From contig NZ_JALJYF010000001.1 in NCBI RefSeq assembly GCF_024170465.1, positions 1,054,001-1,118,000 of the forward strand: a stretch of 64,000 nucleotides of DNA. The letters run 5' to 3'. The DNA comes from Natronospira proteinivora. Lineage in GTDB: Bacteria > Pseudomonadota > Gammaproteobacteria > Natronospirales > Natronospiraceae. Position numbers and translations under genes: made by a program. Shown piece by piece: positions 1 to 64,000 of the stretch. Position 1 is the first letter of the stretch. Every line of letters begins with the position of its first letter. The notes beneath the pieces were generated by a model, which saw only the letters and a list, made by a program, of their open reading frames with translations, was not told the DNA's origin and searched no databases.

Positions 1-2
1 GA

Positions 3-626
3 TCAGAACAGGCGCTGGAAACCCTGGCACCCCGTCTCGCGGATCAGCTCCCACCAGAGAATCTGGCCGACATTGAAGCACTGTCCGAAAACTGGCAGGC
101 GCTACAGCGCATGAGTGGCCATCACCCCCTGTTCGCAGAGCACAATGAGGCCGTAATGAGCATTCTCAGCGCCTCCATCAATGAATTGATTGCGGCTGGT
201 CACTGGTCCCAGGCCAATGATGAGCTACGGGAATACGCGCCCTTGTGGGTGTCGGATGAATTGCGCGCCCAACGACGGGAGCTGACCCGTTTGCAACTGG
301 CCGCCAACTACCGCCCGGCCTCCCTCAGGGCCGAACGCCAGGGACTCAATGAACGCCGGGCCCGGGTGGAAGCCTTGATCGAAGAACCGCGAATGACACC
401 GGTCTGGAGCGGGGAGCTGGTCATCGCCTGGCGGGATATGCTGGCCTGGATGCGGCCGGGCCGGGACTGGCTGACGGATCTGCGGGATGAAATCGAAACC
501 CTTTATGTGACGGCCATCGAAGCACAGATCGAGGACGGTGATCTGGAGCGGGCCGAGCAGCTGGCCCGGGAAGGCCTGGCCGTGACCGCCGAGCTGCGTG
601 AACTGAACCGCTACGTTTCGCCCTAG
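3..626 (+). CDS. Hypothetical protein, C-terminal part only
   Basis: The reading frame is open from the left edge of the window to a TAG at 624-626, so only the last ~207 codons are visible and the true start lies outside. An internal ATG at 111 is possible but the frame is open upstream of it. The visible protein is acidic, almost entirely helical and rich in Glu, Arg, Leu and Ala. It resembles helical or TPR-like scaffold segments; the final part (EDGDLERAEQLAREGL) looks like one repeat unit. There is no membrane segment and no catalytic motif. I do not recognise the family. A strong hairpin follows 15 bases after the stop. Confidence 0.6.
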   Translation, partial: SEQALETLAPRLADQLPPENLADIEALSENWQALQRMSGHHPLFAEHNEAVMSILSASINELIAAGHWSQANDELREYAPLWVSDELRAQRRELTRLQLAANYRPASLRAERQGLNERRARVEALIEEPRMTPVWSGELVIAWRDMLAWMRPGRDWLTDLRDEIETLYVTAIEAQIEDGDLERAEQLAREGLAVTAELRELNRYVSP

Positions 627-640
627 TCAGGATCAATCAT

Positions 641-671
641 GGTCCCGGCCCAATCATGATCGGCCGGGACC
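641..671 (+). terminator. Hairpin terminator after the first gene
   Basis: A perfect 10-bp inverted repeat (GGTCCCGGCC at 641-650, GGCCGGGACC at 662-671) with an 11-base loop is followed by a T-rich stretch at 672-685. It ends the + strand gene and lies 6 bases before the end of the convergent methyltransferase gene. Confidence 0.8.
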
Positions 672-677
672 TTTGAT

Positions 678-1502
678 TTATTTTTCAGCCACTACGTAGC
701 AGATCCAGCCGGCGTCGGCCTCGCCATGGGCCGCCGGGGTAAACTCACCATCCCCCTCGCCGCTTTCTTCATCGGTGCCTTCCCAATACACCGTCACCCG
801 GGCAAACCCGGCTTCCTCCAACAACTCTTGGATTTCCGGCAGGGTCCACATGCGCCAGTGATAGGTGAAGGCCTTCTTGAGCTCCGAACCATCCGGAAAG
901 GCAAAGTGGATGTGGCAGGTCATCTCGCCAGTGATGGGATCGTAGTGCGCCTGGTCCCAGATATAATCAAAACCGTCGCACTCCCGCTCTTCTTCCAGTT
1001 CCCGAAAGGCGTCATAGCCACCGAAGGCATCCAGGAACAGGACCCCGTCTTCGGCCAGATTGGTGCGGGCCTTCTCGAAATAGGTCCTGAGCGCCTTGCG
1101 GGTCTTGAACAGGTAGTAGCTGAAGTTCATGGCCAACAAGGCATCTACCGGCTCAGTCTTGGCGGTCATCACATCGCCTTCGATTAGCTGGATGCGGGCC
1201 TGCTGTTCCTTCTCAAGACGCCCCACGTGGTGTTCACGCCCCCAGGCTAGCACCTCGCCGTCCAGGTCCACGCCCACTGCGGTGTGCTCCTCATGACGCC
1301 GCACCCACTCCGCGGAGGAGTTACCCGTTCCGCAGAAGTCTTCTCTCAGGGTGATGGGTTCCCGGCCGCGGATTTCCTCGAAAACCGATTCCACGAAATC
1401 CATTTCTGCTTCCGGTTCCTGCACCGATTGCTCATAGAGGATATGCCGGTCCGCCTGACTGGCCATGCTGTTTTTCTTTGACCCACGCTTGCTCTTTGCC
1501 AT
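678..1502 (-). CDS. Class I SAM-dependent methyltransferase
   Basis: This predicted cytoplasmic methyltransferase is about 274 residues long. Its Rossmann fold starts with a glycine-rich SAM site (REDFCGTGNSSAEW, near residue 55). An acidic strand end follows (VGVDLDGEVLAWG), then a motif II/post I region (LIEGDVM). An aromatic C-terminal part carries the HWRMWTLPEIQELLEEAGF element common in small-molecule methyltransferases. The N-terminus is Lys/Ser-rich. ATG at 1502 is chosen because AAAGGG lies 7-8 bases upstream; a TTG at 1508 is in frame but worse placed. The gene stands alone between convergent and divergent neighbours. The substrate cannot be told from the sequence. Confidence 0.8.
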   Translation of the reverse strand: MAKSKRGSKKNSMASQADRHILYEQSVQEPEAEMDFVESVFEEIRGREPITLREDFCGTGNSSAEWVRRHEEHTAVGVDLDGEVLAWGREHHVGRLEKEQQARIQLIEGDVMTAKTEPVDALLAMNFSYYLFKTRKALRTYFEKARTNLAEDGVLFLDAFGGYDAFRELEEERECDGFDYIWDQAHYDPITGEMTCHIHFAFPDGSELKKAFTYHWRMWTLPEIQELLEEAGFARVTVYWEGTDEESGEGDGEFTPAAHGEADAGWICYVVAEK

Positions 1503-1681
1503 TTCCAACCCTTTAACGATTCAAGACGAACACACGATGGATGATTTTCCCGTGCTCAACTGAGATAATCCAAGCCGTTTGGCCGGTATTCAAAGGGCGC
1601 ATTGTACGCAGAAATGCGCCGTGACGCCCTACCCCCTTTGGCCGGCCCCGGTATCCAAGACAACCCTTCGGAGTGCAATCG

Positions 1682-3130
1682 ATGAATTCTGTTCGAATCA
1701 CCAGCCTCATCGCCCTGCTGTTTCTGGCTACTGTCCTGTGGTCAATTCCCGCTCAGGCCGAGGAGGAAGAGATCTCGGAACTGGACGCCGAACTGGTGGA
1801 TACCGCCAATACACTCAAGACCGCGGGCCTTGAGAGTGACCTGGCCTGGAATCTGACCGAAGACTTGCTGACCAAGGTGGGGCCGCGCTTTGCCGGTACC
1901 GAGGGTGACCGGGCAGCGGTGAGCTGGGCCTTGACCCAGATGCGTGAGCTGGGGTTCGAGAACATTCAGGCCGAAGAAGTGGAAGTGCCCCGCTGGGTGC
2001 GCGGCGAAATCGACGTGGAGATCACCGGCCCCTATCCCCAGCCATTGGTAGCCGTGGCCCTGGGTGGCAGCATTGGTACCGAGGATGGCGGCATTGAAGC
2101 CCCGGTTCGCAAGGTGCATGACATTGAAGAGCTGGAATCCCTGAACCGCTCCCAAGTGGAAGGGCATATCGTCTACTTCAGCCAGCGCATGGAACGAACC
2201 CGGGACGCCTCCGGCTACAGTGAAGCGGTGGCCAACCGTTCCTCCGGGCCGGCGCTGGCCTCGGAGATGGGCGCGGTGGCTGCGGTGATCCGCTCCATCG
2301 GCAGCTCGGATGAACGCGTGGCTCATACCGGCGGCACCCATTTCCCGGAGGACGTCAAGCGGATTCCGGCCGCAGCCCTGTCCAACCCGGATGCCAACCT
2401 GCTGGAACGCCAGCTGGCGGAAGGCCGGCCCGTGACCCTGCGAATGGAGCTGACCTCCCGCAATCTGGAGCCCACCAAGTCCGCCAATGTGATCGGCGAG
2501 ATTCCCGGCACCGACCCCGATGCCGGTGTGGTGCTGCTGGGCGCCCATCTGGATTCCTGGGATATCACCCCCGGCGCCCATGACGCCGCAGCCTGCGTGG
2601 GCATTATCACCGCCGCCGCCCGGCTGATTCAGGAAATGGACGAGCCGCCCCGGCGGACCATTCGCGTGGTGCTATTTGCCAATGAGGAGTTCGGGCTCTC
2701 TGGCGCCCGCACCTATACCGAGAACCGCCGTCATCAACTGGATGATCACTTCGTGGGTATCGGGGCGGATCTGGGCGCCCATGCGGTTTGGCGCTTTGAA
2801 ACCCGCATGAATGAAGACAGCTTGCCCCTGGGTCGAGCCTTTCATCAGGTGATCAAGGACATGGCCATGCACGATGACGAGACCATCGAGCTGGGCGGCA
2901 ACGATGCCTACGGCATTCCGGATTTCATTCCCCTGCGGGAAGCCGGCCTGCCCATCCTGGACCCCATGCAGGACGCCCGGCCCTACTTCGACATCCACCA
3001 CACCATCAACGACACTCTGGACAAGGTGGATCCGGAGGAGCTGAAGCAGAATGTGGCCATCTATACCGCCCTGACCTGGCTGGCGGCTAACGTGGACGGG
3101 GATTTCCGGCCGGTGCCGGAAGAGGATTGA
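1682..3130 (+). CDS. Exported M28-family metallopeptidase (carboxypeptidase Q-like)
   Basis: This is a secreted di-zinc aminopeptidase or carboxypeptidase of about 482 residues. The N-terminus is a signal peptide (residues 1-27, ending PAQA). A PA-like insert lies near residues 140-250. The catalytic M28 domain follows: HLDSWD (His289), Asp301, the Glu pair E335/E336 in FANEEFG, and the late zinc ligand in FDIHHT (His439/440). These match the cocatalytic zinc ligands of the family and most resemble the plasma glutamate carboxypeptidase/CPQ branch. ATG at 1682 has GGAG eight bases upstream; GTG at 1673 is less likely. The sequence around Asp301 reads GAHDAAACVG, where relatives usually have GA(x)DDGAG, so the shell of the active site differs slightly. 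Confidence 0.88.
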   Translation: MNSVRITSLIALLFLATVLWSIPAQAEEEEISELDAELVDTANTLKTAGLESDLAWNLTEDLLTKVGPRFAGTEGDRAAVSWALTQMRELGFENIQAEEVEVPRWVRGEIDVEITGPYPQPLVAVALGGSIGTEDGGIEAPVRKVHDIEELESLNRSQVEGHIVYFSQRMERTRDASGYSEAVANRSSGPALASEMGAVAAVIRSIGSSDERVAHTGGTHFPEDVKRIPAAALSNPDANLLERQLAEGRPVTLRMELTSRNLEPTKSANVIGEIPGTDPDAGVVLLGAHLDSWDITPGAHDAAACVGIITAAARLIQEMDEPPRRTIRVVLFANEEFGLSGARTYTENRRHQLDDHFVGIGADLGAHAVWRFETRMNEDSLPLGRAFHQVIKDMAMHDDETIELGGNDAYGIPDFIPLREAGLPILDPMQDARPYFDIHHTINDTLDKVDPEELKQNVAIYTALTWLAANVDGDFRPVPEED

Positions 3131-3138
3131 TACCTGCG

Positions 3139-3177
3139 GGCCGGGCCGGACCGCTTCAGGCAACGTCCGGCTCGGCC
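3139..3177. terminator. Shared hairpin at convergent gene ends (M28 peptidase / dusA)
   Basis: The arms 3139-3151 and 3165-3177 pair over 13 bases with one G-T wobble. The right arm lies inside the 3' end of dusA, whose stop is at 3156-3158. No T-run follows on either strand, so it is not a textbook intrinsic terminator. It could stabilise mRNA 3' ends or assist Rho-dependent termination. Confidence 0.5.
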
Positions 3178-4145
3178 ACCCGCCCCAGGGCCTCCAGGAC
3201 AGTGGCCTCGGCCGAAAGATTCCGGCCCATGTTCTCGGCCAGGCCCCGGCGCCAGTGACGGGCACCCGGCACACCCTGGAACAAGCCGTGGATATTTCTC
3301 AGGAGCAGGCTTTTGGGAACCCCCTCGACTTCCATCCGGGCACAATAGGCCGCGTATTCCCGGGCCACCTCGGCCCGGCTCAGACTCGCCGCCTTGTCAC
3401 CGAATAACCGTTGATCCGCCTCGGCCAGCATCCAGGGATTACTGCAGGCGGCCCGCCCAATCATCACCCCGTGGAAATCATCCAGCAGGGTTTCGGCTTC
3501 ATCCAGGCTTTGAATCCCACCGTTGATCACGATCTCCAACTGGGGGAAACGATGGCGCATCAGGCGCACCCGATCGAAATCCAGGGGCGGGATGTCCCGG
3601 TTCTGCTTGGGGCTTAGGCCCTTGAGCCAGGCCTTGCGGGCATGCACGGCAAAGTGCCGGCAGCTGGTGGCCGAGACGGTATCAAGGAATTCACTGAGAG
3701 CGGCATCGCTGTCCTGATCGTCCACCCCGATCCGGCATTTCACCGTCACCGGAATGGAGACCGCTTGCTTCATGGCGGCCACGCAGTCGGCCACCAGGGC
3801 GGGTTCGCGCATCAGGCAGGCGCCGAAACGTCCGGCCTGGACCCGGTCACTGGGACAACCCACATTGAGATTGACCTCGTCGTAACCCTGCCCTTCTGCG
3901 ATTCGTGCCGCCTCGGCCAGGACCTCGGGTTCGGAGCCTCCCAGCTGCAGTGCCAGGGGGTGCTCGATGGCCGAGAAGGCCAACAGGCGATCACGCCGGC
4001 CCTGAATCACCGCGCGGGCATGCACCATTTCCGTGTACAGCAACACCCGGCGGCTGATCAGCCGCAGGAAATAGCGGAAATGTCGGTCTGTCCAATCCAT
4101 CATGGGCGCGACAGACAGACGATGATCCAGGGCTTGCGTGCTCAT
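3156..4145 (-). CDS. dusA: tRNA-dihydrouridine synthase A
   Basis: This FMN-dependent enzyme reduces uridines in the D-loop of tRNAs (U20/U20a for DusA in E. coli). At 329 residues it has the normal length. The N-terminal TIM barrel opens with SVAPMMDWTDRHFR. It carries the DusA signature NLNVGCPSDRVQAGRFGACL, with the catalytic Cys at residue 97. The FMN-phosphate region includes VKCRIGVDD and INGGI. The extended C-terminal helical domain ends near RNIHGLFQGVPGAR...LAENMG. The gene starts one base after the typA stop, so the two are probably cotranscribed from upstream of typA. Confidence 0.95.
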   Translation of the reverse strand: MSTQALDHRLSVAPMMDWTDRHFRYFLRLISRRVLLYTEMVHARAVIQGRRDRLLAFSAIEHPLALQLGGSEPEVLAEAARIAEGQGYDEVNLNVGCPSDRVQAGRFGACLMREPALVADCVAAMKQAVSIPVTVKCRIGVDDQDSDAALSEFLDTVSATSCRHFAVHARKAWLKGLSPKQNRDIPPLDFDRVRLMRHRFPQLEIVINGGIQSLDEAETLLDDFHGVMIGRAACSNPWMLAEADQRLFGDKAASLSRAEVAREYAAYCARMEVEGVPKSLLLRNIHGLFQGVPGARHWRRGLAENMGRNLSAEATVLEALGRVAEPDVA

Positions 4146-4146
4146 G

Positions 4147-5961
4147 TCAGGCAGACTTGCGGGATGCCTTTTTCCGGTCGCTTTCGGTAAGCCAGCGCTT
4201 GCGCACCCGAAGGCTGCCCGGGGTCACCTCGATCAATTCATCGTCATTGATGAATTCCAGGGCCTGCTCCAGGGTCAGGTTGATGGGCGGTGTCAGCTGA
4301 ATGGCATCGTCCTTGCCGGAAGCGCGCACATTGGTCAGCTGCTTGGCCTTCTGGGGGTTCACGGTAAGATCGTTTTCCCGCGCATGAATCCCGATCACCT
4401 GCCCCTCGTACACCGGATCCCCGGGAGAGACGAACAGCTTGCCCCGGTCCTGCAGGTTGAACAAGGCAAAGCCCACGGCCTTGCCCTGGCCATTGGAGAT
4501 GATCGCGCCGTTACGACGAGCGCCCAGATCGGCACTGCTCAGCGGGCCATACTGATCAAAAACATGGTGCATGATGCCAGTGCCGGAGGTGAGCGTCCGG
4601 AAATCGGTCTGGAAACCAATCAAGCCTCGGGCCGGGATCTTGTAATCCAGACGCACCCGGCCCTTGCCGTCGGGGGCCATGTTTTCCAGTTGGCCGCCGC
4701 GTTCGCCCAAGGCCTCCATCACCGCACCCTGGGTGGCTTCTTCCAGGTCCACGGTCAACAGTTCCCAGGGCTCCTGCTTGACGCCATCGATTTCCTTGAC
4801 GATCACCTCGGGGCGGGAAACGGCCAGCTCGTAACTCTCGCGGCGCATGTTTTCCAGCAGGATCGACAGGTGCAGCTCACCCCGACCGGAGACCTTGAAC
4901 TTCTCCGGATCGGCGGTTTCTTCCACCTTCAAGGCCACGTTGTGGATGGTTTCCTTCAACAGGCGCTCACGGACCTGGCGACTGGTGACGTACTTGCCTT
5001 CCTTGCCGGCGAAGGGCGAAGTATTGGTCTCGAAGGTCATGCTGATGGTGGGCTCGTCCACGGTCAGCGGCTTCATGGCTTCCGGGTGTTCCGGGTCGCA
5101 GACGGTGTCCGACACCCGGGGGAAATCCATGCCGCTGAAGGCCACGATGTCGCCGGCGGAGGCCTCCTCCACCTCGACCCGCTCCAGGCCCATGAAACCG
5201 AAGACATTCATGATCCGTTCCCGGCGTTGCTTGCCGTCTCGGTCAACCACCACCACCGGGCTGTTCTTGCGCATAGTGCCCTTGCGAATTCGGCCAATGG
5301 CGATGGCACCCAGATAGCTGGAGTAATCCAGGGAGGTCACCTGCATCTGCAGCGGTGAATCCGGGTCCACTGCCGGCGGCGGCACTTCTTCCACCAGGGT
5401 CTTGAACAGGGCCTGCATGTCTTCGGCCGGCTCAGGCTCCATATTGGCCCAGCCGTTCAGGGCCGAGGCATAGACCACTGGGAAATCCAGCTGGTCTTCA
5501 TCGGCACCCAGGTGGTCCAGCAGATCGAAGGTCTGGTCCAGCACCCAGTCCGGACGGGCCCCGGGACGGTCGATCTTGTTGATCACCACAATGGGCTTGA
5601 GGCCGTGGGAAAAGGCCTTCTGGCAGACAAAGCGGGTCTGGGGCATGGGCCCGTCCACCGCGTCCACCAGCAGCACAAAGGCATCCACCATGGAGAGCAC
5701 CCGTTCCACTTCCCCGCCGAAATCGGCGTGACCGGGAGTATCCACGATGTTGATACGGTAGTCCTGCCATTCAATCGCCGTGTTCTTCGACAGGATCGTG
5801 ATCCCGCGTTCACGTTCGATATCATTGGAGTCCATGGCCCGATCAGGCAGGGTCTCGGCCCGCTCAAGGGTGCCGGACTGCTGAAGGAGACGATCCACGA
5901 GTGTTGTCTTGCCATGGTCGACATGCGCGACAATGGCCACGTTTCTGAGCTTTTCTATCAC
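4147..5961 (-). CDS. typA: Ribosome-associated translational GTPase TypA/BipA
   Basis: TypA is a ribosome-dependent GTPase related to EF-G that helps 50S assembly and stress or cold growth. The 604 residues match the family. Motifs in order are G1 AHVDHGKT (12-19), the switch I/II region with RERGITI and [10 protein letters not shown]4 NKID, domain II, and an EF-G domain III/V region. The TypA-specific C-terminal domain ends in a basic tail ([18 protein letters not shown]). The start is a GTG at 5961 with GGTGG upstream. The gene leads a tight pair with dusA. About 115 bases separate it from the divergent DUF3301 gene. Confidence 0.96.
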
Positions 5962-6076
5962 TGAAATACCACCGGAAGGGAAAATTTAATCCACCATTGT
6001 ATCATTGCTCGCATCGCGAAGCTCCCATAGGATGAAAGGGATCATTCAATTCGCCCCTGAACCGGAGCAAAACCGC

Positions 6077-6400
6077 ATGCTCAGCGCCAGTCACCTTACC
6101 TTCCTGCTGATCTTCGGGTTGGTTCTCTGGCTGTGGCGGGACAATCTCGCCGCTCGCGAAGTGGCCATTGAGGCCGTCAAGCGTACCTGTCAGCAGTTGG
6201 GCGTGCAGATGCTGGACCAGACCGTGGCCATTCAGCGTGTCCGACCCAATCTGAGCAGCCGGGGGCTGCGCCTACGGCGCAAATACCAGTTCGAATTCAG
6301 CATTGACGGCGGCGAACGCTTCCCGGGCCGGGCCGAACTGCTCGGCCAGCGCGTGATTTCCGTCCAACTGGACGGCCCCGAAGGCATGGTGATTTCATGA
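6077..6400 (+). CDS. DUF3301 small membrane-anchored protein
   Basis: This is a small protein of about 107 residues. One N-terminal transmembrane helix (LTFLLIFGLVLWLWRDN) is followed by a short soluble domain with the DUF3301 pattern: a basic RRKYQFEFS strand, then RFPGRAELLGQRV and a Leu/Asp-rich end. Its role is unknown. I place the start at ATG 6077 because GGAG lies 9 bases upstream; an in-frame ATG at 6005 would put a hydrophilic leader before the helix. Its stop overlaps the start of the ThrE-like exporter by four bases (ATGA), so the two are translationally coupled. Confidence 0.8.
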   Translation: MLSASHLTFLLIFGLVLWLWRDNLAAREVAIEAVKRTCQQLGVQMLDQTVAIQRVRPNLSSRGLRLRRKYQFEFSIDGGERFPGRAELLGQRVISVQLDGPEGMVIS

Positions 6401-7638
6401 CGGAACTGGAGCGCCGGGAGATCAGCGCTACCCGGGAAGGCCGAGGCCGGGCCGAACTGGTGCTGGAGATTGGACGTGCCCTGCTCCGCCTGGGAGCACC
6501 TGCCTATCGCCTGGAAGACACCATGCGGCTGGTGGCCCGACGCCTGGGGCTGGAAGGGCAATTCTACTGCACGCCCACGGCCTTCATCGCCGCCCTGGGG
6601 CGGGGTTCTCGCCAGCGCAGCTTCATGGCCCGGGTGGATGAATCCGAGATTCACTTGGGCAAGATGTCACGCATCCATGATGTCATCGAATCCCTTTCCC
6701 AGGGCATCCTCAGCCCGGTGGCCGCCATTCGCCAGGTGCGGGAGATCATGGACAGCGCCGTCCAATACCCCCTGCTGGTTCGCTTGATTGCCCCCGCCCT
6801 GTTCTCGGCCGCAGTGGCCATCCTGTTCGGCGGGGGCGTGATTGAGCTGGCGGTAGCCTGCCTGCTGGGCATGGTGACCGGCGGCCTGGGGCTGGTGATG
6901 AGGCGATCGGTCAATCTCGCCCGGCTCTACCCCCCCGTGGCGGGCATGCTGTCGGCGGTCCTCGCTGGCATGGCCCTGCTGGTCCTGCCGGATTTCTCCG
7001 TCTATCTTGCCCTGATCGCCGGGCTGATCGTACTCATGCCCGGCCTGGGCCTGACCTTGGCCACCCGGGAACTGGCCAGCGGCCATTTGGTCGCCGGCAG
7101 TTCCCGCATGGCCGGAGCGATAGTGGCCCTGGTCGTTGTCGGCTTCGGGGTGGCCCTGGGCAGTCAGATCAGCCAGGTGGTCAGCGGCCCCTGGCCACAG
7201 GAAATCAGCCAGGCGATTCCCGCCTGGACGCCCTGGCTGGCCATTCTGGCGGCGGGCATCGGTTTTACCGTGCTGTTCAATGCCACGCCTAACAAACTGG
7301 GCTGGATCCTAGCCGGCGGCATCATCGCGGTGGAAGTGGGTGGACGAGTCTCGGATTGGCTGAACCCAGGTCTGGGGGCGCTAGTAGGGGCCTTGCTGGT
7401 GGGCTTGCTGGGTAATCTCTATGCCCGCTACCGCAACCGCCCGGCGGTCATCATCCAGGTCCCCGGCATCATGCTCATGGTACCGGGCAGTCTCAGTTTC
7501 CGGGGCCTGAGCTCTTTGCTGGAGCAGGACGCACTGGGCGGGGTTCAGATTGGATTCACCGTGGCGCTGGTGGCCGCAGGCCTGAGCACCGGGCTAATTC
7601 TGGCCAGCGCCCTGCTCCCGCCCCAACGTGCGCTGTAA
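6397..7638 (+). CDS. Threonine/serine exporter family membrane protein (ThrE/DUF1212)
   Basis: This is an inner-membrane protein of 413 residues. The N-terminal cytoplasmic DUF1212 part (residues ~20-130, LRLGAPAYRLEDTMRLV and TAFIAALG) is followed by about ten hydrophobic helices covering a ThrE domain and a C-terminal DUF3815-like half. Characterised relatives such as Corynebacterium ThrE export threonine and serine; the substrate here is inferred from the family. It is translationally coupled to the preceding DUF3301 gene, and srkA follows after 20 bases. Confidence 0.85.
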   Translation: MTELERREISATREGRGRAELVLEIGRALLRLGAPAYRLEDTMRLVARRLGLEGQFYCTPTAFIAALGRGSRQRSFMARVDESEIHLGKMSRIHDVIESLSQGILSPVAAIRQVREIMDSAVQYPLLVRLIAPALFSAAVAILFGGGVIELAVACLLGMVTGGLGLVMRRSVNLARLYPPVAGMLSAVLAGMALLVLPDFSVYLALIAGLIVLMPGLGLTLATRELASGHLVAGSSRMAGAIVALVVVGFGVALGSQISQVVSGPWPQEISQAIPAWTPWLAILAAGIGFTVLFNATPNKLGWILAGGIIAVEVGGRVSDWLNPGLGALVGALLVGLLGNLYARYRNRPAVIIQVPGIMLMVPGSLSFRGLSSLLEQDALGGVQIGFTVALVAAGLSTGLILASALLPPQRAL

Positions 7639-7658
7639 GCGACAACCAAGGCAACAAC

Positions 7659-8648
7659 ATGCAAAGTTATTCGGATCTTTCTCCGAGCACCATTCTCAAC
7701 GCCGTGGAAGCCGCTGGCTTTGAGCCGGACGGACGCATTACGGCACTGAACAGTTATGAAAACCGGGTTTATCAGTTGGGCCAGGTTTCCGGCGGGCTGA
7801 TCGTGGCCAAGTTCTATCGCCCGGGGCGCTGGTCCGATGCCACCATTCTCGAGGAACACGGCTTCGCCCAGGAACTGGCCGAAGCGGAATTGCCGGTGGT
7901 GGCCCCCCATGAACTGGCCAACGGCAGCACCCTGCTTCACCATGCTGAGCATCGCCTGACGGTGTTCCCGTCCATCGGGGGCCGACCCCCAGCCCTGGAT
8001 CAAAGCGAAGACCTGCGCCAGATGGGACGCTTGCTGGCCCGCATCCACAATGTGGGCGCGACCCATCCCTTCGAGCATCGCGCCAGCCTATCACCGGCCC
8101 GGCTCGCCGCGGAAGCCGTGGAGCAGGTCAATCGACGCCAGCTGGTACCGGATCACCTCACCGAAAGCTGGCACAACCTGTCCGAGGTGATCACTCAGCG
8201 CATCCGGCAACGGATGGAAGAAGCCGGACCGTTGCGCACTCTCCGCATCCACGGCGACTCCCATCCCGGCAATGTGCTCTGGCGAGACGATGGTCCCTGG
8301 GTGCTGGATCTGGACGATGCGGTCAACGGCCCGGCCATCCAGGATCTGTGGATGTATCTCTCCGGTGACCGGGAATACCAGAGTGCCCGACTGCATGAGC
8401 TACTGGAAGGCTACAGCAGCTTCAGAAGTTTCGATCCCAGGGAGCTGTATGTGATCGAGGCCCTGCGGGCCATGCGCATGCTCTATTTCCTGGGCTGGAT
8501 TGCCGGACGCTGGGATGATCCGGCCTTTCCCCAGGCCTTCCCTGACTTTGCCGAACCCCGCTATTGGGACCGGCAGATTCTCGGGCTTCAGGAGCAACTG
8601 GCCGCCCTCGACGAGTCACCGCTGGTGTGGCAAGGCGCTGGTTTCTAG
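7659..8648 (+). CDS. srkA: Stress response kinase SrkA (RdoA/YihE family)
   Basis: SrkA is a small cytoplasmic Ser/Thr kinase with a choline-kinase-like fold that protects Gram-negative cells under stress. The 329 residues match E. coli SrkA. Diagnostic motifs are YENRVYQ near residue 29, the invariant VAKFYRP strand with the ATP-binding Lys, the catalytic loop IHGDSHPGNVLW (His198, Asp200), and the metal-binding DLDDAVNGP (Asp217/Asp219). The C-terminal helices include RAMRMLYFLGWIAGRWDDP. AAGG lies 7 bases before the ATG. In E. coli srkA precedes dsbA; here it follows an exporter gene, so the neighbourhood is not conserved. Confidence 0.93.
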   Translation: MQSYSDLSPSTILNAVEAAGFEPDGRITALNSYENRVYQLGQVSGGLIVAKFYRPGRWSDATILEEHGFAQELAEAELPVVAPHELANGSTLLHHAEHRLTVFPSIGGRPPALDQSEDLRQMGRLLARIHNVGATHPFEHRASLSPARLAAEAVEQVNRRQLVPDHLTESWHNLSEVITQRIRQRMEEAGPLRTLRIHGDSHPGNVLWRDDGPWVLDLDDAVNGPAIQDLWMYLSGDREYQSARLHELLEGYSSFRSFDPRELYVIEALRAMRMLYFLGWIAGRWDDPAFPQAFPDFAEPRYWDRQILGLQEQLAALDESPLVWQGAGF

Positions 8649-8786
8649 CAGGTCCGCTACCTGTCATCGTGATGCTTTTTGATAAAGCTTGAAAAGCGCT
8701 CGGGCCAGTCCCAAGATTAAGTAACGAGGGGATGTTTCATTCACGCTCCGAAGACTTCCCCGGAGCTACGGCAAGGGAGCTAGTCT

Positions 8787-9236
8787 ATGAAGGTCGATAT
8801 GCCGCTCACCTGGGTTGTGGTGGCTGACGCCAGCCGCGCCCGTTTCCTGCATTTCAAGGGTCATGTCAGTGGACTTGAAGAGATCCATGACATGGTCAAC
8901 CCCGAAGGAAGACTCCGCAACCAAGATCTGGTCACCGACAAGCACGGCACCACCAGTGACCGCAAAGGGGTAGGCACCCCGCAAATGGGCGATAACGCCG
9001 AAGCTGCCCACCAGGTGGAACGCGCCTTTGCCCAGGAAGTGGCCAAGGAGCTGGGCAAAATGAGCCGGGAAGCTGGCGTCAAGGCCTTGCATATCGCCGC
9101 CCCGCCCCGTTTCCTGGGTGATCTCCGAAAAAGCCTGGACAAGAACACCAACGGCCTAGTGAAACACGAAATCAACAAGGATATCTCAGCCCTGAGCCTG
9201 GACGAGATCAAGCGGCATCTGGACCGGGCCGCCTGA
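8787..9236 (+). CDS. Host-attachment family protein (Pfam Host_attach type)
   Basis: This cytoplasmic protein of 149 residues matches the family named after an Agrobacterium/Rhizobium host-attachment gene. It opens with WVVVADASRARFLHF and continues through the DLVTDKHGTTSDRKG stretch. A helical EVAKELGKMSREAG segment leads to the conserved APPRFLGDLRKSL and a C-terminal DISALSLDEIKRHL. Fold predictions for this family resemble eRF1 domain 3-like proteins. A role in free-living bacteria is unknown, and the name should not be read as evidence of host association. GGGAG lies upstream of the ATG. The preceding 138 bases contain nothing I can identify. Confidence 0.85.
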   Translation: MKVDMPLTWVVVADASRARFLHFKGHVSGLEEIHDMVNPEGRLRNQDLVTDKHGTTSDRKGVGTPQMGDNAEAAHQVERAFAQEVAKELGKMSREAGVKALHIAAPPRFLGDLRKSLDKNTNGLVKHEINKDISALSLDEIKRHLDRAA

Positions 9237-9240
9237 CGCC

Positions 9241-9293
9241 AGACCGGGTCATGGTGGGGACGGTCAGTGGCCGTCCAACTCATGACCCGGTCT
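9241..9293. terminator. Long perfect hairpin shared by convergent genes
   Basis: The arms AGACCGGGTCATG (9241-9253) and CATGACCCGGTCT (9281-9293) are perfect over 13 bases. A nested GGACGG/CCGTCC pair sits in the loop. The right arm and part of the loop lie within the last codons and stop of the LysR gene (stop 9264-9266). TCTTTCATT follows on the + strand, so this probably terminates the host-attachment-like gene. Confidence 0.65.
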
Positions 9294-10202
9294 TTCATTG
9301 GCCCCTTGATGCCAGTTGCGGGCAGCCGCCCGAATACAATCAGCCAGCAGTCGAACCGCCGGGCCCATGGCTTGGCCCCGATTCTTGACCAGATAAAGAT
9401 GGCTGCGCTTGCCGCCGCCATCCACCAGGGACAGAACAGACAGCGCGCCACTGGTCACGGCCGCCTCCACCTGATGCGCGGGCAGCCAGGCGAACCCCGT
9501 GCCGCTCATCACCACCGATTGCGCGGTTTCCAGGGAACCCACCGTCCAGCGTCGGGGTGAGGCCAGCCAGCCGGAATCTCGTCGATCCCGCCGGGCGGAA
9601 TCACGAATCACCACCTGTAGCTCGCGGCTCAAGGCATCTCCGGTCAAGGCCCTGCCGGCCCGGGCCAGGGGATGGTCTGGATGGGCTACCGGCAGAAAGG
9701 CCACGTCCATCAAGGGCTCGCCCAGAAAACCGGCCGGGGCGGTAGGGGTTAGCGCCAGATCCACCGAACCCGCCTCCAGTGCTTCCCCCGCCCCCGACAA
9801 GACCTCCTCGAACAAGGCCACCCGGGTGCCGGAAGCCTCGCGGGCGAAGGTGGCCAGGGCATTCATAATCAGCGGGCGAGGACAAATGGCATCCACGGCC
9901 AGTGCCAGTTCCGCTTCCCAGCCTTCTGCCAGGGTGGCAGCAAAACCCTCCAGCTGCTCCGCTTCCGCCAGCAGGTTCCGGGCGCCGCGCAGCAACAGGG
10001 CGCCGGCCTCGGTCAGACGGGCCCGGCGTCCCTCCAGACGCAGCAGGCTCACGCCCAGGCTTTCCTCCAGACGCGCCACGGCATAGCTGATCGAAGACTG
10101 GCTGCGGTTCAGAACCTCGGCCGCCTGAGCATAACCGCCCTCGTCCACCACGGCCTGCAGGCTTCGCCACTGGGCTAGGGTTGTTTTGGGACTGGCCCCC
10201 AT
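9264..10202 (-). CDS. LysR-family regulator (YhaJ-like)
   Basis: This DNA-binding transcription regulator has 312 residues. The N-terminal winged helix-turn-helix spans residues ~7-66 (YAQAAEVLNRSQSSISYAVARLEE then LTEAGALLL). An effector-binding domain follows. The gene is divergent from a glutathionyl-hydroquinone reductase gene, the same partnership as E. coli yhaJ with yqjG nearby. It therefore probably controls that enzyme in response to aromatic or quinone compounds; this is inferred from context. The gap to the divergent gene holds a perfect TTTATCGATAAA palindrome. The 3' end is built into a long inverted repeat. Confidence 0.88.
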   Translation of the reverse strand: MGASPKTTLAQWRSLQAVVDEGGYAQAAEVLNRSQSSISYAVARLEESLGVSLLRLEGRRARLTEAGALLLRGARNLLAEAEQLEGFAATLAEGWEAELALAVDAICPRPLIMNALATFAREASGTRVALFEEVLSGAGEALEAGSVDLALTPTAPAGFLGEPLMDVAFLPVAHPDHPLARAGRALTGDALSRELQVVIRDSARRDRRDSGWLASPRRWTVGSLETAQSVVMSGTGFAWLPAHQVEAAVTSGALSVLSLVDGGGKRSHLYLVKNRGQAMGPAVRLLADCIRAAARNWHQGANERPGHELDGH

Positions 10203-10216
10203 GACATCTCATCAAA

Positions 10217-10228
10217 TTTATCGATAAA
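10217..10228. promoter_or_regulatory. Candidate LysR operator between the LysR gene and yqjG
   Basis: TTTATCGATAAA is a perfect 12-base palindrome in the ~100-base divergent promoter region, 15 bases upstream of the LysR start codon. A second ATCGA-containing segment lies at 10253-10257. The spacing and AT-rich context fit a LysR-type regulatory region, but the binding consensus of this subgroup is not known to me. Confidence 0.4.
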
Positions 10229-10306
10229 AGAGATCGTTATTTTGCATTTTTTAATCGACAATTCCAATTCATAATAGGGGTTCATGTTTACAACAGGATG
10301 ATCATT

Positions 10307-11287
10307 ATGGGTTTGCTAGTCGATGGTGAATGGGTTGATCAGTGGTACGACACCGAGAAGCACGGCGGCCGTTTCGTACGGGAATCGGCCCAATTCCGCA
10401 ACTGGATCACGGCTGACGGCAGTGCCGGCCCCGACGGTGAAGGCGGCTTCAAGGCCGAGTCGGGCCGTTATCACATCTATTTCAGTTATGCCTGCCCCTG
10501 GGCCCACCGAACCCTGATATTCCGGAAGTTGAAGCAACTGGAAGATGTCATTTCCGCCTCCCCGGTAGATCCGGACATGCTGGAGAATGGCTGGGAATTC
10601 GGACCGGAAAGCGACGGCACGGCCGACCCCCTGTTCGGCAAACGTTTCTTGCGGGAAATCTACACCCAGGCCGATCCCAAATACACCGGCCGGGTCACGG
10701 TTCCGGTGGTCTGGGACAAGGTCCGGGAAACCATTGTGACTAATGAATCCGCCGAAATCATCCGGATGTTGAATACGGCGTTCCAGGAATTTACGCCGGT
10801 GGAGACCGATTATTATCCCGCCGAGCTCCGCCAGGATATCGATGAGATCAATGAACAGGTTTATCACCAGGTGAATAATGGCGTTTACCGCTGCGGCTTT
10901 GCCACCTCCCAAACCGCCTATAACGAAGCCTTCGACAATCTCTTCCGCGCCCTGGACCAGCTGGAAGACCGCCTGTCCCGTCAACGTTATCTGGTGGGCA
11001 ATCGCCTGACCGAGGCCGATTGGCGGCTTTTCACGACCCTGGTGCGATTCGATGCGGTCTATGTAGGGCACTTCAAGACCAATCTGAGGCGGATAGCGGA
11101 TTACCCCAACCTCCATAACTTCACCCGGGAGCTTTATCAGGTGCCGGGGGTAGCTGAAACCGTGAATATGCGCCACATCAAGCGCCACTACTACTACAGC
11201 CACGGCAACATCAATCCCACCCGAATCATTCCCCGCGGTCCGGAACTGGATCTGGAATCCCCCCATGATCGCGACCGCTTCAAATGA
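10307..11287 (+). CDS. yqjG: Glutathionyl-hydroquinone reductase (YqjG/PcpF/Ecm4 family)
   Basis: This is a cytoplasmic Xi-class glutathione transferase of about 326 residues. It reduces glutathionyl-hydroquinones to free hydroquinones. The protein opens with the family signature MGLLVDGEW, then RNWITADG. The redox Cys63 sits in YACPWAHRT and the C-terminal helical GST domain includes RQRYLVGNRLTEADWRLFTT. I start it at ATG 10307 because AGGA lies 9 bases upstream and the family begins at this Met; ATG 10298 is in frame but has no ribosome site. It is divergent from a YhaJ-like LysR regulator and followed by its own terminator. Confidence 0.93.
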   Translation: MGLLVDGEWVDQWYDTEKHGGRFVRESAQFRNWITADGSAGPDGEGGFKAESGRYHIYFSYACPWAHRTLIFRKLKQLEDVISASPVDPDMLENGWEFGPESDGTADPLFGKRFLREIYTQADPKYTGRVTVPVVWDKVRETIVTNESAEIIRMLNTAFQEFTPVETDYYPAELRQDIDEINEQVYHQVNNGVYRCGFATSQTAYNEAFDNLFRALDQLEDRLSRQRYLVGNRLTEADWRLFTTLVRFDAVYVGHFKTNLRRIADYPNLHNFTRELYQVPGVAETVNMRHIKRHYYYSHGNINPTRIIPRGPELDLESPHDRDRFK

Positions 11288-11363
11288 TCCCGGTCCGGCC
11301 CGGCTCAACAAGGATGGTTGCGGGGGCTTGCCATGATCGTCTAGTCTTAAAGGCAGTTACTGC

Positions 11364-11397
11364 GCCTCGTCAGAATCCCCCGGGATACTGACGGGGC
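11364..11397 (+). terminator. Intrinsic terminator after yqjG
   Basis: GCCTCGTCAG (11364-11373) pairs with CTGACGGGGC (11388-11397) over 10 bases with one G-T wobble. The hairpin is followed by GACTTTTTG. It separates yqjG from the following methyltransferase. Confidence 0.75.
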
Positions 11398-11409
11398 GAC
11401 TTTTTGACA

Positions 11410-11426
11410 GGCCGCCACAGGCGGCC
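11410..11426 (+). promoter_or_regulatory. Leader hairpin just upstream of the PmtA-like gene
   Basis: GGCCGCC (11410-11416) and GGCGGCC (11420-11426) form a perfect 7-bp stem with a 3-base loop. It ends four bases before the Shine-Dalgarno sequence AGAAGG (11431-11436) of the next gene, so it lies in the mRNA leader and may affect translation or mRNA stability. Confidence 0.4.
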
Positions 11427-11445
11427 CGGGAGAAGGCAACTCTGG

Positions 11446-12132
11446 ATGGATATTGCGTCAATCAAGTCAGCTTATCGCCGCTATGCACGGTATTACGACC
11501 GGGTATTCGGCCCCATCTTCGCCCCCGGGCGAAATATGGCCATAGAACAGCTTGATTCGCAAAATGGCAAGCGGATCCTCGAAGTGGGCGTCGGAACAGG
11601 CCTCTCCCTGCCACATTATGAAGATGACACCCGAATTGTAGGCATTGATATCAGCAGCGACATGCTCAATATCGCTCGGCAGCGCGTCCAGGATGAGAAT
11701 CTGGGCCATGTGGAAGCACTGCTGGAGATGGATGCTGAAAATCTAAGCTTCGAAGACAACAGCTTTGATGCGGTAATCGCCATGTATGTGGCGTCGGTTG
11801 TTCCTAATCCCGACCGCCTGATGGCCGAGATGGCTCGGGTCTGCAAACCGGGCGGTGATCTCATGGTCATCAACCATTTTGCCTCCCACAACCCCCTGCT
11901 GAGAGGCATGGAACGGGGCTTGACCCCCCTGTCCCGATTCGTGGGATTTCGTCCCAGCATGGACTTGTCTGAACTGCCCCAGCCCCAAGGCTTTGAACAA
12001 CTGGGCATCTATCGGGCAAACATGATGGGCTACTGGAAGCTGGTTCATTATCGCCACACAGGTAGCGCCCCCTCAGCCCCGGAGAGCAAAGGCAACGGTG
12101 CCGCTCATCCATCATCCTCCGCCCATTCATAA
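11446..12132 (+). CDS. SAM-dependent methyltransferase, PmtA-like (phospholipid N-methyltransferase type)
   Basis: This is a methyltransferase of about 228 residues. The opening YRRYARYYDRVFGPIFAPGR is typical of the bacterial PmtA group, which methylates phosphatidylethanolamine toward phosphatidylcholine. SAM motif I is ILEVGVGTGLSL (44-55) and the acidic strand end is IVGIDISSDML. Motif III includes VCKPGG. The C-terminus is a Ser/Pro/Ala-rich low-complexity tail. UbiE/MenG-like quinone methyltransferases are the main alternative, but the start and the conserved FVGFRPSMD segment fit PmtA better. ATG 11446 has AGAAGG 9 bases upstream; a TTG at 11404 is in frame but unlikely. Confidence 0.75.
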   Translation: MDIASIKSAYRRYARYYDRVFGPIFAPGRNMAIEQLDSQNGKRILEVGVGTGLSLPHYEDDTRIVGIDISSDMLNIARQRVQDENLGHVEALLEMDAENLSFEDNSFDAVIAMYVASVVPNPDRLMAEMARVCKPGGDLMVINHFASHNPLLRGMERGLTPLSRFVGFRPSMDLSELPQPQGFEQLGIYRANMMGYWKLVHYRHTGSAPSAPESKGNGAAHPSSSAHS

Positions 12133-12276
12133 AAAACGGCGATAGCACCAAGCTGGCACCACCGCCGTCCCCGGTCCCATCCTTGACACGTCATTTGACG
12201 CTCGAATGGCCGGGTCCCCCACACCTGAAATATTTCAACGGGCGACTACATTCTGGGCAGCATTGTCAAACCAGAC

Positions 12277-12292
12277 TGTGATATTCATCACA
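12277..12292. promoter_or_regulatory. Perfect CRP-type palindrome (TGTGA-N6-TCACA)
   Basis: TGTGA (12277-12281), six bases, then TCACA (12288-12292) matches the CRP/Vfr consensus at all ten fixed positions. It lies in the 222-base gap between two convergent genes, so no annotated gene starts next to it. The same gap also holds a perfect TGAAATATTTCA palindrome (12226-12237) and a TTGACA (12183-12188). See findings. Confidence 0.45.
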
Positions 12293-12304
12293 CTATGAAA
12301 TAAA

Positions 12305-12329
12305 AAGCCCGGCGCAAAACGCCGGGCTT
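12305..12329 (-). terminator. Intrinsic terminator of the actin-like gene
   Basis: On the minus strand a perfect 10-bp stem (AAGCCCGGCG / CGCCGGGCTT) with a 5-base loop is followed by TTTTTATTT. It lies 25 bases after the stop of the actin-like gene. Confidence 0.9.
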
Positions 12330-12354
12330 CAGAACGCTGATAAAAGCGACCGTC

Positions 12355-13425
12355 TTACCAGTTTTCGGCATCCGCCGTGCGCTGGCGATCCATGCCATCG
12401 CTGTCGCCACCACCGGCATCCTGGTTGCCCTGGATATTATGGTAGGCCCAGCGATAATAGCCTCGGGCATTGGCGGAAACCGGCTCATCCACCAGACGCA
12501 GCTGGGGAATATGCTCACGCAGGTACTTCTCCAGCACCTGCCCACCACCACCGGTCAGCAGGACGTGATCGTAACCGGCCACCTGCCAGAGTGACCGGAT
12601 CTCCACCAACAGCTTGGTGGCCACTTCACCGAAGACCTGATCCCTCAGACCGGTGATATCCACTTCCCGTCCGGACACGTTGATTTTGCCGTTGATCACA
12701 GCCTCGTCCAGGGTGTGGGTTTCGCACTCAAGGCCATACTGGGTAGCCAAGGCGCTGGAAATACCGTCATAACCCACCGAAATGCCAATGGGTACGGTGC
12801 GGGTGAAGGCTGGCGCATAGTCCCCATCGATGATGGTGGACAGGTCACTGGTTCGGAAACCGATGTCGATAATGCCGACCTTGCCCTTCATCAGCGGGCT
12901 TTCCGGCTGAATTCGGGCCTGTTGATCCAGCACTTCGGACCAGAAGGTGCCTACCGGCTGGGGAACCACTTCAATGTTGTCCAAACGCACATTGCAGTCA
13001 AAGCGGTTACCTCCCACTTCGCGAACAATCTGATGATCGCCGCGCATGAGGTTCACCAGTTCATGGGCCATGTGCATCCGCCCAGGGGGCAGCCCGGTGA
13101 CCACATAGAAGGTGTTCATGGGATCAGTGCAATAAAGACTCAAGGCACCAAGAAACAGAATCTTGATGTCATTGCCTTCCGTCCGGGTGGCTGACAGCCC
13201 CCGGTGGGCAATGCGTGAATGGCGAATGGCCAAGTCACCCAAAAAGTAGGACTTGCCACCTACGGTGACACGGAGATCCTCGGTGATTTTAGGCTTGCGG
13301 AAACCCAGGGACATGGGCGCCCCGGAACCGCCCTCGCCCACCACAGAGGGGAAAGAATGGCTGTCACGACCGTCAAATACTTTGACGAAACCGTAACCCA
13401 GGTCAAGACCGATGCAACGTTCCAC
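12355..13425 (-). CDS. ParM/StbA-like actin-family ATPase
   Basis: This 356-residue protein has the actin/Hsp70 ATPase fold in its plasmid-segregation (ParM/ALP) form. Phosphate loop 1 is GLDLGYGFVKV (residues 6-16), phosphate loop 2 is IIDIGFRTSD, and the adenosine loop is LLTGGGGQVL. A typical ALP_N insertion lies between. The C-terminus is an acidic, Gly/Asp-rich tail that could be a partner-binding or membrane-distal extension. Start GTG 13425 has AAGGGGG eight bases upstream. No ParR-like DNA-binding gene and no iteron repeats are visible nearby. It may therefore work as a cytoskeletal or positioning filament rather than a plasmid partition motor, or be captured from a plasmid. Polymerisation is inferred. 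Confidence 0.82.
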   Translation of the reverse strand: MERCIGLDLGYGFVKVFDGRDSHSFPSVVGEGGSGAPMSLGFRKPKITEDLRVTVGGKSYFLGDLAIRHSRIAHRGLSATRTEGNDIKILFLGALSLYCTDPMNTFYVVTGLPPGRMHMAHELVNLMRGDHQIVREVGGNRFDCNVRLDNIEVVPQPVGTFWSEVLDQQARIQPESPLMKGKVGIIDIGFRTSDLSTIIDGDYAPAFTRTVPIGISVGYDGISSALATQYGLECETHTLDEAVINGKINVSGREVDITGLRDQVFGEVATKLLVEIRSLWQVAGYDHVLLTGGGGQVLEKYLREHIPQLRLVDEPVSANARGYYRWAYHNIQGNQDAGGGDSDGMDRQRTADAENW

Positions 13426-13560
13426 TGCGTAACCCCCTTGGCTCGCTAAATGGGTGATTGGGGGCCCGTATGGACCGACCCCACACTACCTGCCTAGTTT
13501 TAGCAGCTAGGGCCTTGCAACCGCAAGCACCCAAGGGCAATTTTGGCAGAAATTTCAACA

Positions 13561-13582
13561 AATCCCGGTCATGACCGGGATT
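13561..13582 (-). terminator. Palindromic terminator after the HD-GYP gene
   Basis: A perfect 22-base palindrome (arms AATCCCGGTCA and TGACCGGGATT) lies just beyond the HD-GYP stop. On the minus strand it is followed by a moderately T-rich stretch (TGTTGAAATTT). Confidence 0.55.
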
Positions 13583-13586
13583 ATGC

Positions 13587-14822
13587 TCAGAGAATGGTTT
13601 CGGTGGTGGTGATGGTCCGGATCTTGTCTTCGCCGAATTCCGCCGGATCCAGGGCCGACTCGATCTGCCATTCGGCGCCCGAACTGCCCCGGGGACCGGC
13701 CAGATCAACCAGCGGCCGTTTGCGATAGGGCGTACCACGGGGATCCTCTACCATCATCAAAACCGGTTTGAGCCGGCTTGTTCGGTTATGGGAAACCACC
13801 ATGCCCTTGGCACCGTTGCTGAGACGCACAACCGTGCCAATGGGATAGACTCCCATGCACTTGATGAACCGTTCGATCCGTTCCCGACCAAAGCCCTTCT
13901 CCTCCTCGCGACGCAGTTTTGCCAGCGCCCGATGGGGGGAGAGCGCGGGATTGCCCGGCCAATCGCCACACATGGCGTCATACAGGTCCACGAGACCAAC
14001 AAGCAGGGCCAGGGAATCAATCTGGCGATCCACCAGGGAGCGGGGATAACCGCTACCATCCAGGCGCTCGTGGTGCTGCACCACGATTCGCTTGACCGGT
14101 TCGGGCACTCCGCCGGATTGTTCCAGCAGGCGAAGCCCTTGCTCCGGATGGGTCCGCATCAGCTTCAGCTCGTCCTCCGAGAGTGGGCCTTCCCGATGCA
14201 ATACCGAGCGGGGCACTTTTACCTTGCCGATGTCGTGAAGCAAACCACCCATGCCCACCGATTCAATAGCATCCCGATCCAGGCCCTCATGGCGAGCGAA
14301 GATCATGCCAATGACGGCGGTATTAATGGCGTGCTGGGCGGTATGATGATCTTTCTCCCGAAGCTGAATCAGCCACAGGGAAGCGGAAGGATTGATGAGA
14401 ATGGTGTCCAGCAGCTCGGTGACCACCGTTTTGACGCCCTGAACGCTGACATGCTTGCCAAGACGGGCATCATCCATCAGCACATCCACGTACTGACGGG
14501 TCTTCTCCCGAATATCCAGGGCACGGGCCAGCTCGCGCTTGATGGCCTTGAAACGATGTTCCGGCGGGGCTTCCTCCTGCACCGTCTGACTAGGTTTTCC
14601 CCGGTCCAGCACGGCTTGGCGCCGTATGCGCGACTGCAGATCGGAGCGGGACCGCTCCAGATCAACAAATACATACTGACAGGTCTCGCGCAGCTGGCTC
14701 AGCTCGCGACGGGACTCCACCGTGAAGCCCTGAAACAGAAAGGGGGATTCCAACCACGGGCGATCAAGCTCCGCAACATACATGCCCGTGGAAACATCCG
14801 TTACCCGCAACTTGCATTTCAT
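13587..14822 (-). CDS. HD-GYP domain protein with DUF3391 N-terminus (probable c-di-GMP phosphodiesterase)
   Basis: The protein has 411 residues. An N-terminal DUF3391 domain (MKCKLRVTDVSTGMYVAELD...) precedes an HD-GYP domain. The metal and catalytic motifs are present: His164 in HAINTAVIG, HDIGK (196-200), and HHERLDGSGYP (250-260). Characterised HD-GYP enzymes hydrolyse cyclic di-GMP to GMP, and this copy looks active. A C-terminal ~90-residue region (RLSNGAKGMVVSHN...) is common in this architecture. The start is ATG 14822 with AGGAG upstream. A diguanylate cyclase at 31.5 kb shows that c-di-GMP signalling is present. The neighbour downstream is the actin-like gene, about 160 bases away. 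Confidence 0.9.
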   Translation of the reverse strand: MKCKLRVTDVSTGMYVAELDRPWLESPFLFQGFTVESRRELSQLRETCQYVFVDLERSRSDLQSRIRRQAVLDRGKPSQTVQEEAPPEHRFKAIKRELARALDIREKTRQYVDVLMDDARLGKHVSVQGVKTVVTELLDTILINPSASLWLIQLREKDHHTAQHAINTAVIGMIFARHEGLDRDAIESVGMGGLLHDIGKVKVPRSVLHREGPLSEDELKLMRTHPEQGLRLLEQSGGVPEPVKRIVVQHHERLDGSGYPRSLVDRQIDSLALLVGLVDLYDAMCGDWPGNPALSPHRALAKLRREEEKGFGRERIERFIKCMGVYPIGTVVRLSNGAKGMVVSHNRTSRLKPVLMMVEDPRGTPYRKRPLVDLAGPRGSSGAEWQIESALDPAEFGEDKIRTITTTETIL

Positions 14823-15085
14823 CCTGGTTCTCCTGATGCAAGGAGGCACCCCCTATTTCGGCCAACCCCATTGCCGATGGCGAAGTATACCAGCTGGTTA
14901 TCAGAGTGACGGCAAAAGTTGTACAAGGCGCAAGGCAAACCGCATCACCGGGTGGTTCAGACCGATAGACGGGAAAATACCGTTCATCACAGATGGACGG
15001 TATCGGGGTCGGGCCTGCTAAACTGATTCCAAAAAGCCATCAACACCAACAACCCGGTGATCAAGCCGGCCCAGGGGAAATGGGA

Positions 15086-16501
15086 ATGCAGCTTTCCGAA
15101 TATCTACCTGTCAGCGGTTCCTGGTGGATCGATGTCGCGGTAGCGGTCATCGTCGCCATGATCCTACTGTATCTGGCGCGTCAAACCGCTCATGAAATCA
15201 TCGCCGGCACCAGCCGAAGCTTGTCCAGCATCCTGCGGGTTGCTGCCCGGGCCACCCAGCTCTGGGCCGACAATCTGCAACGCAATGGCCGACACGGCGC
15301 CCTGCTGCTGGTGGCCGAGCACCAGGAACGGCTGGCCACCCGGGAGTTATCCAACCTGCGCAAGGAGGTCCGCGTTGGGCTGAAACGGTATCCGGCGTTG
15401 CGGGATGCGGTGAACCAGAATATTGAGCGGATCGAGGCCGAATACCAGGCCAGTCCCGAGCGCCCGGAACCGCCGGCCGCCTGGCGGGAACTGATCGAAA
15501 GCGTGGCTGGCATCCGTGAAAACAGTGACCCGGCCCTCAAAGACACCCTGGAATCCATTCGCGAGACCATCGAGAAGGCTGCCCAGCGTCTCACCGATCA
15601 GCATCAACTCCAGAATCGGGCCGCGGAACGAAGCCTGGCCCGTCTGGAACCCCGATGGAGCGAGGCTGCTGAAGAACTGACTGCGGTCAACAAGACGCTC
15701 CAGCAATTACAGGAGCGCATTGACAGCACCAATCGTCGAATTCGGCGTTTCGAAACCATCCATAATCAGCGCCGTTCCCGGACCGCCCGCTTCCGGGGCT
15801 GGCTGGCGCTTAATTTCGTGGTGGGGAGTTTCCTGCTGGCGGTGGGCATCCTCATCGCCCTGGTGAACTTCCACCTGATCCACGCCCCGCTGGAGGAAGC
15901 CTTCGGCCGTCAGGCCACCACCGGCCCCTTTCACACCGCCCTCCTGACCGCAGTCACCCTGATTCTCGCTCAGCTGGCCCTGGCGGTCATTATTTCCGAT
16001 ACCGCCCGTCTCAGCCGCTTAATCGCCCCAATCGGACGACTGACCGCCCTCAAGCGGCGTGTGACGCTGGGCATAGCCAGTGTCCTGATTGTCTTGCTGG
16101 CATTGAGCGAGGCCAGCCTGGCCTTCATGCGCGACAGCATTTACCTGGAGGCCGAATGGCTGGCCCGGGAGCTGGAACAGGGAGTGGCAGCCGGCAGCCC
16201 GGATCTGCGCTGGGTCCCTTCCCTGGCCCAGATGGGCATGGGCTTTGTGCTCCCACTCACCTTCATTGCCCTGGTCCCTGCCCTGGAGTCTTTCTTCCAG
16301 ACCGCTCGTATCGCATTCCTGCTCACCACCGGTTTCCTGACCGCCCTATTGGCGACGGGCTTTCGACTGTTCAGCCGTCTGATTTCCAGCGCAGGCCAGC
16401 TGCTCAACTACGGCTATGATTTGCTCATCGTGCTGCCGCTCAGCATCGAGCGGCGATTCCGACGGCGGGAACCGGCCCTGGATAGCGGGAGCGAGCAATG
16501 A
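15086..16501 (+). CDS. Membrane protein with long cytoplasmic or periplasmic coiled coil, function unknown
   Basis: This protein has about 471 residues. One N-terminal transmembrane helix (~11-33) is followed by ~200 residues of charged, helical, coiled-coil-prone sequence (residues ~45-240). About five or six hydrophobic helices occupy the C-terminal half (for example NFVVGSFLLAVGILIALV and LTAVTLILAQLALAVII). I recognise no family. AGGGG lies 8 bases before ATG 15086; ATG 15080 is possible. The stop overlaps the start of the next gene by four bases (ATGA), so the pair forms an operon with a lipoprotein. The layout resembles envelope-spanning structural or mechanosensitive-like proteins, but no motif supports that. 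Confidence 0.7.
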   Translation: MQLSEYLPVSGSWWIDVAVAVIVAMILLYLARQTAHEIIAGTSRSLSSILRVAARATQLWADNLQRNGRHGALLLVAEHQERLATRELSNLRKEVRVGLKRYPALRDAVNQNIERIEAEYQASPERPEPPAAWRELIESVAGIRENSDPALKDTLESIRETIEKAAQRLTDQHQLQNRAAERSLARLEPRWSEAAEELTAVNKTLQQLQERIDSTNRRIRRFETIHNQRRSRTARFRGWLALNFVVGSFLLAVGILIALVNFHLIHAPLEEAFGRQATTGPFHTALLTAVTLILAQLALAVIISDTARLSRLIAPIGRLTALKRRVTLGIASVLIVLLALSEASLAFMRDSIYLEAEWLARELEQGVAAGSPDLRWVPSLAQMGMGFVLPLTFIALVPALESFFQTARIAFLLTTGFLTALLATGFRLFSRLISSAGQLLNYGYDLLIVLPLSIERRFRRREPALDSGSEQ

Positions 16502-17145
16502 GGCTCGCTCCGCTTCGGGCCATGATGATAACGGTGACATTGGGCCTGCTTCTGGCCTGCCAGGATCCAGGCTCGCCCGAGGATAAACTCACGGCCTTGC
16601 TGATTCATCCCGCCAGCCTGCCGGCCCACCGCCACCAGGATGCCCTGGAATCCCTGCCACGGGCCTTTCTGGCCTCACAAGCCCCCAATGACCGGATGAT
16701 CATCGCTCAGTCAGCCGGGGCGGAAGAGGCGCCCGAGGGAACCGTCACCCTGCTTCGGGAGCTGCATTTGTCCGACCGGCCACTGCAAAGTACCCGCCAA
16801 TTGAGGGCGCTTTATCGATGGTTCAATAGCCAGGAAGCCAGGCTGGAAAACGATCTGGAAGACGCCCTGATTACCCTTGGGGCGAGACTTCGGGAAAGCC
16901 AGGAAGAACAGGCCTGTCTCTATCTGGTCATCAATCCGGATCGCCGGCGTGTGCCGTCCACCGATGCCATCGATTGGCAGCGACCACCGCAACCCTTTAG
17001 CGGCTGGACGGCTTTTATTCTGGTCCCTGATAGGGATACCGAGCATGATGCCGCCCGGGACGACTGGATGGCTTATCTGCACACCCTCGGAGCCGGTCGC
17101 ATGCAGGTCCGGACATTAAGCGAGCCATTGCCCGCTTGCCGCTGA
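16498..17145 (+). CDS. Predicted lipoprotein, function unknown
   Basis: This protein of 215 residues has a lipoprotein signal peptide with lipobox LLAC (LGLLLACQD, Cys near residue 21). The mature part is soluble, acidic and mixed alpha/beta; I recognise no domain. Strands such as RMIIAQSA and ACLYLVINPDRR suggest a Rossmann-like or vWA-like layout, which is only a guess. It is translationally coupled to the preceding coiled-coil membrane protein, so the two probably form one envelope complex. A terminator lies 32 bases after the stop. Confidence 0.7.
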   Translation: MRLAPLRAMMITVTLGLLLACQDPGSPEDKLTALLIHPASLPAHRHQDALESLPRAFLASQAPNDRMIIAQSAGAEEAPEGTVTLLRELHLSDRPLQSTRQLRALYRWFNSQEARLENDLEDALITLGARLRESQEEQACLYLVINPDRRRVPSTDAIDWQRPPQPFSGWTAFILVPDRDTEHDAARDDWMAYLHTLGAGRMQVRTLSEPLPACR

Positions 17146-17176
17146 AACCGGGGTATTCTTTAATATTGGCACAAAA

Positions 17177-17204
17177 AAAACACCGCCCGTATGGGCGGTG
17201 TTTT
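17177..17204. terminator. Bidirectional intrinsic terminator
   Basis: AAAACACCGCCC (17177-17188) and GGGCGGTGTTTT (17193-17204) pair perfectly over 12 bases with a 4-base loop. Runs of A on the left and T on the right allow use in both directions. It ends the lipoprotein gene on the + strand and the gltX-tRNA transcript on the minus strand. Confidence 0.9.
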
Positions 17205-17210
17205 GAATAG

Positions 17211-17286
17211 TGGCGTCCCCAAGGGGATTCGAACCCCTGTCGCTGCCGTGAAAGGGCAGTGTCCTAGGCCTCTAGACGATGGGGAC
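17211..17286 (-). tRNA. tRNA-Glu (anticodon UUC)
   Basis: The 76-base cloverleaf reads on the minus strand. The acceptor GTCCCCA pairs with TGGGGAC, discriminator G and an encoded CCA follow (CCA complement 17211-17213). The anticodon stem-loop is CTGCC-CTTTCAC-GGCAG with TTC, and the T-loop is GTTCGAATC. It closely resembles E. coli tRNA-Glu. It lies downstream of gltX, the gene for its own synthetase. Confidence 0.97.
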
Positions 17287-17342
17287 GCTGAAACAGCTCG
17301 GGCGTCCAATTGGATCACTACGGATCCGGGCCACGAATTGTT

Positions 17343-17418
17343 TGGTGGAGCCAGGCGGGATCGAACCGCCGACCTCCTGCATGCCATGCAGGCGCTCTCC
17401 CAGCTGAGCTATGGCCCC
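17343..17418 (-). tRNA. tRNA-Ala (anticodon GGC)
   Basis: The 76-base cloverleaf on the minus strand starts GGGGCCATAGCTCAGCTGGG. It has anticodon loop ATGGCAT (GGC), T-loop GTTCGATC and an encoded CCA. It lies 80 bases after gltX and 56 bases before tRNA-Glu, with no terminator between, so the three are likely transcribed together. Confidence 0.97.
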
Positions 17419-17497
17419 AGTCTTGAGTGGGCGTGTTGCTGCTCCCTCTCAATAAGGCGCGCATTTTGCAGTACCTCGCCGGAGCTGTCAAGCGCCT

Positions 17498-18910
17498 TCA
17501 GGAATTTTCCTTTCTTTCTTCGATATAAGCCAGCGCTTTCTCAATTCGAGCCAGTGTCACCTCTTTACCGAGCAGCGCCAGTGTCTGATCAATGGGAGGA
17601 GAAACCGGTCCACCGGATACCGCTACTCGAATGGGCTGGGCCACTTTCCCCAGCTTCAGCTCAAGCCGTTCCGCCACGGCGGTTACAACACCATGCACCT
17701 TTTCCGGCTGCCAGTCATCCAGCGCAGCCAAATCCTCCTTGACGACTTTCAAGGGTTCTTCCGCCACTGGCCGCAGATTCTTCTTGGCGGCCTTTTCATC
17801 AAAGGCGTCAAAGTCTTGAAAGAAGAACAGGCTGTTATCCGCCATTTCCACCAGTGTTTTCGCCCGCTCCTGCTGAGATACCACGATGGCTTCCAGGGTG
17901 GCGTCATCGTTCACTTCACATCCCCGGGCTTGCAACAAGGGCTTGAGGGCCTGTGCCACGTAATCCGGGCTGCTGTCCTTGATGTAATGCTGATTCAACC
18001 AGAGCAGTTTTTCCGGATTGAAGGTGGACGCTGAACGATTGACTTCATCAATATCGAACAGCTGAATCATCTCCTCCCGGGAGAATACTTCCTGATCCCC
18101 GTGGGACCAGCCCAGCCGGACCAGGTAATTGAGCAATGCTTCCGGCAGATAGCCCTCCTCCCGGTACTGCAGCACGCTAACCGCGCCATGCCGCTTGGAT
18201 AAACGGGCGCCATCGGAACCCAGAATCATGGGCACATGGGCGTAAACCGGCGGTTCACCACCCAGGGCCTCAATCATGTTGATTTGCCGAGGCGTATTGT
18301 TGAGGTGATCATCACCACGGATCACATGGGTAATCCTCATGTCCATGTCATCCACCACCACGGTGAAATTATAGGTGGGCGTGCCGTCGGAACGGGCGAT
18401 GATCAAATCATCCAGCTCGCTGTTATTGAACGTCACATGCCCCCGGACCTGATCATTGAAGGTCACGGCCCCATCCAGCGGATTCCGAAAGCGAATCACT
18501 GGCTCGACACCTTCCTTGGCTTCGCTTCTGTTACGGCAACGACCGTCGTAGCGAGGCTTTTCCTTGCGCGCCCGCTGGGCCTCCCGCATTTCCTCCAGCT
18601 CTTCCTTGCTGCAGTAGCAACGATAGGCCTTGCCTTCTTCCAGCAACTTGTCAATCAAAACCTTGTAACGGTCATAACGCTCAGTCTGGTAGAAAGGGCC
18701 TTCGTCCCAATCCAGCCCCATCCATTCCATGCCATCCAAAATGGCCTGAACCGATTCCGGCGTGGAGCGTTCCCGGTCGGTATCCTCAATGCGCAATACA
18801 AACTTGCCCTGATGCCTTTTCGCATAGAGCCAGCAGAACAGCGCCGTACGCGCCCCGCCGATATGCAGATACCCTGTTGGGCTGGGGGCGAACCGGGTCC
18901 GAATCGTCAT
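17498..18910 (-). CDS. gltX: Glutamyl-tRNA synthetase
   Basis: GltX charges tRNA-Glu with glutamate in an ATP-dependent reaction. This class I synthetase has 470 residues, normal for the bacterial enzyme. It shows the HIGH-type motif in [16 protein letters not shown] (residues 8-23), a CYCSKEEL zinc-binding region with later GRCRN, and the KMSKS-type motif in ARLSKRHGA. The C-terminal anticodon-binding helical domain is present. The start is ATG 18910 with GGAGG six bases upstream. tRNA-Ala and tRNA-Glu genes lie immediately downstream on the same strand, so the synthetase and its substrate tRNA are probably on one transcript. Confidence 0.97.
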
Positions 18911-19078
18911 GCCATTCCTCCGCGGACAAAAAAGCGCCATTTTAGCAGAGGAATCACCCCCCACGGCACCTTGATTGTTGTTTCCGAAACCCTCAGATTA
19001 GGAGTCAGGCGAGTTGAGGCTTCGGGCCGCCGAGGTCGCAGCCGCCCTCGCCAATCATCTGGATTACAAGGAGGCACT

Positions 19079-19492
19079 ATGCAACTTCCCCTAGAGGTTC
19101 ATTTCCACAACATGGACCACTCCGACGCCCTGGAAGAACGGGCCCGGGAAGCCGCCACCAAGCTTGAGAACGCCTGCCCCCAGTTACAGTCCTGCCGCGT
19201 TTTCATTGAAGCTGCCCACTACCGCAAGGGCACGGGCAATATGTACGAAGTCCGCATCGACATGCGTGTACCCGGCCAAGAGGTAGCCGTCCACCTGACC
19301 CAGGATGAAGACGCCACCAAGAACGAGGATGCCCATTCCCTGGTCACCCGCACCTTTAAATTGGCCGAAAAGCGCCTGAGAGCCTATCTGGACAAGAAAA
19401 TGGACAAGCGTAAGGGCCGTGGTGACAAGCCCGGCAAGGCCGAAGCCGATGCGCAAGCCGCTCAAGACGCTCAGGATCAGGCGGGACTCTGA
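19079..19492 (+). CDS. Ribosome hibernation factor (HPF/RaiA family)
   Basis: This small protein of 137 residues has the HPF/YfiA beta-alpha-beta-beta-beta-alpha layout (LEVHFHNMDHSDALEERARE, then YEVRIDMRVPGQEV). Its helix-rich C-terminus carries basic DKKMDKRKGRGDKPGKA and a low-complexity Ala/Asp/Gln tail. Family members bind the 30S decoding site and silence ribosomes in stationary phase. It lacks the long C-terminal dimerisation domain of long HPF. AAGGAGG lies five bases before ATG 19079. It stands alone, divergent from gltX. Confidence 0.88.
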   Translation: MQLPLEVHFHNMDHSDALEERAREAATKLENACPQLQSCRVFIEAAHYRKGTGNMYEVRIDMRVPGQEVAVHLTQDEDATKNEDAHSLVTRTFKLAEKRLRAYLDKKMDKRKGRGDKPGKAEADAQAAQDAQDQAGL

Positions 19493-19515
19493 AATAGAGA
19501 GGATTATTGCCAGCG

Positions 19516-19549
19516 CCACCGGGTCCGGTCATTAGACCGGGCTTGGTGG
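19516..19549 (+). other. Hairpin downstream of the hibernation factor gene
   Basis: Segments 19516-19530 and 19535-19549 pair over 15 bases with three G-T wobbles, around the 4-base loop ATTA. No T-run follows, so it may protect the mRNA 3' end or help Rho-dependent termination rather than act as an intrinsic terminator. Confidence 0.4.
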
Positions 19550-19938
19550 GGCGATAGGGATTGGATTGAGCAAAAAACCCAGTACCCGGCGGTCGACAAC
19601 CATAGACACGCAATGGGGTTGGCGGGTGCCTTAACCGCCGACCGCCAGGCACCAGATCCGGCCCAACCGGCTCAAAAGTCAGGCCTGTTATGCCGCTTCG
19701 CACCCTTCCTCTGCCATCACCTGAGCGGCCCAGGCGAGGCAGCCGAGATCATTCCCTGACAAGTCCATTTAATCCGGCTCTAGGCGAGCCGCATGACTTC
19801 CGCGTCATCCCTGACACGGAACAGCCCCTTCCCTGGAGCGCACCCGCTCCTTCCTTAGGACGGGCGGTCATTCCTCTAGGCGCGGTTTGGAGACGCCCCG
19901 CCCTCACAGCGGTGACAAACCCAGCCCCGCTCCATGAC
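19550..19938. other. Non-coding or decayed stretch between hpf-like and EF-hand genes
   Basis: About 390 bases carry no convincing gene. Frames are open on both strands (one on the minus strand, 19703 down into the hibernation factor gene, encodes YGCRPPGTGFFAQSNPYR-like sequence). Composition there is Pro/Arg/Gly-rich, there is no ribosome site, and the frame runs through the 3' end of a real gene. It may be a decayed or repeated element; see findings. Confidence 0.35.
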
Positions 19939-20196
19939 TCATTTGCAAAATTGGGCGACCCCCTGTCGATATTCTTGGCGGTTCATGCCCTCCTCATTTT
20001 CCGGCTGAATCCGATCGAAGTTGTCATGCAGGCATGGCACGCCAGAAACCTCGCTTTCGCTCAGATAGCCATTGCCATCCCTGTCCAGCTCTTCAAAACT
20101 GGGTACCCGCTCTCGCTCTTCAGGTTCCGAAGCAATTGCACCACCGGCCAGCAAGACAAGACTGGCACCAAGCCCTATCAGCAGCTTCTTATCCAT
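19939..20196 (-). CDS. Small exported EF-hand protein
   Basis: This protein of 85 residues has a signal peptide (residues 1-22, LLIGLGASLVLLAGGAIA) and so is predicted periplasmic. One canonical EF-hand loop is present (DRDGNGYLSESE, residues 38-49), with Ca2+ ligands at D38, D40, N42, S46 and E49. A second, degenerate hand (FDRIQPENEEGMNRQEY) follows. Cys55 and Cys84 could form a disulfide. ATG 20196 has AGGAGG eight bases upstream. The gene lies downstream of glrK-qseG-glrR on the same strand but has its own sigma-54-type promoter with GlrR-type sites behind it. It is therefore a likely target of that system, perhaps sensing or buffering divalent cations in the envelope. Confidence 0.85.
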   Translation of the reverse strand: MDKKLLIGLGASLVLLAGGAIASEPEERERVPSFEELDRDGNGYLSESEVSGVPCLHDNFDRIQPENEEGMNRQEYRQGVAQFCK

Positions 20197-20279
20197 TTTT
20201 GCCTCCTTAACCTCGTCACTGGATTCGAATGTCCGTTTCACCTAGAACAGAGCACGCCCAATTGGGCATAACCGTACTA

Positions 20280-20295
20280 TGCAGAAGCTGTGCCA
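20280..20295 (-). promoter_or_regulatory. Sigma-54 promoter of the EF-hand gene
   Basis: On the minus strand TGGCAC-N5-CTGCA matches the -24/-12 consensus TGGCAC-N5-TTGCA with correct spacing and one mismatch. The invariant GG is at 20294-20293 and GC at 20282-20281. Transcription would start near 20269, leaving a ~70-base leader before the EF-hand ATG at 20196; the leader begins near a GCCCAATTGGGC palindrome. Confidence 0.75.
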
Positions 20296-20314
20296 GTTCC
20301 ATTTCACTCTTTAT

Positions 20315-20327
20315 TTTCAATACGTTA
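20315..20327 (+). promoter_or_regulatory. Candidate IHF site
   Basis: TTTCAATACGTTA matches the IHF consensus WATCAANNNNTTR with one mismatch. It sits between the GlrR-type sites and the sigma-54 promoter, where a DNA-bending protein would be needed to bring the activator to the polymerase. IHF-assisted GlrR activation is known for enterobacterial glmY. Confidence 0.5.
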
Positions 20328-20361
20328 GCGGACAAAGATAGACAGGCTGGGTAGTAATGGC

Positions 20362-20397
20362 CCGACAGACTGTCGCCATTGAGCGACAGTCTGTCGG
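20362..20397. promoter_or_regulatory. GlrR-type activator site 1 within a perfect hairpin
   Basis: CCGACAGACTGTCGC (20362-20376) and GCGACAGTCTGTCGG (20383-20397) form a perfect 15-bp inverted repeat. Its core is TGTC (20371-20374), ten bases, GACA (20385-20388), the TGTC-N10-GACA pattern described for GlrR in enterobacteria. It lies roughly 80 bases behind the -24 element of the EF-hand promoter. Confidence 0.65.
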
Positions 20398-20428
20398 TTA
20401 AAATTCATAACCTCATGTTCTTAATAAG

Positions 20429-20464
20429 AAAAAGGGCTGTCGCCAATCGGCGACAGCCCTTTTT
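20429..20464 (-). terminator. glrR terminator that also contains a GlrR-type site
   Basis: AAAAAGGGCTGTCGCC (20429-20444) and GGCGACAGCCCTTTTT (20449-20464) form a perfect 16-bp stem with a 4-base loop and T-runs in both directions, ending glrR transcription. The stem also contains TGTC (20438-20441), ten bases, GACA (20452-20455), a second match to the GlrR activator pattern. It could serve both as terminator and upstream activator site. Confidence 0.8.
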
Positions 20465-20495
20465 GTACGACGTTTCCTGAGGTAAATCCCGCTTT

Positions 20496-21863
20496 TCAGC
20501 TCTTGAAACCCCGGGGATTGAGGTGATGGCGCTTGAGAAGACGATAAAACTCAGTACGATTGCGGCCCGCCAGCCGCGCCGCCTCACTCACGTTACCGTC
20601 CGTCAGACGCAGCGTCCGGGCGATATAATCCCGTTCGAAGTGGTCACGGGCTTGTGCCAGAGAAATCATCTCGTCCCTACCCTCCCGCAAGGCACGCTGA
20701 ACCAGATTAGTTGGCACGGGCCCCTTTCGGCACAAGACACAAACCTGTTCGACCACATTCCTCAATTGCCGAACATTGCCGGGCCAGCTATAGGCCAGCA
20801 AAGCCCGAACCGCTTCCGGCGAGAAACTCCCAACACGCTGTCCCGCCGGCCGTCCGGCATCGATCTCGGCCAAAAAATGCTCTGCCAACAAGGGAATGTC
20901 CTCAGGACGCTCTCTCAGTGGTGGCAGATCCAGGCGGACCACATTCAGTCGGTAATACAGGTCTTCACGAAATGCCCCTTCCACCATGGCGGCAGCAATG
21001 TCCCTGTGGGTGGCCGAGACCACCCGCACGTTCACCGGCCGCTCTTCCCGACCACCCACTGGGCGGACTTTTCGCTCCTGCAAGGCGCGCAGCAGTTTGG
21101 CCTGGAACGCCAAGGGCATATCCCCGATTTCATCCAGGAACAGGGTGCCGCCCTCCGCTTCCTGGAACAGCCCCGACCGGGCACGATCGGCCCCGGTAAA
21201 TGCCCCCTTCTCATGCCCAAACAGCTCCGATTCCAGCAAATCCGCCGGCACGGCGGCGCAGTTGATGGCCACAAAAGGATGATTGGCCCGGTTGCTGGCA
21301 GCATGAATCGCCCGAGCCAGGACTTCCTTGCCGGTACCGCTTTCACCCTGAATCACCACACTGGCATCGCTTTGAGCGACCAGACTGACATCGGACAGGA
21401 GGGTCGCCATTTCGCGGCTGCGGGTCACAATGCCATGGTGGCGTTCCGGCTGATGATTCGTCTGCTCCTGTCCACTGGCCGCGGCCTCGGCCACCAAATC
21501 CAGCAACTCAGTACTGTCCACCGGTTTGGTCAGAAAACCAAAGGCTCCTTCCCGGGTGGCGGCCACCGCATCGGGGATGGTTCCATAGGCGGTAATGATA
21601 ATCACCGGCAAGGTGGGGAGCTCCTCCCGTAGGCGTCGGAACAAAGCCATACCATCCATGCCTTCCATACGCAGATCGGTCACCACTACCTGGGGTATGC
21701 GTGTGGCCACCGCGCCCAAGGCCGCCTTGGCATTCTCTGCCACATCCACTTGATAGCCGTGCCCCTCCAGTCGGAGCGAGAGCAAGCGACGCAAGCCCGG
21801 ATCGTCATCCACCAACAATACCCGGGCACCATGACGCCGCTCTGTAGCCGCTTCAACGTTCAT
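20496..21863 (-). CDS. glrR: Sigma-54-dependent response regulator GlrR (QseF)
   Basis: This NtrC-type activator has 455 residues. The receiver domain (residues ~13-130) has acidic DDD 19-21, phospho-acceptor Asp63 in VVVTDLRM and Lys in FLTKPVD. The AAA+ domain has Walker A GESGTGKE, the sigma-54-contacting GAFTGA loop and Walker B GTLFLDEIGD. The C-terminal Fis-type HTH includes NVSEAARLAGRNRTEFYRLL. The last helix and FKS end match E. coli GlrR. ATG 21863 has AGAGGG 11 bases upstream; ATG 21872 is an alternative. The start overlaps qseG, giving the conserved order glrK-qseG-glrR. Its likely sites lie just downstream, in front of the EF-hand gene. Confidence 0.93.
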   Translation of the reverse strand: MNVEAATERRHGARVLLVDDDPGLRRLLSLRLEGHGYQVDVAENAKAALGAVATRIPQVVVTDLRMEGMDGMALFRRLREELPTLPVIIITAYGTIPDAVAATREGAFGFLTKPVDSTELLDLVAEAAASGQEQTNHQPERHHGIVTRSREMATLLSDVSLVAQSDASVVIQGESGTGKEVLARAIHAASNRANHPFVAINCAAVPADLLESELFGHEKGAFTGADRARSGLFQEAEGGTLFLDEIGDMPLAFQAKLLRALQERKVRPVGGREERPVNVRVVSATHRDIAAAMVEGAFREDLYYRLNVVRLDLPPLRERPEDIPLLAEHFLAEIDAGRPAGQRVGSFSPEAVRALLAYSWPGNVRQLRNVVEQVCVLCRKGPVPTNLVQRALREGRDEMISLAQARDHFERDYIARTLRLTDGNVSEAARLAGRNRTEFYRLLKRHHLNPRGFKS

Positions 21864-22404
21864 CGTCTGCATCACCCTCTTCAATCAGTGGATCACCCCG
21901 ACGTCCGATCTCTTGTTCAATCTGTCGCAATGCCTCCAATTTCTCCCGGGTATCGGCATGAGCGGCCCGCTCTTCGGCAAGCTGTGCTTCCAGGACCTGC
22001 AATTGTGCCTCCAGGGAGCCATGCCTTTCCCAGTGTGCAAGTAAAACCCCCAACAGTTCATGGGTCTCTGAATGTCGAAAGGCCTCGGGATATTTCCCAA
22101 ACTGTTGCAGCCCGCTCACGCCCTTTTCCTGGTCTGAAACGGTATCGGGTCCATACAGAGCCAACAGTGCCAGCTTTACCCGGGCATCATTGTCGATACG
22201 GTGGGCCAGTTCCACTTGATGATCCAGGGCCTGCTGGCCGGACATCTCGTCAAATCGCTGGACCGTGGTAATGACATGCTCTACATCCATGTCGACAGTG
22301 ACCACCGCATCCATGGATACCGCGACCTTTTCTCTTTCCGGCACCAACCATCCACAGCCTGACAGCAACCCAAGCAAAAGCAGGCCCAATATCCTAGTCC
22401 GCAT
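21853..22404 (-). CDS. qseG: QseG/YfhG-like outer-membrane lipoprotein
   Basis: This lipoprotein of 183 residues has lipobox LLSGC (LLGLLSGCGW, Cys17). The mature part is helical, with Leu-rich middle segments (RVKLALLALYGP) and a C-terminal coiled coil (residues ~125-170). Between a GlrK-type kinase and GlrR, it matches enterobacterial QseG (YfhG), which contacts the kinase QseE/GlrK and stimulates signalling. Sequence similarity by eye is limited, so the call rests mainly on position and type. It overlaps glrK by 11 bases and glrR by 11 bases, indicating tight coupling. Confidence 0.8.
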   Translation of the reverse strand: MRTRILGLLLLGLLSGCGWLVPEREKVAVSMDAVVTVDMDVEHVITTVQRFDEMSGQQALDHQVELAHRIDNDARVKLALLALYGPDTVSDQEKGVSGLQQFGKYPEAFRHSETHELLGVLLAHWERHGSLEAQLQVLEAQLAEERAAHADTREKLEALRQIEQEIGRRGDPLIEEGDADDER

Positions 22405-23869
22405 GCCTATTCCTCACATCATCCGTCCCGTTGGACAGACGAATTTCAAAAGTGGTTTTCCAGTCCCGGCTCCGGGCCAGGGTCACATCGCCCCCGTGGG
22501 CCCGGATAAGATCCCGGCAAATACTCAGGCCCAGCCCGCTGCCGGGCACGGCCCCCTCGGCAGAGGCAGGTCCTCGATAAAAGGGTTCGAAAACCCGGTG
22601 ACGGTCACCGCCACCAATACCCCGCCCATTATCACTGACCCGGATCCTTACCGTCCCTTCCTCCCGGACAGCAAACAAGCCCACACGACTGCCGGCCGGA
22701 GAGAATTTGATGGCATTGGAAAGCAGATTATCCAACGCCGTGCGGAGCATGTCCGGGTCGCCCCACACCGCCAGGCCGTCGTCCAGATGGGTTTCCACCT
22801 GAATGTCCCGTGCCGACAAGCTCAGGGAATGGGTCAGCAAGGCCTCATCAAACAGGGCCCGAACCGCGACGGACTGCGTTTGGGCGGGCTGCAAACCACC
22901 TCGAATCCGGTTGAACCGTAACAGGGATTCAATCTGCTCCTCCAAGCGGGCCGTACTGGTTCCGAGGATGGTCACCACTTCCGATTGACGTGGCGCCAGA
23001 GGACCGAGCAATTCTTCCTCCAGCAGGCCAACCCCTTCCCGAATTGCACTCAAGGGGGTTTTCAGCTCATGGGAGACCTGCCCCAGCAGGCGTTGCCGAT
23101 CCCGTTCGATTCTCGACAAGCGACGACGAGCCCATTCCAGGCGAACCGACAGGACCTTCAGATCACGCGGTCCCTTGACCGCCTTGATCGGGCCGGCCTC
23201 GGGATGGGCCAGGCTGCGAATACTATAATCCAGTTGTCGAATCGGGCGTGTAATCAGACCAGTGAAGGTCAAGGCCAGCAATATGGCGATGGGGATCACG
23301 GCAGCCATTTGGGCATAAACCAGATCCCGTGCCTGCTCGCCGAGCCGTTTCAAATCAAAGACCGCCGATTCCGCCACTGCCTCACTCTCGTCAAGCAATG
23401 CCACCGACATTTGATTCAAAATGGAAAACGGGCGTGCAAGGAACGCCGGCCACGGCTCGGGGGCGACTTCGCTCAGGACCTGATCGGCCAGCAGCGCCTC
23501 CCGAACCACGGCATTGACGAGGGTGACCCGAGGGGCTGTAGGCAAATCCAGCGCCAGCATGGTCTGGACCTGGCGCAGAAAGGATTCACGGCGGGCCTGG
23601 AAATGAGTCAGGGCCTCATCATCCTGCAGCACACGGTACTGACGAGCTGACCGTTCCAGGGCCTGCACCCGATCCATGGTCTCGCGGGCCTCGCGGGTAA
23701 TACTGACGGCCTGCTCCAGGGACCGCTCCCCCTCGAATGTAAGACGCTCAATCTGCTGACCGGTCACCAATAGTCCGAGAATCAAAGGCGTCCCCACAAG
23801 GAGAAAGCCGAACAAGACCAGCCCGAGGACACTGCTTGGCCACAGGTATCGAAACAGTTTGCGCGTCAC
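22394..23869 (-). CDS. glrK: Sensor histidine kinase GlrK (QseE)
   Basis: This inner-membrane kinase has 491 residues. Transmembrane helix 1 (~12-35), a periplasmic helical sensor (~36-185) and transmembrane helix 2 (~186-206) are followed by HAMP. The HisKA domain has phospho-acceptor His267 in GQVSHELKTPLSAIREG. The HATPase domain has NLLSNAIKFSPAG, DNGRGI and GSGLGLSI. Architecture and gene order match GlrK/QseE. In enterobacteria the system responds to cell-envelope stress and controls glmY. The start is GTG 23869 with GGAG eight bases upstream. No glmY-like sRNA is apparent here, so the regulon probably differs. Confidence 0.9.
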   Translation of the reverse strand: MTRKLFRYLWPSSVLGLVLFGFLLVGTPLILGLLVTGQQIERLTFEGERSLEQAVSITREARETMDRVQALERSARQYRVLQDDEALTHFQARRESFLRQVQTMLALDLPTAPRVTLVNAVVREALLADQVLSEVAPEPWPAFLARPFSILNQMSVALLDESEAVAESAVFDLKRLGEQARDLVYAQMAAVIPIAILLALTFTGLITRPIRQLDYSIRSLAHPEAGPIKAVKGPRDLKVLSVRLEWARRRLSRIERDRQRLLGQVSHELKTPLSAIREGVGLLEEELLGPLAPRQSEVVTILGTSTARLEEQIESLLRFNRIRGGLQPAQTQSVAVRALFDEALLTHSLSLSARDIQVETHLDDGLAVWGDPDMLRTALDNLLSNAIKFSPAGSRVGLFAVREEGTVRIRVSDNGRGIGGGDRHRVFEPFYRGPASAEGAVPGSGLGLSICRDLIRAHGGDVTLARSRDWKTTFEIRLSNGTDDVRNRHAD

Positions 23870-23953
23870 ACAGGATCTCCAGAAGGATCAGGATCACTCT
23901 CCATTGTCGTTTATTTGGGGAAAACCGCGCAAACCAGTTCTCAGTTGATTTAA

Positions 23954-23973
23954 TTTTAGATTTTGCTAATATA
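23954..23973. promoter_or_regulatory. BigR-type operator upstream of the sulfur operon
   Basis: An AT-rich dyad, TTAG (23956-23959), six bases, CTAA (23966-23969), sits 55-75 bases before the persulfide dioxygenase start. Its right half TTGCTAATAT (23963-23972) is the exact complement of ATATTAGCAA at 31126-31135, upstream of the ArsR-family regulator gene. AT-rich TTAG/CTAA-type dyads are typical of BigR/SqrR operators. Confidence 0.6.
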
Positions 23974-24028
23974 AATAAAAGAAAAGTTGACACGGGTCAT
24001 CTGTAAGCAGGCCCAAGGAGACAAAACC

Positions 24029-24922
24029 ATGAAACCAGAAGTGACATCCTTCTTCCACGAAGACACCAATACCTTCTCCTATGTGGTGAAAAATCCCGAC
24101 AACCATGGGGCGGTGGTAATCGATCCGGTACTGGATTTCGATTACAAGGCAGCCCGCACCTGGACCGACACTGCGGACGGGATTCTTGAATTCATCAGGA
24201 AAGAAGGCTTGGCCGTGGAGTGGATTCTGGAAACCCATGCCCACGCCGATCACCTCTCGGCAGCGCCCTATCTTGCCAAGGCTTTGGGGGCCAAAATCGC
24301 CATCGGTGAAGGCATTCAGCAAGTTCAGGGTCGATTCATAAAGGTGTTCAACCTGCCCAATGAACATCAGCCCAACGGGTCGGAATTCGACCACCTCCTG
24401 AAGGATGGCGAGATCTTCGAAACGGCAGGGATGAAAATCGAAGTCATGCATACTCCGGGGCACACCTCGGATAGCAACAGCTTCCTGGTCGGAGATGCCG
24501 TCTTTGTCGGCGACACCCTGTTCATGCCGGATGCAGGCAGCGCCCGGGCAGACTTTCCCGGCGGCGATGCCGGCATGCTGTATGACTCCATGCAGAAACT
24601 GCTCTCACTACCGGACGAAACGCGCATGTTCATGTGCCACGACTACGCACCCGGCGGTCGCGAGATTAAGAACGAAACCACCGTGGCTGAGCAGAAAGCC
24701 CGGAATATTCATGCGGGCGCCGGCGTCAGCCGGGATGACTATGTAAAGATGCGTGAGGAGCGGGATGCCACTCTCCCCATGCCGCGCCTGATTATCCCGT
24801 CGGTTCAGATCAATATGCGCGCCGGCAAGTTGCCTCCGCCCGAGGACAACGATGTGAGCTACCTCAAGGTCCCCCTCAACCTGCTGGGCCCAAAGCCCGG
24901 GGAGCGCAGTGGTCATGACTGA
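24029..24922 (+). CDS. Persulfide dioxygenase-like metallo-beta-lactamase-fold protein (Blh/ETHE1 type)
   Basis: This cytoplasmic, mononuclear-iron MBL-fold enzyme has 297 residues. It is predicted to oxidise glutathione persulfide to sulfite. The metal motif is THAHADHLS (His70, His72, Asp74, His75), with His145 in TPGHTSDS, Asp162 in GDTLFMPDAGSARADFPGG and a late MCHDY His. The ARADFPGGDA segment is typical of ETHE1-like enzymes and of Blh in the BigR operon of Xylella/Agrobacterium. Blh proteins often carry an N-terminal DUF442 domain; here that domain is a separate gene (28093-28608). AAGGAG lies upstream of ATG 24029. It is first in a six-gene sulfur operon. Confidence 0.9.
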   Translation: MKPEVTSFFHEDTNTFSYVVKNPDNHGAVVIDPVLDFDYKAARTWTDTADGILEFIRKEGLAVEWILETHAHADHLSAAPYLAKALGAKIAIGEGIQQVQGRFIKVFNLPNEHQPNGSEFDHLLKDGEIFETAGMKIEVMHTPGHTSDSNSFLVGDAVFVGDTLFMPDAGSARADFPGGDAGMLYDSMQKLLSLPDETRMFMCHDYAPGGREIKNETTVAEQKARNIHAGAGVSRDDYVKMREERDATLPMPRLIIPSVQINMRAGKLPPPEDNDVSYLKVPLNLLGPKPGERSGHD

Positions 24923-25343
24923 ATTCACGCCCATTTCAGCCTTGATTGGCGGAGCCTTTATTGGCCTCGCCGCCGTTCTGCTGATGGCCCTTAATGGCCG
25001 CATTGCGGGCATCAGCGGTATTGCCGGTGGTCTGTTGGAAAGCAGCAGTGGAGACCGAAGCTGGCGCTGGCTTTTCATCATTGGCCTGCTTGCCGGGGTC
25101 GTCCTCCATGAGCTCATACGGCCGGAGAGCTTTGCCCTTCGAGAAGGCTATCCGCCCCTGCTGCTGGTTGCCGCCGGCCTGATCGTCGGCATCGGCACCC
25201 GCATGGGAAGCGGCTGCACCAGCGGCCATGGTGTCTGTGGGATTTCCAGGTTCTCTGCCCGCTCTCTGGTGGCCACCATCGCCTTCATGATCACCGCCGC
25301 GATTACCGTCGCCGTGGTCCGGCATGGCTTTGGAGTTCTGTGA
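24915..25343 (+). CDS. pmpA: YeeE/YedE-family membrane protein, PmpA-like
   Basis: This inner-membrane protein of 142 residues has four predicted helices. It carries the DUF395 signature GIGTRMGSGCTSGHGVCG with Cys101 and Cys108. It corresponds to one half of full-length YeeE, a thiosulfate importer in E. coli/Spirochaeta, in which Cys residues guide the substrate. Small paired halves (PmpA and PmpB) are typical of sulfide-detoxification operons. It overlaps the dioxygenase gene by 8 bases. Its role in moving sulfur compounds across the membrane is inferred. Confidence 0.88.
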   Translation: MTEFTPISALIGGAFIGLAAVLLMALNGRIAGISGIAGGLLESSSGDRSWRWLFIIGLLAGVVLHELIRPESFALREGYPPLLLVAAGLIVGIGTRMGSGCTSGHGVCGISRFSARSLVATIAFMITAAITVAVVRHGFGVL

Positions 25344-25789
25344 TGAAAAGTATTGCCGCATTGATCGCCGGCGCCCTATTTGGCCTGGGCCTGGCCATCT
25401 CGCAAATGATCAATCCCTTGAAGGTCCTGGCTTTTCTGGATGTTCTGGGTCACTGGGACCCCAGCCTCGCTTTTGTCATGGGCGGTGCCATCGCCGTAAC
25501 ACTGCCCGGCTTTGCGCTGCTGAAACGATGGGAGCAACCAATCCTGGCCCCACGCTTTCAATGGCCTCAACGCGAAGACATCGACCTTCGCCTGCTCACA
25601 GGTGCCGGACTATTCGGCATCGGCTGGGGGCTGGCAGGTTACTGCCCAGGACCGGGCATCGCTGCCATTGCGCTGAATGTGCGGGAATCGGCCTTTATCG
25701 AGCCGTTTCTATTCACCGCCGCTATGGCCGTCGGCTTCCTGCTCTGGCCATGGATTGACCGTCTACTATCCAAGCGGCCACAGAAATAA
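25343..25789 (+). CDS. pmpB: YeeE/YedE-family membrane protein, PmpB-like
   Basis: This is the second half-carrier, 148 residues with about four helices. It has the DUF395 motif GLAGYCPGPGIAAI (Cys101) matching the PmpB half. It starts on the last base of the pmpA stop (TGATG), so both halves are made in equal amounts and presumably form a heteromeric pore like fused YeeE. A SulP gene follows after 18 bases. Confidence 0.88.
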   Translation: MKSIAALIAGALFGLGLAISQMINPLKVLAFLDVLGHWDPSLAFVMGGAIAVTLPGFALLKRWEQPILAPRFQWPQREDIDLRLLTGAGLFGIGWGLAGYCPGPGIAAIALNVRESAFIEPFLFTAAMAVGFLLWPWIDRLLSKRPQK

Positions 25790-25807
25790 GGGACGAGGGA
25801 GGCATCA

Positions 25808-27547
25808 GTGACGCGTGATCAGATTCGCTTGGCCGCAGACTGGTGGCAAGATGTTGTCCCAAGCACCCTTGCCCGCGATGCCATTGCGGGCCTGGTGATT
25901 GCGGCGCTGCTGGTTCCTCAGGGGATGGCCTATGCCATGTTGGCGGGTTTGCCCCCTGAGATGGGCCTCTATGCTTCGCTATTACCCCCCGCGCTTTATG
26001 CTGTATTCGGCAGTAGTCGTTATCTGGCAGTAGGCCCGGTGGCTGTCATCTCACTGATGGTGGCTACCGCCACGGCTACACTGGGGCAACGGCACGGAAT
26101 CGACCCCATGGTCGCCGCCCCGGCGCTGGCCTTCATGTCCGGCCTGATCCTGCTGATCATGGGTCTGCTCAGACTGGGTTTTCTCACGCACTTTCTTTCT
26201 CGCCCTGTGCTTCTCGGCTTCATGACGGCCGCAGCCATTCTAATTGGCCTTAGTCAGCTCCCTCACGCCCTGGGCCTGTCTGTAGATGCCCGGGCACCAC
26301 TTGGCCAGATCCAGGAAGTGTTCGGGCAGCTAGGCGCAGTCAGCATGCTCACTGCGGGACTCACCGTGGGCACCATTCTGCTCATCCTTCTCATCGGTGG
26401 CCCCCTCGCCCGCCGCCTGCGTCAGCTCTGGCCACATGCCGGCTCTATCGTGGGCCGCATGGGTGCGCTTTTCGCTGTCACTTTCGGCATTGGACTGGCC
26501 ATGTTTACTGGCCTCTCAGATCACCTCAGCCAGATCGGCGAAATCCCCCGGGGGCTTCCACGGCCGGAATGGCCAGCGCTGGAAATCGTCTGGATACTGG
26601 AGCTGAGCGGCATGGCCTTCCTGATCTCATTGGTTGGGCTGATGGAAAGCGTCTCGATTGGCCGGGGCCTGGCCGCTCGCGATAATGAAGATGTACAACC
26701 GAATCGGGAGTTACTGGGCATCGGCCTGTCCAACCTGGGGGCCGGTCTCAGTGGTGCCTACCCGGTCACCGGCGGCCTTTCCCGCACCGTGGTGGCAAAA
26801 GATGCGGGTGCCGTCACACCACTGGCTGGATTATTCGCCGCCCTGGCCGTATCACTGGTCCTGCTGTTCGCGACACCCTTGTTGGCAGAACTCCCCCGGG
26901 CTGTTCTCGCGGGAATCATCCTCCTCGCGATAGTGCAGCTGCTGGACGTGCATGCGGTTCAGGAAACCTGGCGATACAACCGGGGCGATGCGGCGGTGAT
27001 CGGTATCACCTTTTTCGGGGTGTTATCGCTTGGTGTGGAAGTGGGGTTGATCGTTGGGATCATGGTCTCTATCGGCCTCCTGCTGTGGCGCATTAGCCAG
27101 CCTCATGTGGCCATGGTTGGCCGGGTTCCCGGTAGCGAGCATTTCCGCAATAGAGAGCGTCATGCGGTGGAAACCTTGACTGGCGTCTGCTTTATTCGCG
27201 TGGATGAAAGCCTGCAATTCCCCAATAGCCGCTTCTTGAGAGATACCGTGTTGGAGACCATTCGCGATAACAGCGATATCCAATCCATCGTGCTGGTCTG
27301 CAGCGCAATCAATGACATCGATAGCACCGCCCTGGCAACGCTAGAAGAACTCGATCTTTCCCTCAAGGCCAGAGGCATGGTCATGCACCTGTCCGAGGTA
27401 AAGGGCCCAGTGCTTGATCAACTCCTGAAAGTAGATTTCCCGTCCAAGCTCTCACCTGGCCGAATCTTTTTCACTAACCAGGATGCCTTTAGTGCCTTGC
27501 AGGAAAACCACTCCCGATGCAGATCCAAAAAGGAAATTAAATCATGA
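25808..27547 (+). CDS. SulP-family anion transporter with STAS domain
   Basis: This transporter has 579 residues. A ~14-helix SLC26/SulP core covers residues ~20-430, including GLVIAALLVPQGMAYAMLAG and GAYPVTGGLSRTVVAKDAG. A C-terminal cytoplasmic STAS domain (~450-565) has SIVLVCSAINDIDSTALATLEEL. Family members carry sulfate, bicarbonate or other anions. In this operon, export of sulfite or sulfate made by the dioxygenase, or sulfate uptake, is the likeliest role by context. The GTG start at 25808 has GGGAGG upstream. It ends in a 4-base overlap with the DsrE-family gene. Confidence 0.9.
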   Translation: MTRDQIRLAADWWQDVVPSTLARDAIAGLVIAALLVPQGMAYAMLAGLPPEMGLYASLLPPALYAVFGSSRYLAVGPVAVISLMVATATATLGQRHGIDPMVAAPALAFMSGLILLIMGLLRLGFLTHFLSRPVLLGFMTAAAILIGLSQLPHALGLSVDARAPLGQIQEVFGQLGAVSMLTAGLTVGTILLILLIGGPLARRLRQLWPHAGSIVGRMGALFAVTFGIGLAMFTGLSDHLSQIGEIPRGLPRPEWPALEIVWILELSGMAFLISLVGLMESVSIGRGLAARDNEDVQPNRELLGIGLSNLGAGLSGAYPVTGGLSRTVVAKDAGAVTPLAGLFAALAVSLVLLFATPLLAELPRAVLAGIILLAIVQLLDVHAVQETWRYNRGDAAVIGITFFGVLSLGVEVGLIVGIMVSIGLLLWRISQPHVAMVGRVPGSEHFRNRERHAVETLTGVCFIRVDESLQFPNSRFLRDTVLETIRDNSDIQSIVLVCSAINDIDSTALATLEELDLSLKARGMVMHLSEVKGPVLDQLLKVDFPSKLSPGRIFFTNQDAFSALQENHSRCRSKKEIKS

Positions 27548-28020
27548 AAACATCAACCATCAGGATAATCAGCAGTCTTGCTCTTTCCCTGGTCTTATCG
27601 CTAAGTGCAGTGCAAGCTGGCGAAAACCAAGGCCATAAGAAAGGCCGCCACATGGATGGCAGTCAGAAAGAACTTTTCGTGACAGTCACCTCTGACGACA
27701 ACATGACCCAGGGCATGGCCCTGGTTCTAGCCAATCAATCGCTGGACCAAGGGGCCGATGTTCGTATTCTGCTCTGCGGACCAGGTGGACGGCTGGCCAT
27801 TGAAGGCGAAACCGGCGAAGCCCTGGCACCCCGGGATGTCACCCCTCAGCAGCTCCTGCAGCGACTCATGGATGAAGGTGCCAAAGTGGAGGTATGCGCC
27901 ATTTTCCTCCCCAATACGGATTACGGAGAAGATCAGCTACTGGAAGGCATCGGGTCCGCTAATCCAACTGATGTCGCTGAACACATGCTGAAACGCCATG
28001 TGCATTTTTTCACTTTCTAA
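27544..28020 (+). CDS. Exported DsrE-family protein
   Basis: This protein of 158 residues has a signal peptide (cleavage after residue 25, AVQA). The single DsrE/DsrF-like domain includes LFVTVTSDDNMTQGMALVLANQSLDQGADVRI, with pieces such as LLCGPGG and EVCAIFLPN. Cys in LLCGPGG and EVCAI are candidate persulfide carriers. DsrE-like proteins move sulfane sulfur between proteins; a periplasmic one fits handling of incoming persulfide or thiosulfate. It is coupled to the SulP gene by ATGA. The mature N-terminus is His/Lys-rich. Confidence 0.85.
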   Translation: MKTSTIRIISSLALSLVLSLSAVQAGENQGHKKGRHMDGSQKELFVTVTSDDNMTQGMALVLANQSLDQGADVRILLCGPGGRLAIEGETGEALAPRDVTPQQLLQRLMDEGAKVEVCAIFLPNTDYGEDQLLEGIGSANPTDVAEHMLKRHVHFFTF

Positions 28021-28092
28021 ACCATTGGAAGGACGGATAATGCTGACACCACCATCGAATGCACTATGATTTGCGCAGTGAGAAGATAAAAC

Positions 28093-28608
28093 ATGGATAT
28101 TCGCAGGCTCGACAAAAAACTCTCGGTCAGCCCACAGATTAGCGCTGGCGATCTTGTCGCAATATACGCTACAGGCTTCCGCACCCTCATTTGCAACCGT
28201 CCCGACGGCGAAGAACCCGCGCAGCCGGATTTTGAGGAAATCGAGACGGCGGCGAAGAACACAGGATTGGAGACGCGGCATTTACCGGTCACCTCAGGCA
28301 TGGTGAGCGACAAGGATGTCGCAGAGTTCGAGCAGGCGCTGCGCGAGCTGCCCGGACCGGTTTTTGCCTACTGCCGGTCTGGCATGCGCTCGGCCATACT
28401 TTGGGCATTGAGTCAGGCAAGGCACAAGTCATCGTCTGAGATCCTGGGAACCGCCAGGGCAGCGGGTTACGATCTTGGAAAGATTGAACAGCGCATTGCT
28501 AATGTTGCCAACGCTACCAGCAATGCGGACGGTTTCCATTCCATGGGGAATGCACCATACATACCGCATGAGCATTTTTCAGGGCAGTTTCTTATTCGGC
28601 GATCGTAG
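28093..28608 (+). CDS. DUF442/TIGR01244-family sulfurtransferase
   Basis: This cytoplasmic protein of 171 residues has a dual-specificity-phosphatase-like fold used as a rhodanese. The catalytic loop is YCRSGMRS with Cys94. The upstream KLSVSPQISAGDLVAI segment is typical of the family. In Blh proteins this domain is fused in front of the persulfide dioxygenase and makes or passes persulfide. Here it is a stand-alone gene ending the operon, 72 bases after dsrE. The C-terminal ~50 residues (after ARAAGYDLGKIEQRIA) extend beyond the core. Confidence 0.85.
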   Translation: MDIRRLDKKLSVSPQISAGDLVAIYATGFRTLICNRPDGEEPAQPDFEEIETAAKNTGLETRHLPVTSGMVSDKDVAEFEQALRELPGPVFAYCRSGMRSAILWALSQARHKSSSEILGTARAAGYDLGKIEQRIANVANATSNADGFHSMGNAPYIPHEHFSGQFLIRRS

Positions 28609-28754
28609 TTCATAACAAGTCCTCGTAAAAACCAATTTAATTGTTATGCCAATCAAGCAATGTGCGCGATCTTCGAAAAATGCGCGCCCCCTTGGTCAAG
28701 GCAATTGAAGTTGGCATGATCGCCCAAGTCTATTTATTCGCGGGAGCGTTGCGG

Positions 28755-29951
28755 ATGTCACTTGAGTTAGCCAACAAGGTAATGCAGGGGAGTCGAGATC
28801 TTTTTCCCGGTCTACGCTTTGACGTTTATGCCAACCATGCCTCGATCTCGCCGTTGAGTGAGCCGGTTTGCACGGCAATCAATGAGGTAATGGCAGCCCA
28901 GGCGCGTGAGGGGGTGGCTTTCTTTCCTGCCGAAGTGGCGCGGCGCGAGCGGCTTCGGGGGCAGCTGGCCAGCTTGGTGGGTACGGAGGCTGAGGATATC
29001 GCTCTGGTAGAAAATACCACGGCGGGGGTGGTGGCCGTTGCCGGCTCCCTGCCCTGGCGACAGGGTGATCGGGTGCTGGTGTTTTCCGGAGAGTTCCCCA
29101 CCAATATCACCCCCTGGCAGCAGGCGGCCCGACGTCATGGGCTGGAGCTGGTCTGGATGGATGCCGACGATTTTCGTCGTGACCGGGCCGCAGCGCTTGA
29201 GGCCTTCGAGCAGCATCTGGCTCAAGGCGTGCGCCTGGTGGCCGTCAGTGCGGTGCAGTTCACCACCGGCCAGCTGATGCCGCTCGCCACCATGGGATAT
29301 CTATGCCGTCGGCATGGCAGCGAATTCTTTGTAGATGCCATCCAGGCAGCCGGCATCGTGCCGCTGGACGTGAAGACGATGGATATTGATTACCTGGCCT
29401 GCGGCAGCCACAAGTGGCTGATGGGCCCGGAAGGAGTGGGCTTTGTCTATATTGCCCCGGAGAAAGCCGAAACGCTTGAGCCTAATCTGGCCGGCTGGAT
29501 CAGCCATGAGGACGCATTTGAGTTTCTTACAGGCGGGCCGGAAACCCTGCGTTATGACCGTCCCTTCCAGCGTGGTGCCCGCATGCTGGAAAGCGGCACG
29601 TTCAATTCCATCGGCTGCGCCGGGTTGGAGGCCAGCCTGGGCCTGATCCAGTCCATCGGGGTGGAAACCATCCACGCCCATGTACAGACATGGCTGGATG
29701 TCCTGGAGTCGCAACTGCTGGAGCGGGGTTTTGAAAGCGCCCGCATGCCCGAAACGGAGAACCGCTCGGGGATTCTCAGTGTATGGCCGCCGGATCACCG
29801 CCCAGCGGCAGACTGGGCGGCGGACCTGGCCGAAGAGGGCATTTCCTGTGCCAGCCCCGCCGGCTGGCTACGCTTTGCGCCCCACTGGCCCAATGCCGTC
29901 GAGGAAGTGGCAAGCGTGGTGCAGGCGGTGGATCGTATCCTGGCCCGCTAA
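28755..29951 (+). CDS. PLP-dependent aminotransferase class V-fold protein
   Basis: This protein of about 398 residues belongs to the fold-type I, class V group that includes cysteine desulfurases. The cofactor Lys220 sits in CGSHKWLMGPEG. The PLP ring/phosphate residues are in VENTTAGV, FFVDAIQAAG (Asp194, Gln197) and SAVQFTTGQ. The typical catalytic Cys loop of IscS/SufS is not apparent, so desulfurase activity is uncertain; an isopenicillin N epimerase-like or kynureninase-like enzyme is equally possible. ATG 28755 has GGGAG eight bases upstream. It follows the sulfur operon on the same strand after 146 bases that hold nothing recognisable. Confidence 0.82.
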   Translation: MSLELANKVMQGSRDLFPGLRFDVYANHASISPLSEPVCTAINEVMAAQAREGVAFFPAEVARRERLRGQLASLVGTEAEDIALVENTTAGVVAVAGSLPWRQGDRVLVFSGEFPTNITPWQQAARRHGLELVWMDADDFRRDRAAALEAFEQHLAQGVRLVAVSAVQFTTGQLMPLATMGYLCRRHGSEFFVDAIQAAGIVPLDVKTMDIDYLACGSHKWLMGPEGVGFVYIAPEKAETLEPNLAGWISHEDAFEFLTGGPETLRYDRPFQRGARMLESGTFNSIGCAGLEASLGLIQSIGVETIHAHVQTWLDVLESQLLERGFESARMPETENRSGILSVWPPDHRPAADWAADLAEEGISCASPAGWLRFAPHWPNAVEEVASVVQAVDRILAR

Positions 29952-29972
29952 GCCGAATCTCGCGCAAAGCCC

Positions 29973-30410
29973 TTAGTCAATCCAACCTTGCTTTCTGGCA
30001 TGCACGGAAAGCCACAATAGCAAGGCCCCGATCGCGAAAATCACCAAGGGAAACGGCAGGGCCTCCGCCGGCCCGAGCAAGCCGATGGCATCCAGCACAA
30101 ACAAGACATAGACAAACTGGATGATCACCGCCACCAGTGATACGGCAAACACCCCGACGGCCCAGGCCTTGCGAAACAGCAACCCCAGGCTACCGCCAAG
30201 ACCGGTAAAAATGGCCAGGGCATACAGGGCGAATATCCAGCCCGGGCGTGCCTCATAGAGATGGCGCTGGGCCTCACTCATTTCCTCCAGTGCCGCCTCA
30301 CTGGTCATGGGATCCATAATCAGTGACAGCAATCCAAACAGCATCCAGACCAGCGCAAGCCCGGACACAAGCCAGTACCAACGTGGTGGTCTTGCCAAAT
30401 CAGTACCCAT
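29973..30410 (-). CDS. Small four-helix membrane protein, function unknown
   Basis: This inner-membrane protein of 145 residues has four helices: WYWLVSGLALVWMLFGLLSL, IFALYALAIFTGLGGSLGLL, VGVFAVSLVAVIIQFVYVLF and FPLVIFAIGALLLWLSV. Between helices 1 and 2 lies a short acidic MSEAQRHLYEARPGW loop. Similar proteins are widely annotated without evidence as sugar transporters; no transport motif is visible. AAGGGG lies upstream of the ATG. A broken YCII-like gene lies just upstream on the same strand. Confidence 0.75.
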   Translation of the reverse strand: MGTDLARPPRWYWLVSGLALVWMLFGLLSLIMDPMTSEAALEEMSEAQRHLYEARPGWIFALYALAIFTGLGGSLGLLFRKAWAVGVFAVSLVAVIIQFVYVLFVLDAIGLLGPAEALPFPLVIFAIGALLLWLSVHARKQGWID

Positions 30411-30423
30411 AACGTCCCCTTTA

Positions 30424-30744
30424 TCAAAGGTTCGATTCGCCCTTTTCCAGTACCGAGCGCATCTCCGCTTCCCTTTCCCGCAACTCTGGCATCATCGCCT
30501 CACCAAAACCCTCGGCTTCAAAGACTGGGCGAATCTCGATCTCCGCATCGCTACCCGGCATGGGGTGGGGACAGCGTTTCAACCAGTTTATGGCTTCGTC
30601 CAGGAAATTTACCTCCCATAGCCAGAAATCCGCAATCAGTTTCTTGGTTTCGGCGAATGCCCCATCAATAACAGCCCGCTCATCACCGGAAAAGCGGATC
30701 CTGACGCCCGTGCAGCTTGGTTTGAGGCCCTCCCCGGCCTTCAT
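30424..30744 (-). pseudogene. YCII/DGPF-domain protein lacking its N-terminus
   Basis: The 106-residue frame matches the C-terminal two thirds of YCII-related (PhnB/DGPF) proteins. It has FSGDERAVIDGAFAETK, where relatives have DGPFAETK, then LIADFWLWEV and CPHPMPGSDAEIEIRPVFE. The N-terminal ~40 residues, which hold the first strand and helix (relatives begin MxFMLLVK...), are absent. The frame begins in mid-domain at KAGEGLKPS, only 18 bases after the ArsR-family stop. The Pro of the DGPF motif is Ala. It is probably a remnant of a deletion; a truncated but expressed protein cannot be excluded. Confidence 0.65.
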
Positions 30745-30762
30745 CCGCTAGCCCACTCTGAT

Positions 30763-31083
30763 TCACTCAGGCGCGCAATACAGTTCGTAGAGCTTGCCCA
30801 TCAACTCCAGCACCTTGGGGTCGGCTATTCGATAAAAGATGGTCTGGGATTCACGCCGAGTTTCCACCAGGCCCTCCTGGCGAAAGCGGGCCAGGTGTTG
30901 TGACAAAGCTGACTGGCTAAGGGGAACCTCCTGATTCAACTCGGAAACCGACCGCTCCCCCTCCACCAGGGCACACAACACCATCAAGCGATGGGAATTA
31001 GCCAGTACCTTAAGGATACGGGCAGCTTCTTCGGAATGCGCCGACATTTCCTTTGGAGAGGGCATATGTGAGGCAGAAGACAT
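30763..31083 (-). CDS. bigR: ArsR-family persulfide-sensing repressor (BigR/SqrR/YgaV-like)
   Basis: This winged-helix repressor of about 106 residues has the recognition helix in PLSQSALSQHLARFRQEGLV. Cys37 (LMVLCALVEG) and Cys103 (LYELYCAPE) are 66 residues apart, the same separation as the sensor cysteines of SqrR (C41/C107) and BigR (C42/C108). These form a di- or tetrasulfide link when persulfides are present and release DNA. The sequence upstream of the gene shares ATATTAGCAA with the sulfur operon 7 kb away, so it probably represses both. ATG 31083 is my choice; other in-frame starts (TTG 31110, an ATG a few codons in) exist. Confidence 0.85.
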   Translation of the reverse strand: MSSASHMPSPKEMSAHSEEAARILKVLANSHRLMVLCALVEGERSVSELNQEVPLSQSALSQHLARFRQEGLVETRRESQTIFYRIADPKVLELMGKLYELYCAPE

Positions 31084-31125
31084 TTCAGTCGTTTTCCCCT
31101 GATCATACAAATGGCGCGACCCATC

Positions 31126-31135
31126 ATATTAGCAA
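31126..31135. promoter_or_regulatory. Operator half-site upstream of the BigR-like gene
   Basis: ATATTAGCAA is identical to the complement of 23963-23972 in front of the persulfide dioxygenase operon. Position, 16-43 bases before the possible start codons, suits autoregulation. Only one clear half of the dyad is seen here. Confidence 0.5.
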
Positions 31136-31228
31136 GTGCTGAAAAGGAATCCCAGCCTCCCATGGTCCCTACACAGGAAGACGAGGCATTGACCTGCCCC
31201 CCGCCATCCCCTACAATGCTGCGCTTTC

Positions 31229-31303
31229 GGGCGATTAGCTCAGTGGGAGAGCACTGCCTTCACACGGCAGGGGTCGCTGGTTCAAGTCCAGCATCGCCCA
31301 CCA
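31229..31303 (+). tRNA. tRNA-Val (anticodon CAC)
   Basis: The 75-base cloverleaf has acceptor GGGCGAT/ATCGCCC, discriminator A and an encoded CCA. The D-arm is TTAGCTCAGTGGGAGAGC, the anticodon stem-loop CTGCC-TTCACAC-GGCAG gives CAC, and the T-arm is CTGGTTCAAGTCCAG. It is a single-gene transcription unit with its own terminator. Confidence 0.96.
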
Positions 31304-31311
31304 GAATTGCC

Positions 31312-31342
31312 AAGCCGGATCCAGTGGATCCGGCTTTTTTTT
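31312..31342 (+). terminator. Terminator of tRNA-Val
   Basis: AAGCCGGATCC (31312-31322) and GGATCCGGCTT (31326-31336) form a perfect 11-bp stem with a 3-base loop, followed by an unbroken T-run to 31342. Confidence 0.95.
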
Positions 31343-31440
31343 GGCTCGCCTGAGCATACCTTTACCTGAACTAGTTGATCGGCATTTCCCTGCCAAGGCG
31401 GGCCTGTGTAGACTCGGTTCATGCTAGCCTTGGGGAAGGA

Positions 31441-31471
31441 CTCCCGGGAATCTGAGTATTCAGACTGGGAG
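31441..31471 (+). promoter_or_regulatory. Leader hairpin that covers the diguanylate cyclase ribosome site
   Basis: CTCCC (31441-31445) can pair with GGGAG (31467-31471) and TCTGA (31451-31455) with TCAGA (31460-31464). The right arm is part of the Shine-Dalgarno sequence GGGAGGGGG before ATG 31477, so folding would hide it. Confidence 0.4.
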
Positions 31472-31476
31472 GGGGC

Positions 31477-32613
31477 ATGCGGGATAAATTACAAACATTT
31501 CAAGAATACTACTTCCCCAGCGTTCCACCGGCGCTCCATCCGGAGTTCGAACATTTCCAGCAACAAGTCGCCCGCCGACTGTCGGTTCTTGCGGCCGGGC
31601 TTATCCTGCTGATATTGCCCCTCTTCCAGCTCTTCGAGACCACCAGTGGCCACTTTAGCACCACAGCCTTGTACCACCAGGGCCAAATGCGTCTCCCCGT
31701 GGTTGTCCTGGCCATGCTGGTGATCATGCTGCGTCTGCTCCGCCCCCAGGGTCAATGGCCACGACCGGCCATGCTGACGCTGGGTTTTGCCCTGATATGC
31801 ATGGTCCTGGGCATGCTCCTCTATCATCTTCACTGGGGGACCGGGTATGCCATGACCCTTTTCAGCGGGCTGGTCATGTCCCTTGCCGTCACGTCGATTC
31901 TCGCCACCCGCGGATCCCGGGACCTGCTGATCATCTATCTAATCCCCGGCTTGTTTTTCATCGCCGGTTTAGCCTTATTGGAAATCCCGCTGAGAAGTGA
32001 AGGACTGACACTGATCGTTCCCCTGATGACCGTCGTCATTGGCGTGATATTGGCTGAGAACCACTATCGTGGCTTTGTCACGATGTTTCTGCTTACCCAC
32101 CACCTGAAACGCAGCGCCACCACCGACCCTCTGACCGGATTGCTGAATCGTCGGGCCACACAATCCATTCTTGATCTTGAATGTGCTCGGGCCAAACGTC
32201 ACGACCTACACTTTGCCGTGATTATGGCCGATCTTGATCGTTTCAAGCGGGTAAATGATCAGTACGGGCACGAGGTGGGCGACGAAGTCCTGCGGGAACT
32301 GGCCGGCCGTCTAAGCGCCTCAGTCCGGAAAGAAGACTCGGTGGCTCGCTGGGGAGGCGAGGAGTTTCTGGTGCTGTTGAGGGAGGACCGACCAGAACTT
32401 GTCATGCAAGTAGCGGAGAAGATTCGCCAAGCCGTGGCCGGACAGTCCTTCGCCACCAAGGCCGGGCCGCTTTCCATCACCATCAGCCTGGGGGGGGCCT
32501 GTCACACCGGGGAAGAGCCCGCCGAGGCCACCATTTCCCGCGCCGACACGGCCCTTTATCAGGCCAAGGAAGCGGGTCGCAACCAAACAATGCTGGCTAA
32601 ACCGGAGTCCTAA
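31477..32613 (+). CDS. Membrane-bound diguanylate cyclase (GGDEF)
   Basis: This protein has 378 residues. Six predicted helices (~35-205) precede a cytoplasmic GGDEF domain. The active site is GGEEF (293-297), the substrate region includes DLDRFKRVNDQYGHEVGDEVL, and the product-inhibition RxxD (RKED, 284-287) lies five residues before the GGEEF. It therefore probably makes cyclic di-GMP with feedback control. The N-terminal membrane part is not a named sensor that I recognise. Together with the HD-GYP protein at 13.6 kb it shows synthesis and breakdown of c-di-GMP. The ribosome site lies in a possible hairpin. Confidence 0.92.
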   Translation: MRDKLQTFQEYYFPSVPPALHPEFEHFQQQVARRLSVLAAGLILLILPLFQLFETTSGHFSTTALYHQGQMRLPVVVLAMLVIMLRLLRPQGQWPRPAMLTLGFALICMVLGMLLYHLHWGTGYAMTLFSGLVMSLAVTSILATRGSRDLLIIYLIPGLFFIAGLALLEIPLRSEGLTLIVPLMTVVIGVILAENHYRGFVTMFLLTHHLKRSATTDPLTGLLNRRATQSILDLECARAKRHDLHFAVIMADLDRFKRVNDQYGHEVGDEVLRELAGRLSASVRKEDSVARWGGEEFLVLLREDRPELVMQVAEKIRQAVAGQSFATKAGPLSITISLGGACHTGEEPAEATISRADTALYQAKEAGRNQTMLAKPES

Positions 32614-32692
32614 TCCAAACCTACCAAGGGGGGACGACAGCAAGGGCCTTGCCTTATACTGGCACCCATCCATACGGTTTTTGGAGGTGGCT

Positions 32693-33802
32693 TTGTCCCG
32701 CCCATCGTCACAGTCCAGTCCATCCAGCCTGCTCGGCCTGGCCGTCATCCTCTTGAGTCTGACCCTGGTGGGCGGCTGCGCCCAAGTCAGGGAGTGGACC
32801 CAATGGGAGGACGATGAGGCTGATACCACCGCCGAAGCGCCGGATAGCGAGCGTAGCCCTTATCGCTACCAGCAAGTGGTCCAATGGCTGCAGGCCGGCG
32901 AGGTGGATGTGGCCGAAGGGGCATTGGCCCGACGTCTGGACAACGCGCCGGATGATGCCCGCGCCCAGCTGTTGATGGAACAGATCCAGGCGGATCCGGG
33001 CACCTATCTGGGGCGTGAAAACATTCACTATGAGGTGCAACCCGGTGACACCCTCTCAGTAATCGCCCAGCACTTTTTGGACGACAACCGGTTGTTTTTC
33101 ATCCTGGCCCGCTACAATGATATCGAGGTGCCGGCGCATCTGGAGGCCGGCGAGACCTTGCGCATCCCCAGCGACTTTCGTGATATCGACGCACAAGCCC
33201 GCTTGGCCAAGCGGCATTCCGACACCCGTGACACCACCGGTGACGTTTGGGGCCATCTGGAACGCGGTGAGCCCGATGAAGCACTGGCCCTGTTCGAGGA
33301 CCAGACACCAGATTCGCTCAACAGTGACGAACAGCGCGCCCTGGCCGAGGCCCATGAGGCCTGGGTGGAAAGGGCCCTCAGCCAGGGCGAACTGACCCTG
33401 GCGGCCAATCGCCTGGAACGGGCCCGGGAAGACGAACCAGACACGGCGGACTGGTCCGACTGGATCGGCCAAGCGGAAAACCGCATGGAATCGGAAACGC
33501 TGTATCGGGACGGCCGCGTCCGAATGAGCGAATCCCCCACCATGGCGGCCAGGCACTTCGCCCGGGTTCTGGAAATCAACCCCGAGCACACCGGTGCCCA
33601 GGCCGGGCTGGATGAGCTGCGCGACACCGTCGTACCGCAGCTCCATCGGGAAGCCATTCTGCTGTATCGCAATCATGAGCTGGATGGCGCCATCGAAACC
33701 TGGGAGGCCCTGCTGCGGGTCGACCCGGATTTCGAACCCGCCCAGGTCTACAAGGCCCGGGCCACCGAGCTTAAGGCGCGTCTGGAGGAATTGGACGAAT
33801 AG
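32693..33802 (+). CDS. LysM and TPR-like lipoprotein
   Basis: This protein of about 369 residues has a lipoprotein signal with lipobox VGGC (TLVGGCAQ). A LysM module follows near residues 105-155 (YEVQPGDTLSVIAQHF...LEAGETLRIP), which binds peptidoglycan. The rest is built of helical TPR-like repeats (LFEDQTPDSLNSDEQRALAEAHEAW; MAARHFARVLEINPEHTGAQ; AIETWEALLRVDPDFEPA). It probably tethers or scaffolds an envelope complex. I choose TTG 32693, five bases after GGAGG; an in-frame GTG (32687) and TTG (32681) are alternatives. It ends four bases before the convergent kinase gene. Confidence 0.8.
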   Translation: MSRPSSQSSPSSLLGLAVILLSLTLVGGCAQVREWTQWEDDEADTTAEAPDSERSPYRYQQVVQWLQAGEVDVAEGALARRLDNAPDDARAQLLMEQIQADPGTYLGRENIHYEVQPGDTLSVIAQHFLDDNRLFFILARYNDIEVPAHLEAGETLRIPSDFRDIDAQARLAKRHSDTRDTTGDVWGHLERGEPDEALALFEDQTPDSLNSDEQRALAEAHEAWVERALSQGELTLAANRLERAREDEPDTADWSDWIGQAENRMESETLYRDGRVRMSESPTMAARHFARVLEINPEHTGAQAGLDELRDTVVPQLHREAILLYRNHELDGAIETWEALLRVDPDFEPAQVYKARATELKARLEELDE

Positions 33803-33806
33803 GCAC

Positions 33807-35471
33807 TCATTCCGAATCAATGGGCTGGGTGCCCTGGCCCCGGGAAAGGCGCTGTCGGACTGCCACCGAGGGGTCCCGGCGCTGCTGGCTCCTCTCCGAC
33901 TCCTGCTGTCCCTGGAGCGACTCGGTCATCAGATTATAGCGAGCGAAAGCCTCGCCAAATTCGTCCCGGCGGCGCATGCGGATGCGATAGCTGTAATCCC
34001 CGGCCGCCACCCGGTCGAGACCACTACCCAACACCCGCAATGGCAGCTTGAGCCGGCGGCTCAATACATAGGCCCCCAGCAGCACGGTGAGGATAGTGGC
34101 CACCATCAAAGCGCCCATGGCCACCAGGCTGGTACGCAGCGCCCCGCTCAAGGGGCGCGCCGATATGCCCAGTGCCAGTCCGCCGATCACCCGGTCCTGG
34201 TAAATCACCGGTGATTGAAACAGAAAGCGTTCGGCCCCGTCGTCTCGGTAGCGTCCAACCTGCTGTTCCCCTTCGCCCCGGGCCAGAATCTCCCCGGTGA
34301 AGAGATTGGATGCGAGCTCGCCCCGCTCGTCGGCTTCGGTACTGGCCATCACCCGACCGTTGTGATCCGACAATCTGAGATAGACCATCTGCTGATTACG
34401 CTGCATGTCTTCCACCATGGCCTGGACCGCCACCGCATCCCCCAGCAGCAGATCTTCCGCCGACTCGGTGGCAATGACTTCCGCCATGCTGCCCCCGTAA
34501 TCAAAGACCAGCTGGGTCATCACCGCACGCTGATGGTAATAGACAGCCGTGGCCCCCAGCACCAGGATCAGGGCTACCATCAAACCCAGGGCGGCCGGCC
34601 ATTTCACGCTGATAGGCATGCCCCAGCCGGCCTGCCGTTTCTGACTGTCCATCTCCAGCTGGACCTGACGCAGGTCCTCGGCCAATTCCGCGCCGGTCTG
34701 GTAACGATCGACCGGCAGACGCGACATGAGAGTTTCTACAATACTGATCAGGGCGTCCGGGGTCTGCTCATCCCGCGATCTCAGCCGGGGCGCGCGTTTG
34801 TTCAGGATGGCATCCAAGGTGGCCCGCGTTGTCCCACGGGCGAAGGGAAGCCGGCCGCTCAACAGGCGATACAGCAGGACGCCCAGGGCGTAGAGATCCG
34901 CCCGGCCGTCCACGGCCTCATCCCGGATCTGCTCCGGCGCCATGTAATTGGGGGTCCCCACCACGGCGCTCACCGCCTCGCCTTCCTCCGCCCCTTCCTG
35001 AAGCAAACGGGCAATGCCGAAGTCCGTAAGCTTCACGCCCATGGCCTGTCCAGTCATCACCACGTTCTCGGCCTTCACATCCCGGTGCACGACACCCGCC
35101 CGATGGGCGTAATCCAGGGCCTCGGCCAGCTGAATACCAATATCCACCACTTCACGGGCAGACAGAGGCCCTTCAGAGTCCAGGCGCTGTTGCAGAGTGG
35201 CCCCCTCCAGGAGCTCCATCGCCATGAAGGGCTTGCCGTTGGATTCGCCCACATCATGAATGGTGGTAATGCCCGGATGGGAGAGACGCCCCGCCGCATG
35301 GGCTTCGGCCAAAAAGGCCCGGCGATGGCGTTTTTCACCGGAGAACTCGGCATGCAGGATCTTGACGGCGAGCTGGCGTTGCAGGCGTGGATCAAAAGCT
35401 CGGTGCACCACCGCCATATTGCCGCGGCCAATCTCCGGCCCCAGCTCATAACGCCCCAGATTCAAAGCCAT
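33807..35471 (-). CDS. Membrane Ser/Thr protein kinase with extracytoplasmic sensor and HAMP
   Basis: This Hanks-type kinase has 554 residues. The N-terminal catalytic domain has the glycine loop GRGNMAVV (15-22), Lys37, HRDVKAEN (129-135), DFG (150-152) and the APE motif in YMAPEQ, so it looks active. A transmembrane helix (~300-322) leads to a periplasmic dCache-like/single-sensor region (~323-440). A second helix (VAMGALMVATILTVLLGAYVL) and a HAMP-like segment end near residue 520. The order kinase-sensor-HAMP is unusual for PASTA-type kinases and resembles a chemoreceptor sensor fused to a kinase. It follows the FHA gene by 10 bases, suggesting kinase and phosphothreonine reader act together. 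The start is ATG 35471. Confidence 0.9.
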   Translation of the reverse strand: MALNLGRYELGPEIGRGNMAVVHRAFDPRLQRQLAVKILHAEFSGEKRHRRAFLAEAHAAGRLSHPGITTIHDVGESNGKPFMAMELLEGATLQQRLDSEGPLSAREVVDIGIQLAEALDYAHRAGVVHRDVKAENVVMTGQAMGVKLTDFGIARLLQEGAEEGEAVSAVVGTPNYMAPEQIRDEAVDGRADLYALGVLLYRLLSGRLPFARGTTRATLDAILNKRAPRLRSRDEQTPDALISIVETLMSRLPVDRYQTGAELAEDLRQVQLEMDSQKRQAGWGMPISVKWPAALGLMVALILVLGATAVYYHQRAVMTQLVFDYGGSMAEVIATESAEDLLLGDAVAVQAMVEDMQRNQQMVYLRLSDHNGRVMASTEADERGELASNLFTGEILARGEGEQQVGRYRDDGAERFLFQSPVIYQDRVIGGLALGISARPLSGALRTSLVAMGALMVATILTVLLGAYVLSRRLKLPLRVLGSGLDRVAAGDYSYRIRMRRRDEFGEAFARYNLMTESLQGQQESERSQQRRDPSVAVRQRLSRGQGTQPIDSE

Positions 35472-35481
35472 GACCGCCCCC

Positions 35482-36024
35482 TCACAGCAACCAGAATAGA
35501 AGACCCACGGCAATCGCCCCGGCGATGGCCACGGCAGCGGCCACCTGTTTCTGGCGTCTGGTTACGGCTTGGGGGTGGAAGGAACGGGGCGAGGGATCCA
35601 CCGAATCACTGGTGGCAAAGAGAAAGGCGGCATTGCCAAAGGCCAGACGATCACCATGCTCAAGGCGTGACTGGTGAACCTTCTGGCCATTGACGAAGGT
35701 ACCGTTGGTGGAGAGCAGGTTCACCACCCGCCATTCCCCCGCGGTCCGGACGATACGGGCATGTTCAAAGGACACACTGGCCTCATCCAGCACAATATCG
35801 TTATGCGGCTTGCGTCCCACCTGGGTACGCTCGGGTTGCAGGCGATACCAGTGGTCGGAAAAAGGGGGGGCCAGGCCCACAAGGGCCGGAGACTCCGGCG
35901 TGATCCGCTCACCGTCTCCACCCTGATCCAAATCCGGCAGGTCCGTCGGGGCCACGAACACCGTGCCCTGGGGCCCTTGCTCCCGAAGCTTGCGCGTCCC
36001 CTCTGTGTCGTCGTGCTCAGTCAA
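35482..36024 (-). CDS. FHA-domain protein with C-terminal membrane anchor
   Basis: This protein of 180 residues has an acidic N-terminus with several Thr residues (possible phosphorylation sites). The FHA domain (~60-140) has VGRKPHNDIVL, SVSFEHARI and LLSTNGTFVNGQ. A basic segment and one C-terminal transmembrane helix (AAAVAIAGAIAVGLLFWLL) make it tail-anchored. FHA domains bind phosphothreonine, and the kinase gene follows directly, so this is probably its substrate or docking partner at the membrane. The start is TTG 36024, five to six bases after AGGAGG. Confidence 0.9.
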   Translation of the reverse strand: MTEHDDTEGTRKLREQGPQGTVFVAPTDLPDLDQGGDGERITPESPALVGLAPPFSDHWYRLQPERTQVGRKPHNDIVLDEASVSFEHARIVRTAGEWRVVNLLSTNGTFVNGQKVHQSRLEHGDRLAFGNAAFLFATSDSVDPSPRSFHPQAVTRRQKQVAAAVAIAGAIAVGLLFWLL

Positions 36025-36168
36025 GCGGACCTCCTGAATAGCTTACGATGCCGCAGGCATAATCAGACCACACCCGCCAACAACCCCAAACTTTAGCATA
36101 GCAGGGTTTGCCTATTGCCTTGCAATCCCCGGCACAGTGCAAGATCATCTTCGGCCAAACCACGACGA

Positions 36169-37026
36169 ATGCCCGATATGCAGCCACCCTTTTCCCCGCG
36201 CATTATTCTGAATATGACACTCAGTGCTCTATCAGGCCTGTTGCTGTTGTTCGCCCAGCCCCTGGTCTCAACGGAACTCCAGGCGCCGTATATTCAGACA
36301 CCACAGTCGGTGGTGACTGAGATGCTGGAGATGGCCGGGGTGGGCCCGGAAGACCGGGTACTGGATCTGGGGTCCGGAGACGGTCGCATTCCCATTCTGG
36401 CCGCAAGGGATTTCGGGGCCCGGGGCCGGGGCATTGAAATCGATCCCGATCTGGTGGGTTTGGCGAGACGCAATGCCGAGGCCGCCGAGGTATCGGGGAA
36501 GGTGGAATTTGAACAGGCGGATCTCTTCGAGGTGGCACTCGGTGATGCAGATGTCATCACCCTGTACCTCCTGCCCGAGCTCAATCTTCGCCTGCGCCCC
36601 CGGCTTTTGGCACTTGAACCGGGCACCCGGGTGGTCTCACACGAATTTGACATGGGCGATTGGCCGCCGGACCAAACGCAAACTGTCCGCAACCGCCCGC
36701 TCTATCTCTGGGTTATTCCCGCCGACGTGGAAGGCCGGTGGCAGCTAAGCCACGCTGACCAGCAAATGGATGTCAAGCTGGAACAGCATTTTCAGTCCGT
36801 CATGGGCCATGCCCGAATCGGGGGTGAGCAGTACCCGCTCCGCGACATTCGCCTGGAAGGAAAGGACCTGGGGTTTCGAGTCCAGCGGGACGGCCCCGAC
36901 TCTGTATTCCAGGGCCAGGTCAAGGGCGACAAGATGACCCTGGAAGCACGCCCTGCCTTGAGCGGGCATACGGCCAGCCGTTTTTGGTCGGGCCGACGGC
37001 TCACCCCGGAAGACCAAGCAGAATGA
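36169..37026 (+). CDS. Membrane-tethered class I methyltransferase (FAM173/ATPSCKMT-like)
   Basis: This protein has about 285 residues. A hydrophobic N-terminal segment (~17-30, LSALSGLLLLFAQPLV) comes before the catalytic domain. YIQTPQSVVTEML is followed by SAM motif I RVLDLGSGDGRI (63-74), an acidic IEIDPDLV, and the family hallmark VITLYLLPELNLRLRP. The domain resembles the FAM173/ATPSCKMT lysine methyltransferases. A C-terminal ~100-residue part (QLSHADQQMDVKLEQHFQ...) is extra. The start is uncertain: ATG 36169, 36178 or 36214 are all in frame and none has a strong ribosome site. If the segment were a cleaved signal the enzyme would be in the periplasm, where SAM is absent, so a membrane anchor is more plausible. 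Confidence 0.75.
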   Translation: MPDMQPPFSPRIILNMTLSALSGLLLLFAQPLVSTELQAPYIQTPQSVVTEMLEMAGVGPEDRVLDLGSGDGRIPILAARDFGARGRGIEIDPDLVGLARRNAEAAEVSGKVEFEQADLFEVALGDADVITLYLLPELNLRLRPRLLALEPGTRVVSHEFDMGDWPPDQTQTVRNRPLYLWVIPADVEGRWQLSHADQQMDVKLEQHFQSVMGHARIGGEQYPLRDIRLEGKDLGFRVQRDGPDSVFQGQVKGDKMTLEARPALSGHTASRFWSGRRLTPEDQAE

Positions 37027-37091
37027 GCCCTATTTTCCACCCCGTCGAAACATGCTTCACACCCCATTTTGAACCAAATTGACTGATTCAC

Positions 37092-38261
37092 TTACTGGAA
37101 GCTCGGGCGCTGCCCCAATTCGATTTCCACCGTCTGGCTACGGCCACCACGCCGAATCCGTAATTCGGCACGATCCCCCGGGCGGGTCTCCTCCAGCAAA
37201 GCGAAAAGCTCGGCTACTGAAGCCACCGGCTCTCCGTTGATGGCGGTGATCACATCCCCTTCCACCGGAATACGGTGGGCCCCGTGGCGAATCATCCGCC
37301 CATCCTGGCCGTCCCGAAGGCCGGCCCGCTCGGCATTACCCCCCGGCTTGACCCGGGTAACCAGAATCCCCTGCCCGGGGGGAATACCCGCCTGACGACT
37401 CAGCCGCTCATTCAGGGCCAGGCCTTCGATCTCGATCCAGCCTCGCACCACCCGGCCTTCCTTTAGAATTTGGTGAGTGATACGTCGAACCGCATTGGCA
37501 GGAATGGACAGACTGATGCCGACACTGCCGGCGGAAGGGCCGATCAGCATGGAATTGATACCCACGAGCTGGCCCTGGCCATTGAGCAGAGGTCCACCGG
37601 AGTTACCCGGGTTGATGGCAGCATCCGACTGGATCAAATCCCGAATGATAAAGCCGGACTGCAGCTGCACCGGCCGATTGAGTGCCGAGATCACCCCAGC
37701 AGTCAGGGTGCCTTCCAGGCCAAAGGGGTTACCCATAGCCAGCACCGATTGCCCTACCTGAAGCCGGCCACTGTCGGCAAAAGGAAGCACCGTCAAGCTC
37801 CGACCCATGGGATCAAATCGCAAAACGGCCAAATCCATCTCCGGATCGGAGCCAATCAGCCGGGCCGGATACAGGCTGCCGTCGTAGAGGGTGATAATTA
37901 GCCGCTGGGCACCTGCCACCACATGGTGATTGGTCACCACTACCCCGCGTCCATCTACAATCGCCCCGCTGCCCGCCCCGGCAACGGGCACCGTGCCCGC
38001 CCAGCGGCTGTGATATGCGCTCAAAGTGGTCACACTCACCACGCCCCGATGGGCCTGACGATGCACCTGAATCCGGGACAGCTCTTCCTGGGACAAACCA
38101 TCCTGGATCAGCGGCGGCAGCGGCTGCTCCTCCGGCACGCCCACCGTGAACAAGGGGGCCATGGCATCGAAATACTCCGGCGCCGGCGTGACATCCGTGT
38201 AACGGGCACAAGCGGAGAGCGATACAGCAACAAGCAAGAGGAGGGTCACAGCAGGCCGCAT
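37092..38261 (-). CDS. HtrA/DegP-like serine protease lipoprotein
   Basis: This S1C-family protease of 389 residues is made as a lipoprotein (lipobox LSAC, Cys18). The catalytic triad is complete: His113 in VVTNHHVV, Asp143 in EMDLAVL and Ser221 in NPGNSGGPLL. One PDZ domain follows (~290-375, GILVTRVKPGGNAERAGLRDG...GDVITAING). DegS-type proteases also have one PDZ but use a membrane helix; a lipidated version is less common. It probably takes part in envelope protein quality control. It is divergent from the amidohydrolase gene. Confidence 0.92.
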   Translation of the reverse strand: MRPAVTLLLLVAVSLSACARYTDVTPAPEYFDAMAPLFTVGVPEEQPLPPLIQDGLSQEELSRIQVHRQAHRGVVSVTTLSAYHSRWAGTVPVAGAGSGAIVDGRGVVVTNHHVVAGAQRLIITLYDGSLYPARLIGSDPEMDLAVLRFDPMGRSLTVLPFADSGRLQVGQSVLAMGNPFGLEGTLTAGVISALNRPVQLQSGFIIRDLIQSDAAINPGNSGGPLLNGQGQLVGINSMLIGPSAGSVGISLSIPANAVRRITHQILKEGRVVRGWIEIEGLALNERLSRQAGIPPGQGILVTRVKPGGNAERAGLRDGQDGRMIRHGAHRIPVEGDVITAINGEPVASVAELFALLEETRPGDRAELRIRRGGRSQTVEIELGQRPSFQ

Positions 38262-38304
38262 GACTTTTCCATTTTTCTATAGATTGGGATGCTAGGATAA
38301 GCCC

Positions 38305-39324
38305 ATGATACCGCGAGCGTCGAGCTGGCCTACCCTCTTGCTGACGGCGATCACCGCCCTGGGAATGATCGCCTGTGCCTCATCGCCTTCTCTGCCACCC
38401 CCGGCAGCGGATCATCACCTTCATATACGCAGCGACACCGGTGGAGAGGCCCTGCCCCGGGTGCAGCTTGCCCGGGGAAAAAGCCGATCGGAACTGAGCC
38501 CGGGCCGGCAGGATGCCGATGATGTGCTGAAGGAGATGGACCGCCATGGCATCCAACAGGGCGTGCTGCTCTCGTTGGGGTATATGTATGCCATTCCGGA
38601 GATCAACTTCGAGAATGAATACAGGAAGGTTCGACAGGAGAACGATTTCGTGGCTGAGCAGGCCGCCCGTTATCCAGATCGGTTGATCGCCTTTTGCGGG
38701 ATCAGCCCGATCCGGGATTATTCCCTGAAAGAGATCCAGCGCTGTGCTGGAATGGATGTGACCGGAATCAAGATGCACATGGCCAATTCCGGTGTGGATC
38801 TGGATAACCCACGCCATTGGGCATCACTGGAGGCTGCCTTTCGCGAAGCCAATGCCCGTGGTCTTGCCATCGTGATCCATTATCGTCCCCGGAACGGCGG
38901 TTACGGAGCAGCTGAAGCGGAACGATTCATGACATCGTTGATGCCCCTGGCATCGGATGTAACCGTACAGCTAGCCCACATGGGGGGTGGCGGCATCATC
39001 GATACAGCCACCATGTCGGCCATTCGACGTTTTGCGCAAGATCTGGACGATTACCCAAACCTCTACTTCGATATCTCTGCTGCCTGGGCCCGGGAACAGG
39101 ATGTCCCTGCAAGCGTGGAACGAATAGAGCGCCATCGAAATCGTCGAAATGTCGCTCGGGCCGTGGAATGGCTGGGAACGGATCGAATCCTGTTTGGCTC
39201 TGACTGGGACAGCATCGAATTCCAGGATACCCTTCAGCCTCTCCAACGGACACAAGGCCTGACAGCGGAAATCGCTAAAGAAATCCTTTCTAACCGGGCA
39301 CCGTATCTCCCGCAAGTCGACTAG
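38305..39324 (+). CDS. Amidohydrolase-2-family lipoprotein
   Basis: This protein of 339 residues has a signal peptide with a lipobox-like MIAC. The TIM-barrel domain of the amidohydrolase 2 (PF04909) type has DHHLHI as the metal-binding start, then TGIKMHMANSG, LAIVIHYR, VQLAHMGG and the terminal FGSDWD. These provide the usual His/His/His/Asp ligands, so the enzyme looks active. Relatives decarboxylate or hydrolyse cyclic or aromatic compounds; an envelope location is unusual, and the substrate is unknown. Its TAG stop is the first triplet of a hairpin shared with the convergent ATPase gene. Confidence 0.82.
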   Translation: MIPRASSWPTLLLTAITALGMIACASSPSLPPPAADHHLHIRSDTGGEALPRVQLARGKSRSELSPGRQDADDVLKEMDRHGIQQGVLLSLGYMYAIPEINFENEYRKVRQENDFVAEQAARYPDRLIAFCGISPIRDYSLKEIQRCAGMDVTGIKMHMANSGVDLDNPRHWASLEAAFREANARGLAIVIHYRPRNGGYGAAEAERFMTSLMPLASDVTVQLAHMGGGGIIDTATMSAIRRFAQDLDDYPNLYFDISAAWAREQDVPASVERIERHRNRRNVARAVEWLGTDRILFGSDWDSIEFQDTLQPLQRTQGLTAEIAKEILSNRAPYLPQVD

Positions 39325-39362
39325 GCCTGCCTCCGAATCCTCACCCGGTGGAGGACGGCCTA
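39322..39362. terminator. Hairpin spanning both stop codons (amidohydrolase / YhaN-like)
   Basis: TAGGCCTGCCTCC (39322-39334) and GGAGGACGGCCTA (39350-39362) pair at 11 of 13 positions. The outer triplet of each arm is the TAG stop of one of the two convergent genes. No T-run follows. Confidence 0.45.
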
Positions 39363-42300
39363 TACGCGCTGGCCGGCCTCCAGCCAACTCACCAGCTCGC
39401 GAGTTTCTTCCTCGTCGGCCGCTCTAGTCGTTCGCCAAATGGTGCGTTGCAGCCGTTCTTCCTCGTCCAGAGGGGTTTCGGGGCTGATATAGCCCTCTGC
39501 CTCCAGCCATTCGGCCAGCTCTTCCCGCTTGTCATTGCGAAATCCACTCACCGCCTTGTTGGCCAGGGCCTCAATCAGGGCCCCGCCATCGCCACCCAGG
39601 GACTCGGCCTGTTCGCATACCCGTTCCATGAAGGTCTCGCTTACGGCCCCGGACGCTTCCAATGCGGCCCGGCCCACGGGCTTGCCGCGCCCATGCTGCC
39701 AGGCCTGCTGCCAGGCCCGGGCCGCGGCACAGCGGCTGGCCAATTGTCGGCGCCAGTTCTCATCAGGGATGGCCTTCTCGGCCACATCCGAGTTCAGCAG
39801 GCTTTCAAGCTGGCCAAGGCCCCAGACCCGATAGCGCTGCATCAGGCGATACAGCAAGGCCAGATCATCCCGCAGCAGGTGAAAGAGCGGCAGGCCGCCC
39901 ACCGGCTGGCGGGGGTCAATAGCCGGAATGCCTACCCGGGCCGCCCACTGCTCCGGGCTTTCATCAACGGGTTCCGGCAATGTCTCCACCGCCGGCAGTC
40001 TGTAATCGGCCGCACCGAGATCACTTTGTCCGAATCGGATTTCGGCAAGATCCAGGTGATGGGGAGTGAGCCCGGCCAGCTGCTCCCACAGGGCCCGTTC
40101 CTGCTGGCGTGCGCTGAGGTAGAAGATCTGTCGTCCCTCTTCCCGAGCCAGGCTCGCCAGGTTCTGGGCCACTTCACGGAAACGGCTTTCATCGCTGGTG
40201 GTCAAGGCCTCGTCCAGAAACAGCGGCAAGGGTTCACAGCGCTCCTCCAGACGCCGGGTCCAGGCCAAGCGGACGGAGAGCAACAACTGCATGCGAGTGC
40301 CGGACGACAACTCGGACAAGCGGCGACGGCCGCTCTGGGTTAAATCCCGGGCAAGCAGGCCGGCGTCTTCGTCCAATGCCAGATCGAAGGCATGGTGAGT
40401 GAAGCGTTGGAAAAGCCGGCGGGCATCGGCCAGCACGGCGGGTTCGTGTTCGTTCTGATATTCGGCTTCCACATCATCCAGCAGAAACTGGCCGGCCTCG
40501 GCCAGCATGGCTTGCTGATGCTGCTCGCCGAGGGCATTTCTTGCCTGGGCCGCCGCAGCCATGGCACTTTCCAGGGCCTGGTCCTTGCCGGCGCTGCGCA
40601 GCCGTTCGCGGGTGGCACTCACCTCTTGCAGCAGGGACTCCAACAACTCGGCCTGCTCGTTGGCCCGCTGCAGCCCTGTTTCCAGGACCTCCCGCTCACC
40701 GGCTTCCGCCTGTTGCAGGCGTTCCGGGGCATTGACCAGGGTTTCGCGCAATTCCGCCTCCCGCCGATCCAAGACCCGCAGACTGTCCTGGGTCTGGCGC
40801 CACTCCGACAGCTGAGCGAGACGCTCGGCCAGACCGTTTCGATCGCTTTCATCCAGGCCCAGGCGCGCAAAGAGGCTGCGGCGTTCAACTCGGCGCTCCT
40901 CCAGTTGCTGCTCAAGCTGGCGCTGACGGTCCTCGGCCTCTCCCCACTCCCGCTCGGCAGCCTCCGCTTGTTCACAGCGGGCATCAAGGGCATTCAAGGC
41001 CTCGTCCAGCGCGGCCTCTTCAGCCGGAACCGACATGCCCCAGGCCTTGAGCCGCTGCTGCACCGCCTGCAACTCGCTTTGCTGTTCGGTTTCCAGCTGC
41101 TCGAGATGAGCCTCAACTTTCGCCACCTCGGTCGCCGCCCTTTGCCATTGGCCCAACACCCTGGCGATGAAATCCACGCTGGCCGCCGTCAGGGCCGGAT
41201 CGAAACCGATTTCCCGGGCCAGCTCGGCCTTCTCCTCATTGAGGGCATTCAACTGTTGTTGCAGGCGGTCGCGCTCGGCCTGATCCTCGCTCACGGCATC
41301 GGCTCGACGCCGGGCCAATTGCAGTTCCGCCAGATCGGACTCCAGCTCGGATAGACGTTTCTCCACGGCCTCACGATGCCAGCCTGAAGGGCCCGCCAGG
41401 CCGCTGCGCTCAAACCGAGCGCGAGTCTGGCGACCATCGCTACTCACCGAGCGATTCACCATCACCCCGGCCGCGAACAATGACAGTGCCGCCGGGGCTA
41501 ACAGCCACCAGAGACTCAGCCAGAGAGCGGCGGCTGCCGTAGCCAGCCCCCCCAGCGCGGCCAGTGCCATACCCAGACGGGAAGCGCCTGCCTCAGGTTG
41601 GCCAACCAGGCAGCTTCGCAAGGCCGCCACGGCCTGCTGGTGGGCATCCAATTGCCGCGCCTCCGGGGCTTGGCCCGCCGACTGGATGCGGCTGTCCAGG
41701 CGTTCGACATCGATCTCCAGCTTCCGCAACCGAACAGCCAGTTCGCTGGCCCGTTCCAGCGTCGCCACGGCGATATCCGGGGCCGAATCAGCGCCCCCTA
41801 CCACTGTGTCCCGCAAGGGCTGACACGCCCGGTCCAGTTCAGCCTGCAGCCGGACCAGCTCCGACTGCTGACGAGCTATCTCCCCGCTCCGAGCCTTGAC
41901 GCTCTCCAGTTGCCAGCGCGCTGCCCGGCGCTCATGGTTGACCGGTGGGTTGTCACCAAGCCCGGCCCGGCTCAGTTTCCGGTGGGCCGCATCCCCTTGC
42001 TCGCGGATGCGCAGCTGCTCTTCCTCCAGTTCATCGATCCGTCGGTCAAGCTGCTCCAGGCGTTCCTGCTCGTCACCCCGAAGCTTCTCCATGCCCTTCG
42101 GAAAACCGGCCAGTACCGCTTCCAGGGAACGGCGTTCGCTCAGGATCTTCTCCAGTTCCAGCGAACCCATCAGGGTGTCGCGTTCACGGGCTCCCTGCCG
42201 GGCGGCGTCCACCTCGCCTTGCAGGCGGTCCAGGTCTTGCTCGTCACGCTGCAACGCCTGATTCTCGGCCTCCACCTCACCCAGACGCTGCCGGGCCTCC

Positions 42301-42779
42301 TGCAGCTCACGGCCTTCCTTGCGCCCCCGGGCCGGACCGAAATCAAACGCATCACCCCGCAATGCGGCCAGATCAAAGCCACCGGCCAGGGCGGTGCGGA
42401 TCTCGGCCACCAATGCGGCGTCCTGTTGGCCGTCCTCGGCCAGCAGGTCTTCCACCTTGAGCCAGTAGCAATGCAATTCATCACGGGCCGGCAGGCGCGG
42501 GCCGGTCGTCGCCGGCTCGCCATCCCGATACCACTGCACATGGCTGGCGGTGCGCTTCACTGTCCAGCGGACGTCATTGTCGAAATCCGCTTCCAGCACT
42601 AGATCACGCGGGTCTGCTGTGCGGACACCACCGGCCAAATACTCCAATGCCCGGATCAGGCTGCTCTTGCCAACGGCATTGGGACCGGTGATCAGGTTCA
42701 GACCCGGGTCCAGGTCCCGCAGGTGGATAGTGCCCTGGATGCCGGGCAGGCGGGTGATTTGCAGACGGGTCAACTTCAT
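39360..42779 (-). CDS. YhaN-like AAA ATPase (SbcC/Rad50-type, AAA_27)
   Basis: This ATPase has 1139 residues. Walker A is TGPNAVGKSS (31-40). Two very long coiled-coil arms are separated, near residues 430-470, by a hydrophobic hairpin (LGMALAALGGLATAAAALWL... and LLAPAALSLFAAGVMV) where Rad50 has a zinc hook. The signature region (LSELSSGTRMQLLLSVRLAW) and Walker B (LPLFLDEALTTSD) follow. A ~190-residue C-terminal extension, rich in DUF-like helices, comes after the ATPase. It is coupled (ATGA) to a Mre11/YhaO-like phosphoesterase. The pair is expected to form a Mre11-Rad50-like DNA-end nuclease, here apparently membrane-inserted. Its role in B. subtilis-type systems is not well defined. Confidence 0.88.
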   Translation of the reverse strand: MKLTRLQITRLPGIQGTIHLRDLDPGLNLITGPNAVGKSSLIRALEYLAGGVRTADPRDLVLEADFDNDVRWTVKRTASHVQWYRDGEPATTGPRLPARDELHCYWLKVEDLLAEDGQQDAALVAEIRTALAGGFDLAALRGDAFDFGPARGRKEGRELQEARQRLGEVEAENQALQRDEQDLDRLQGEVDAARQGARERDTLMGSLELEKILSERRSLEAVLAGFPKGMEKLRGDEQERLEQLDRRIDELEEEQLRIREQGDAAHRKLSRAGLGDNPPVNHERRAARWQLESVKARSGEIARQQSELVRLQAELDRACQPLRDTVVGGADSAPDIAVATLERASELAVRLRKLEIDVERLDSRIQSAGQAPEARQLDAHQQAVAALRSCLVGQPEAGASRLGMALAALGGLATAAAALWLSLWWLLAPAALSLFAAGVMVNRSVSSDGRQTRARFERSGLAGPSGWHREAVEKRLSELESDLAELQLARRRADAVSEDQAERDRLQQQLNALNEEKAELAREIGFDPALTAASVDFIARVLGQWQRAATEVAKVEAHLEQLETEQQSELQAVQQRLKAWGMSVPAEEAALDEALNALDARCEQAEAAEREWGEAEDRQRQLEQQLEERRVERRSLFARLGLDESDRNGLAERLAQLSEWRQTQDSLRVLDRREAELRETLVNAPERLQQAEAGEREVLETGLQRANEQAELLESLLQEVSATRERLRSAGKDQALESAMAAAAQARNALGEQHQQAMLAEAGQFLLDDVEAEYQNEHEPAVLADARRLFQRFTHHAFDLALDEDAGLLARDLTQSGRRRLSELSSGTRMQLLLSVRLAWTRRLEERCEPLPLFLDEALTTSDESRFREVAQNLASLAREEGRQIFYLSARQQERALWEQLAGLTPHHLDLAEIRFGQSDLGAADYRLPAVETLPEPVDESPEQWAARVGIPAIDPRQPVGGLPLFHLLRDDLALLYRLMQRYRVWGLGQLESLLNSDVAEKAIPDENWRRQLASRCAAARAWQQAWQHGRGKPVGRAALEASGAVSETFMERVCEQAESLGGDGGALIEALANKAVSGFRNDKREELAEWLEAEGYISPETPLDEEERLQRTIWRTTRAADEEETRELVSWLEAGQRV

Positions 42780-44068
42780 GCTGCTTGTCCCCCGTCCTGC
42801 TGGCGCAGCATCTGTTCCAGCAGCCGTCGCCCGGCCTGGCGCAGCCAGTCGGCCACGGCAGCATCGTCGAGCGACGGCTCGCCAAGGCCTTGCCAACGCG
42901 GGTCGCGGGCCCGGGCCATCAACCGCTCGCGGCCCTCGGCCAAAAGACGCCGCCGTGCCTCGCTATCTCCATCACTGTCCAGCAGCAAGAGACGACGGGC
43001 CAGCAGCCCGGCCGGGTCCTGGCGGTCGGCGAGTTCGGCCAGGGGAATCTCCGGCAGGGTATGGGGAATCAGTTTTTCAATGAAGTAGCGGATCGAGCTG
43101 CCGCCGGGACTCACATTATTGGCCCCCTGGCGTTCGCTTTCCAGAATGGCCAGGGCCTGTTTGCCGAAACGGCTGCGGCCATTAAGAGTGACGCGAAGCC
43201 CGACGGCATCAGGCGGCCTGAAGGATTGACTGATGCGGGCATCGATCTGCCGCAAGCACTCTGCCAGACGGCTACGAACTGCTTCGGCTTCTTCCAGCTC
43301 AGTGAGATCGAGCTGCAGGGGTTCGAAGCGGATGGGAGCCAGAACCCATTGCTCCAGCGACGCCAGGCGGCCGCGCTCGATTTGCAACAGCCAGGGACCC
43401 CGGTCACCGGCCTCGCCCGGGTCCATGCCGGAGACCGACCCCAGATAGCCGGAAGGGTTCTCAAGGGAGAGGGCATCGGGCTTGTGAATATGGCCGAGCA
43501 ACCAGCCATCCAGGCCGGCGCCCCGCAGCTCGGCACTGCTGATCGGGCCGTAATGGCTGCCCGGTTGGTCGCGGTCGCAATGCAGCAGGCCCAGGTTCAG
43601 ACCCGGGCGTCGTTGGAAGGTCTGCCCGGCCAGCGGGCTGTCATGCACCTGCTTGCGGGGAAAGGACCAGCCCCAGAGGGTGAGGGTCTCGCCGGCTTGC
43701 TCCAGCGACCAGGGCTCCCACTGGCCGTTGGCACCGATGAGTTCGAAATCAGGCAACTCCCGAACCAGGCGTGGCAGGACCTGCACATCGTGGTTGCCGG
43801 CCACGCCCACCACCCGGATACCGGCCGAGGCCAGCCGGGCCACCCCTGCATGGAGCTGGCGGCCAGCCTCGTAGAAATCATCCTCCCGTTCCACCACATC
43901 GCCGGCCAGGGCAACCACATCCACGTCCTCATCGATGGCCGCATCCACCAGCCGGGACCAGGCCACAGCCGGGCTCAACTCACCGCCCTGCTGGGTCAGA
44001 TCGTCCGGCAGGCGGGACGGCCGTCGCCCCAAATGCATGTCGCCAACCGCCAACAGTTTCAAGCTCAT
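42776..44068 (-). CDS. YhaO/SbcD-like metallophosphoesterase (DNA repair exonuclease)
   Basis: This calcineurin-like phosphoesterase of 430 residues has motifs in order: GDMHLG (Asp10, His12), ALAGDVV, GNHDV, a later LLHCDRD and LLGHIHKP. These give the two-metal active site of Mre11/SbcD/YhaO. A capping and helical C-terminal region (~300-430) would contact the ATPase. The start is ATG 44068 with AGAAGG seven bases upstream. It overlaps the YhaN-like gene by four bases. Nuclease activity on DNA ends is inferred from the family. Confidence 0.9.
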   Translation of the reverse strand: MSLKLLAVGDMHLGRRPSRLPDDLTQQGGELSPAVAWSRLVDAAIDEDVDVVALAGDVVEREDDFYEAGRQLHAGVARLASAGIRVVGVAGNHDVQVLPRLVRELPDFELIGANGQWEPWSLEQAGETLTLWGWSFPRKQVHDSPLAGQTFQRRPGLNLGLLHCDRDQPGSHYGPISSAELRGAGLDGWLLGHIHKPDALSLENPSGYLGSVSGMDPGEAGDRGPWLLQIERGRLASLEQWVLAPIRFEPLQLDLTELEEAEAVRSRLAECLRQIDARISQSFRPPDAVGLRVTLNGRSRFGKQALAILESERQGANNVSPGGSSIRYFIEKLIPHTLPEIPLAELADRQDPAGLLARRLLLLDSDGDSEARRRLLAEGRERLMARARDPRWQGLGEPSLDDAAVADWLRQAGRRLLEQMLRQQDGGQAA

Positions 44069-44157
44069 CTTGCATCCTTCTCTTGATCGTCGGCGCACAG
44101 GATACCGAATAAGGCGACAGGGATTGTCGTGAAATCGCCCTGAACAACAGTCAGTCT

Positions 44158-46251
44158 TTATCCGACCCGTCGTCGGCCGCCCAGTAGCCCGGCTACCGCC
44201 AGCAACAGCATGGCGGCCAGTAAGGGATCAAAGCGATCAACCACTTTTGTTTGTCCGGCAAGCGGGCCCCTCTGGCTGATACTGCAGCCAAAGCTCGAAG
44301 ATGAGCTGTCGGCCGAATCACGGGCCGGTGCAGAGACACTCACCGTGCGGCTGGTCTCCGCATTCTCATCGGCTTCATTGTTCACAGTCAGGGTGACGGT
44401 GTATTCCCCACCCTGGGGATATTCATGGCTGATTTGCTCACCCTCGCCCGTGCTGCCGTCACCAAAGCTCCAAGACAGCGATTCAATACCTGTTGTCCCG
44501 CCCTTTGAATCCGAAGCATCGAATTCACAGGACAAGTCATGACAGTCATAACGGAAACTGGCAATGGGCTGACTGGCCTGGCCATCCCGGGGCAGCACCT
44601 GACGGTTATTCGCAGTATCCGGATCATGCTGATCGGAAACCGCCCATACGATCAAACCCTCATCCACTGCCTCGTCTGCTTCTGCTGTCAGGTCCACCAC
44701 AAAGGACGCCCCCGTGGCCAACGTGCCATAGCGACATCGCAGTACCCGCTCGCTGCTGTCACACGCCCCTGGCTGCTCGCCCGTAACAGCCAGTTCTCCA
44801 CTGGCAGGCAAACTGGCCACGAACTCCACCCCCGATGCATCTTCCGGCCCCAGGTTCTCAACCGTTATCCGGGTACTCAGGGCAAAATCCTGCCCATTCG
44901 AGCCATGGGACTCAATCATGCCGCTGACTGAAAGGTCCGCACCATCGTCACTGTCTTCAGGCAAGCGGGGTCGTACAACGAACAGACCGTCCTCAATATC
45001 AGTGAACACCACCGTGCCGCTCTCAAACCAGGGATAGTTACTCCAAGTGCCACGAAAGGTGTGCTCTTCGCTATCGGGCTGGGTATCCAGATACGCCGCT
45101 TCCACGGGTCGATCCGGCGTACTGACATCCAGAATCCGGAGTCCGCTGGTGTAGTTGCTCTGATAAAGGTAATCGCCACGGACATAGTTATTATGGGCAA
45201 TGGCAAGATCCGGGCTGTAGTACTCATAGGCCAGTTCGGGGGCCGCCAGTTCCGCCACATCGAACACCAATGTACGGGTGCGGCTATTATCGTTGAGATC
45301 AGCGGTCTCATCATTGAGATAGAACCAGCGATGATCTTCACTCAGCCAACCCTGGTGGGTATAACCGACCCGGGGATAGTCGCTTCGACTGATTAGCTGG
45401 GGTGAATCATGGTCACTCACATTAACCAGCGTCAATGAATCTTCATTGCTGTTAAAGCAGATTTCATCCCCCTGAAAGCCTTCATCCGGGCCTTGATAGA
45501 TCACGCACTGGGCATCATGGGTATAACCATCCCCACCGTACCCCCCTGCATGACTGGGCATCAGCGGGTCCGACACATCCACGAAATGCGGCCCGCCATT
45601 GTAGTTGTGCCGGGCATCAGCATTGCTGGTCCCCACGGCATAGGCCATACCCGTCTCGCTGTTGAGCTCGAGATTGTGGGCGTTGCCAAAGCCATCATAA
45701 TGGGCATCTTCATCAAAGGTTTCGGGAGCGCCCGACTCCACATCCAATAGGCGGGTAAGATCAAATATCTGCAAGCCATGACCTGCTTCTTCACTGACGA
45801 TCAGAGCATAGTGTTGGTAAACCTTGGCATCGCGCCAAGCGCCTCCGGGGGCATCGCAGTCGTCGTGGCAAAACAGCCGTGCATCCCGACCATGAACCGG
45901 TTGTTCTGTCTTCTGCATGGCCAGGCGTGGCTCACCGGGCCGGTGGGTGGTCAGGCTGCGGGTGGGCAGATCCCCCAGATAAACCGGACTGGCCGGATCG
46001 CTGACCTCCACGAAGCTGGTTCCACCGGAACGGCCCACGAGGGCAAATTCACGGCCCGAATCCGGATCGGTCCAGCCCCAGACATCATTCAGGCTCTGCC
46101 CTTCGCCACCGATCTCTTCAATCGGCATAAAGGCGGCCAAATCCACCCGGCTACAGGGATAAGGCCCTGCCGTACCGTCTTCGCAGGGTTGTTCCCCCGC
46201 AACGGCGAAGGAAGACAACAATAGGGCCGTGATTGTGATGGATATACGCAT
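44158..46251 (-). CDS. Surface protein: choice-of-anchor B beta-propeller, DUF11 and PKD domains, CTERM-like tail
   Basis: This exported protein has 697 residues and is very acidic. A signal peptide (1-18) precedes a LVIVD-repeat propeller of the choice-of-anchor B family (~20-430, with blocks such as FVEVSDPASPVYLG and LRILDVSTPDRPVEAAYLDT). A DUF11-type domain (~445-550) and a PKD domain (~560-640, WSFGDGSTGEGEQISHEYPQGGEYTVTLTV) follow. A Ser-rich linker, a Cys and a hydrophobic helix ending in GGRRRVG form the C-terminus. That tail resembles CTERM-type sorting signals that are cut and relocated to the outer surface. Its function is unknown; adhesion or extracellular enzyme support is possible. 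The start is ATG 46251 with GGGGGGAG upstream. Confidence 0.85.
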   Translation of the reverse strand: MRISITITALLLSSFAVAGEQPCEDGTAGPYPCSRVDLAAFMPIEEIGGEGQSLNDVWGWTDPDSGREFALVGRSGGTSFVEVSDPASPVYLGDLPTRSLTTHRPGEPRLAMQKTEQPVHGRDARLFCHDDCDAPGGAWRDAKVYQHYALIVSEEAGHGLQIFDLTRLLDVESGAPETFDEDAHYDGFGNAHNLELNSETGMAYAVGTSNADARHNYNGGPHFVDVSDPLMPSHAGGYGGDGYTHDAQCVIYQGPDEGFQGDEICFNSNEDSLTLVNVSDHDSPQLISRSDYPRVGYTHQGWLSEDHRWFYLNDETADLNDNSRTRTLVFDVAELAAPELAYEYYSPDLAIAHNNYVRGDYLYQSNYTSGLRILDVSTPDRPVEAAYLDTQPDSEEHTFRGTWSNYPWFESGTVVFTDIEDGLFVVRPRLPEDSDDGADLSVSGMIESHGSNGQDFALSTRITVENLGPEDASGVEFVASLPASGELAVTGEQPGACDSSERVLRCRYGTLATGASFVVDLTAEADEAVDEGLIVWAVSDQHDPDTANNRQVLPRDGQASQPIASFRYDCHDLSCEFDASDSKGGTTGIESLSWSFGDGSTGEGEQISHEYPQGGEYTVTLTVNNEADENAETSRTVSVSAPARDSADSSSSSFGCSISQRGPLAGQTKVVDRFDPLLAAMLLLAVAGLLGGRRRVG

Positions 46252-46376
46252 TGACTCCCCCCGGAGATTGATCGATAAATCATGAATTGGAGCTTATCAT
46301 GAAGACCTCGCTTGATCCCTTCCGGGCAGGCAGACACAATGACTTGCCCACATCCCGAAAAGGCTATTCTGATCCC

Positions 46377-46694
46377 ATGGAACACTGCCCCTACTGCGAC
46401 ACCCCCATTGAAGCCGGTGTTGTGGTCTGTCCCAAATGCCGGGCCGAGAAAGGCTATGCCATGCGCAGCAACGGCTCCATCCGCCACTCCCCCATGCCCT
46501 GGCCGCTGGTGGGTCTGCTGGTACTGTGCAGCTTTTCCGTTGCCGCCGTCCTGATTTACACGGGGATTCTTGGCCTGATGGAGGAAGCCGATATCTGGGG
46601 GATCGTGGTCATCCTGCTGGGGCTGCTGTTTATCGTGCTGGGCGGCATGGGGCTCAGACCGCAAAGACCCAAATGGTTTCGCCCCTACCGATGA
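46377..46694 (+). CDS. Zinc-ribbon membrane protein
   Basis: This small protein of 105 residues starts with a zinc ribbon (CPYC at 4-7, CPKC at 18-21) and continues with two transmembrane helices (PLVGLLVLCSFSVAAVLIYTG and IWGIVVILLGLLFIVLGGMG). The basic end RPQRPKWFRPYR is probably cytoplasmic. Its function is unknown; such proteins often help membrane-protein biogenesis. The ribosome site is weak, and an in-frame ATG at 46287 exists, but the ribbon at the very N-terminus favours ATG 46377. Confidence 0.75.
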   Translation: MEHCPYCDTPIEAGVVVCPKCRAEKGYAMRSNGSIRHSPMPWPLVGLLVLCSFSVAAVLIYTGILGLMEEADIWGIVVILLGLLFIVLGGMGLRPQRPKWFRPYR

Positions 46695-46721
46695 TTTATC
46701 TCACGCCAATGAAGGGCCATC

Positions 46722-46973
46722 ATGTCACTGGATTTTTTTCGCCTTAGCGACCGAACCGTTCGACGGCTGCGTATCACCTTCATCGCCCTGATTGTCCTGT
46801 CGCTCGCCGGCCTGGGCATTTTCCTGCTACTGGATTGGTTGGGGCTGAGCACATTGGAACACCCTGCCGTATTGCTATTGGTCGGCATGCTGCTGATTGC
46901 CGCTGTTCTTGAGTTCGGCCTGGAGAGCCTGCGCCAGGCCGGACGCCATGAAGACGGGTGGTGGCGTCCCTGA
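46722..46973 (+). CDS. Small two-helix membrane protein
   Basis: This protein of 83 residues has two predicted helices (FIALIVLSLAGLGIFLLLDWL and AVLLLVGMLLIAAVLEFGL), a basic N-terminus and a short Trp-rich end. GAAGGG lies six bases upstream of the ATG and the gene begins 27 bases after the zinc-ribbon protein, so it is probably cotranscribed. I do not recognise a family. Confidence 0.6.
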   Translation: MSLDFFRLSDRTVRRLRITFIALIVLSLAGLGIFLLLDWLGLSTLEHPAVLLLVGMLLIAAVLEFGLESLRQAGRHEDGWWRP

Positions 46974-47155
46974 CCCACCCGAAATAAACTCAGTGCACCA
47001 GGGCTAACTGCTTGCGACCACCTTAGCTTGGCCTGATATGTCGATTCATCCTCACGCAAATGCTCCCTATGCGTCGAATTCCAGTGCAGTCGTGCCATAA
47101 TGCCGATTGCTTGCCTGAAAACGGTTTCAACAATCGCCTGAAGGGAGGATGGACA

Positions 47156-47839
47156 ATGCGTGAGCCCAAATGGATGGTCCTGGTGGCAGCCGCTGCACTG
47201 CTCATGGCTTGCAGCGACGATCCGGACACCGTATCGGTTTCTGGAACCGCAGAACGGGATTTCATGCCCGACTACTACGATTTACATCTGCTGCTGGAAG
47301 TACGCGGCGATGATCGCGCAGCACTCAGCGAGGAACTGGAAAGCAATCTAGATGCGCTGATGCGCGTAGCCCAGAACCACGGACTGGAAGAAGACGATAT
47401 TCGGGCCTGGGAAGTGCAATTGCGGCAGGAGAGCCATTATGATGCCGACGAACAACGCCGGATCATCACCGGCCTGCGACTGTCCCGCGAAGTTCGCCTG
47501 CGAGCGGATGCCGATCAGGACATGGGACGGCTCATCCGCGAGGTATTGGTGACGGAGATGACGCAAATGCGGCGCATTCAACCGGGCCTGGAAGACCGGG
47601 ACAGCCGTCGCCAGACCCTGCTGGGCGAAGCGGTGGAAAATGCCCGCGCTCAGGCTCAGGCCCTGGCGCTTGGGGACGACCGTGAAGTGGGACGCCTGAA
47701 GGATGTCCGTCTTGCCGGGCCTGCCGGGCCCGGCTTGCGGGCCCATCAGATGACGGATCAGGAGGACGCCTCGGTGAGTTTTGAACCCGAGCCCATCACG
47801 ATTTCGGCCCAGGTAGAGGCGGTTTTCGTACTGGATTGA
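47156..47839 (+). CDS. SIMPL-domain (DUF541) lipoprotein
   Basis: This protein of 227 residues has a lipoprotein signal (lipobox LMAC, Cys19). A SIMPL/DUF541 domain follows, starting VSVSGTAERDFMPDYYDLHLL and ending in LLGEAVENARAQAQALAL, EPEPITISAQVEAVFVL. Members such as BP26 and YggE form periplasmic multimers and are linked to oxidative-stress protection. ATG 47156 has GGGAGG seven bases upstream. It stands alone, with ~180 bases before it that hold nothing recognisable. Confidence 0.88.
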   Translation: MREPKWMVLVAAAALLMACSDDPDTVSVSGTAERDFMPDYYDLHLLLEVRGDDRAALSEELESNLDALMRVAQNHGLEEDDIRAWEVQLRQESHYDADEQRRIITGLRLSREVRLRADADQDMGRLIREVLVTEMTQMRRIQPGLEDRDSRRQTLLGEAVENARAQAQALALGDDREVGRLKDVRLAGPAGPGLRAHQMTDQEDASVSFEPEPITISAQVEAVFVLD

Positions 47840-47919
47840 TCAACATTGCTGTGGAACCTGACGGACGGCGCAGCGTCTGAAGCAAGAAAGCATGCCCTTG
47901 CCCCGGAGAGGCAAACATC

Positions 47920-48405
47920 ATGAATTGGAAATTGCTGATTCCCTTGATTGCATTGACGGTGCTGGCAGCGCTGGCCGCCATGGTCTGGTCGTCCAGTGGC
48001 GAAGAAACGGACGGCTCAACCCTGCCGGAGATGACGGTTTACAAGACGCCTGAATGTGGCTGCTGCAGCCTGTGGGCGGATCATGCCGAGCAAGCCGGAT
48101 TTCCGGTAACGGCCCGGGACGTTAGTCACCGTGAGCTGAACGGGAAAAAGGCCGAGGCCGGCCTGCCCCATGGGCTGGGTTCCTGCCACACCACTTTCGT
48201 GGACGGCTACGTCATTGAGGGTCATGTGCCGATCGAGCAGGTTGAGCGCCTGTTGCAAGAACGCCCTGATGCCCTGGGGCTAGCCGTCCCCGGCATGCCA
48301 GTGGGTTCCCCCGGCATGGAAATGGGCGACCGGCAGGACCCCTACGAAGTGGTGAAATTCGATGCTGAAGGAGGGACTGAGGTATATGCCCGCTACCCTC
48401 AGTAA
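47920..48405 (+). CDS. DUF411 metal-binding protein
   Basis: This exported or membrane-anchored protein of 161 residues has an N-terminal hydrophobic segment (3-23). The DUF411 domain includes VYKTPECGCCSLWADH (Cys46, Cys48, Cys49) and GSCHTTFVDGYVIEGHVP (Cys89). These cysteines bind copper in related proteins, and DUF411 genes often lie in copper or mercury resistance loci; here there are no such neighbours. A Met-rich region near the C-terminus (PGMPVGSPGMEMGD) could be another metal site. Confidence 0.88.
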   Translation: MNWKLLIPLIALTVLAALAAMVWSSSGEETDGSTLPEMTVYKTPECGCCSLWADHAEQAGFPVTARDVSHRELNGKKAEAGLPHGLGSCHTTFVDGYVIEGHVPIEQVERLLQERPDALGLAVPGMPVGSPGMEMGDRQDPYEVVKFDAEGGTEVYARYPQ

Positions 48406-48478
48406 ATGATGCATTCGGCCGGATTTTCAACGCTCAAACTGTTGACAAAATGGGTAAGCCAAGGCTGAAAACCCGGCT

Positions 48479-49017
48479 TGTGGAGAAATCAGCTGTTTTT
48501 TCCGGACTTTACATAAACGATTTCAAAAGACGCCCAGCCAATCTCCCACAATCGATTCAACCGCCCTCAAAACACCACCATTTATTTATTTCATTCAAGT
48601 AGTTATAAAGCATCTCCACCCAACTCGGGTGATACCGACCGTCAAATTCGGGAAATATTCACCTTGTAAGTCTTCCACAAAATCTGTGGATAAGTCTGTG
48701 AATAGATGCCGCAAACGGCATTCCTGACCACTCCTCATTTGGATTGGCGATTTTTTAACCACTGGGTCTTTCGGGCGGCTTAAACCCCGGTCCTGTTTTT
48801 CTTCCCCATTTTCTGTGGATCACCCTGTGGAAAACCTCGAGAAGCAGGCGCTCTCTCCCCATCCGTTTGGAATGGCGAAAGATTGGCCATTGTTGCCAAT
48901 TCGCCACAGTAGTCCGAATCAACCATCCAGAGATCACTTTCCGGTGGGGCCTGCCCCACACACCGATGCCCGGCTATGCCACACTGTGCGCCATCCAACC
49001 ACCCACCTTGTGAACAA
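48479..49017. other. DnaA-box cluster: candidate replication origin or DnaA-titration locus
   Basis: The 626-base gene-free stretch 48406-49031 holds one perfect DnaA box (TTATCCACA on the minus strand, 48685-48693). Five boxes have one mismatch, all in the same orientation: 48479-48487, 48697-48705, 48814-48822, 48826-48834 and 49009-49017. A two-mismatch box is at 48671-48679. An AT-rich segment (48580-48612) could unwind. Neither dnaA, dnaN nor gidA is in the window, and GATC sites are few. Confidence 0.5.
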
Positions 49018-49031
49018 CTTGAGGACAAGCA

Positions 49032-49418
49032 ATGGAAGCAGGATTGAAGCATTTGCACATGAGCCTGGCACTACTCAGCATTCTTGGTTTCCTGGCCCGC
49101 GGCGGATGGTTGCTGGTCACCGGCGAGAAACCCCAGCACAAGCTAGCCAGAATTCTTCCCCATGTAGTGGATACCTTTCTGCTGCTCAGCGGCATTGCCC
49201 TGTTGGCCGCCACCAGCTGGGTTTTCCTGACTCAACCCTGGATGCTGAGCAAGTTCGCCCTGCTGGTCTGTTACATCGGCTTCGGTGTGGTGGCTTTCCG
49301 GAGTCAGAGGCCGGCCATGCGCTGGGGGTTTTTCTGGCTTGCCGTGCTGACCTTCCTACAATTGATGGTCACGGCCTTCAGCAAATCACCGGCCGGCCTC
49401 CTGCTCACCTTCCTTTGA
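49032..49418 (+). CDS. SirB2-family membrane protein
   Basis: This inner-membrane protein of 128 residues has four helices and the SirB2 layout: KHLHMSLALLSILGFLARGG, KLARILPHVVDTFLLLSGIALL, SKFALLVCYIGFGVVAFRS and FFWLAVLTFLQLMVTAFSK. Despite the old name (regulator of Salmonella invasion), homologues are widespread in non-pathogens, and the biochemical role is not known. It begins 15 bases after the last DnaA-like box. Confidence 0.88.
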   Translation: MEAGLKHLHMSLALLSILGFLARGGWLLVTGEKPQHKLARILPHVVDTFLLLSGIALLAATSWVFLTQPWMLSKFALLVCYIGFGVVAFRSQRPAMRWGFFWLAVLTFLQLMVTAFSKSPAGLLLTFL

Positions 49419-49424
49419 GGGCTC

Positions 49425-49730
49425 CTATCCAGCTGCGCGGGCGCCACCGCCGCCACCATCCCCGGGCGGTGGCGTCCAGCAATTGGAGATTGCCTGGCGG
49501 GTACCTTCGGGCAGATCCCGGCTGAAATTCAGGTATTGACGCCGACCCCGCCCCATAACCTCTACCCGACCACTTTGCACGCGGTGAAGCCGGGCAATAT
49601 CCCGGCACCCGGCCAACAGTGCCGCGGGAACCCAGCCACGGGTTTCGACTACCTGACCGCCGGAGAAACGGATCATTCCCACCACGCCCCTGAGGCGGGC
49701 GATCAGACTGGGGGCTCGCTTTACCGTCAA
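49425..49730 (-). CDS. DUF3634-family protein
   Basis: This protein of 101 residues matches the DUF3634 pattern: IRFSGGQVVETRGWVPAALL, CRDIARLHRV, SGRVEVMGRGRRQYLNFSRD and LPEGTRQAISNCW. A Gly/Ala-rich end follows. Most relatives have an N-terminal membrane helix; here only a basic, moderately hydrophobic segment is seen. The TTG start at 49730 is supported by AGGAG seven bases upstream. The Gly-rich C-terminal codons double as one arm of a hairpin facing the convergent SirB2 gene. Confidence 0.75.
   Translation of the reverse strand: MTVKRAPSLIARLRGVVGMIRFSGGQVVETRGWVPAALLAGCRDIARLHRVQSGRVEVMGRGRRQYLNFSRDLPEGTRQAISNCWTPPPGDGGGGGARAAG
49439..49477. terminator. Hairpin inside the 3' end of the DUF3634 gene
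   Basis: GGGCGCCACCGCC (49439-49451) and GGCGGTGGCGTCC (49465-49477) pair over 13 bases with one G-T wobble. It lies 21 bases after the sirB2 stop, wholly within the C-terminal codons of the convergent gene. No T-run follows on either side. Confidence 0.45.
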
Positions 49731-49952
49731 AATACGCTCCTGTTTTCTTCATCGACACGGGAACCGTGCCAAAGTCGGCGATAATCGCGCATATTTGTGC
49801 CCCCGACAATGGTCAGGCATGGCCCGAGTGAATAACCGCGACACTTATTATATATACGCGGATTGCGCATAAATGTTCCCAAATTGCAGGGACTTGCCCC
49901 GAATTGGCCGTCTCGGTAAACTGCCGCCTCGCATTTTGCGATGCATCCCGGT

Positions 49953-49971
49953 TCGCGGAATCGTTCCGCGA
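49953..49971 (+). promoter_or_regulatory. Leader hairpin upstream of the mrp operon
   Basis: TCGCGGAA (49953-49960) and TTCCGCGA (49964-49971) form a perfect 8-bp stem with a 3-base loop, 15 bases before the mrpE ribosome site. An AT-rich TTATTATATATA (49845-49856) farther upstream could contain the -10 of the operon promoter. Confidence 0.4.
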
Positions 49972-49997
49972 CATCCCGCTGCTTCAAGGAGCTGATC

Positions 49998-50480
49998 GTG
50001 CTGAAGTACACCGTCAGCCTGGCTGTCATTCTGGCCATCATCTGGCTTCTCTTCTCCGGCATGTGGACACATCCCATCATCGTGCCGCTGGGTGCGATAT
50101 CGGTCCTGCTCACGGTTTACCTGGCAGCCCGGATGAAGATCGTGGATCGCGAAGGCCATCCCCTGCACCTGTTGCTGCCCTCGCTCAAGTACTGGGCCTG
50201 GCTGCTGGTGGAGATCACCAAGTCCAATCTGGTCGTCGCGCGTCATGTGCTGGCCGGAGAGAAAAGCATCAACCCGAGGATGGCCCGGGTCAAGGCCAGT
50301 CAGAAAAGCGCCCTTGGCCGCACCATCTTCGCCAACTCCATCACCCTCACCCCCGGCACGGTCACCGTACATGTGCGGGACAATGAGATCTGGTTCTATG
50401 CCCTGACCGAAGAAATCGAACAGGGCGTAAAGAATGGTGAGATGGACCGTCGGGCCACTGAATTTGAGGGGGACGCATAA
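49998..50480 (+). CDS. mrpE: Mrp-type antiporter subunit E
   Basis: This membrane protein of 160 residues is homologous to MrpE/MnhE. Two N-terminal helices are followed by the conserved KYWAWLLVEITKSNLVVARHV, then SALGRTIFANSITLTPGTVTV and a cytoplasmic end with DNEIWFYALTEEIEQGV. The GTG start at 49998 has AAGGAG six bases upstream. It opens a ten-gene operon in which almost every start overlaps the previous stop. Mrp complexes exchange Na+ for H+ and support alkaline pH and salt tolerance. Confidence 0.92.
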   Translation: MLKYTVSLAVILAIIWLLFSGMWTHPIIVPLGAISVLLTVYLAARMKIVDREGHPLHLLLPSLKYWAWLLVEITKSNLVVARHVLAGEKSINPRMARVKASQKSALGRTIFANSITLTPGTVTVHVRDNEIWFYALTEEIEQGVKNGEMDRRATEFEGDA

Positions 50481-50779
50481 TGGAATTTGCCTTTATCGGT
50501 GCGGCGCTGGCTATTCTCGTCACCATGGGGCTTGCCCTGGTACGCGCCTTTATCGGCCCCGACACCTACGATCGGATCCTGGCGGTCAACGTATTCGGTA
50601 CCAAGACGGTCCTCATCATTGCCGTGATCGGCTTTATTGTGGGGCGGCCCGAGTTCATCGACATCGCTATTGTCTACGCCCTGATCAATTTCATCGGCAT
50701 CGTGGCCGTACTCAAGTTTTTCGAGTACGGCAGCTTTGCCGGGCAGTCCACCGACAAGCATGAGGGGGAAGACAGCTGA
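50480..50779 (+). CDS. mrpF: Mrp-type antiporter subunit F
   Basis: MrpF-like, 99 residues with three helices. The typical FIGPDTYDRILAVNVFGTKT loop lies after helix 1, then VGRPEFIDIAIVYALINF, where the conserved acidic residues line the proposed cation path. It starts on the last base of the mrpE stop (TAATG). Confidence 0.92.
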   Translation: MEFAFIGAALAILVTMGLALVRAFIGPDTYDRILAVNVFGTKTVLIIAVIGFIVGRPEFIDIAIVYALINFIGIVAVLKFFEYGSFAGQSTDKHEGEDS

Positions 50780-51108
50780 TGGAACTGTTCATCAATCTAA
50801 TCAGCGGCACCATGCTGGCTGTCGGCTCCCTGCTCCTGTTGATTGGCGGCGTGGGCCTGATTCGTTTTCCGGATTTCTACTCCCGGATTCAGGCCGCCGG
50901 CATTACCGACAGCCTCTGCTCCATCCTGATTCTGGTCGGGCTGATGCTCCAGGCTGACACCATCCCGGTGGCCGCCAAGCTACTGTTCACTCTGCTCTTT
51001 CTGCTGTTCACGGCGCCCACCGCCAGCCATGCCCTGGCCAAGGCGGCCCGTCACAGCAAGCTGGATCCCTGGCAGCCCGGGAAAGGGGGTGCGTCATCGA
51101 AACGTTAA
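50779..51108 (+). CDS. mrpG: Mrp-type antiporter subunit G
   Basis: MrpG-like, 109 residues with three helices. The hallmark is VGLIRFPDFYSRIQAAGITD and the end is TAPTASHALAKAARHS. It starts within the mrpF stop (TGATG). Its own stop lies inside the region that must encode the N-terminus of the following DUF4040 protein. Confidence 0.92.
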   Translation: MELFINLISGTMLAVGSLLLLIGGVGLIRFPDFYSRIQAAGITDSLCSILILVGLMLQADTIPVAAKLLFTLLFLLFTAPTASHALAKAARHSKLDPWQPGKGGASSKR

Positions 51109-51137
51109 TCGACATTATTCTGCTGGCCTTTCTGGCC

Positions 51138-51668
51138 ATGGTGGCCATTGCCATTGTGAAGATCCGTGATCTTTTCGCAGTCACCATGCTCACGGGGATC
51201 TACAGCCTGCTGGCGGCCTCCCTGTTCGTCGTCCTGGATGCGGTGGACGTGGCCCTGACCGAGGCCGCCGTGGGCGCGGGCATCATGATCATCCTGATGC
51301 TGGGTACCCTGGCCCTGACCACCAGCAAGGAGAAGGTGCACCGGAAGCCCCAGAATGCCCTGGCCCTGGTGGTGGTATTCATCACCGGCGCCGCACTCAT
51401 CTACGGCACCCTGGACATGCCCCACTTCGGGGACCCGGAAGCGCCGGCCCACACCCATCTCTCGCCCCATTTCACCCAGGAATCGGTGGACGAGATCGGC
51501 ATTCCCAATATGGTGACCTCCGTTCTGGCCAGTTATCGGGGTATCGATACCCTGGGTGAGGCCGTGGTGATCTATGCCGCCGCGGTGGGCGTGCTACTGG
51601 TGCTGGGCAGTGGTGCTGTGCGTCGTCGGCGCAAGGAAAAGACTGACAGCGGGGAGGCACAATCATGA
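51138..51668 (+). CDS. DUF4040-domain subunit (MrpA C-terminal/MbhD-like)
   Basis: This membrane protein (176 residues from ATG 51138) has the DUF4040 core RDLFAVTMLTGIYSLLAASL and DAVDVALTEAAVGAGIMIILML. In classical Mrp this is part of the large MrpA subunit; as a separate gene it matches MbhD/MbsD of respiratory hydrogenase-type complexes. ATG 51138 cuts the first helix in half. The frame continues upstream as IETLIDIILLAFLA, the expected N-terminus, but has no ATG, GTG or TTG there, so a rare start such as ATC 51096, six bases after GGGGG, is possible. A C-terminal part with one more helix resembles the start of MrpB. Confidence 0.85.
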   Translation: MVAIAIVKIRDLFAVTMLTGIYSLLAASLFVVLDAVDVALTEAAVGAGIMIILMLGTLALTTSKEKVHRKPQNALALVVVFITGAALIYGTLDMPHFGDPEAPAHTHLSPHFTQESVDEIGIPNMVTSVLASYRGIDTLGEAVVIYAAAVGVLLVLGSGAVRRRRKEKTDSGEAQS

Positions 51669-52084
51669 ACCAGTATGTGGTGCTTCGGGTCGTCACCAAG
51701 CTGATGATCCCGGTGATCCTGCTGTACGGTCTCTATATTCAGTTCCATGGCGAGTACAGCCCGGGTGGCGGTTTTCAGGCGGGCATCATCTTTGCCGCCG
51801 GTTTTGTCATTTACAGCCTGATTTACGGGCTGGACAAGGCCCAGGACGCCATCTCCCCGGAAGTGGCGCATGTCTTCGCTGCCTTGGGCGTGCTGCTGTA
51901 CATCGTCATCGGCATTGCCTCCTTCTTCCTGGGAGGCAATTTCCTGGAATACAAGGTTCTGCTGCCCGATGACCATGCCGGGGAGACCTTCGGCATCATC
52001 GGCATCGAACTGGGCGTGGGCATCACCGTGGCCACGGTGGCCCTGACACTGTTCTACTCATTTGCAGGCCGGGAGCGTGACTGA
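51665..52084 (+). CDS. mrpB: Mrp-type antiporter subunit B
   Basis: MrpB-like, 139 residues with four helices. The family motif is GLYIQFHGEYSPGGGFQAGIIFAAGFV, followed by a conserved FFLGGNFLEYK. It overlaps the DUF4040 gene by four bases. In Mrp complexes MrpB lies near the MrpA C-terminal part, consistent with the order here. Confidence 0.92.
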   Translation: MNQYVVLRVVTKLMIPVILLYGLYIQFHGEYSPGGGFQAGIIFAAGFVIYSLIYGLDKAQDAISPEVAHVFAALGVLLYIVIGIASFFLGGNFLEYKVLLPDDHAGETFGIIGIELGVGITVATVALTLFYSFAGRERD

Positions 52085-52437
52085 TGGAATGGCTTGGCCT
52101 TTATAACTACTGGGTTGTGGTTGTCCTGATGATGGTGGGTTTCTACATCGTCATCGCCCAGGGCAATCTGGTGAAGAAGATCGTGGGTCTGAATATCTTC
52201 CAAACCTCGGTCTTCATTTTCTTCATCAGCCTGGCAAAACTGGATGGCGGGACGGCCCCGGTCTATGTGGAGGGCGTCACCGACTACTCCAATCCCCTGC
52301 CCCACGTGCTCATCCTCACCGCCATTGTGGTCGGCGTTGCGCTGACCGCCATGGGCCTGGCCCTGGTGGTTCGGGTCCATGAACTGTATGGCTCCATCGA
52401 GGAAGACGAGATTCACGAACAGGACGGGAAACACTAA
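52084..52437 (+). CDS. mrpC: Mrp-type antiporter subunit C
   Basis: MrpC/NuoK-like, 117 residues with three helices. It has VKKIVGLNIFQTSVFIFFIS, then YSNPLPHVLILTAIVVGVALTAMGLAL, the NuoK-type pattern with a membrane-embedded acidic residue replaced by the PLPHVLILTAIVV motif typical of MrpC. The start lies in the mrpB stop (TGATG). Confidence 0.92.
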   Translation: MEWLGLYNYWVVVVLMMVGFYIVIAQGNLVKKIVGLNIFQTSVFIFFISLAKLDGGTAPVYVEGVTDYSNPLPHVLILTAIVVGVALTAMGLALVVRVHELYGSIEEDEIHEQDGKH

Positions 52438-53927
52438 TGGACCTTCTCATCCAACATCTACCTGCTCTGCAGGTGGTGCTGCCCATGCTGGCCGCACCCA
52501 TCGTGATGCTGATGGCGCGAACACCGCGTCTGGCCTGGGCCGCCACCACGCTGGTGACCTGGCTGACCCTGGGGGTTGCCATCCTCCTGGCCCAGCAAAT
52601 ACTGGCCACCGGCCCCATTTCCTACCACATGGGTGGCTGGATGCCGCCGGTGGGGATTGAGTATTACGTCGATTCAGCCAATATCTTCGTGCTGCTCATC
52701 ATTTCCCTGATGGGCGCCATCTCCATGCCCTTTGCCCTGCGCAGCGTGGAGCAGGAAGTCGACAAGACTAAGCATGGCCTCTTCTATGCCGCTTTCCTGC
52801 TGGCCAATTGCGGTCTGCTGGGTATCACCATCACCGGCGATGCCTTCAACATCTTTGTGTTCTTTGAGATTTCGGCCCTGGCCTCCTATGCCTTGATTGC
52901 CATGGGCAAGGACCGGCGGGCGGTGATGTCGTCCTATCAGTATCTGGTGATGGGGACGGTGGGCACCACCTTCCTGCTTATCGGCATTGGCTTCATGTAC
53001 ATCATGACCGGGACGCTGAACCTGATTGACCTGGGTGAGCGCCTGCCGGAGGTGAACGACACCGCCACCATCCGGGCTGCTTTCGCCTTCCTGGCCGTGG
53101 GGATTTCCCTCAAACTGGCCCTGTTCCCGCTGCACTTGTGGCTGCCCAACGCCTATACCTATGCGCCGTCCATGATCACCGTGTTCCTGTCGGCGACGGC
53201 AACCAAAGTGGCCATCTATGTATTGCTGCGCTTCATCTTCAGCGTCTTCGGCTACGAGTTCAGCTTTGAAGAGCTGAACATGGGCTATGTGCTGATGCCT
53301 CTGGCATTGCTGGGCATCCTGATTCCGTCGATCGTTGCCATTTTTCAAACCAACATCAAGCGCATGCTGGCCTACTCCAGTGTGGCCCAGGTGGGCTATA
53401 TGATCCTGGGCATCAGCTTTGCCAGCACCCTGGGCTTGATGGCCTCTGTGGTTCACCTGTTTAACCATGCCATCACCAAGGCTGCTCTGTTTATGGCTTT
53501 GGCCTGCATCATCTATCGGGTGGGCAGTGTGTCCCTGGACCGCATGAGCGGCATTGCCAAGCAAATGCCCTGGACCATGGCGGCCTTCGCGCTGGCCGGC
53601 CTGTCCCTGATCGGCATCCCCCTGACCGCGGGCTTTGTTACCAAGTGGCATCTGCTGCTGGCGGCCCTGGAAGGCGGCCTGTGGCCGGTGGCGGTGTTCC
53701 TGCTGGGCACGTCCCTGCTGGCCACCATCTACATCTGGAAAGTGGTGGAGGCGGCCTATCTCAAGGAACCCGCGGAGGGTGTCCAGCCCGTGCGGGAAGC
53801 ACCGCCGAGCCTGCTGCTGCCCACCTGGGCACTGACCCTGGCCTGTCTCTACTTTGGTATCGAAACATCTCTGCCGGTGGATATGGCCACCCGTGCTGCT
53901 GAAACCCTGATGGGAGGTTACCTGTGA
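52437..53927 (+). CDS. mrpD: Mrp-type proton-conducting subunit D, first copy
   Basis: This MrpD/NuoN-like antiporter-type protein has 496 residues and about 14 helices. It has the FFEISALASYALIAMG loop with a key Glu, the broken-helix LFPLHLWLPNAYTYAPSMITVFLSATATK and RMLAYSSVAQVGYMILG. These hold the conserved Glu and Lys residues for proton movement. It starts on the last base of mrpC and overlaps the second copy by four bases. Confidence 0.92.
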   Translation: MDLLIQHLPALQVVLPMLAAPIVMLMARTPRLAWAATTLVTWLTLGVAILLAQQILATGPISYHMGGWMPPVGIEYYVDSANIFVLLIISLMGAISMPFALRSVEQEVDKTKHGLFYAAFLLANCGLLGITITGDAFNIFVFFEISALASYALIAMGKDRRAVMSSYQYLVMGTVGTTFLLIGIGFMYIMTGTLNLIDLGERLPEVNDTATIRAAFAFLAVGISLKLALFPLHLWLPNAYTYAPSMITVFLSATATKVAIYVLLRFIFSVFGYEFSFEELNMGYVLMPLALLGILIPSIVAIFQTNIKRMLAYSSVAQVGYMILGISFASTLGLMASVVHLFNHAITKAALFMALACIIYRVGSVSLDRMSGIAKQMPWTMAAFALAGLSLIGIPLTAGFVTKWHLLLAALEGGLWPVAVFLLGTSLLATIYIWKVVEAAYLKEPAEGVQPVREAPPSLLLPTWALTLACLYFGIETSLPVDMATRAAETLMGGYL

Positions 53928-55402
53928 ATCAGGTCGTGTTCCTGGATCCCGCGCTGGCCATTCAGCTTGCCCTGGCCGTCCCGGCCCTGGGCGTGGTGCT
54001 GATCGCCCTGACCGGCCGCTGGCCCAACCTGCGCGATACCATCATGGTGGCCACCGCTGTAGTCATGTTCACCATGGTCCTGCAGGTCCTGCCGGAAGTG
54101 CTGGCCGGCGGTCGGCCCGGCGTTACCCTGTTTGAGCTTTTCCCCGGCCTGCGCATTGCTTTCGAGGTAGAGCCCCTGGGCATGCTCTTCGGCCTGGTGG
54201 CCTCCGGTCTGTGGATCATCACCTCCATTTACGCCATCGGCTATATGCGGGGCGCGGGTGAGGCCAATCACACCCGCTTTCACGCCTGTTTTGCGGTGGC
54301 CCTGTTCGCGGCGGTGGGCATTGCCTTTGCCCAGAACATGTTCACCCTGTTCATCTTCTACGAAATCCTCACCATCTCCACCTATCCCCTGGTGGCACAC
54401 AAGCAGAACCAGGCGGCCAAGATGGGGGCGCGGACCTATATCGGTCTGCTGTTGGGGACCTCCATCGGCTTCCAGCTGGTGGCCATCATCGCGACCTGGT
54501 GGATGACCGGCACTCTGGATTTCACCGACGGCGGCATCATGGAAGGCCATGTGGGTCATGGCATGGGTGCCCTGCTGCTGGTGCTGTACATGTACGGCAT
54601 TGGTAAGGCAGCCCTGATGCCCTTCCACCGCTGGCTACCCTCGGCCATGGTAGCGCCCACTCCGGTGTCCGCCCTGCTGCACGCCGTGGCGGTGGTGAAG
54701 GCCGGGGTGTTCACCGTTCTCAAGGTGGCCACCTACCTCTTTGGCCTGGACTACCTGTCCAATCTCTGGACCACGGAAGTGATCATGTATATCGCCGCCT
54801 TCTCCTTGCTGGCGGCATCCACCGTTGCCCTGCAGAAGGACAACCTCAAGGCCCGGCTGGCCTACTCCACCGTCAGCCAGCTGTCCTACATCACCCTGGG
54901 CGCCATGCTGGCGGTTGAACTGGCGGCCATCGGCGGCGGCATGCATATTGCCATGCATGCCTTCGGCAAGATCACGCTGTTCTTCTGTGCCGGCGCCATC
55001 TATGTGGCCAGCAAGAAGACCAATATCAGCGAAATGGACGGGATTGGACGGCGCATGCCCTTCACCATGGGCGCCTTCTTGCTGGGGGCCCTCTGCGTCA
55101 TCGGGGCGCCGCCCATGGGTGGCCTGTGGAGCAAGTGGCATCTGGTCATCGGCGCCGCCGATGCCGGACAGGTGCTGATGATCTTCGTGTTCATGATCAG
55201 CACCCTGCTCAACATCGCCTACCTGCTGACGCCGGTGGTGCGGGCCTTCATGCTGCCCCCCACCGACGGCTACAAGGGCGGCATCAAGGAGGCACCACTG
55301 TTCTGCGTGGTTCCGCTTTCCATTACGGCTCTGGGCTGTGTGGCGCTATTCTTTGCCGCGGATCCGCTGCGGGCCATGCTCGCCGGCATGTTTGCCGGAT
55401 GA
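53924..55402 (+). CDS. Mrp-type proton-conducting subunit D, second copy
   Basis: The second MrpD-like subunit has 492 residues and ~14 helices. It has IFYEILTISTYPLVAHKQ, MPFHRWLPSAMVAPTPVSALLHAVAVVK and RLAYSTVSQLSYITLG. The HAVAVVK segment with Lys is more like NuoL/MrpA N-terminal parts or HyfB-type subunits than the first copy is. It may therefore replace the proton-pumping part of MrpA. It is followed after 24 bases by a small membrane gene. Confidence 0.9.
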   Translation: MNQVVFLDPALAIQLALAVPALGVVLIALTGRWPNLRDTIMVATAVVMFTMVLQVLPEVLAGGRPGVTLFELFPGLRIAFEVEPLGMLFGLVASGLWIITSIYAIGYMRGAGEANHTRFHACFAVALFAAVGIAFAQNMFTLFIFYEILTISTYPLVAHKQNQAAKMGARTYIGLLLGTSIGFQLVAIIATWWMTGTLDFTDGGIMEGHVGHGMGALLLVLYMYGIGKAALMPFHRWLPSAMVAPTPVSALLHAVAVVKAGVFTVLKVATYLFGLDYLSNLWTTEVIMYIAAFSLLAASTVALQKDNLKARLAYSTVSQLSYITLGAMLAVELAAIGGGMHIAMHAFGKITLFFCAGAIYVASKKTNISEMDGIGRRMPFTMGAFLLGALCVIGAPPMGGLWSKWHLVIGAADAGQVLMIFVFMISTLLNIAYLLTPVVRAFMLPPTDGYKGGIKEAPLFCVVPLSITALGCVALFFAADPLRAMLAGMFAG

Positions 55403-55426
55403 TCGAACCAAACTGCGAGACCTGAC

Positions 55427-55762
55427 ATGATCGTAAAGCTTTTGGACATGCTGGTACGACACGGGGCGGTGCTCAAATGGGCAACCCTGGGCTTCATGCT
55501 CACCCTGGTGATCATAGACCTGATCCTGCCCTCGGCCTATGACCGCTTTGTGTGGGAGACCTGGGGTGGCTTTGGTGCCTTTTTCGGCATCGTCGCTTCC
55601 CTGATTTTGATCCTTCTGGCCAAGGGCCTGGGTTTCGGCCTGGTCTATCGCTCGGAAGACTATTACGACGAGGAATTGAAAGGCCGGGAGATGAGCGGCG
55701 ATCCCCGTGCCGAAGATGAAGAAAAGGACACGCTGAACAGGGAGGAAAACAACCATGCATGA
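55427..55762 (+). CDS. Small membrane protein within the mrp operon
   Basis: This protein of 111 residues has two helices (LKWATLGFMLTLVIIDLIL and FGAFFGIVASLILILLAKGLG) and a long acidic C-terminal tail (YDEELKGREMSGDPRAEDEEK...). I do not recognise a family. Its position between the second and third D-type genes, with an 8-base overlap to the latter, suggests an accessory subunit. The ribosome site before ATG 55427 is weak. Confidence 0.75.
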   Translation: MIVKLLDMLVRHGAVLKWATLGFMLTLVIIDLILPSAYDRFVWETWGGFGAFFGIVASLILILLAKGLGFGLVYRSEDYYDEELKGREMSGDPRAEDEEKDTLNREENNHA

Positions 55763-57470
55763 GCTGTTCAGCATTAACTGGCCCGGCTTGGCGTGGCTGC
55801 ACCCCTCCCTGATCTTGATCCTGGGGGCGCTGCTGATCCCCGCCTTCCGGGGGACGGTACAGCAGGTCTACCGCTTGGTTCTGGCCGCCCTGTTCATGGT
55901 GGCGGTGTTCAGCACCGTCCCGGGGACCTATGCCAGCTTCCAGTTCCTGAACATGGACATGGTCATGGGTCGCGCGGATCAGCTGAGCCTGGTCTTTGCC
56001 TATGTCTTCGCCATCATGGCCATGATCGGCACCATTTATGCTCTGCATGTAAAGGACAATGTCCAGCACATGGCCGGCTTCATCTACGCCGGCTCCGCCG
56101 TGGGCGTGGTTTTCGCCGGGGATCTGCTCACCCTTTATATCTTCTGGGAGCTCATGCTGCTCTCCTCGGTGTGGCTGATCTGGCGTAACCGCAATCCCAT
56201 CTCCTTTGCCTCCGGTTTCCGATACCTGCTGGTCCACGCCGTCAGCGGTGTGCTGCTGCTGGCCGGTATCGTGCTGTATTTCAACCAGACCGGCAGCTTG
56301 GCCTTTGAGCGCATCGATGTGGAGGGCGCCGCCTTCTGGCTGATTCTTGTCGGTTTCATGGTGAACGCGGCAGTTCCGCCCTTGCATGCCTGGCTCACCG
56401 ATGCCTATCCGGAAGCCACGGTCACCGGGGCGGTCTTTTTGAGCGCGTTTACCACCAAGACAGCGGTCTACACCCTGATGCGGGGCTATCCGGAAACCGA
56501 AGCCCTGATCTGGATGGGTGCAATCATGACCATCTGGGGCGTGACCTACGCGGTGCTGGCCAACAACATCCGCCGCCTGCTGGCCTACCACATCGTCAGT
56601 CAGGTGGGTTACATGGTGGCGGGCATCGGCCTGGGCACGGCCATGGCCCTGAACGGCTCCGCCGCCCACGCCTTCGCCCATATTCTCTATAAGGCGCTGC
56701 TGTTCATGGGGGCCGGCGCCATCATCTACATGACCGGTCGGGCCAAGCTAACTCAGTTGGGCGGGCTCTACCGCTACATGCCCCTGACCTTTATCTTCTA
56801 CATGATTGCGGCTTTCTCCATCTCGGCCTTCCCGCTCACCAGTGGTTTTGTCAGCAAGACCATGATTCTGGAAGCCTATGCCGAGAACCACATGGCCATC
56901 ATCTGGCTGATGCTTTCCCTGGCCTCCGCCGGTACCTTCCTGAGTGTGGGTCTCAAGCTGCCCTGGTTCGCCTTCATGGGTAAAGACAGCGGCCTGCGGC
57001 CAAAGGAAGCGCCCACCAATATGCTGGTGGCCATGGGCATTGCCGCCTTCTTCTGTATCTACATCGGCGTGCGGCCGGAATGGCTATACCAGTTCCTCCC
57101 CTATCAGCCGGTGGAGTACAACGCCTATACCACGGGCCATCTGCTCTGGGAACTGCAGCTGCTGCTCTTCGTGGGCCTGGTGTTCTTCGTGGGGCTGAAG
57201 TACATGGCCCCCAAGGACAAGATCACCATCGATACCGACTGGGTCTACCGCAAGGCGGCGCCGGTGGCTGTGCGCTTTGTTCATCAGCACGGCACCGTGG
57301 CCTGGCATGCCTTCCTGGCCGGCCTGCGCTGGCCCCTGGAGCGGATCGTGGAGGCCGCCTCCCGCCACCATGGCCCCCAGGGCACCCTGGCACGAACCTG
57401 GCCAACGGGGAGCATGGTGCTTTGGGTAGCGGTATTGCTGGCCGCCTCCCTGTTGATCTATTACTTGTAA
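55755..57470 (+). CDS. Mrp-type proton-conducting subunit D, third copy
   Basis: The third MrpD-like subunit has 571 residues. Its first ~480 residues contain ~14 helices with IFWELMLLSSVWLIWRN, PPLHAWLTDAYPEATVTGAVFLSAFTTKT (in two parts) and RRLLAYHIVSQVGYMVAG. A C-terminal extension includes an amphipathic segment (VYRKAAPVAVRFVHQHGTVAWHAFLAGLRWPLERIVEAA) and a last helix. This extension resembles lateral-helix-type ends of NuoL-like subunits. It ends the operon and is followed by a strong terminator. Confidence 0.9.
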   Translation: MHELFSINWPGLAWLHPSLILILGALLIPAFRGTVQQVYRLVLAALFMVAVFSTVPGTYASFQFLNMDMVMGRADQLSLVFAYVFAIMAMIGTIYALHVKDNVQHMAGFIYAGSAVGVVFAGDLLTLYIFWELMLLSSVWLIWRNRNPISFASGFRYLLVHAVSGVLLLAGIVLYFNQTGSLAFERIDVEGAAFWLILVGFMVNAAVPPLHAWLTDAYPEATVTGAVFLSAFTTKTAVYTLMRGYPETEALIWMGAIMTIWGVTYAVLANNIRRLLAYHIVSQVGYMVAGIGLGTAMALNGSAAHAFAHILYKALLFMGAGAIIYMTGRAKLTQLGGLYRYMPLTFIFYMIAAFSISAFPLTSGFVSKTMILEAYAENHMAIIWLMLSLASAGTFLSVGLKLPWFAFMGKDSGLRPKEAPTNMLVAMGIAAFFCIYIGVRPEWLYQFLPYQPVEYNAYTTGHLLWELQLLLFVGLVFFVGLKYMAPKDKITIDTDWVYRKAAPVAVRFVHQHGTVAWHAFLAGLRWPLERIVEAASRHHGPQGTLARTWPTGSMVLWVAVLLAASLLIYYL

Positions 57471-57487
57471 GCTGCGAGCCAAGCGCA

Positions 57488-57518
57488 AAAAAACGGGGCC
57501 CAAAGGGCCCCGTTTTTT
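57488..57518. terminator. Bidirectional terminator (mrp operon / RIO kinase gene)
   Basis: AAAAAACGGGGCCC (57488-57501) and GGGCCCCGTTTTTT (57505-57518) pair perfectly over 14 bases with a 3-base loop. A-runs and T-runs at the ends let it work in both directions. Confidence 0.95.
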
Positions 57519-57547
57519 ATGGTCGTCATCGACGATCGAAGGATTAT

Positions 57548-58408
57548 TCAGATGTCGCCGTCCCGCCAGGCTTGCTCCCGTTCCAGGCGTTCCTGTTCTT
57601 CTTCCCGGGAGGCTTCGATTACCGCCAGCAAGTCGCCCATGTCCACCGAGGCCCTGTCTCGATCAAAGCGGCCGCTCAACTCAGCGTCCAAGCTCAGCAA
57701 GCCGGCGGCATAAAGGGACCAGATCTCAAGACCATATTCGGTGTCCAGAAGCTCCGGGGCAAAGCGGCCAAAATAGCGGCGCATATTGTCCACATCCCGA
57801 ATCAACATCATGGCCGCGCTGTTGTTGTGTGCCGCGTTCACCGCCTGTGGCAAGTCGATGATCACTGGTCCATCCGGCCCCACCAGCACATTGAATTCAG
57901 AAAGATCACCGTGAATAAGGCCGGCATCCAGCATTCGCACCACTTCCGAAATCATCCGAGCATGGAAAGCCCTTGCCTGCTCAGGGGAAAGCGTCATGTC
58001 ATCAAGCCGCGGCGCCACATTGCCCTCGCCATCTCCGACCAGTTCCATTAACAGGACACCATCCACAAAACCCATGGGCCGAGGCACGCGAACCCCGGCG
58101 TCCGACAATTTGTACAAGGCATCCACCTCGGCATTCAGCCAAGCGGCTTCCTGCTCTTTCTGACCATAGCGGGTTCGCTTGGCCATTGCCCTGGCACGTC
58201 GACTGTTACGGACCTTGCGCCCTTCCTGGTATTGGACCGCCTGCTTGAAGCCACGCTTATTGGCCTCCCTGAAGACTTTGGCACAACGGAGCTCGTCACC
58301 GCAGCGCACCACATAAACCTGAGCCTCCTTGCCGCTTTTCAATTCATTAACGACTTCATTGATCAAACCGTCGTCCATCAGTGACTGCAATCGCTTCGGT
58401 GTTTTCAT
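57548..58408 (-). CDS. RIO1-family atypical serine kinase
   Basis: This cytoplasmic protein of 286 residues has the RIO fold. It has ATP-site Lys44 in CAKVFRE, then KRGFKQAVQYQEGRKVRNSRRARAMAKRTR, the RIO flexible region, a catalytic HGDLSEFNVLV (His166, Asp168) and metal-binding IIDLPQAV (Asp185). Archaeal and eukaryotic RIO kinases act in small ribosomal subunit maturation; the bacterial role is poorly known. It ends in an acidic, Arg/Glu-rich coil. The start is ATG 58408. Confidence 0.92.
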   Translation of the reverse strand: MKTPKRLQSLMDDGLINEVVNELKSGKEAQVYVVRCGDELRCAKVFREANKRGFKQAVQYQEGRKVRNSRRARAMAKRTRYGQKEQEAAWLNAEVDALYKLSDAGVRVPRPMGFVDGVLLMELVGDGEGNVAPRLDDMTLSPEQARAFHARMISEVVRMLDAGLIHGDLSEFNVLVGPDGPVIIDLPQAVNAAHNNSAAMMLIRDVDNMRRYFGRFAPELLDTEYGLEIWSLYAAGLLSLDAELSGRFDRDRASVDMGDLLAVIEASREEEQERLEREQAWRDGDI

Positions 58409-58488
58409 ACGAGCCTTTGTCGGACCAAAATGGTTCCAAAGCAGTCATTATGGTGACTTGTGGTCCGGCCGTCGAGGAAGGGACCTGT

Positions 58489-58998
58489 TTAGCGGAGAAG
58501 TTTGATAAGGACACGGTCGCAGCGACGGGTGGCGACGGCGTCGGGAGCGGAGGTATAGCCGGCGGACTCGTAGAGGGCAATGGCTTCTTTGAGGACGGCA
58601 GCAGTTTCCAGGCGGGCATGGCTGTAGCCTCGCTCCCGAGCCCGGTCCTCCAGGAAGCGGAGCAGCCAGCGGCCAAGGCCCTGGCCGCGGGCGCGGGGTA
58701 GCAGATACATTTTGCGAATCTCGGCCACCTCCGGCCGCCCTTCCAGGGGATAAAAGGCGGCGGTACCCAGCAGTTCGCCCTGCTCTTCGATGACCCAGAA
58801 CTCGCCGCCGATATCCCAGTAGTGGCCTTGCACATCCACCACGTCCCGGTCGGCCTCTTCGGGTTCAAAATTCAGGCCGTATTCACGCAGCACCCGGCCC
58901 AACACGGAGAGCGATGCCTCCCGATCTGCCGGCGTCCACGGGCGTATGGTAAAGCCCTTGTACATCACCGCTTCGGGCTGTTGCTCAGGAATGCTCAT
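58489..58998 (-). CDS. GNAT-family N-acetyltransferase
   Basis: This protein of about 169 residues has the GNAT fold. The acetyl-CoA pyrophosphate loop is RARGQGLGRWLL, preceded by a strand with EIRKMYLLP and followed by ARLETAAVLKEAIALYESAGY. The substrate is unknown. GGAGG lies nine bases before ATG 58998. The start overlaps the end of dnaQ by 14 bases, so it is the last gene of the rnhA-dnaQ transcript. Confidence 0.88.
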   Translation of the reverse strand: MSIPEQQPEAVMYKGFTIRPWTPADREASLSVLGRVLREYGLNFEPEEADRDVVDVQGHYWDIGGEFWVIEEQGELLGTAAFYPLEGRPEVAEIRKMYLLPRARGQGLGRWLLRFLEDRARERGYSHARLETAAVLKEAIALYESAGYTSAPDAVATRRCDRVLIKLLR

Positions 58999-59719
58999 AC
59001 TGTTCCGCCTCCTGTAACCAGACGGCGCCGCCGCTTTTTTCATTTATAGCACGCATTCGCTCATCATGGACCCGGCGCTCTTCCTCGGAAGCCTGAAGCA
59101 CCCGCAGCTGCATGCCTTCCCGCTTGACCCGTCGAATCCGGCTGTGGCGAGATTCGGCCCCATCGGTCTTGTCTTCCTCTCCGTCCAACAGCAAGGTCTT
59201 CTGACCACCGGTCATGGCCAGATAGACATCCGCAAGAATCTCCGCATCCAGCAAGGCGCCGTGCAGATCGCGGTTGGAATTGTCTACTTCATAGCGCTTG
59301 CAGAGGGCGTCCAGGCTATTGCGCTGGCCCGGATGCATGCGCCGGGCCATGACCAGGGTATCCAGCACACTGCAGCATCCCTCGATGCGTTGATCACGGC
59401 GCAGCAGCTTAAGTTCGTTGTCCAGAAAGCCCACATCGAAGGGGGCATTGTGGATAACCAGTTCCGCGCCGTGGATATAGTCGATGAAGTCATCCACCAC
59501 TTCCTCGAAGCGGGGCTTGTCTTCCAGGAAGTCATTGCTGAGACCGTGAACCTCCACTGCCCCGGCATCCACCTGGCGGTCTGGATTCAGGTACTGGTGG
59601 AAATTACGACCGGTCAAGCGGCGATTGATCATCTCCACACAGCCAATCTCAATGACCCGATGCCCATCGCTGGTTTCAAGGCCGGTGGTTTCCGTATCCA
59701 GTACGATCTGACGCGTCAT
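58985..59719 (-). CDS. dnaQ: DNA polymerase III epsilon subunit (proofreading exonuclease)
   Basis: DnaQ is the 3'-5' proofreading exonuclease of the replicase. At 244 residues it has the usual length. The DEDDh motifs are Exo I VLDTETTG (Asp8, Glu10), Exo II HNAPFDVGFL and Exo III HGALLDAEILADVYLAM. A C-terminal segment binds the alpha subunit. GGAGT lies upstream of ATG 59719. It follows rnhA on the same strand; in E. coli rnhA and dnaQ are divergent neighbours. Confidence 0.95.
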   Translation of the reverse strand: MTRQIVLDTETTGLETSDGHRVIEIGCVEMINRRLTGRNFHQYLNPDRQVDAGAVEVHGLSNDFLEDKPRFEEVVDDFIDYIHGAELVIHNAPFDVGFLDNELKLLRRDQRIEGCCSVLDTLVMARRMHPGQRNSLDALCKRYEVDNSNRDLHGALLDAEILADVYLAMTGGQKTLLLDGEEDKTDGAESRHSRIRRVKREGMQLRVLQASEEERRVHDERMRAINEKSGGAVWLQEAEQYEHS

Positions 59720-59743
59720 AAGCCGTGACTCCTGCAATATTTT

Positions 59744-60187
59744 TCAAGCCAGCATCTCATCAATGCCCAGATTGGCCAGTTCATCGGCCCGCTCATTGCC
59801 GGGGTTGCCATCGTGCCCCTTGACCCAGTGCCAGTTCACGGTATGGCGTTGGCATTGCGCATCCAGGGCTTCCCAGAGCTCACGATTCTTCACCGGCTTA
59901 CGGTTGGCGGTCTTCCAGCCCCGGGCCTTCCAGTTGTCCATCCACTGAGTGATGCCCTGGCGGACATATTCCGAATCCGTGTAAAGCTCCACCCGACAGC
60001 GCCGCTTCAAGGCAGCCAGTGCTTCGATGGCGGCCTTTAGCTCCATGCGATTATTGGTGGTTTCGGCTTCACCGCCCTTCAATTCCCGGCAGTGTCCGTC
60101 CCATTCCAGCACGGCGCCCCAGCCACCCGGGCCGGGATTGCCTCGACAAGCTCCATCGGTATGCACAATGACCGCTTTCTCCGCCAA
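59744..60187 (-). CDS. rnhA: Ribonuclease HI
   Basis: RnhA cuts the RNA of RNA-DNA hybrids, including R-loops and primers. The 147 residues match E. coli. The catalytic residues are Asp11 ([17 protein letters not shown]), Glu49 ([13 protein letters not shown]), Asp71 ([11 protein letters not shown]) and the late Asp in NERADELAN. The TTG start at 60187 has GGAG eight bases upstream. It lies between the YafS-like methyltransferase and dnaQ, the conserved gammaproteobacterial block. Confidence 0.96.
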
Positions 60188-60230
60188 GCTACTATCTCCT
60201 GTTTATCTCCCCGAGAAAGCGCACAGGGTA

Positions 60231-60971
60231 CTACAAGCGGCGGGATCGAGCGCCCCCTTGAAAGCTGTCCGGTACCGCAGCCGGGCCCAGATTTCGGCGC
60301 TGCTCCCATCGCGGACGAATCACATTCCCGGCCAAATCCCGCTTCTGCAGTAGCGCCGCATACGCCGCAGAAGGCCAGGGCCCAGGGATCATGGAATGCC
60401 CCCAATGCTCCAGCCAACGGCCTCGGCGCAGCAGCAGATCGATGTTCAAGGGCGGCCGGTAGAGATAACGCTCCAGGGTCAGAAGTTCCAGGCCCATCAA
60501 CGCCATCCAGTCACCGATGCGGCGCTCGGCCAGCAATTCGGTTCGATCTGCGAAGGGAGCCCGTCTCAGTAGCGCTCTCAAGCCCCAAAAGCTATAGGGG
60601 CTGAACCCCAGCAGCAGGAGATGGCCGCCCGGCGCCAGCACTCGCTCTGCCTCCCGAATCACCCCGTGCGGGTCATCACAGAATGCCAAGGTATGGGGCA
60701 TAAAGACCACTTCCATACTACCGCTTTCCACGGGCAGGGCTTGAAGGCGACAAAGCAGGTCTGCCGGCGCCCGGGGGCTGGCCAGGAGGCAGTGGTTGAC
60801 CCGGCACTGTTCCAAAAAGGCGCTGGTTTCCGGCCAATGCCCCAGTTGTAGCATTCGCCCGCCGAAAAGTCGCTCGGCCAGGGCGGCGGTAATACGGCGC
60901 TCACACGCCAGCGCGGCCCTCCCTAGGGGGCTGTGGGACCAGTCTTCAATGTCACGCGATGGCACCGTCAC
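60231..60971 (-). CDS. YafS-like SAM-dependent methyltransferase
   Basis: This protein of 246 residues has a methyltransferase fold with weak motif I (MLQLGHWPE), MEVVFMPHTLAFCDDP and the clear post-motif VLAPGGHLLLLGFSPYSFWGLRALL. Position between gloB and rnhA matches E. coli yafS, whose substrate is unknown. The SAM glycine loop is degenerate, as is common in YafS, so activity is uncertain. The GTG start at 60971 has GGAG eight bases upstream. It is divergent from gloB. Confidence 0.85.
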   Translation of the reverse strand: MTVPSRDIEDWSHSPLGRAALACERRITAALAERLFGGRMLQLGHWPETSAFLEQCRVNHCLLASPRAPADLLCRLQALPVESGSMEVVFMPHTLAFCDDPHGVIREAERVLAPGGHLLLLGFSPYSFWGLRALLRRAPFADRTELLAERRIGDWMALMGLELLTLERYLYRPPLNIDLLLRRGRWLEHWGHSMIPGPWPSAAYAALLQKRDLAGNVIRPRWEQRRNLGPAAVPDSFQGGARSRRL

Positions 60972-61132
60972 CAGCGGGTCTCCTGTACTTCCCCCTCGAG
61001 CCGACGCCCGATTTCGTCTACCAGCATACCGTTTGTGGCCGGCTTGCGGGAGGTTTACTCCAGCGGCTCAAGGAGATTAGCCAAGGCCCTATTTTTGTTG
61101 ACCTTTTCTGCAGTCCCGGTAGGATATGCGCC

Positions 61133-61903
61133 ATGCATAAGGTGACCCCTGTTTCCGCCCTCAGCGACAACTACGTCTGGTTGATCCACGGCGAGGACCC
61201 CAGCCGGGTGGCCATCGTTGACCCGGGAGAAGCGGCCCCGGTTCAGGCGAAGCTGTGCGAGCACGGGCTCACCCCCGAGGCTATCCTGATCACCCATCGC
61301 CACTGGGACCATGTCAACGGCATTGAGGACCTGCTGGCGGTATACGACATCCCCGTTTACGGGCCCGCCGAGGAACCGGTTCCCTGCCGCAGCCAGGGCC
61401 TTCGGGATGGCGATACGGTGTCTCTGGACCACCTGGGCCTCACATTCCGGGTCCTGGGCATTCCGGGACACACCCTGGGCCATATCGCCTATCATGGCCA
61501 TGGTCTGTTGCTGAGCGGAGATACGCTCTTTGCTGGAGGCTGTGGGCGCATGTTCGAAGGAGAAGCTGCCCAGATGCTGGCATCACTGGACAAGCTGGCG
61601 GGCCTGCCGGACAAGACCTATCTGTATTGTGGTCATGAATATACACTCAAGAATCTGGCTTTCTGCGAAGCGGTCGAGCCGGACAACCCGTGGCTACATA
61701 AATTGCGCCAGCGAGCCGAACAGCGTCTGGCCGCGAACCAGCCCACCTTGCCCACCATGCTGGGCGAGGAGAAGCAGTACAACGTCTTTCTCCGCTGCCG
61801 CGAGGCCGCGATCCAGGCCAGTGCCAGCCGCAAGGCCGGCCAGGAACTGCATCGGCCTGATGGCGTCTTCGCAACGCTTCGCCAGTGGAAAGATCAATTC
61901 TGA
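61133..61903 (+). CDS. gloB: Hydroxyacylglutathione hydrolase (glyoxalase II)
   Basis: GloB splits S-lactoylglutathione into glutathione and D-lactate, the second step of methylglyoxal detoxification. The 256 residues match the family. The metal site is THRHWDH (His55, His57, Asp59, His60), then GHTLGHIAY, GDTLFAGGCGRMFEG and YCGHEYTLKNLAFC. A glutathione-binding end includes KQYNVFLRCRE. It opens at ATG 61133 (SALSDNYVWLI is the typical start). A TTGACC/TAGGAT promoter pair is placed so close that a very short or absent leader is possible. Confidence 0.95.
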   Translation: MHKVTPVSALSDNYVWLIHGEDPSRVAIVDPGEAAPVQAKLCEHGLTPEAILITHRHWDHVNGIEDLLAVYDIPVYGPAEEPVPCRSQGLRDGDTVSLDHLGLTFRVLGIPGHTLGHIAYHGHGLLLSGDTLFAGGCGRMFEGEAAQMLASLDKLAGLPDKTYLYCGHEYTLKNLAFCEAVEPDNPWLHKLRQRAEQRLAANQPTLPTMLGEEKQYNVFLRCREAAIQASASRKAGQELHRPDGVFATLRQWKDQF

Positions 61904-61929
61904 CTGATTCAACCCGAGACCGAGTTATC

Positions 61930-63630
61930 ATGACATCCCAAGTCACCATGGATTGTGCCCGTCCCTTACATTCACTGCTCCGTGCCGGACTGATGGCCCT
62001 CATCCCTGTGGCCCTGCTTGGCTGCGCCGCCCTGCCCTGGCAGCAAGAGGGTGATGAAAGTGAGCATGGGGATCCGGATGTGGGCCTGGGCGAGTACGCG
62101 GGCGTGGAACTGGATACCAGCTCCCCCGTTCTGGATACCACAGCCCACCTGAACTGGCAGGACCATGCCGATCATCTGCTGGATGAGGATGGCGAGTTGC
62201 GTGAGCCTGCTGATGTCTGGGAGCGGATTCGGCGAGGCTGGGGCATGGAAGGCGTGGTCAATAGCCGGGTGGAGCCCCAGCTGCGCTGGCATGAGCGGAA
62301 TCCGGCCTATATGGACCGGGTAGCCACACGGGCGGAACCCTTCCTAGCCTATATCCTGGATGAGATTGAGGAGCGCGGCCTGCCCACGGAACTGGCCTTG
62401 CTGCCCATCGTGGAAAGCGCCTACGATCCTTTCGCCTACTCCCATGGCCGGGCGGCCGGCATGTGGCAATTCATCCCCTCTACCGGGCGTCATTTCGGTC
62501 TCAAGCAGAACTGGTGGTACGACGGCCGCCGGGATTTCATCGCTTCCACGGACGCGGCCCTGACCTATATGGAAAACCTGGCCGAACGGTTTGACGGCGA
62601 CTGGGAGCTGGCCCTAGCAGCCTATAATGCTGGAGGTGGCAATGTTTCCCGCGCCATTCGCCGCAACCGTCAACAGAGTCGGGACCTGGATTACTGGAGC
62701 CTGCGCCTGCCCCGGGAAACCATGCATTATGTGCCCAAGATGATGGCGCTGCGCGAAGTCATCGAAAATCCCGAGAAATACGGCGTTTCACTACGCCCCA
62801 TCGACAATGAACCAAGAATTGCCGTGGTAGAACTGGATGGGCAACTGGACCTGGCCCTGGCAGCCGAATTAGCGGAGATGGATATTGATGAAGTCTACCG
62901 CCTGAATGCCGGCTTCAACCGCTGGGCCACCGACCCGGATGGCCCCCATCGCCTGGTGGTCCCTATCGACCGAAAGAAGGCGCTGAAATCCGGATTGGCG
63001 GATCTGGACCCGGAGGAGCGGATCAGCTGGCACCGCCACGAAATTCAGCCGGGGGAAAGCCTCAATGTCATTGCCCGACGCTACAATATCACCGTGGAGA
63101 TGCTCCAGGACGTGAACGAGCTGCGGGACAATGTGATTCGGACCGGGGATCACTTGCTGGTGCCCCAGGCTATGGCTTCGGCGGATGCCTACAGCGGCAG
63201 TGTCAGCCAGCGACTGGAACGTATACAGAATACTCAGCGGGGAAACCGAGAACGAGTCAACTATCAGGTACAGCCGGGCGATTCGTTCTGGTCCATCGCA
63301 CAGCAGTATAATGTGAATGTGCGCCAACTAGCCCAGTGGAATGGCATGGCGCCCGGAGACACCCTGCGCGTCGGTCAATCATTGACTGTCTGGGTAGACG
63401 ACCCCGCGCTGGCCCAGGCTGGTAACCGGCTGCGTAGCGGCCCGGCGGATCGGGAACGGCAGGTCAACTACCAAGTCCGCAGTGGTGATTCTCTAGCACG
63501 GATTGCCAGTCGCTTCGGCGTCAGTGTCAATGACCTACTGCGCTGGAATAGCCTGTCGGCCGATGATTATCTGCAGCCAGGGCAAAAGCTCACCATTATC
63601 GTGGATGTGACCAATACGTCCGGCAGTTGA
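61930..63630 (+). CDS. mltD: Membrane-bound lytic murein transglycosylase D
   Basis: This lipoprotein (lipobox LLGC, Cys32) of 566 residues cuts peptidoglycan glycan strands. The SLT/lysozyme-like domain (~135-300) has the catalytic Glu162 in LPIVESAYDPFAYS, then GRAAGMWQFIPSTGRHFGL and AAYNAGGGNVSRAI. Three LysM modules follow (near 375-420, 455-500 and 515-560), each with the PGDS/SGDS-type start, that hold the enzyme on the wall. The gloB-mltD order is conserved. The ribosome site is weak; ATG 61930 is 27 bases after gloB. A hairpin follows. Confidence 0.95.
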   Translation: MTSQVTMDCARPLHSLLRAGLMALIPVALLGCAALPWQQEGDESEHGDPDVGLGEYAGVELDTSSPVLDTTAHLNWQDHADHLLDEDGELREPADVWERIRRGWGMEGVVNSRVEPQLRWHERNPAYMDRVATRAEPFLAYILDEIEERGLPTELALLPIVESAYDPFAYSHGRAAGMWQFIPSTGRHFGLKQNWWYDGRRDFIASTDAALTYMENLAERFDGDWELALAAYNAGGGNVSRAIRRNRQQSRDLDYWSLRLPRETMHYVPKMMALREVIENPEKYGVSLRPIDNEPRIAVVELDGQLDLALAAELAEMDIDEVYRLNAGFNRWATDPDGPHRLVVPIDRKKALKSGLADLDPEERISWHRHEIQPGESLNVIARRYNITVEMLQDVNELRDNVIRTGDHLLVPQAMASADAYSGSVSQRLERIQNTQRGNRERVNYQVQPGDSFWSIAQQYNVNVRQLAQWNGMAPGDTLRVGQSLTVWVDDPALAQAGNRLRSGPADRERQVNYQVRSGDSLARIASRFGVSVNDLLRWNSLSADDYLQPGQKLTIIVDVTNTSGS

Positions 63631-63667
63631 GGTAGGAAAGCTCAAAAGTATCCTGTTCGTTTTTCAT

Positions 63668-63682
63668 CGGGCCCTTGGCCCG
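63668..63682 (+). terminator. Terminator after mltD
   Basis: CGGGCC and GGCCCG pair over six bases around a CTT loop, followed by GTATTGTTTTC. It is modest in strength and separates mltD from fabI. Confidence 0.55.
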
Positions 63683-63720
63683 GTATTGTTTTCAGACATC
63701 TCGCTCAAGGGGAGACGGAA

Positions 63721-64000
63721 ATGGCATTTCTCAAAGGCAAAAAAGCCCTGATCGTTGGCTTGGCCAGCAATCGTTCCATCGCCTATGGCATCGCCCAGGC
63801 CATGCATGAACAAGGCGCCGAACTGGCGTTCACCTATCAGAATGAGAAGCTCAAACCACGGGTGGAGAAAATGGCCGCCGCATTCGGTTCTGAGCTCTGC
63901 TTCCCCTGTGATGTCACCAGCGACGATGAAATTCAGGCGGTCTTCGACGGACTGGGCCAATCCTGGGATGGCCTGGACGTCCTGGTCCACAGCGTAGCCT
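63721..64000 (+). CDS. fabI: Enoyl-ACP reductase FabI, 5' part
   Basis: The first 93 codons are visible; the gene runs off the right edge (full length is about 260). FabI reduces enoyl-ACP with NAD(P)H in fatty-acid elongation. The N-terminal Rossmann part has the family cofactor motif [14 protein letters not shown] (SDR-type, divergent from GxxxGxG), then [16 protein letters not shown] and [28 protein letters not shown] lies upstream of ATG 63721. Confidence 0.95.

Follow-up and report, generated by a model that had tools for sequence, protein, structure and literature searches.

The gene-free region at positions 48406-49031 of the window (the whole stretch of 64,000 nucleotides analysed, G000:C1:1054001-1118000, from a genome of 2.93 Mb in four contigs) raises the question of what a dense group of DnaA boxes does there. 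The earlier note had offered three answers: a chromosomal origin away from dnaA, a locus like datA, or a DnaA-reactivating sequence (DARS). The cluster itself is confirmed. Within 540 bp (48479-49017) there are six boxes that deviate from the consensus by no more than one base, all on the minus strand; the box at 48685-48693 is perfect, and the five that begin at 48479, 48697, 48814, 48826 and 49009 have one mismatch each. In about 0.9 Mb of genome samples, on which both cluster ranks and GC skew were computed, this is the densest 540-bp cluster, and the next independent one contains four boxes. The claim that chance would give far fewer was also borne out: when the window was simulated 100 times with a first-order Markov model, the largest cluster had four boxes, a size seen in three of the copies, and six were never reached.

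The region is indeed without genes. We found no long open reading frame in 48406-49031, and an RNA gene was rejected as a candidate because Rfam gives no match in the gap at E<=1. The GC content of the gap is 48.6% as compared to roughly 60% for the window, and the AT-rich segment that had been described next to the boxes corresponds to positions 48575-48616 (28.6% GC). Inside this stretch is an IHF-like site with one mismatch (48593-48605), which is weak and not significant. The gap ends at a sirB2-like plus-strand gene (49032-49418), which is a conserved neighbour in the genus. The second perfect DnaA box of the window (59449-59457) is solitary and located within an ORF-dense region. Elsewhere in the window (39360-44098), two adjacent minus-strand genes give matches to SbcC/Rad50 and SbcD/Mre11 that are weak and fall well short of the family cut-offs.

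The observation that all boxes have the same orientation holds for those with at most one mismatch, but not for two plus-strand boxes of poorer match, which complete the structure and are its diagnostic part. Once these inverted boxes are counted, the cluster resolves into two tandem trios, in which a third box of opposite orientation lies upstream of each box pair, whose members are 12 bp apart from start to start. The layout is the same in both: an inverted box I, 5 bp, box II, 3 bp, and box III. Core 1 (48671-48705, plus strand), which is conserved in both same-genus genomes, reads TCTTCCACA-AAATC-TGTGGATAA-GTC-TGTGAATAG. Its box I (TCTTCCACA, 48671-48679, plus strand), recognised by sequence and spacing, is inverted relative to boxes II and III and has two mismatches to TTATNCACA; the box search returned box II as the perfect TTATCCACA (48685-48693, minus strand) and box III as CTATTCACA (48697-48705, minus strand). 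Core 2 (48800-48834, plus strand), 129 bp from core 1 and weaker, reads TCTTCCCCA-TTTTC-TGTGGATCA-CCC-TGTGGAAAA; it combines a degenerate box I recognised by its spacing (TCTTCCCCA, 48800-48808, plus strand, three mismatches to TTATNCACA) with boxes II (TGATCCACA, 48814-48822, minus strand) and III (TTTTCCACA, 48826-48834, minus strand) from the box search. The remaining two boxes found by this search, TTCTCCACA (48479-48487, minus strand) and TTGTTCACA (49009-49017, minus strand, just before sirB2), are solitary accessory boxes outside any trio.

Two trios with this 5/3 spacing occur in the window, whereas none of 100 shuffles contained two. When 64 spacing combinations (gaps of 2-9 bp between boxes I and II, and of 0-7 bp between boxes II and III) were scanned over the 0.9 Mb and two other core loci, only the 5/3 spacing yielded more than one trio; it yielded four, two at this locus and one at each of the two others. 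No trio was found in the datA and oriC regions of E. coli, nor in the dnaA region of the genome studied here.

The cores of E. coli DARS1 and DARS2 each consist of three equally spaced boxes with box I opposite to boxes II and III, an arrangement that allows two molecules of ADP-DnaA to make contact head to head (PMC5742627, PMC8682772). The DARS1 core is TTATCCACT-ATTCC-TGTGGATAA-CCA-TGTGTATTA, and the trio in the DARS2 region, TTATTCACC-TTTTC-TGTGGATAG-AGT-TGTGAAGAA, has the same 5/3 spacing. As in DARS1, which lies in the bioD-uvrB gap, an inverted box I, 5 bp, a perfect box II, 3 bp and box III follow each other at an intergenic site far from oriC; however, DARS1 has one core rather than two, has other neighbours, and is located at about two thirds of the distance from origin to terminus, compared to about 86% here. 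The E. coli rppH-mutH gap, which contains DARS2, apparently has two 5/3 trios (1636-1670 and 1952-1986 of the extracted region, 316 bp apart), the second of which is the poorer. Our locus thus resembles DARS2 in core spacing, in its extra DnaA boxes and in the presence of a second trio, but DARS2 is located mid-replichore, and the gap studied here contains no Fis consensus site and only three IHF-like sites, each with one mismatch. Tandem double cores are also seen in G002, G023, G041, G209 and G523.

In datA, DnaA boxes 2, 3 and 7 are arranged around one IHF site and stimulate ATP hydrolysis. E. coli datA is likewise an intergenic DnaA-box cluster away from oriC; however, it depends on a site for IHF located between its boxes 2 and 3 and lacks the 5/3 trio. 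No strong IHF site is present in the gap studied here. The origin of the genome itself, in the dnaA-dnaN gap, shares with the locus the proximity of DnaA boxes to AT-rich DNA, but is without a trio and located at a skew switch. Among the three options of the earlier note, DARS is strongly supported, because the architecture and spacing of the core are identical to those of DARS1 and DARS2, whereas datA is not supported, because the E. coli datA region has no trio, and an origin is contradicted by the chromosomal position discussed below.

Conservation upstream of sirB2, one of the checks that had been proposed, was examined in the relatives. The core is present there in both same-genus genomes, in one copy in G001 and in two copies 287 bp apart in G002, and it is retained although the rest of the gap, the flanks and the genes beyond have diverged. 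The distance from the core to the sirB2 start varies from about 120 to 400 bp. G003, from a related genus of the same family, has sirB2 but no core at that gene; the sirB2-linked locus is restricted to the genus. Besides the cores in the window, the genome contains two further cores, both on contig C2. One is upstream of priA at 666.7 kb (666700-666731), about 174 kb from dnaA; the other, at 588.9 kb (588933-588964) and about 252 kb from dnaA, lies between hemW and a gene that we take to be gltA (citrate synthase), a flanking gene that is conserved in relatives. The position between hemW and probable gltA is common to G001, G002, G003 and other families of the order. Several further families of Gammaproteobacteria likewise have a core next to priA, near the start of the gene, and its orientation with respect to priA was constant in the cases compared. 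Cores elsewhere are also found beside genes named from their sequence as nadC-rimO and pepN.

Beyond the genus, a 32-base core pattern with at most two mismatches was found in 279 of 377 gammaproteobacterial genomes that were at least 95% complete, whereas the reversed pattern, used as control, gave no match; among the relatives, 48 of 56 contain the core. When the gap between boxes I and II was allowed to vary from 0 to 25 in these 56 relatives, almost only gaps of 5 or 17 were recovered, and the latter represents box III paired with box I of the same trio. In the search across the phylum, family f166 gave matches that hardly differ from E. coli DARS1 and that served as an internal positive control. 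Most genomes sampled from the phylum outside the class do not contain the core. An exception is the non-gammaproteobacterial family f183, where we counted it in 28 of the 31 genomes sampled; a single genome may contain as many as eight copies. In two genomes that consist of one contig each, the distances between cores and dnaA are about 0.25 and 0.9-1.0 Mb, which places the cores away from the origin. A trio in another lineage is, by its sequence, a candidate DARS.

Several other explanations for the locus have to be weighed. An origin away from dnaA, or the relic of one, would be consistent with the AT-rich stretch that adjoins the boxes. A position next to dnaA, dnaN or mnmG is usual for an origin but not obligatory, and all three genes are absent from the window, as had been reported. 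The genes dnaA and dnaN are located on contig C2 at about 841 kb, in the order rpmH-dnaA-dnaN, and the dnaA-dnaN gap is itself AT-rich and contains DnaA boxes. On C2, the sampled GC skew is mostly negative before about 830 kb and turns positive beyond about 880 kb; on C1 it is positive over the first 860 kb and negative from 900 kb onwards. These switches place oriC at dnaA, at the skew minimum, and the terminus near 860-900 kb of C1, the latter by skew only, as a search of the genome for dif, allowing up to three mismatches to a consensus of the E. coli type, found no site. The locus (C1:1102.4-1103.0 kb) has negative skew on both sides and is separated from the skew maximum at the terminus by about 0.2 Mb; provided that C2 follows directly on C1, end to start, an arrangement consistent with the skew, it is about 1.31 Mb from oriC, or roughly 86% of the replichore. 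Both checks, sampled GC skew and the location of dnaA, thus assign oriC to C2 and not to the contig that carries the locus. With the minus-to-plus switch at 830-880 kb of C2, together with dnaA, we reject the interpretation as an origin, which is scarcely credible. A chance cluster without function is hardly more so, even though core 2 is degenerate and the window as a whole has only 30 DnaA boxes compared to 21 expected: the size of the cluster is beyond all simulations, and the conservation of the core in two relatives with diverged flanks already contradicts chance.

The locus could also be a site of titration or inactivation, where the boxes sequester DnaA, like the box clusters of B. subtilis, or promote ATP hydrolysis like datA, without nucleotide exchange. 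Any cluster with six to eight boxes in one gap binds some DnaA, and DnaA titration loci are known (PMC13220808, PMC12371093). However, titration needs neither a fixed inverted box I nor a fixed 5/3 spacing, yet selection keeps both, and the E. coli datA region has no such trio; we consider this explanation unlikely. Alternatively, the boxes may belong to a promoter through which DnaA regulates the transcription of sirB2 or of the mrp genes downstream of it. The locus is just upstream of sirB2 in all three members of the genus, one box is 15 bp from the sirB2 start codon, and the priA cores are likewise near a gene start. Nevertheless, the varying distance between core and sirB2, the occurrence of the same core beside unrelated genes (priA, hemW, nadC-rimO and pepN), and the sirB2 of the related genus represented by G003, which has no core, make a promoter function decidedly improbable.

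We therefore regard the region as probably a DARS with two tandem cores. Inverted box I, 5/3 spacing, an intergenic site away from oriC, and conservation in related genomes are all found at the locus, and the best reading is that it represents the third DARS of this genome, terminus-proximal and genus-specific, which would promote the release of ADP from DnaA. Counting against this interpretation are the imperfect box I of both cores, the absence of a Fis consensus and of a strong IHF site from the gap, the restriction of the sirB2 locus to the genus, and the finding that E. coli DARS2 is moderately impaired when moved near ter (PMC5742627), given the position of our locus at about 86% of the replichore should C1 and C2 adjoin.

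By analogy with E. coli, Hda would make ADP-DnaA after initiation, and DARS sites would recharge it to ATP-DnaA. In each core, all three boxes would be occupied by ADP-DnaA; head-to-head contact would then lead to ADP release, and this may affect the timing of initiation. Genes for the trans-acting factors DnaA, Hda, Fis and IHF-alpha are present in the genome. Outside the window, at G000:C1:1122414-1122686, there is a frame resembling IHF/HU that is interrupted by one stop codon. IHF and Fis sites are a requirement of DARS2, whereas DARS1 has no such need. Since the gap lacks a Fis consensus site and all its IHF-like sites carry a mismatch, control of the DARS2 type is not evident, and the locus may work more like the factor-independent DARS1. 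We speculate that its terminus-proximal position allows control through dosage.

To our knowledge, nearly all work on the DARS cycle concerns E. coli. Conservation of DARS sequences has been reported for enterobacteria, Vibrio cholerae and Shewanella (PMC4245941, PMC8682772), and in the openly accessible literature that we searched, neither the core in distant Gammaproteobacteria nor its linkage to priA was described. Judged by its sequence, the locus itself would be a further DARS-type site, and the broad distribution of the core appears to be the more interesting result. This distribution may indicate that DARS-type nucleotide exchange is an ancestral, class-wide replication control in Gammaproteobacteria that is also present in some other proteobacterial lineages, usually with about two sites, one of which is often beside priA, and that genera add lineage-specific double-core sites like the terminus-proximal one described here, tuning initiation by dosage; we give this proposal an even chance of being correct. 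The 32-base pattern, with zero matches in the control, now yields candidate sites in most Gammaproteobacteria. This makes it possible to test whether the recharging of DnaA from the ADP to the ATP form is a general control, how the number and position of the sites set the timing of initiation, and why such a site so often adjoins priA, a gene of replication restart.
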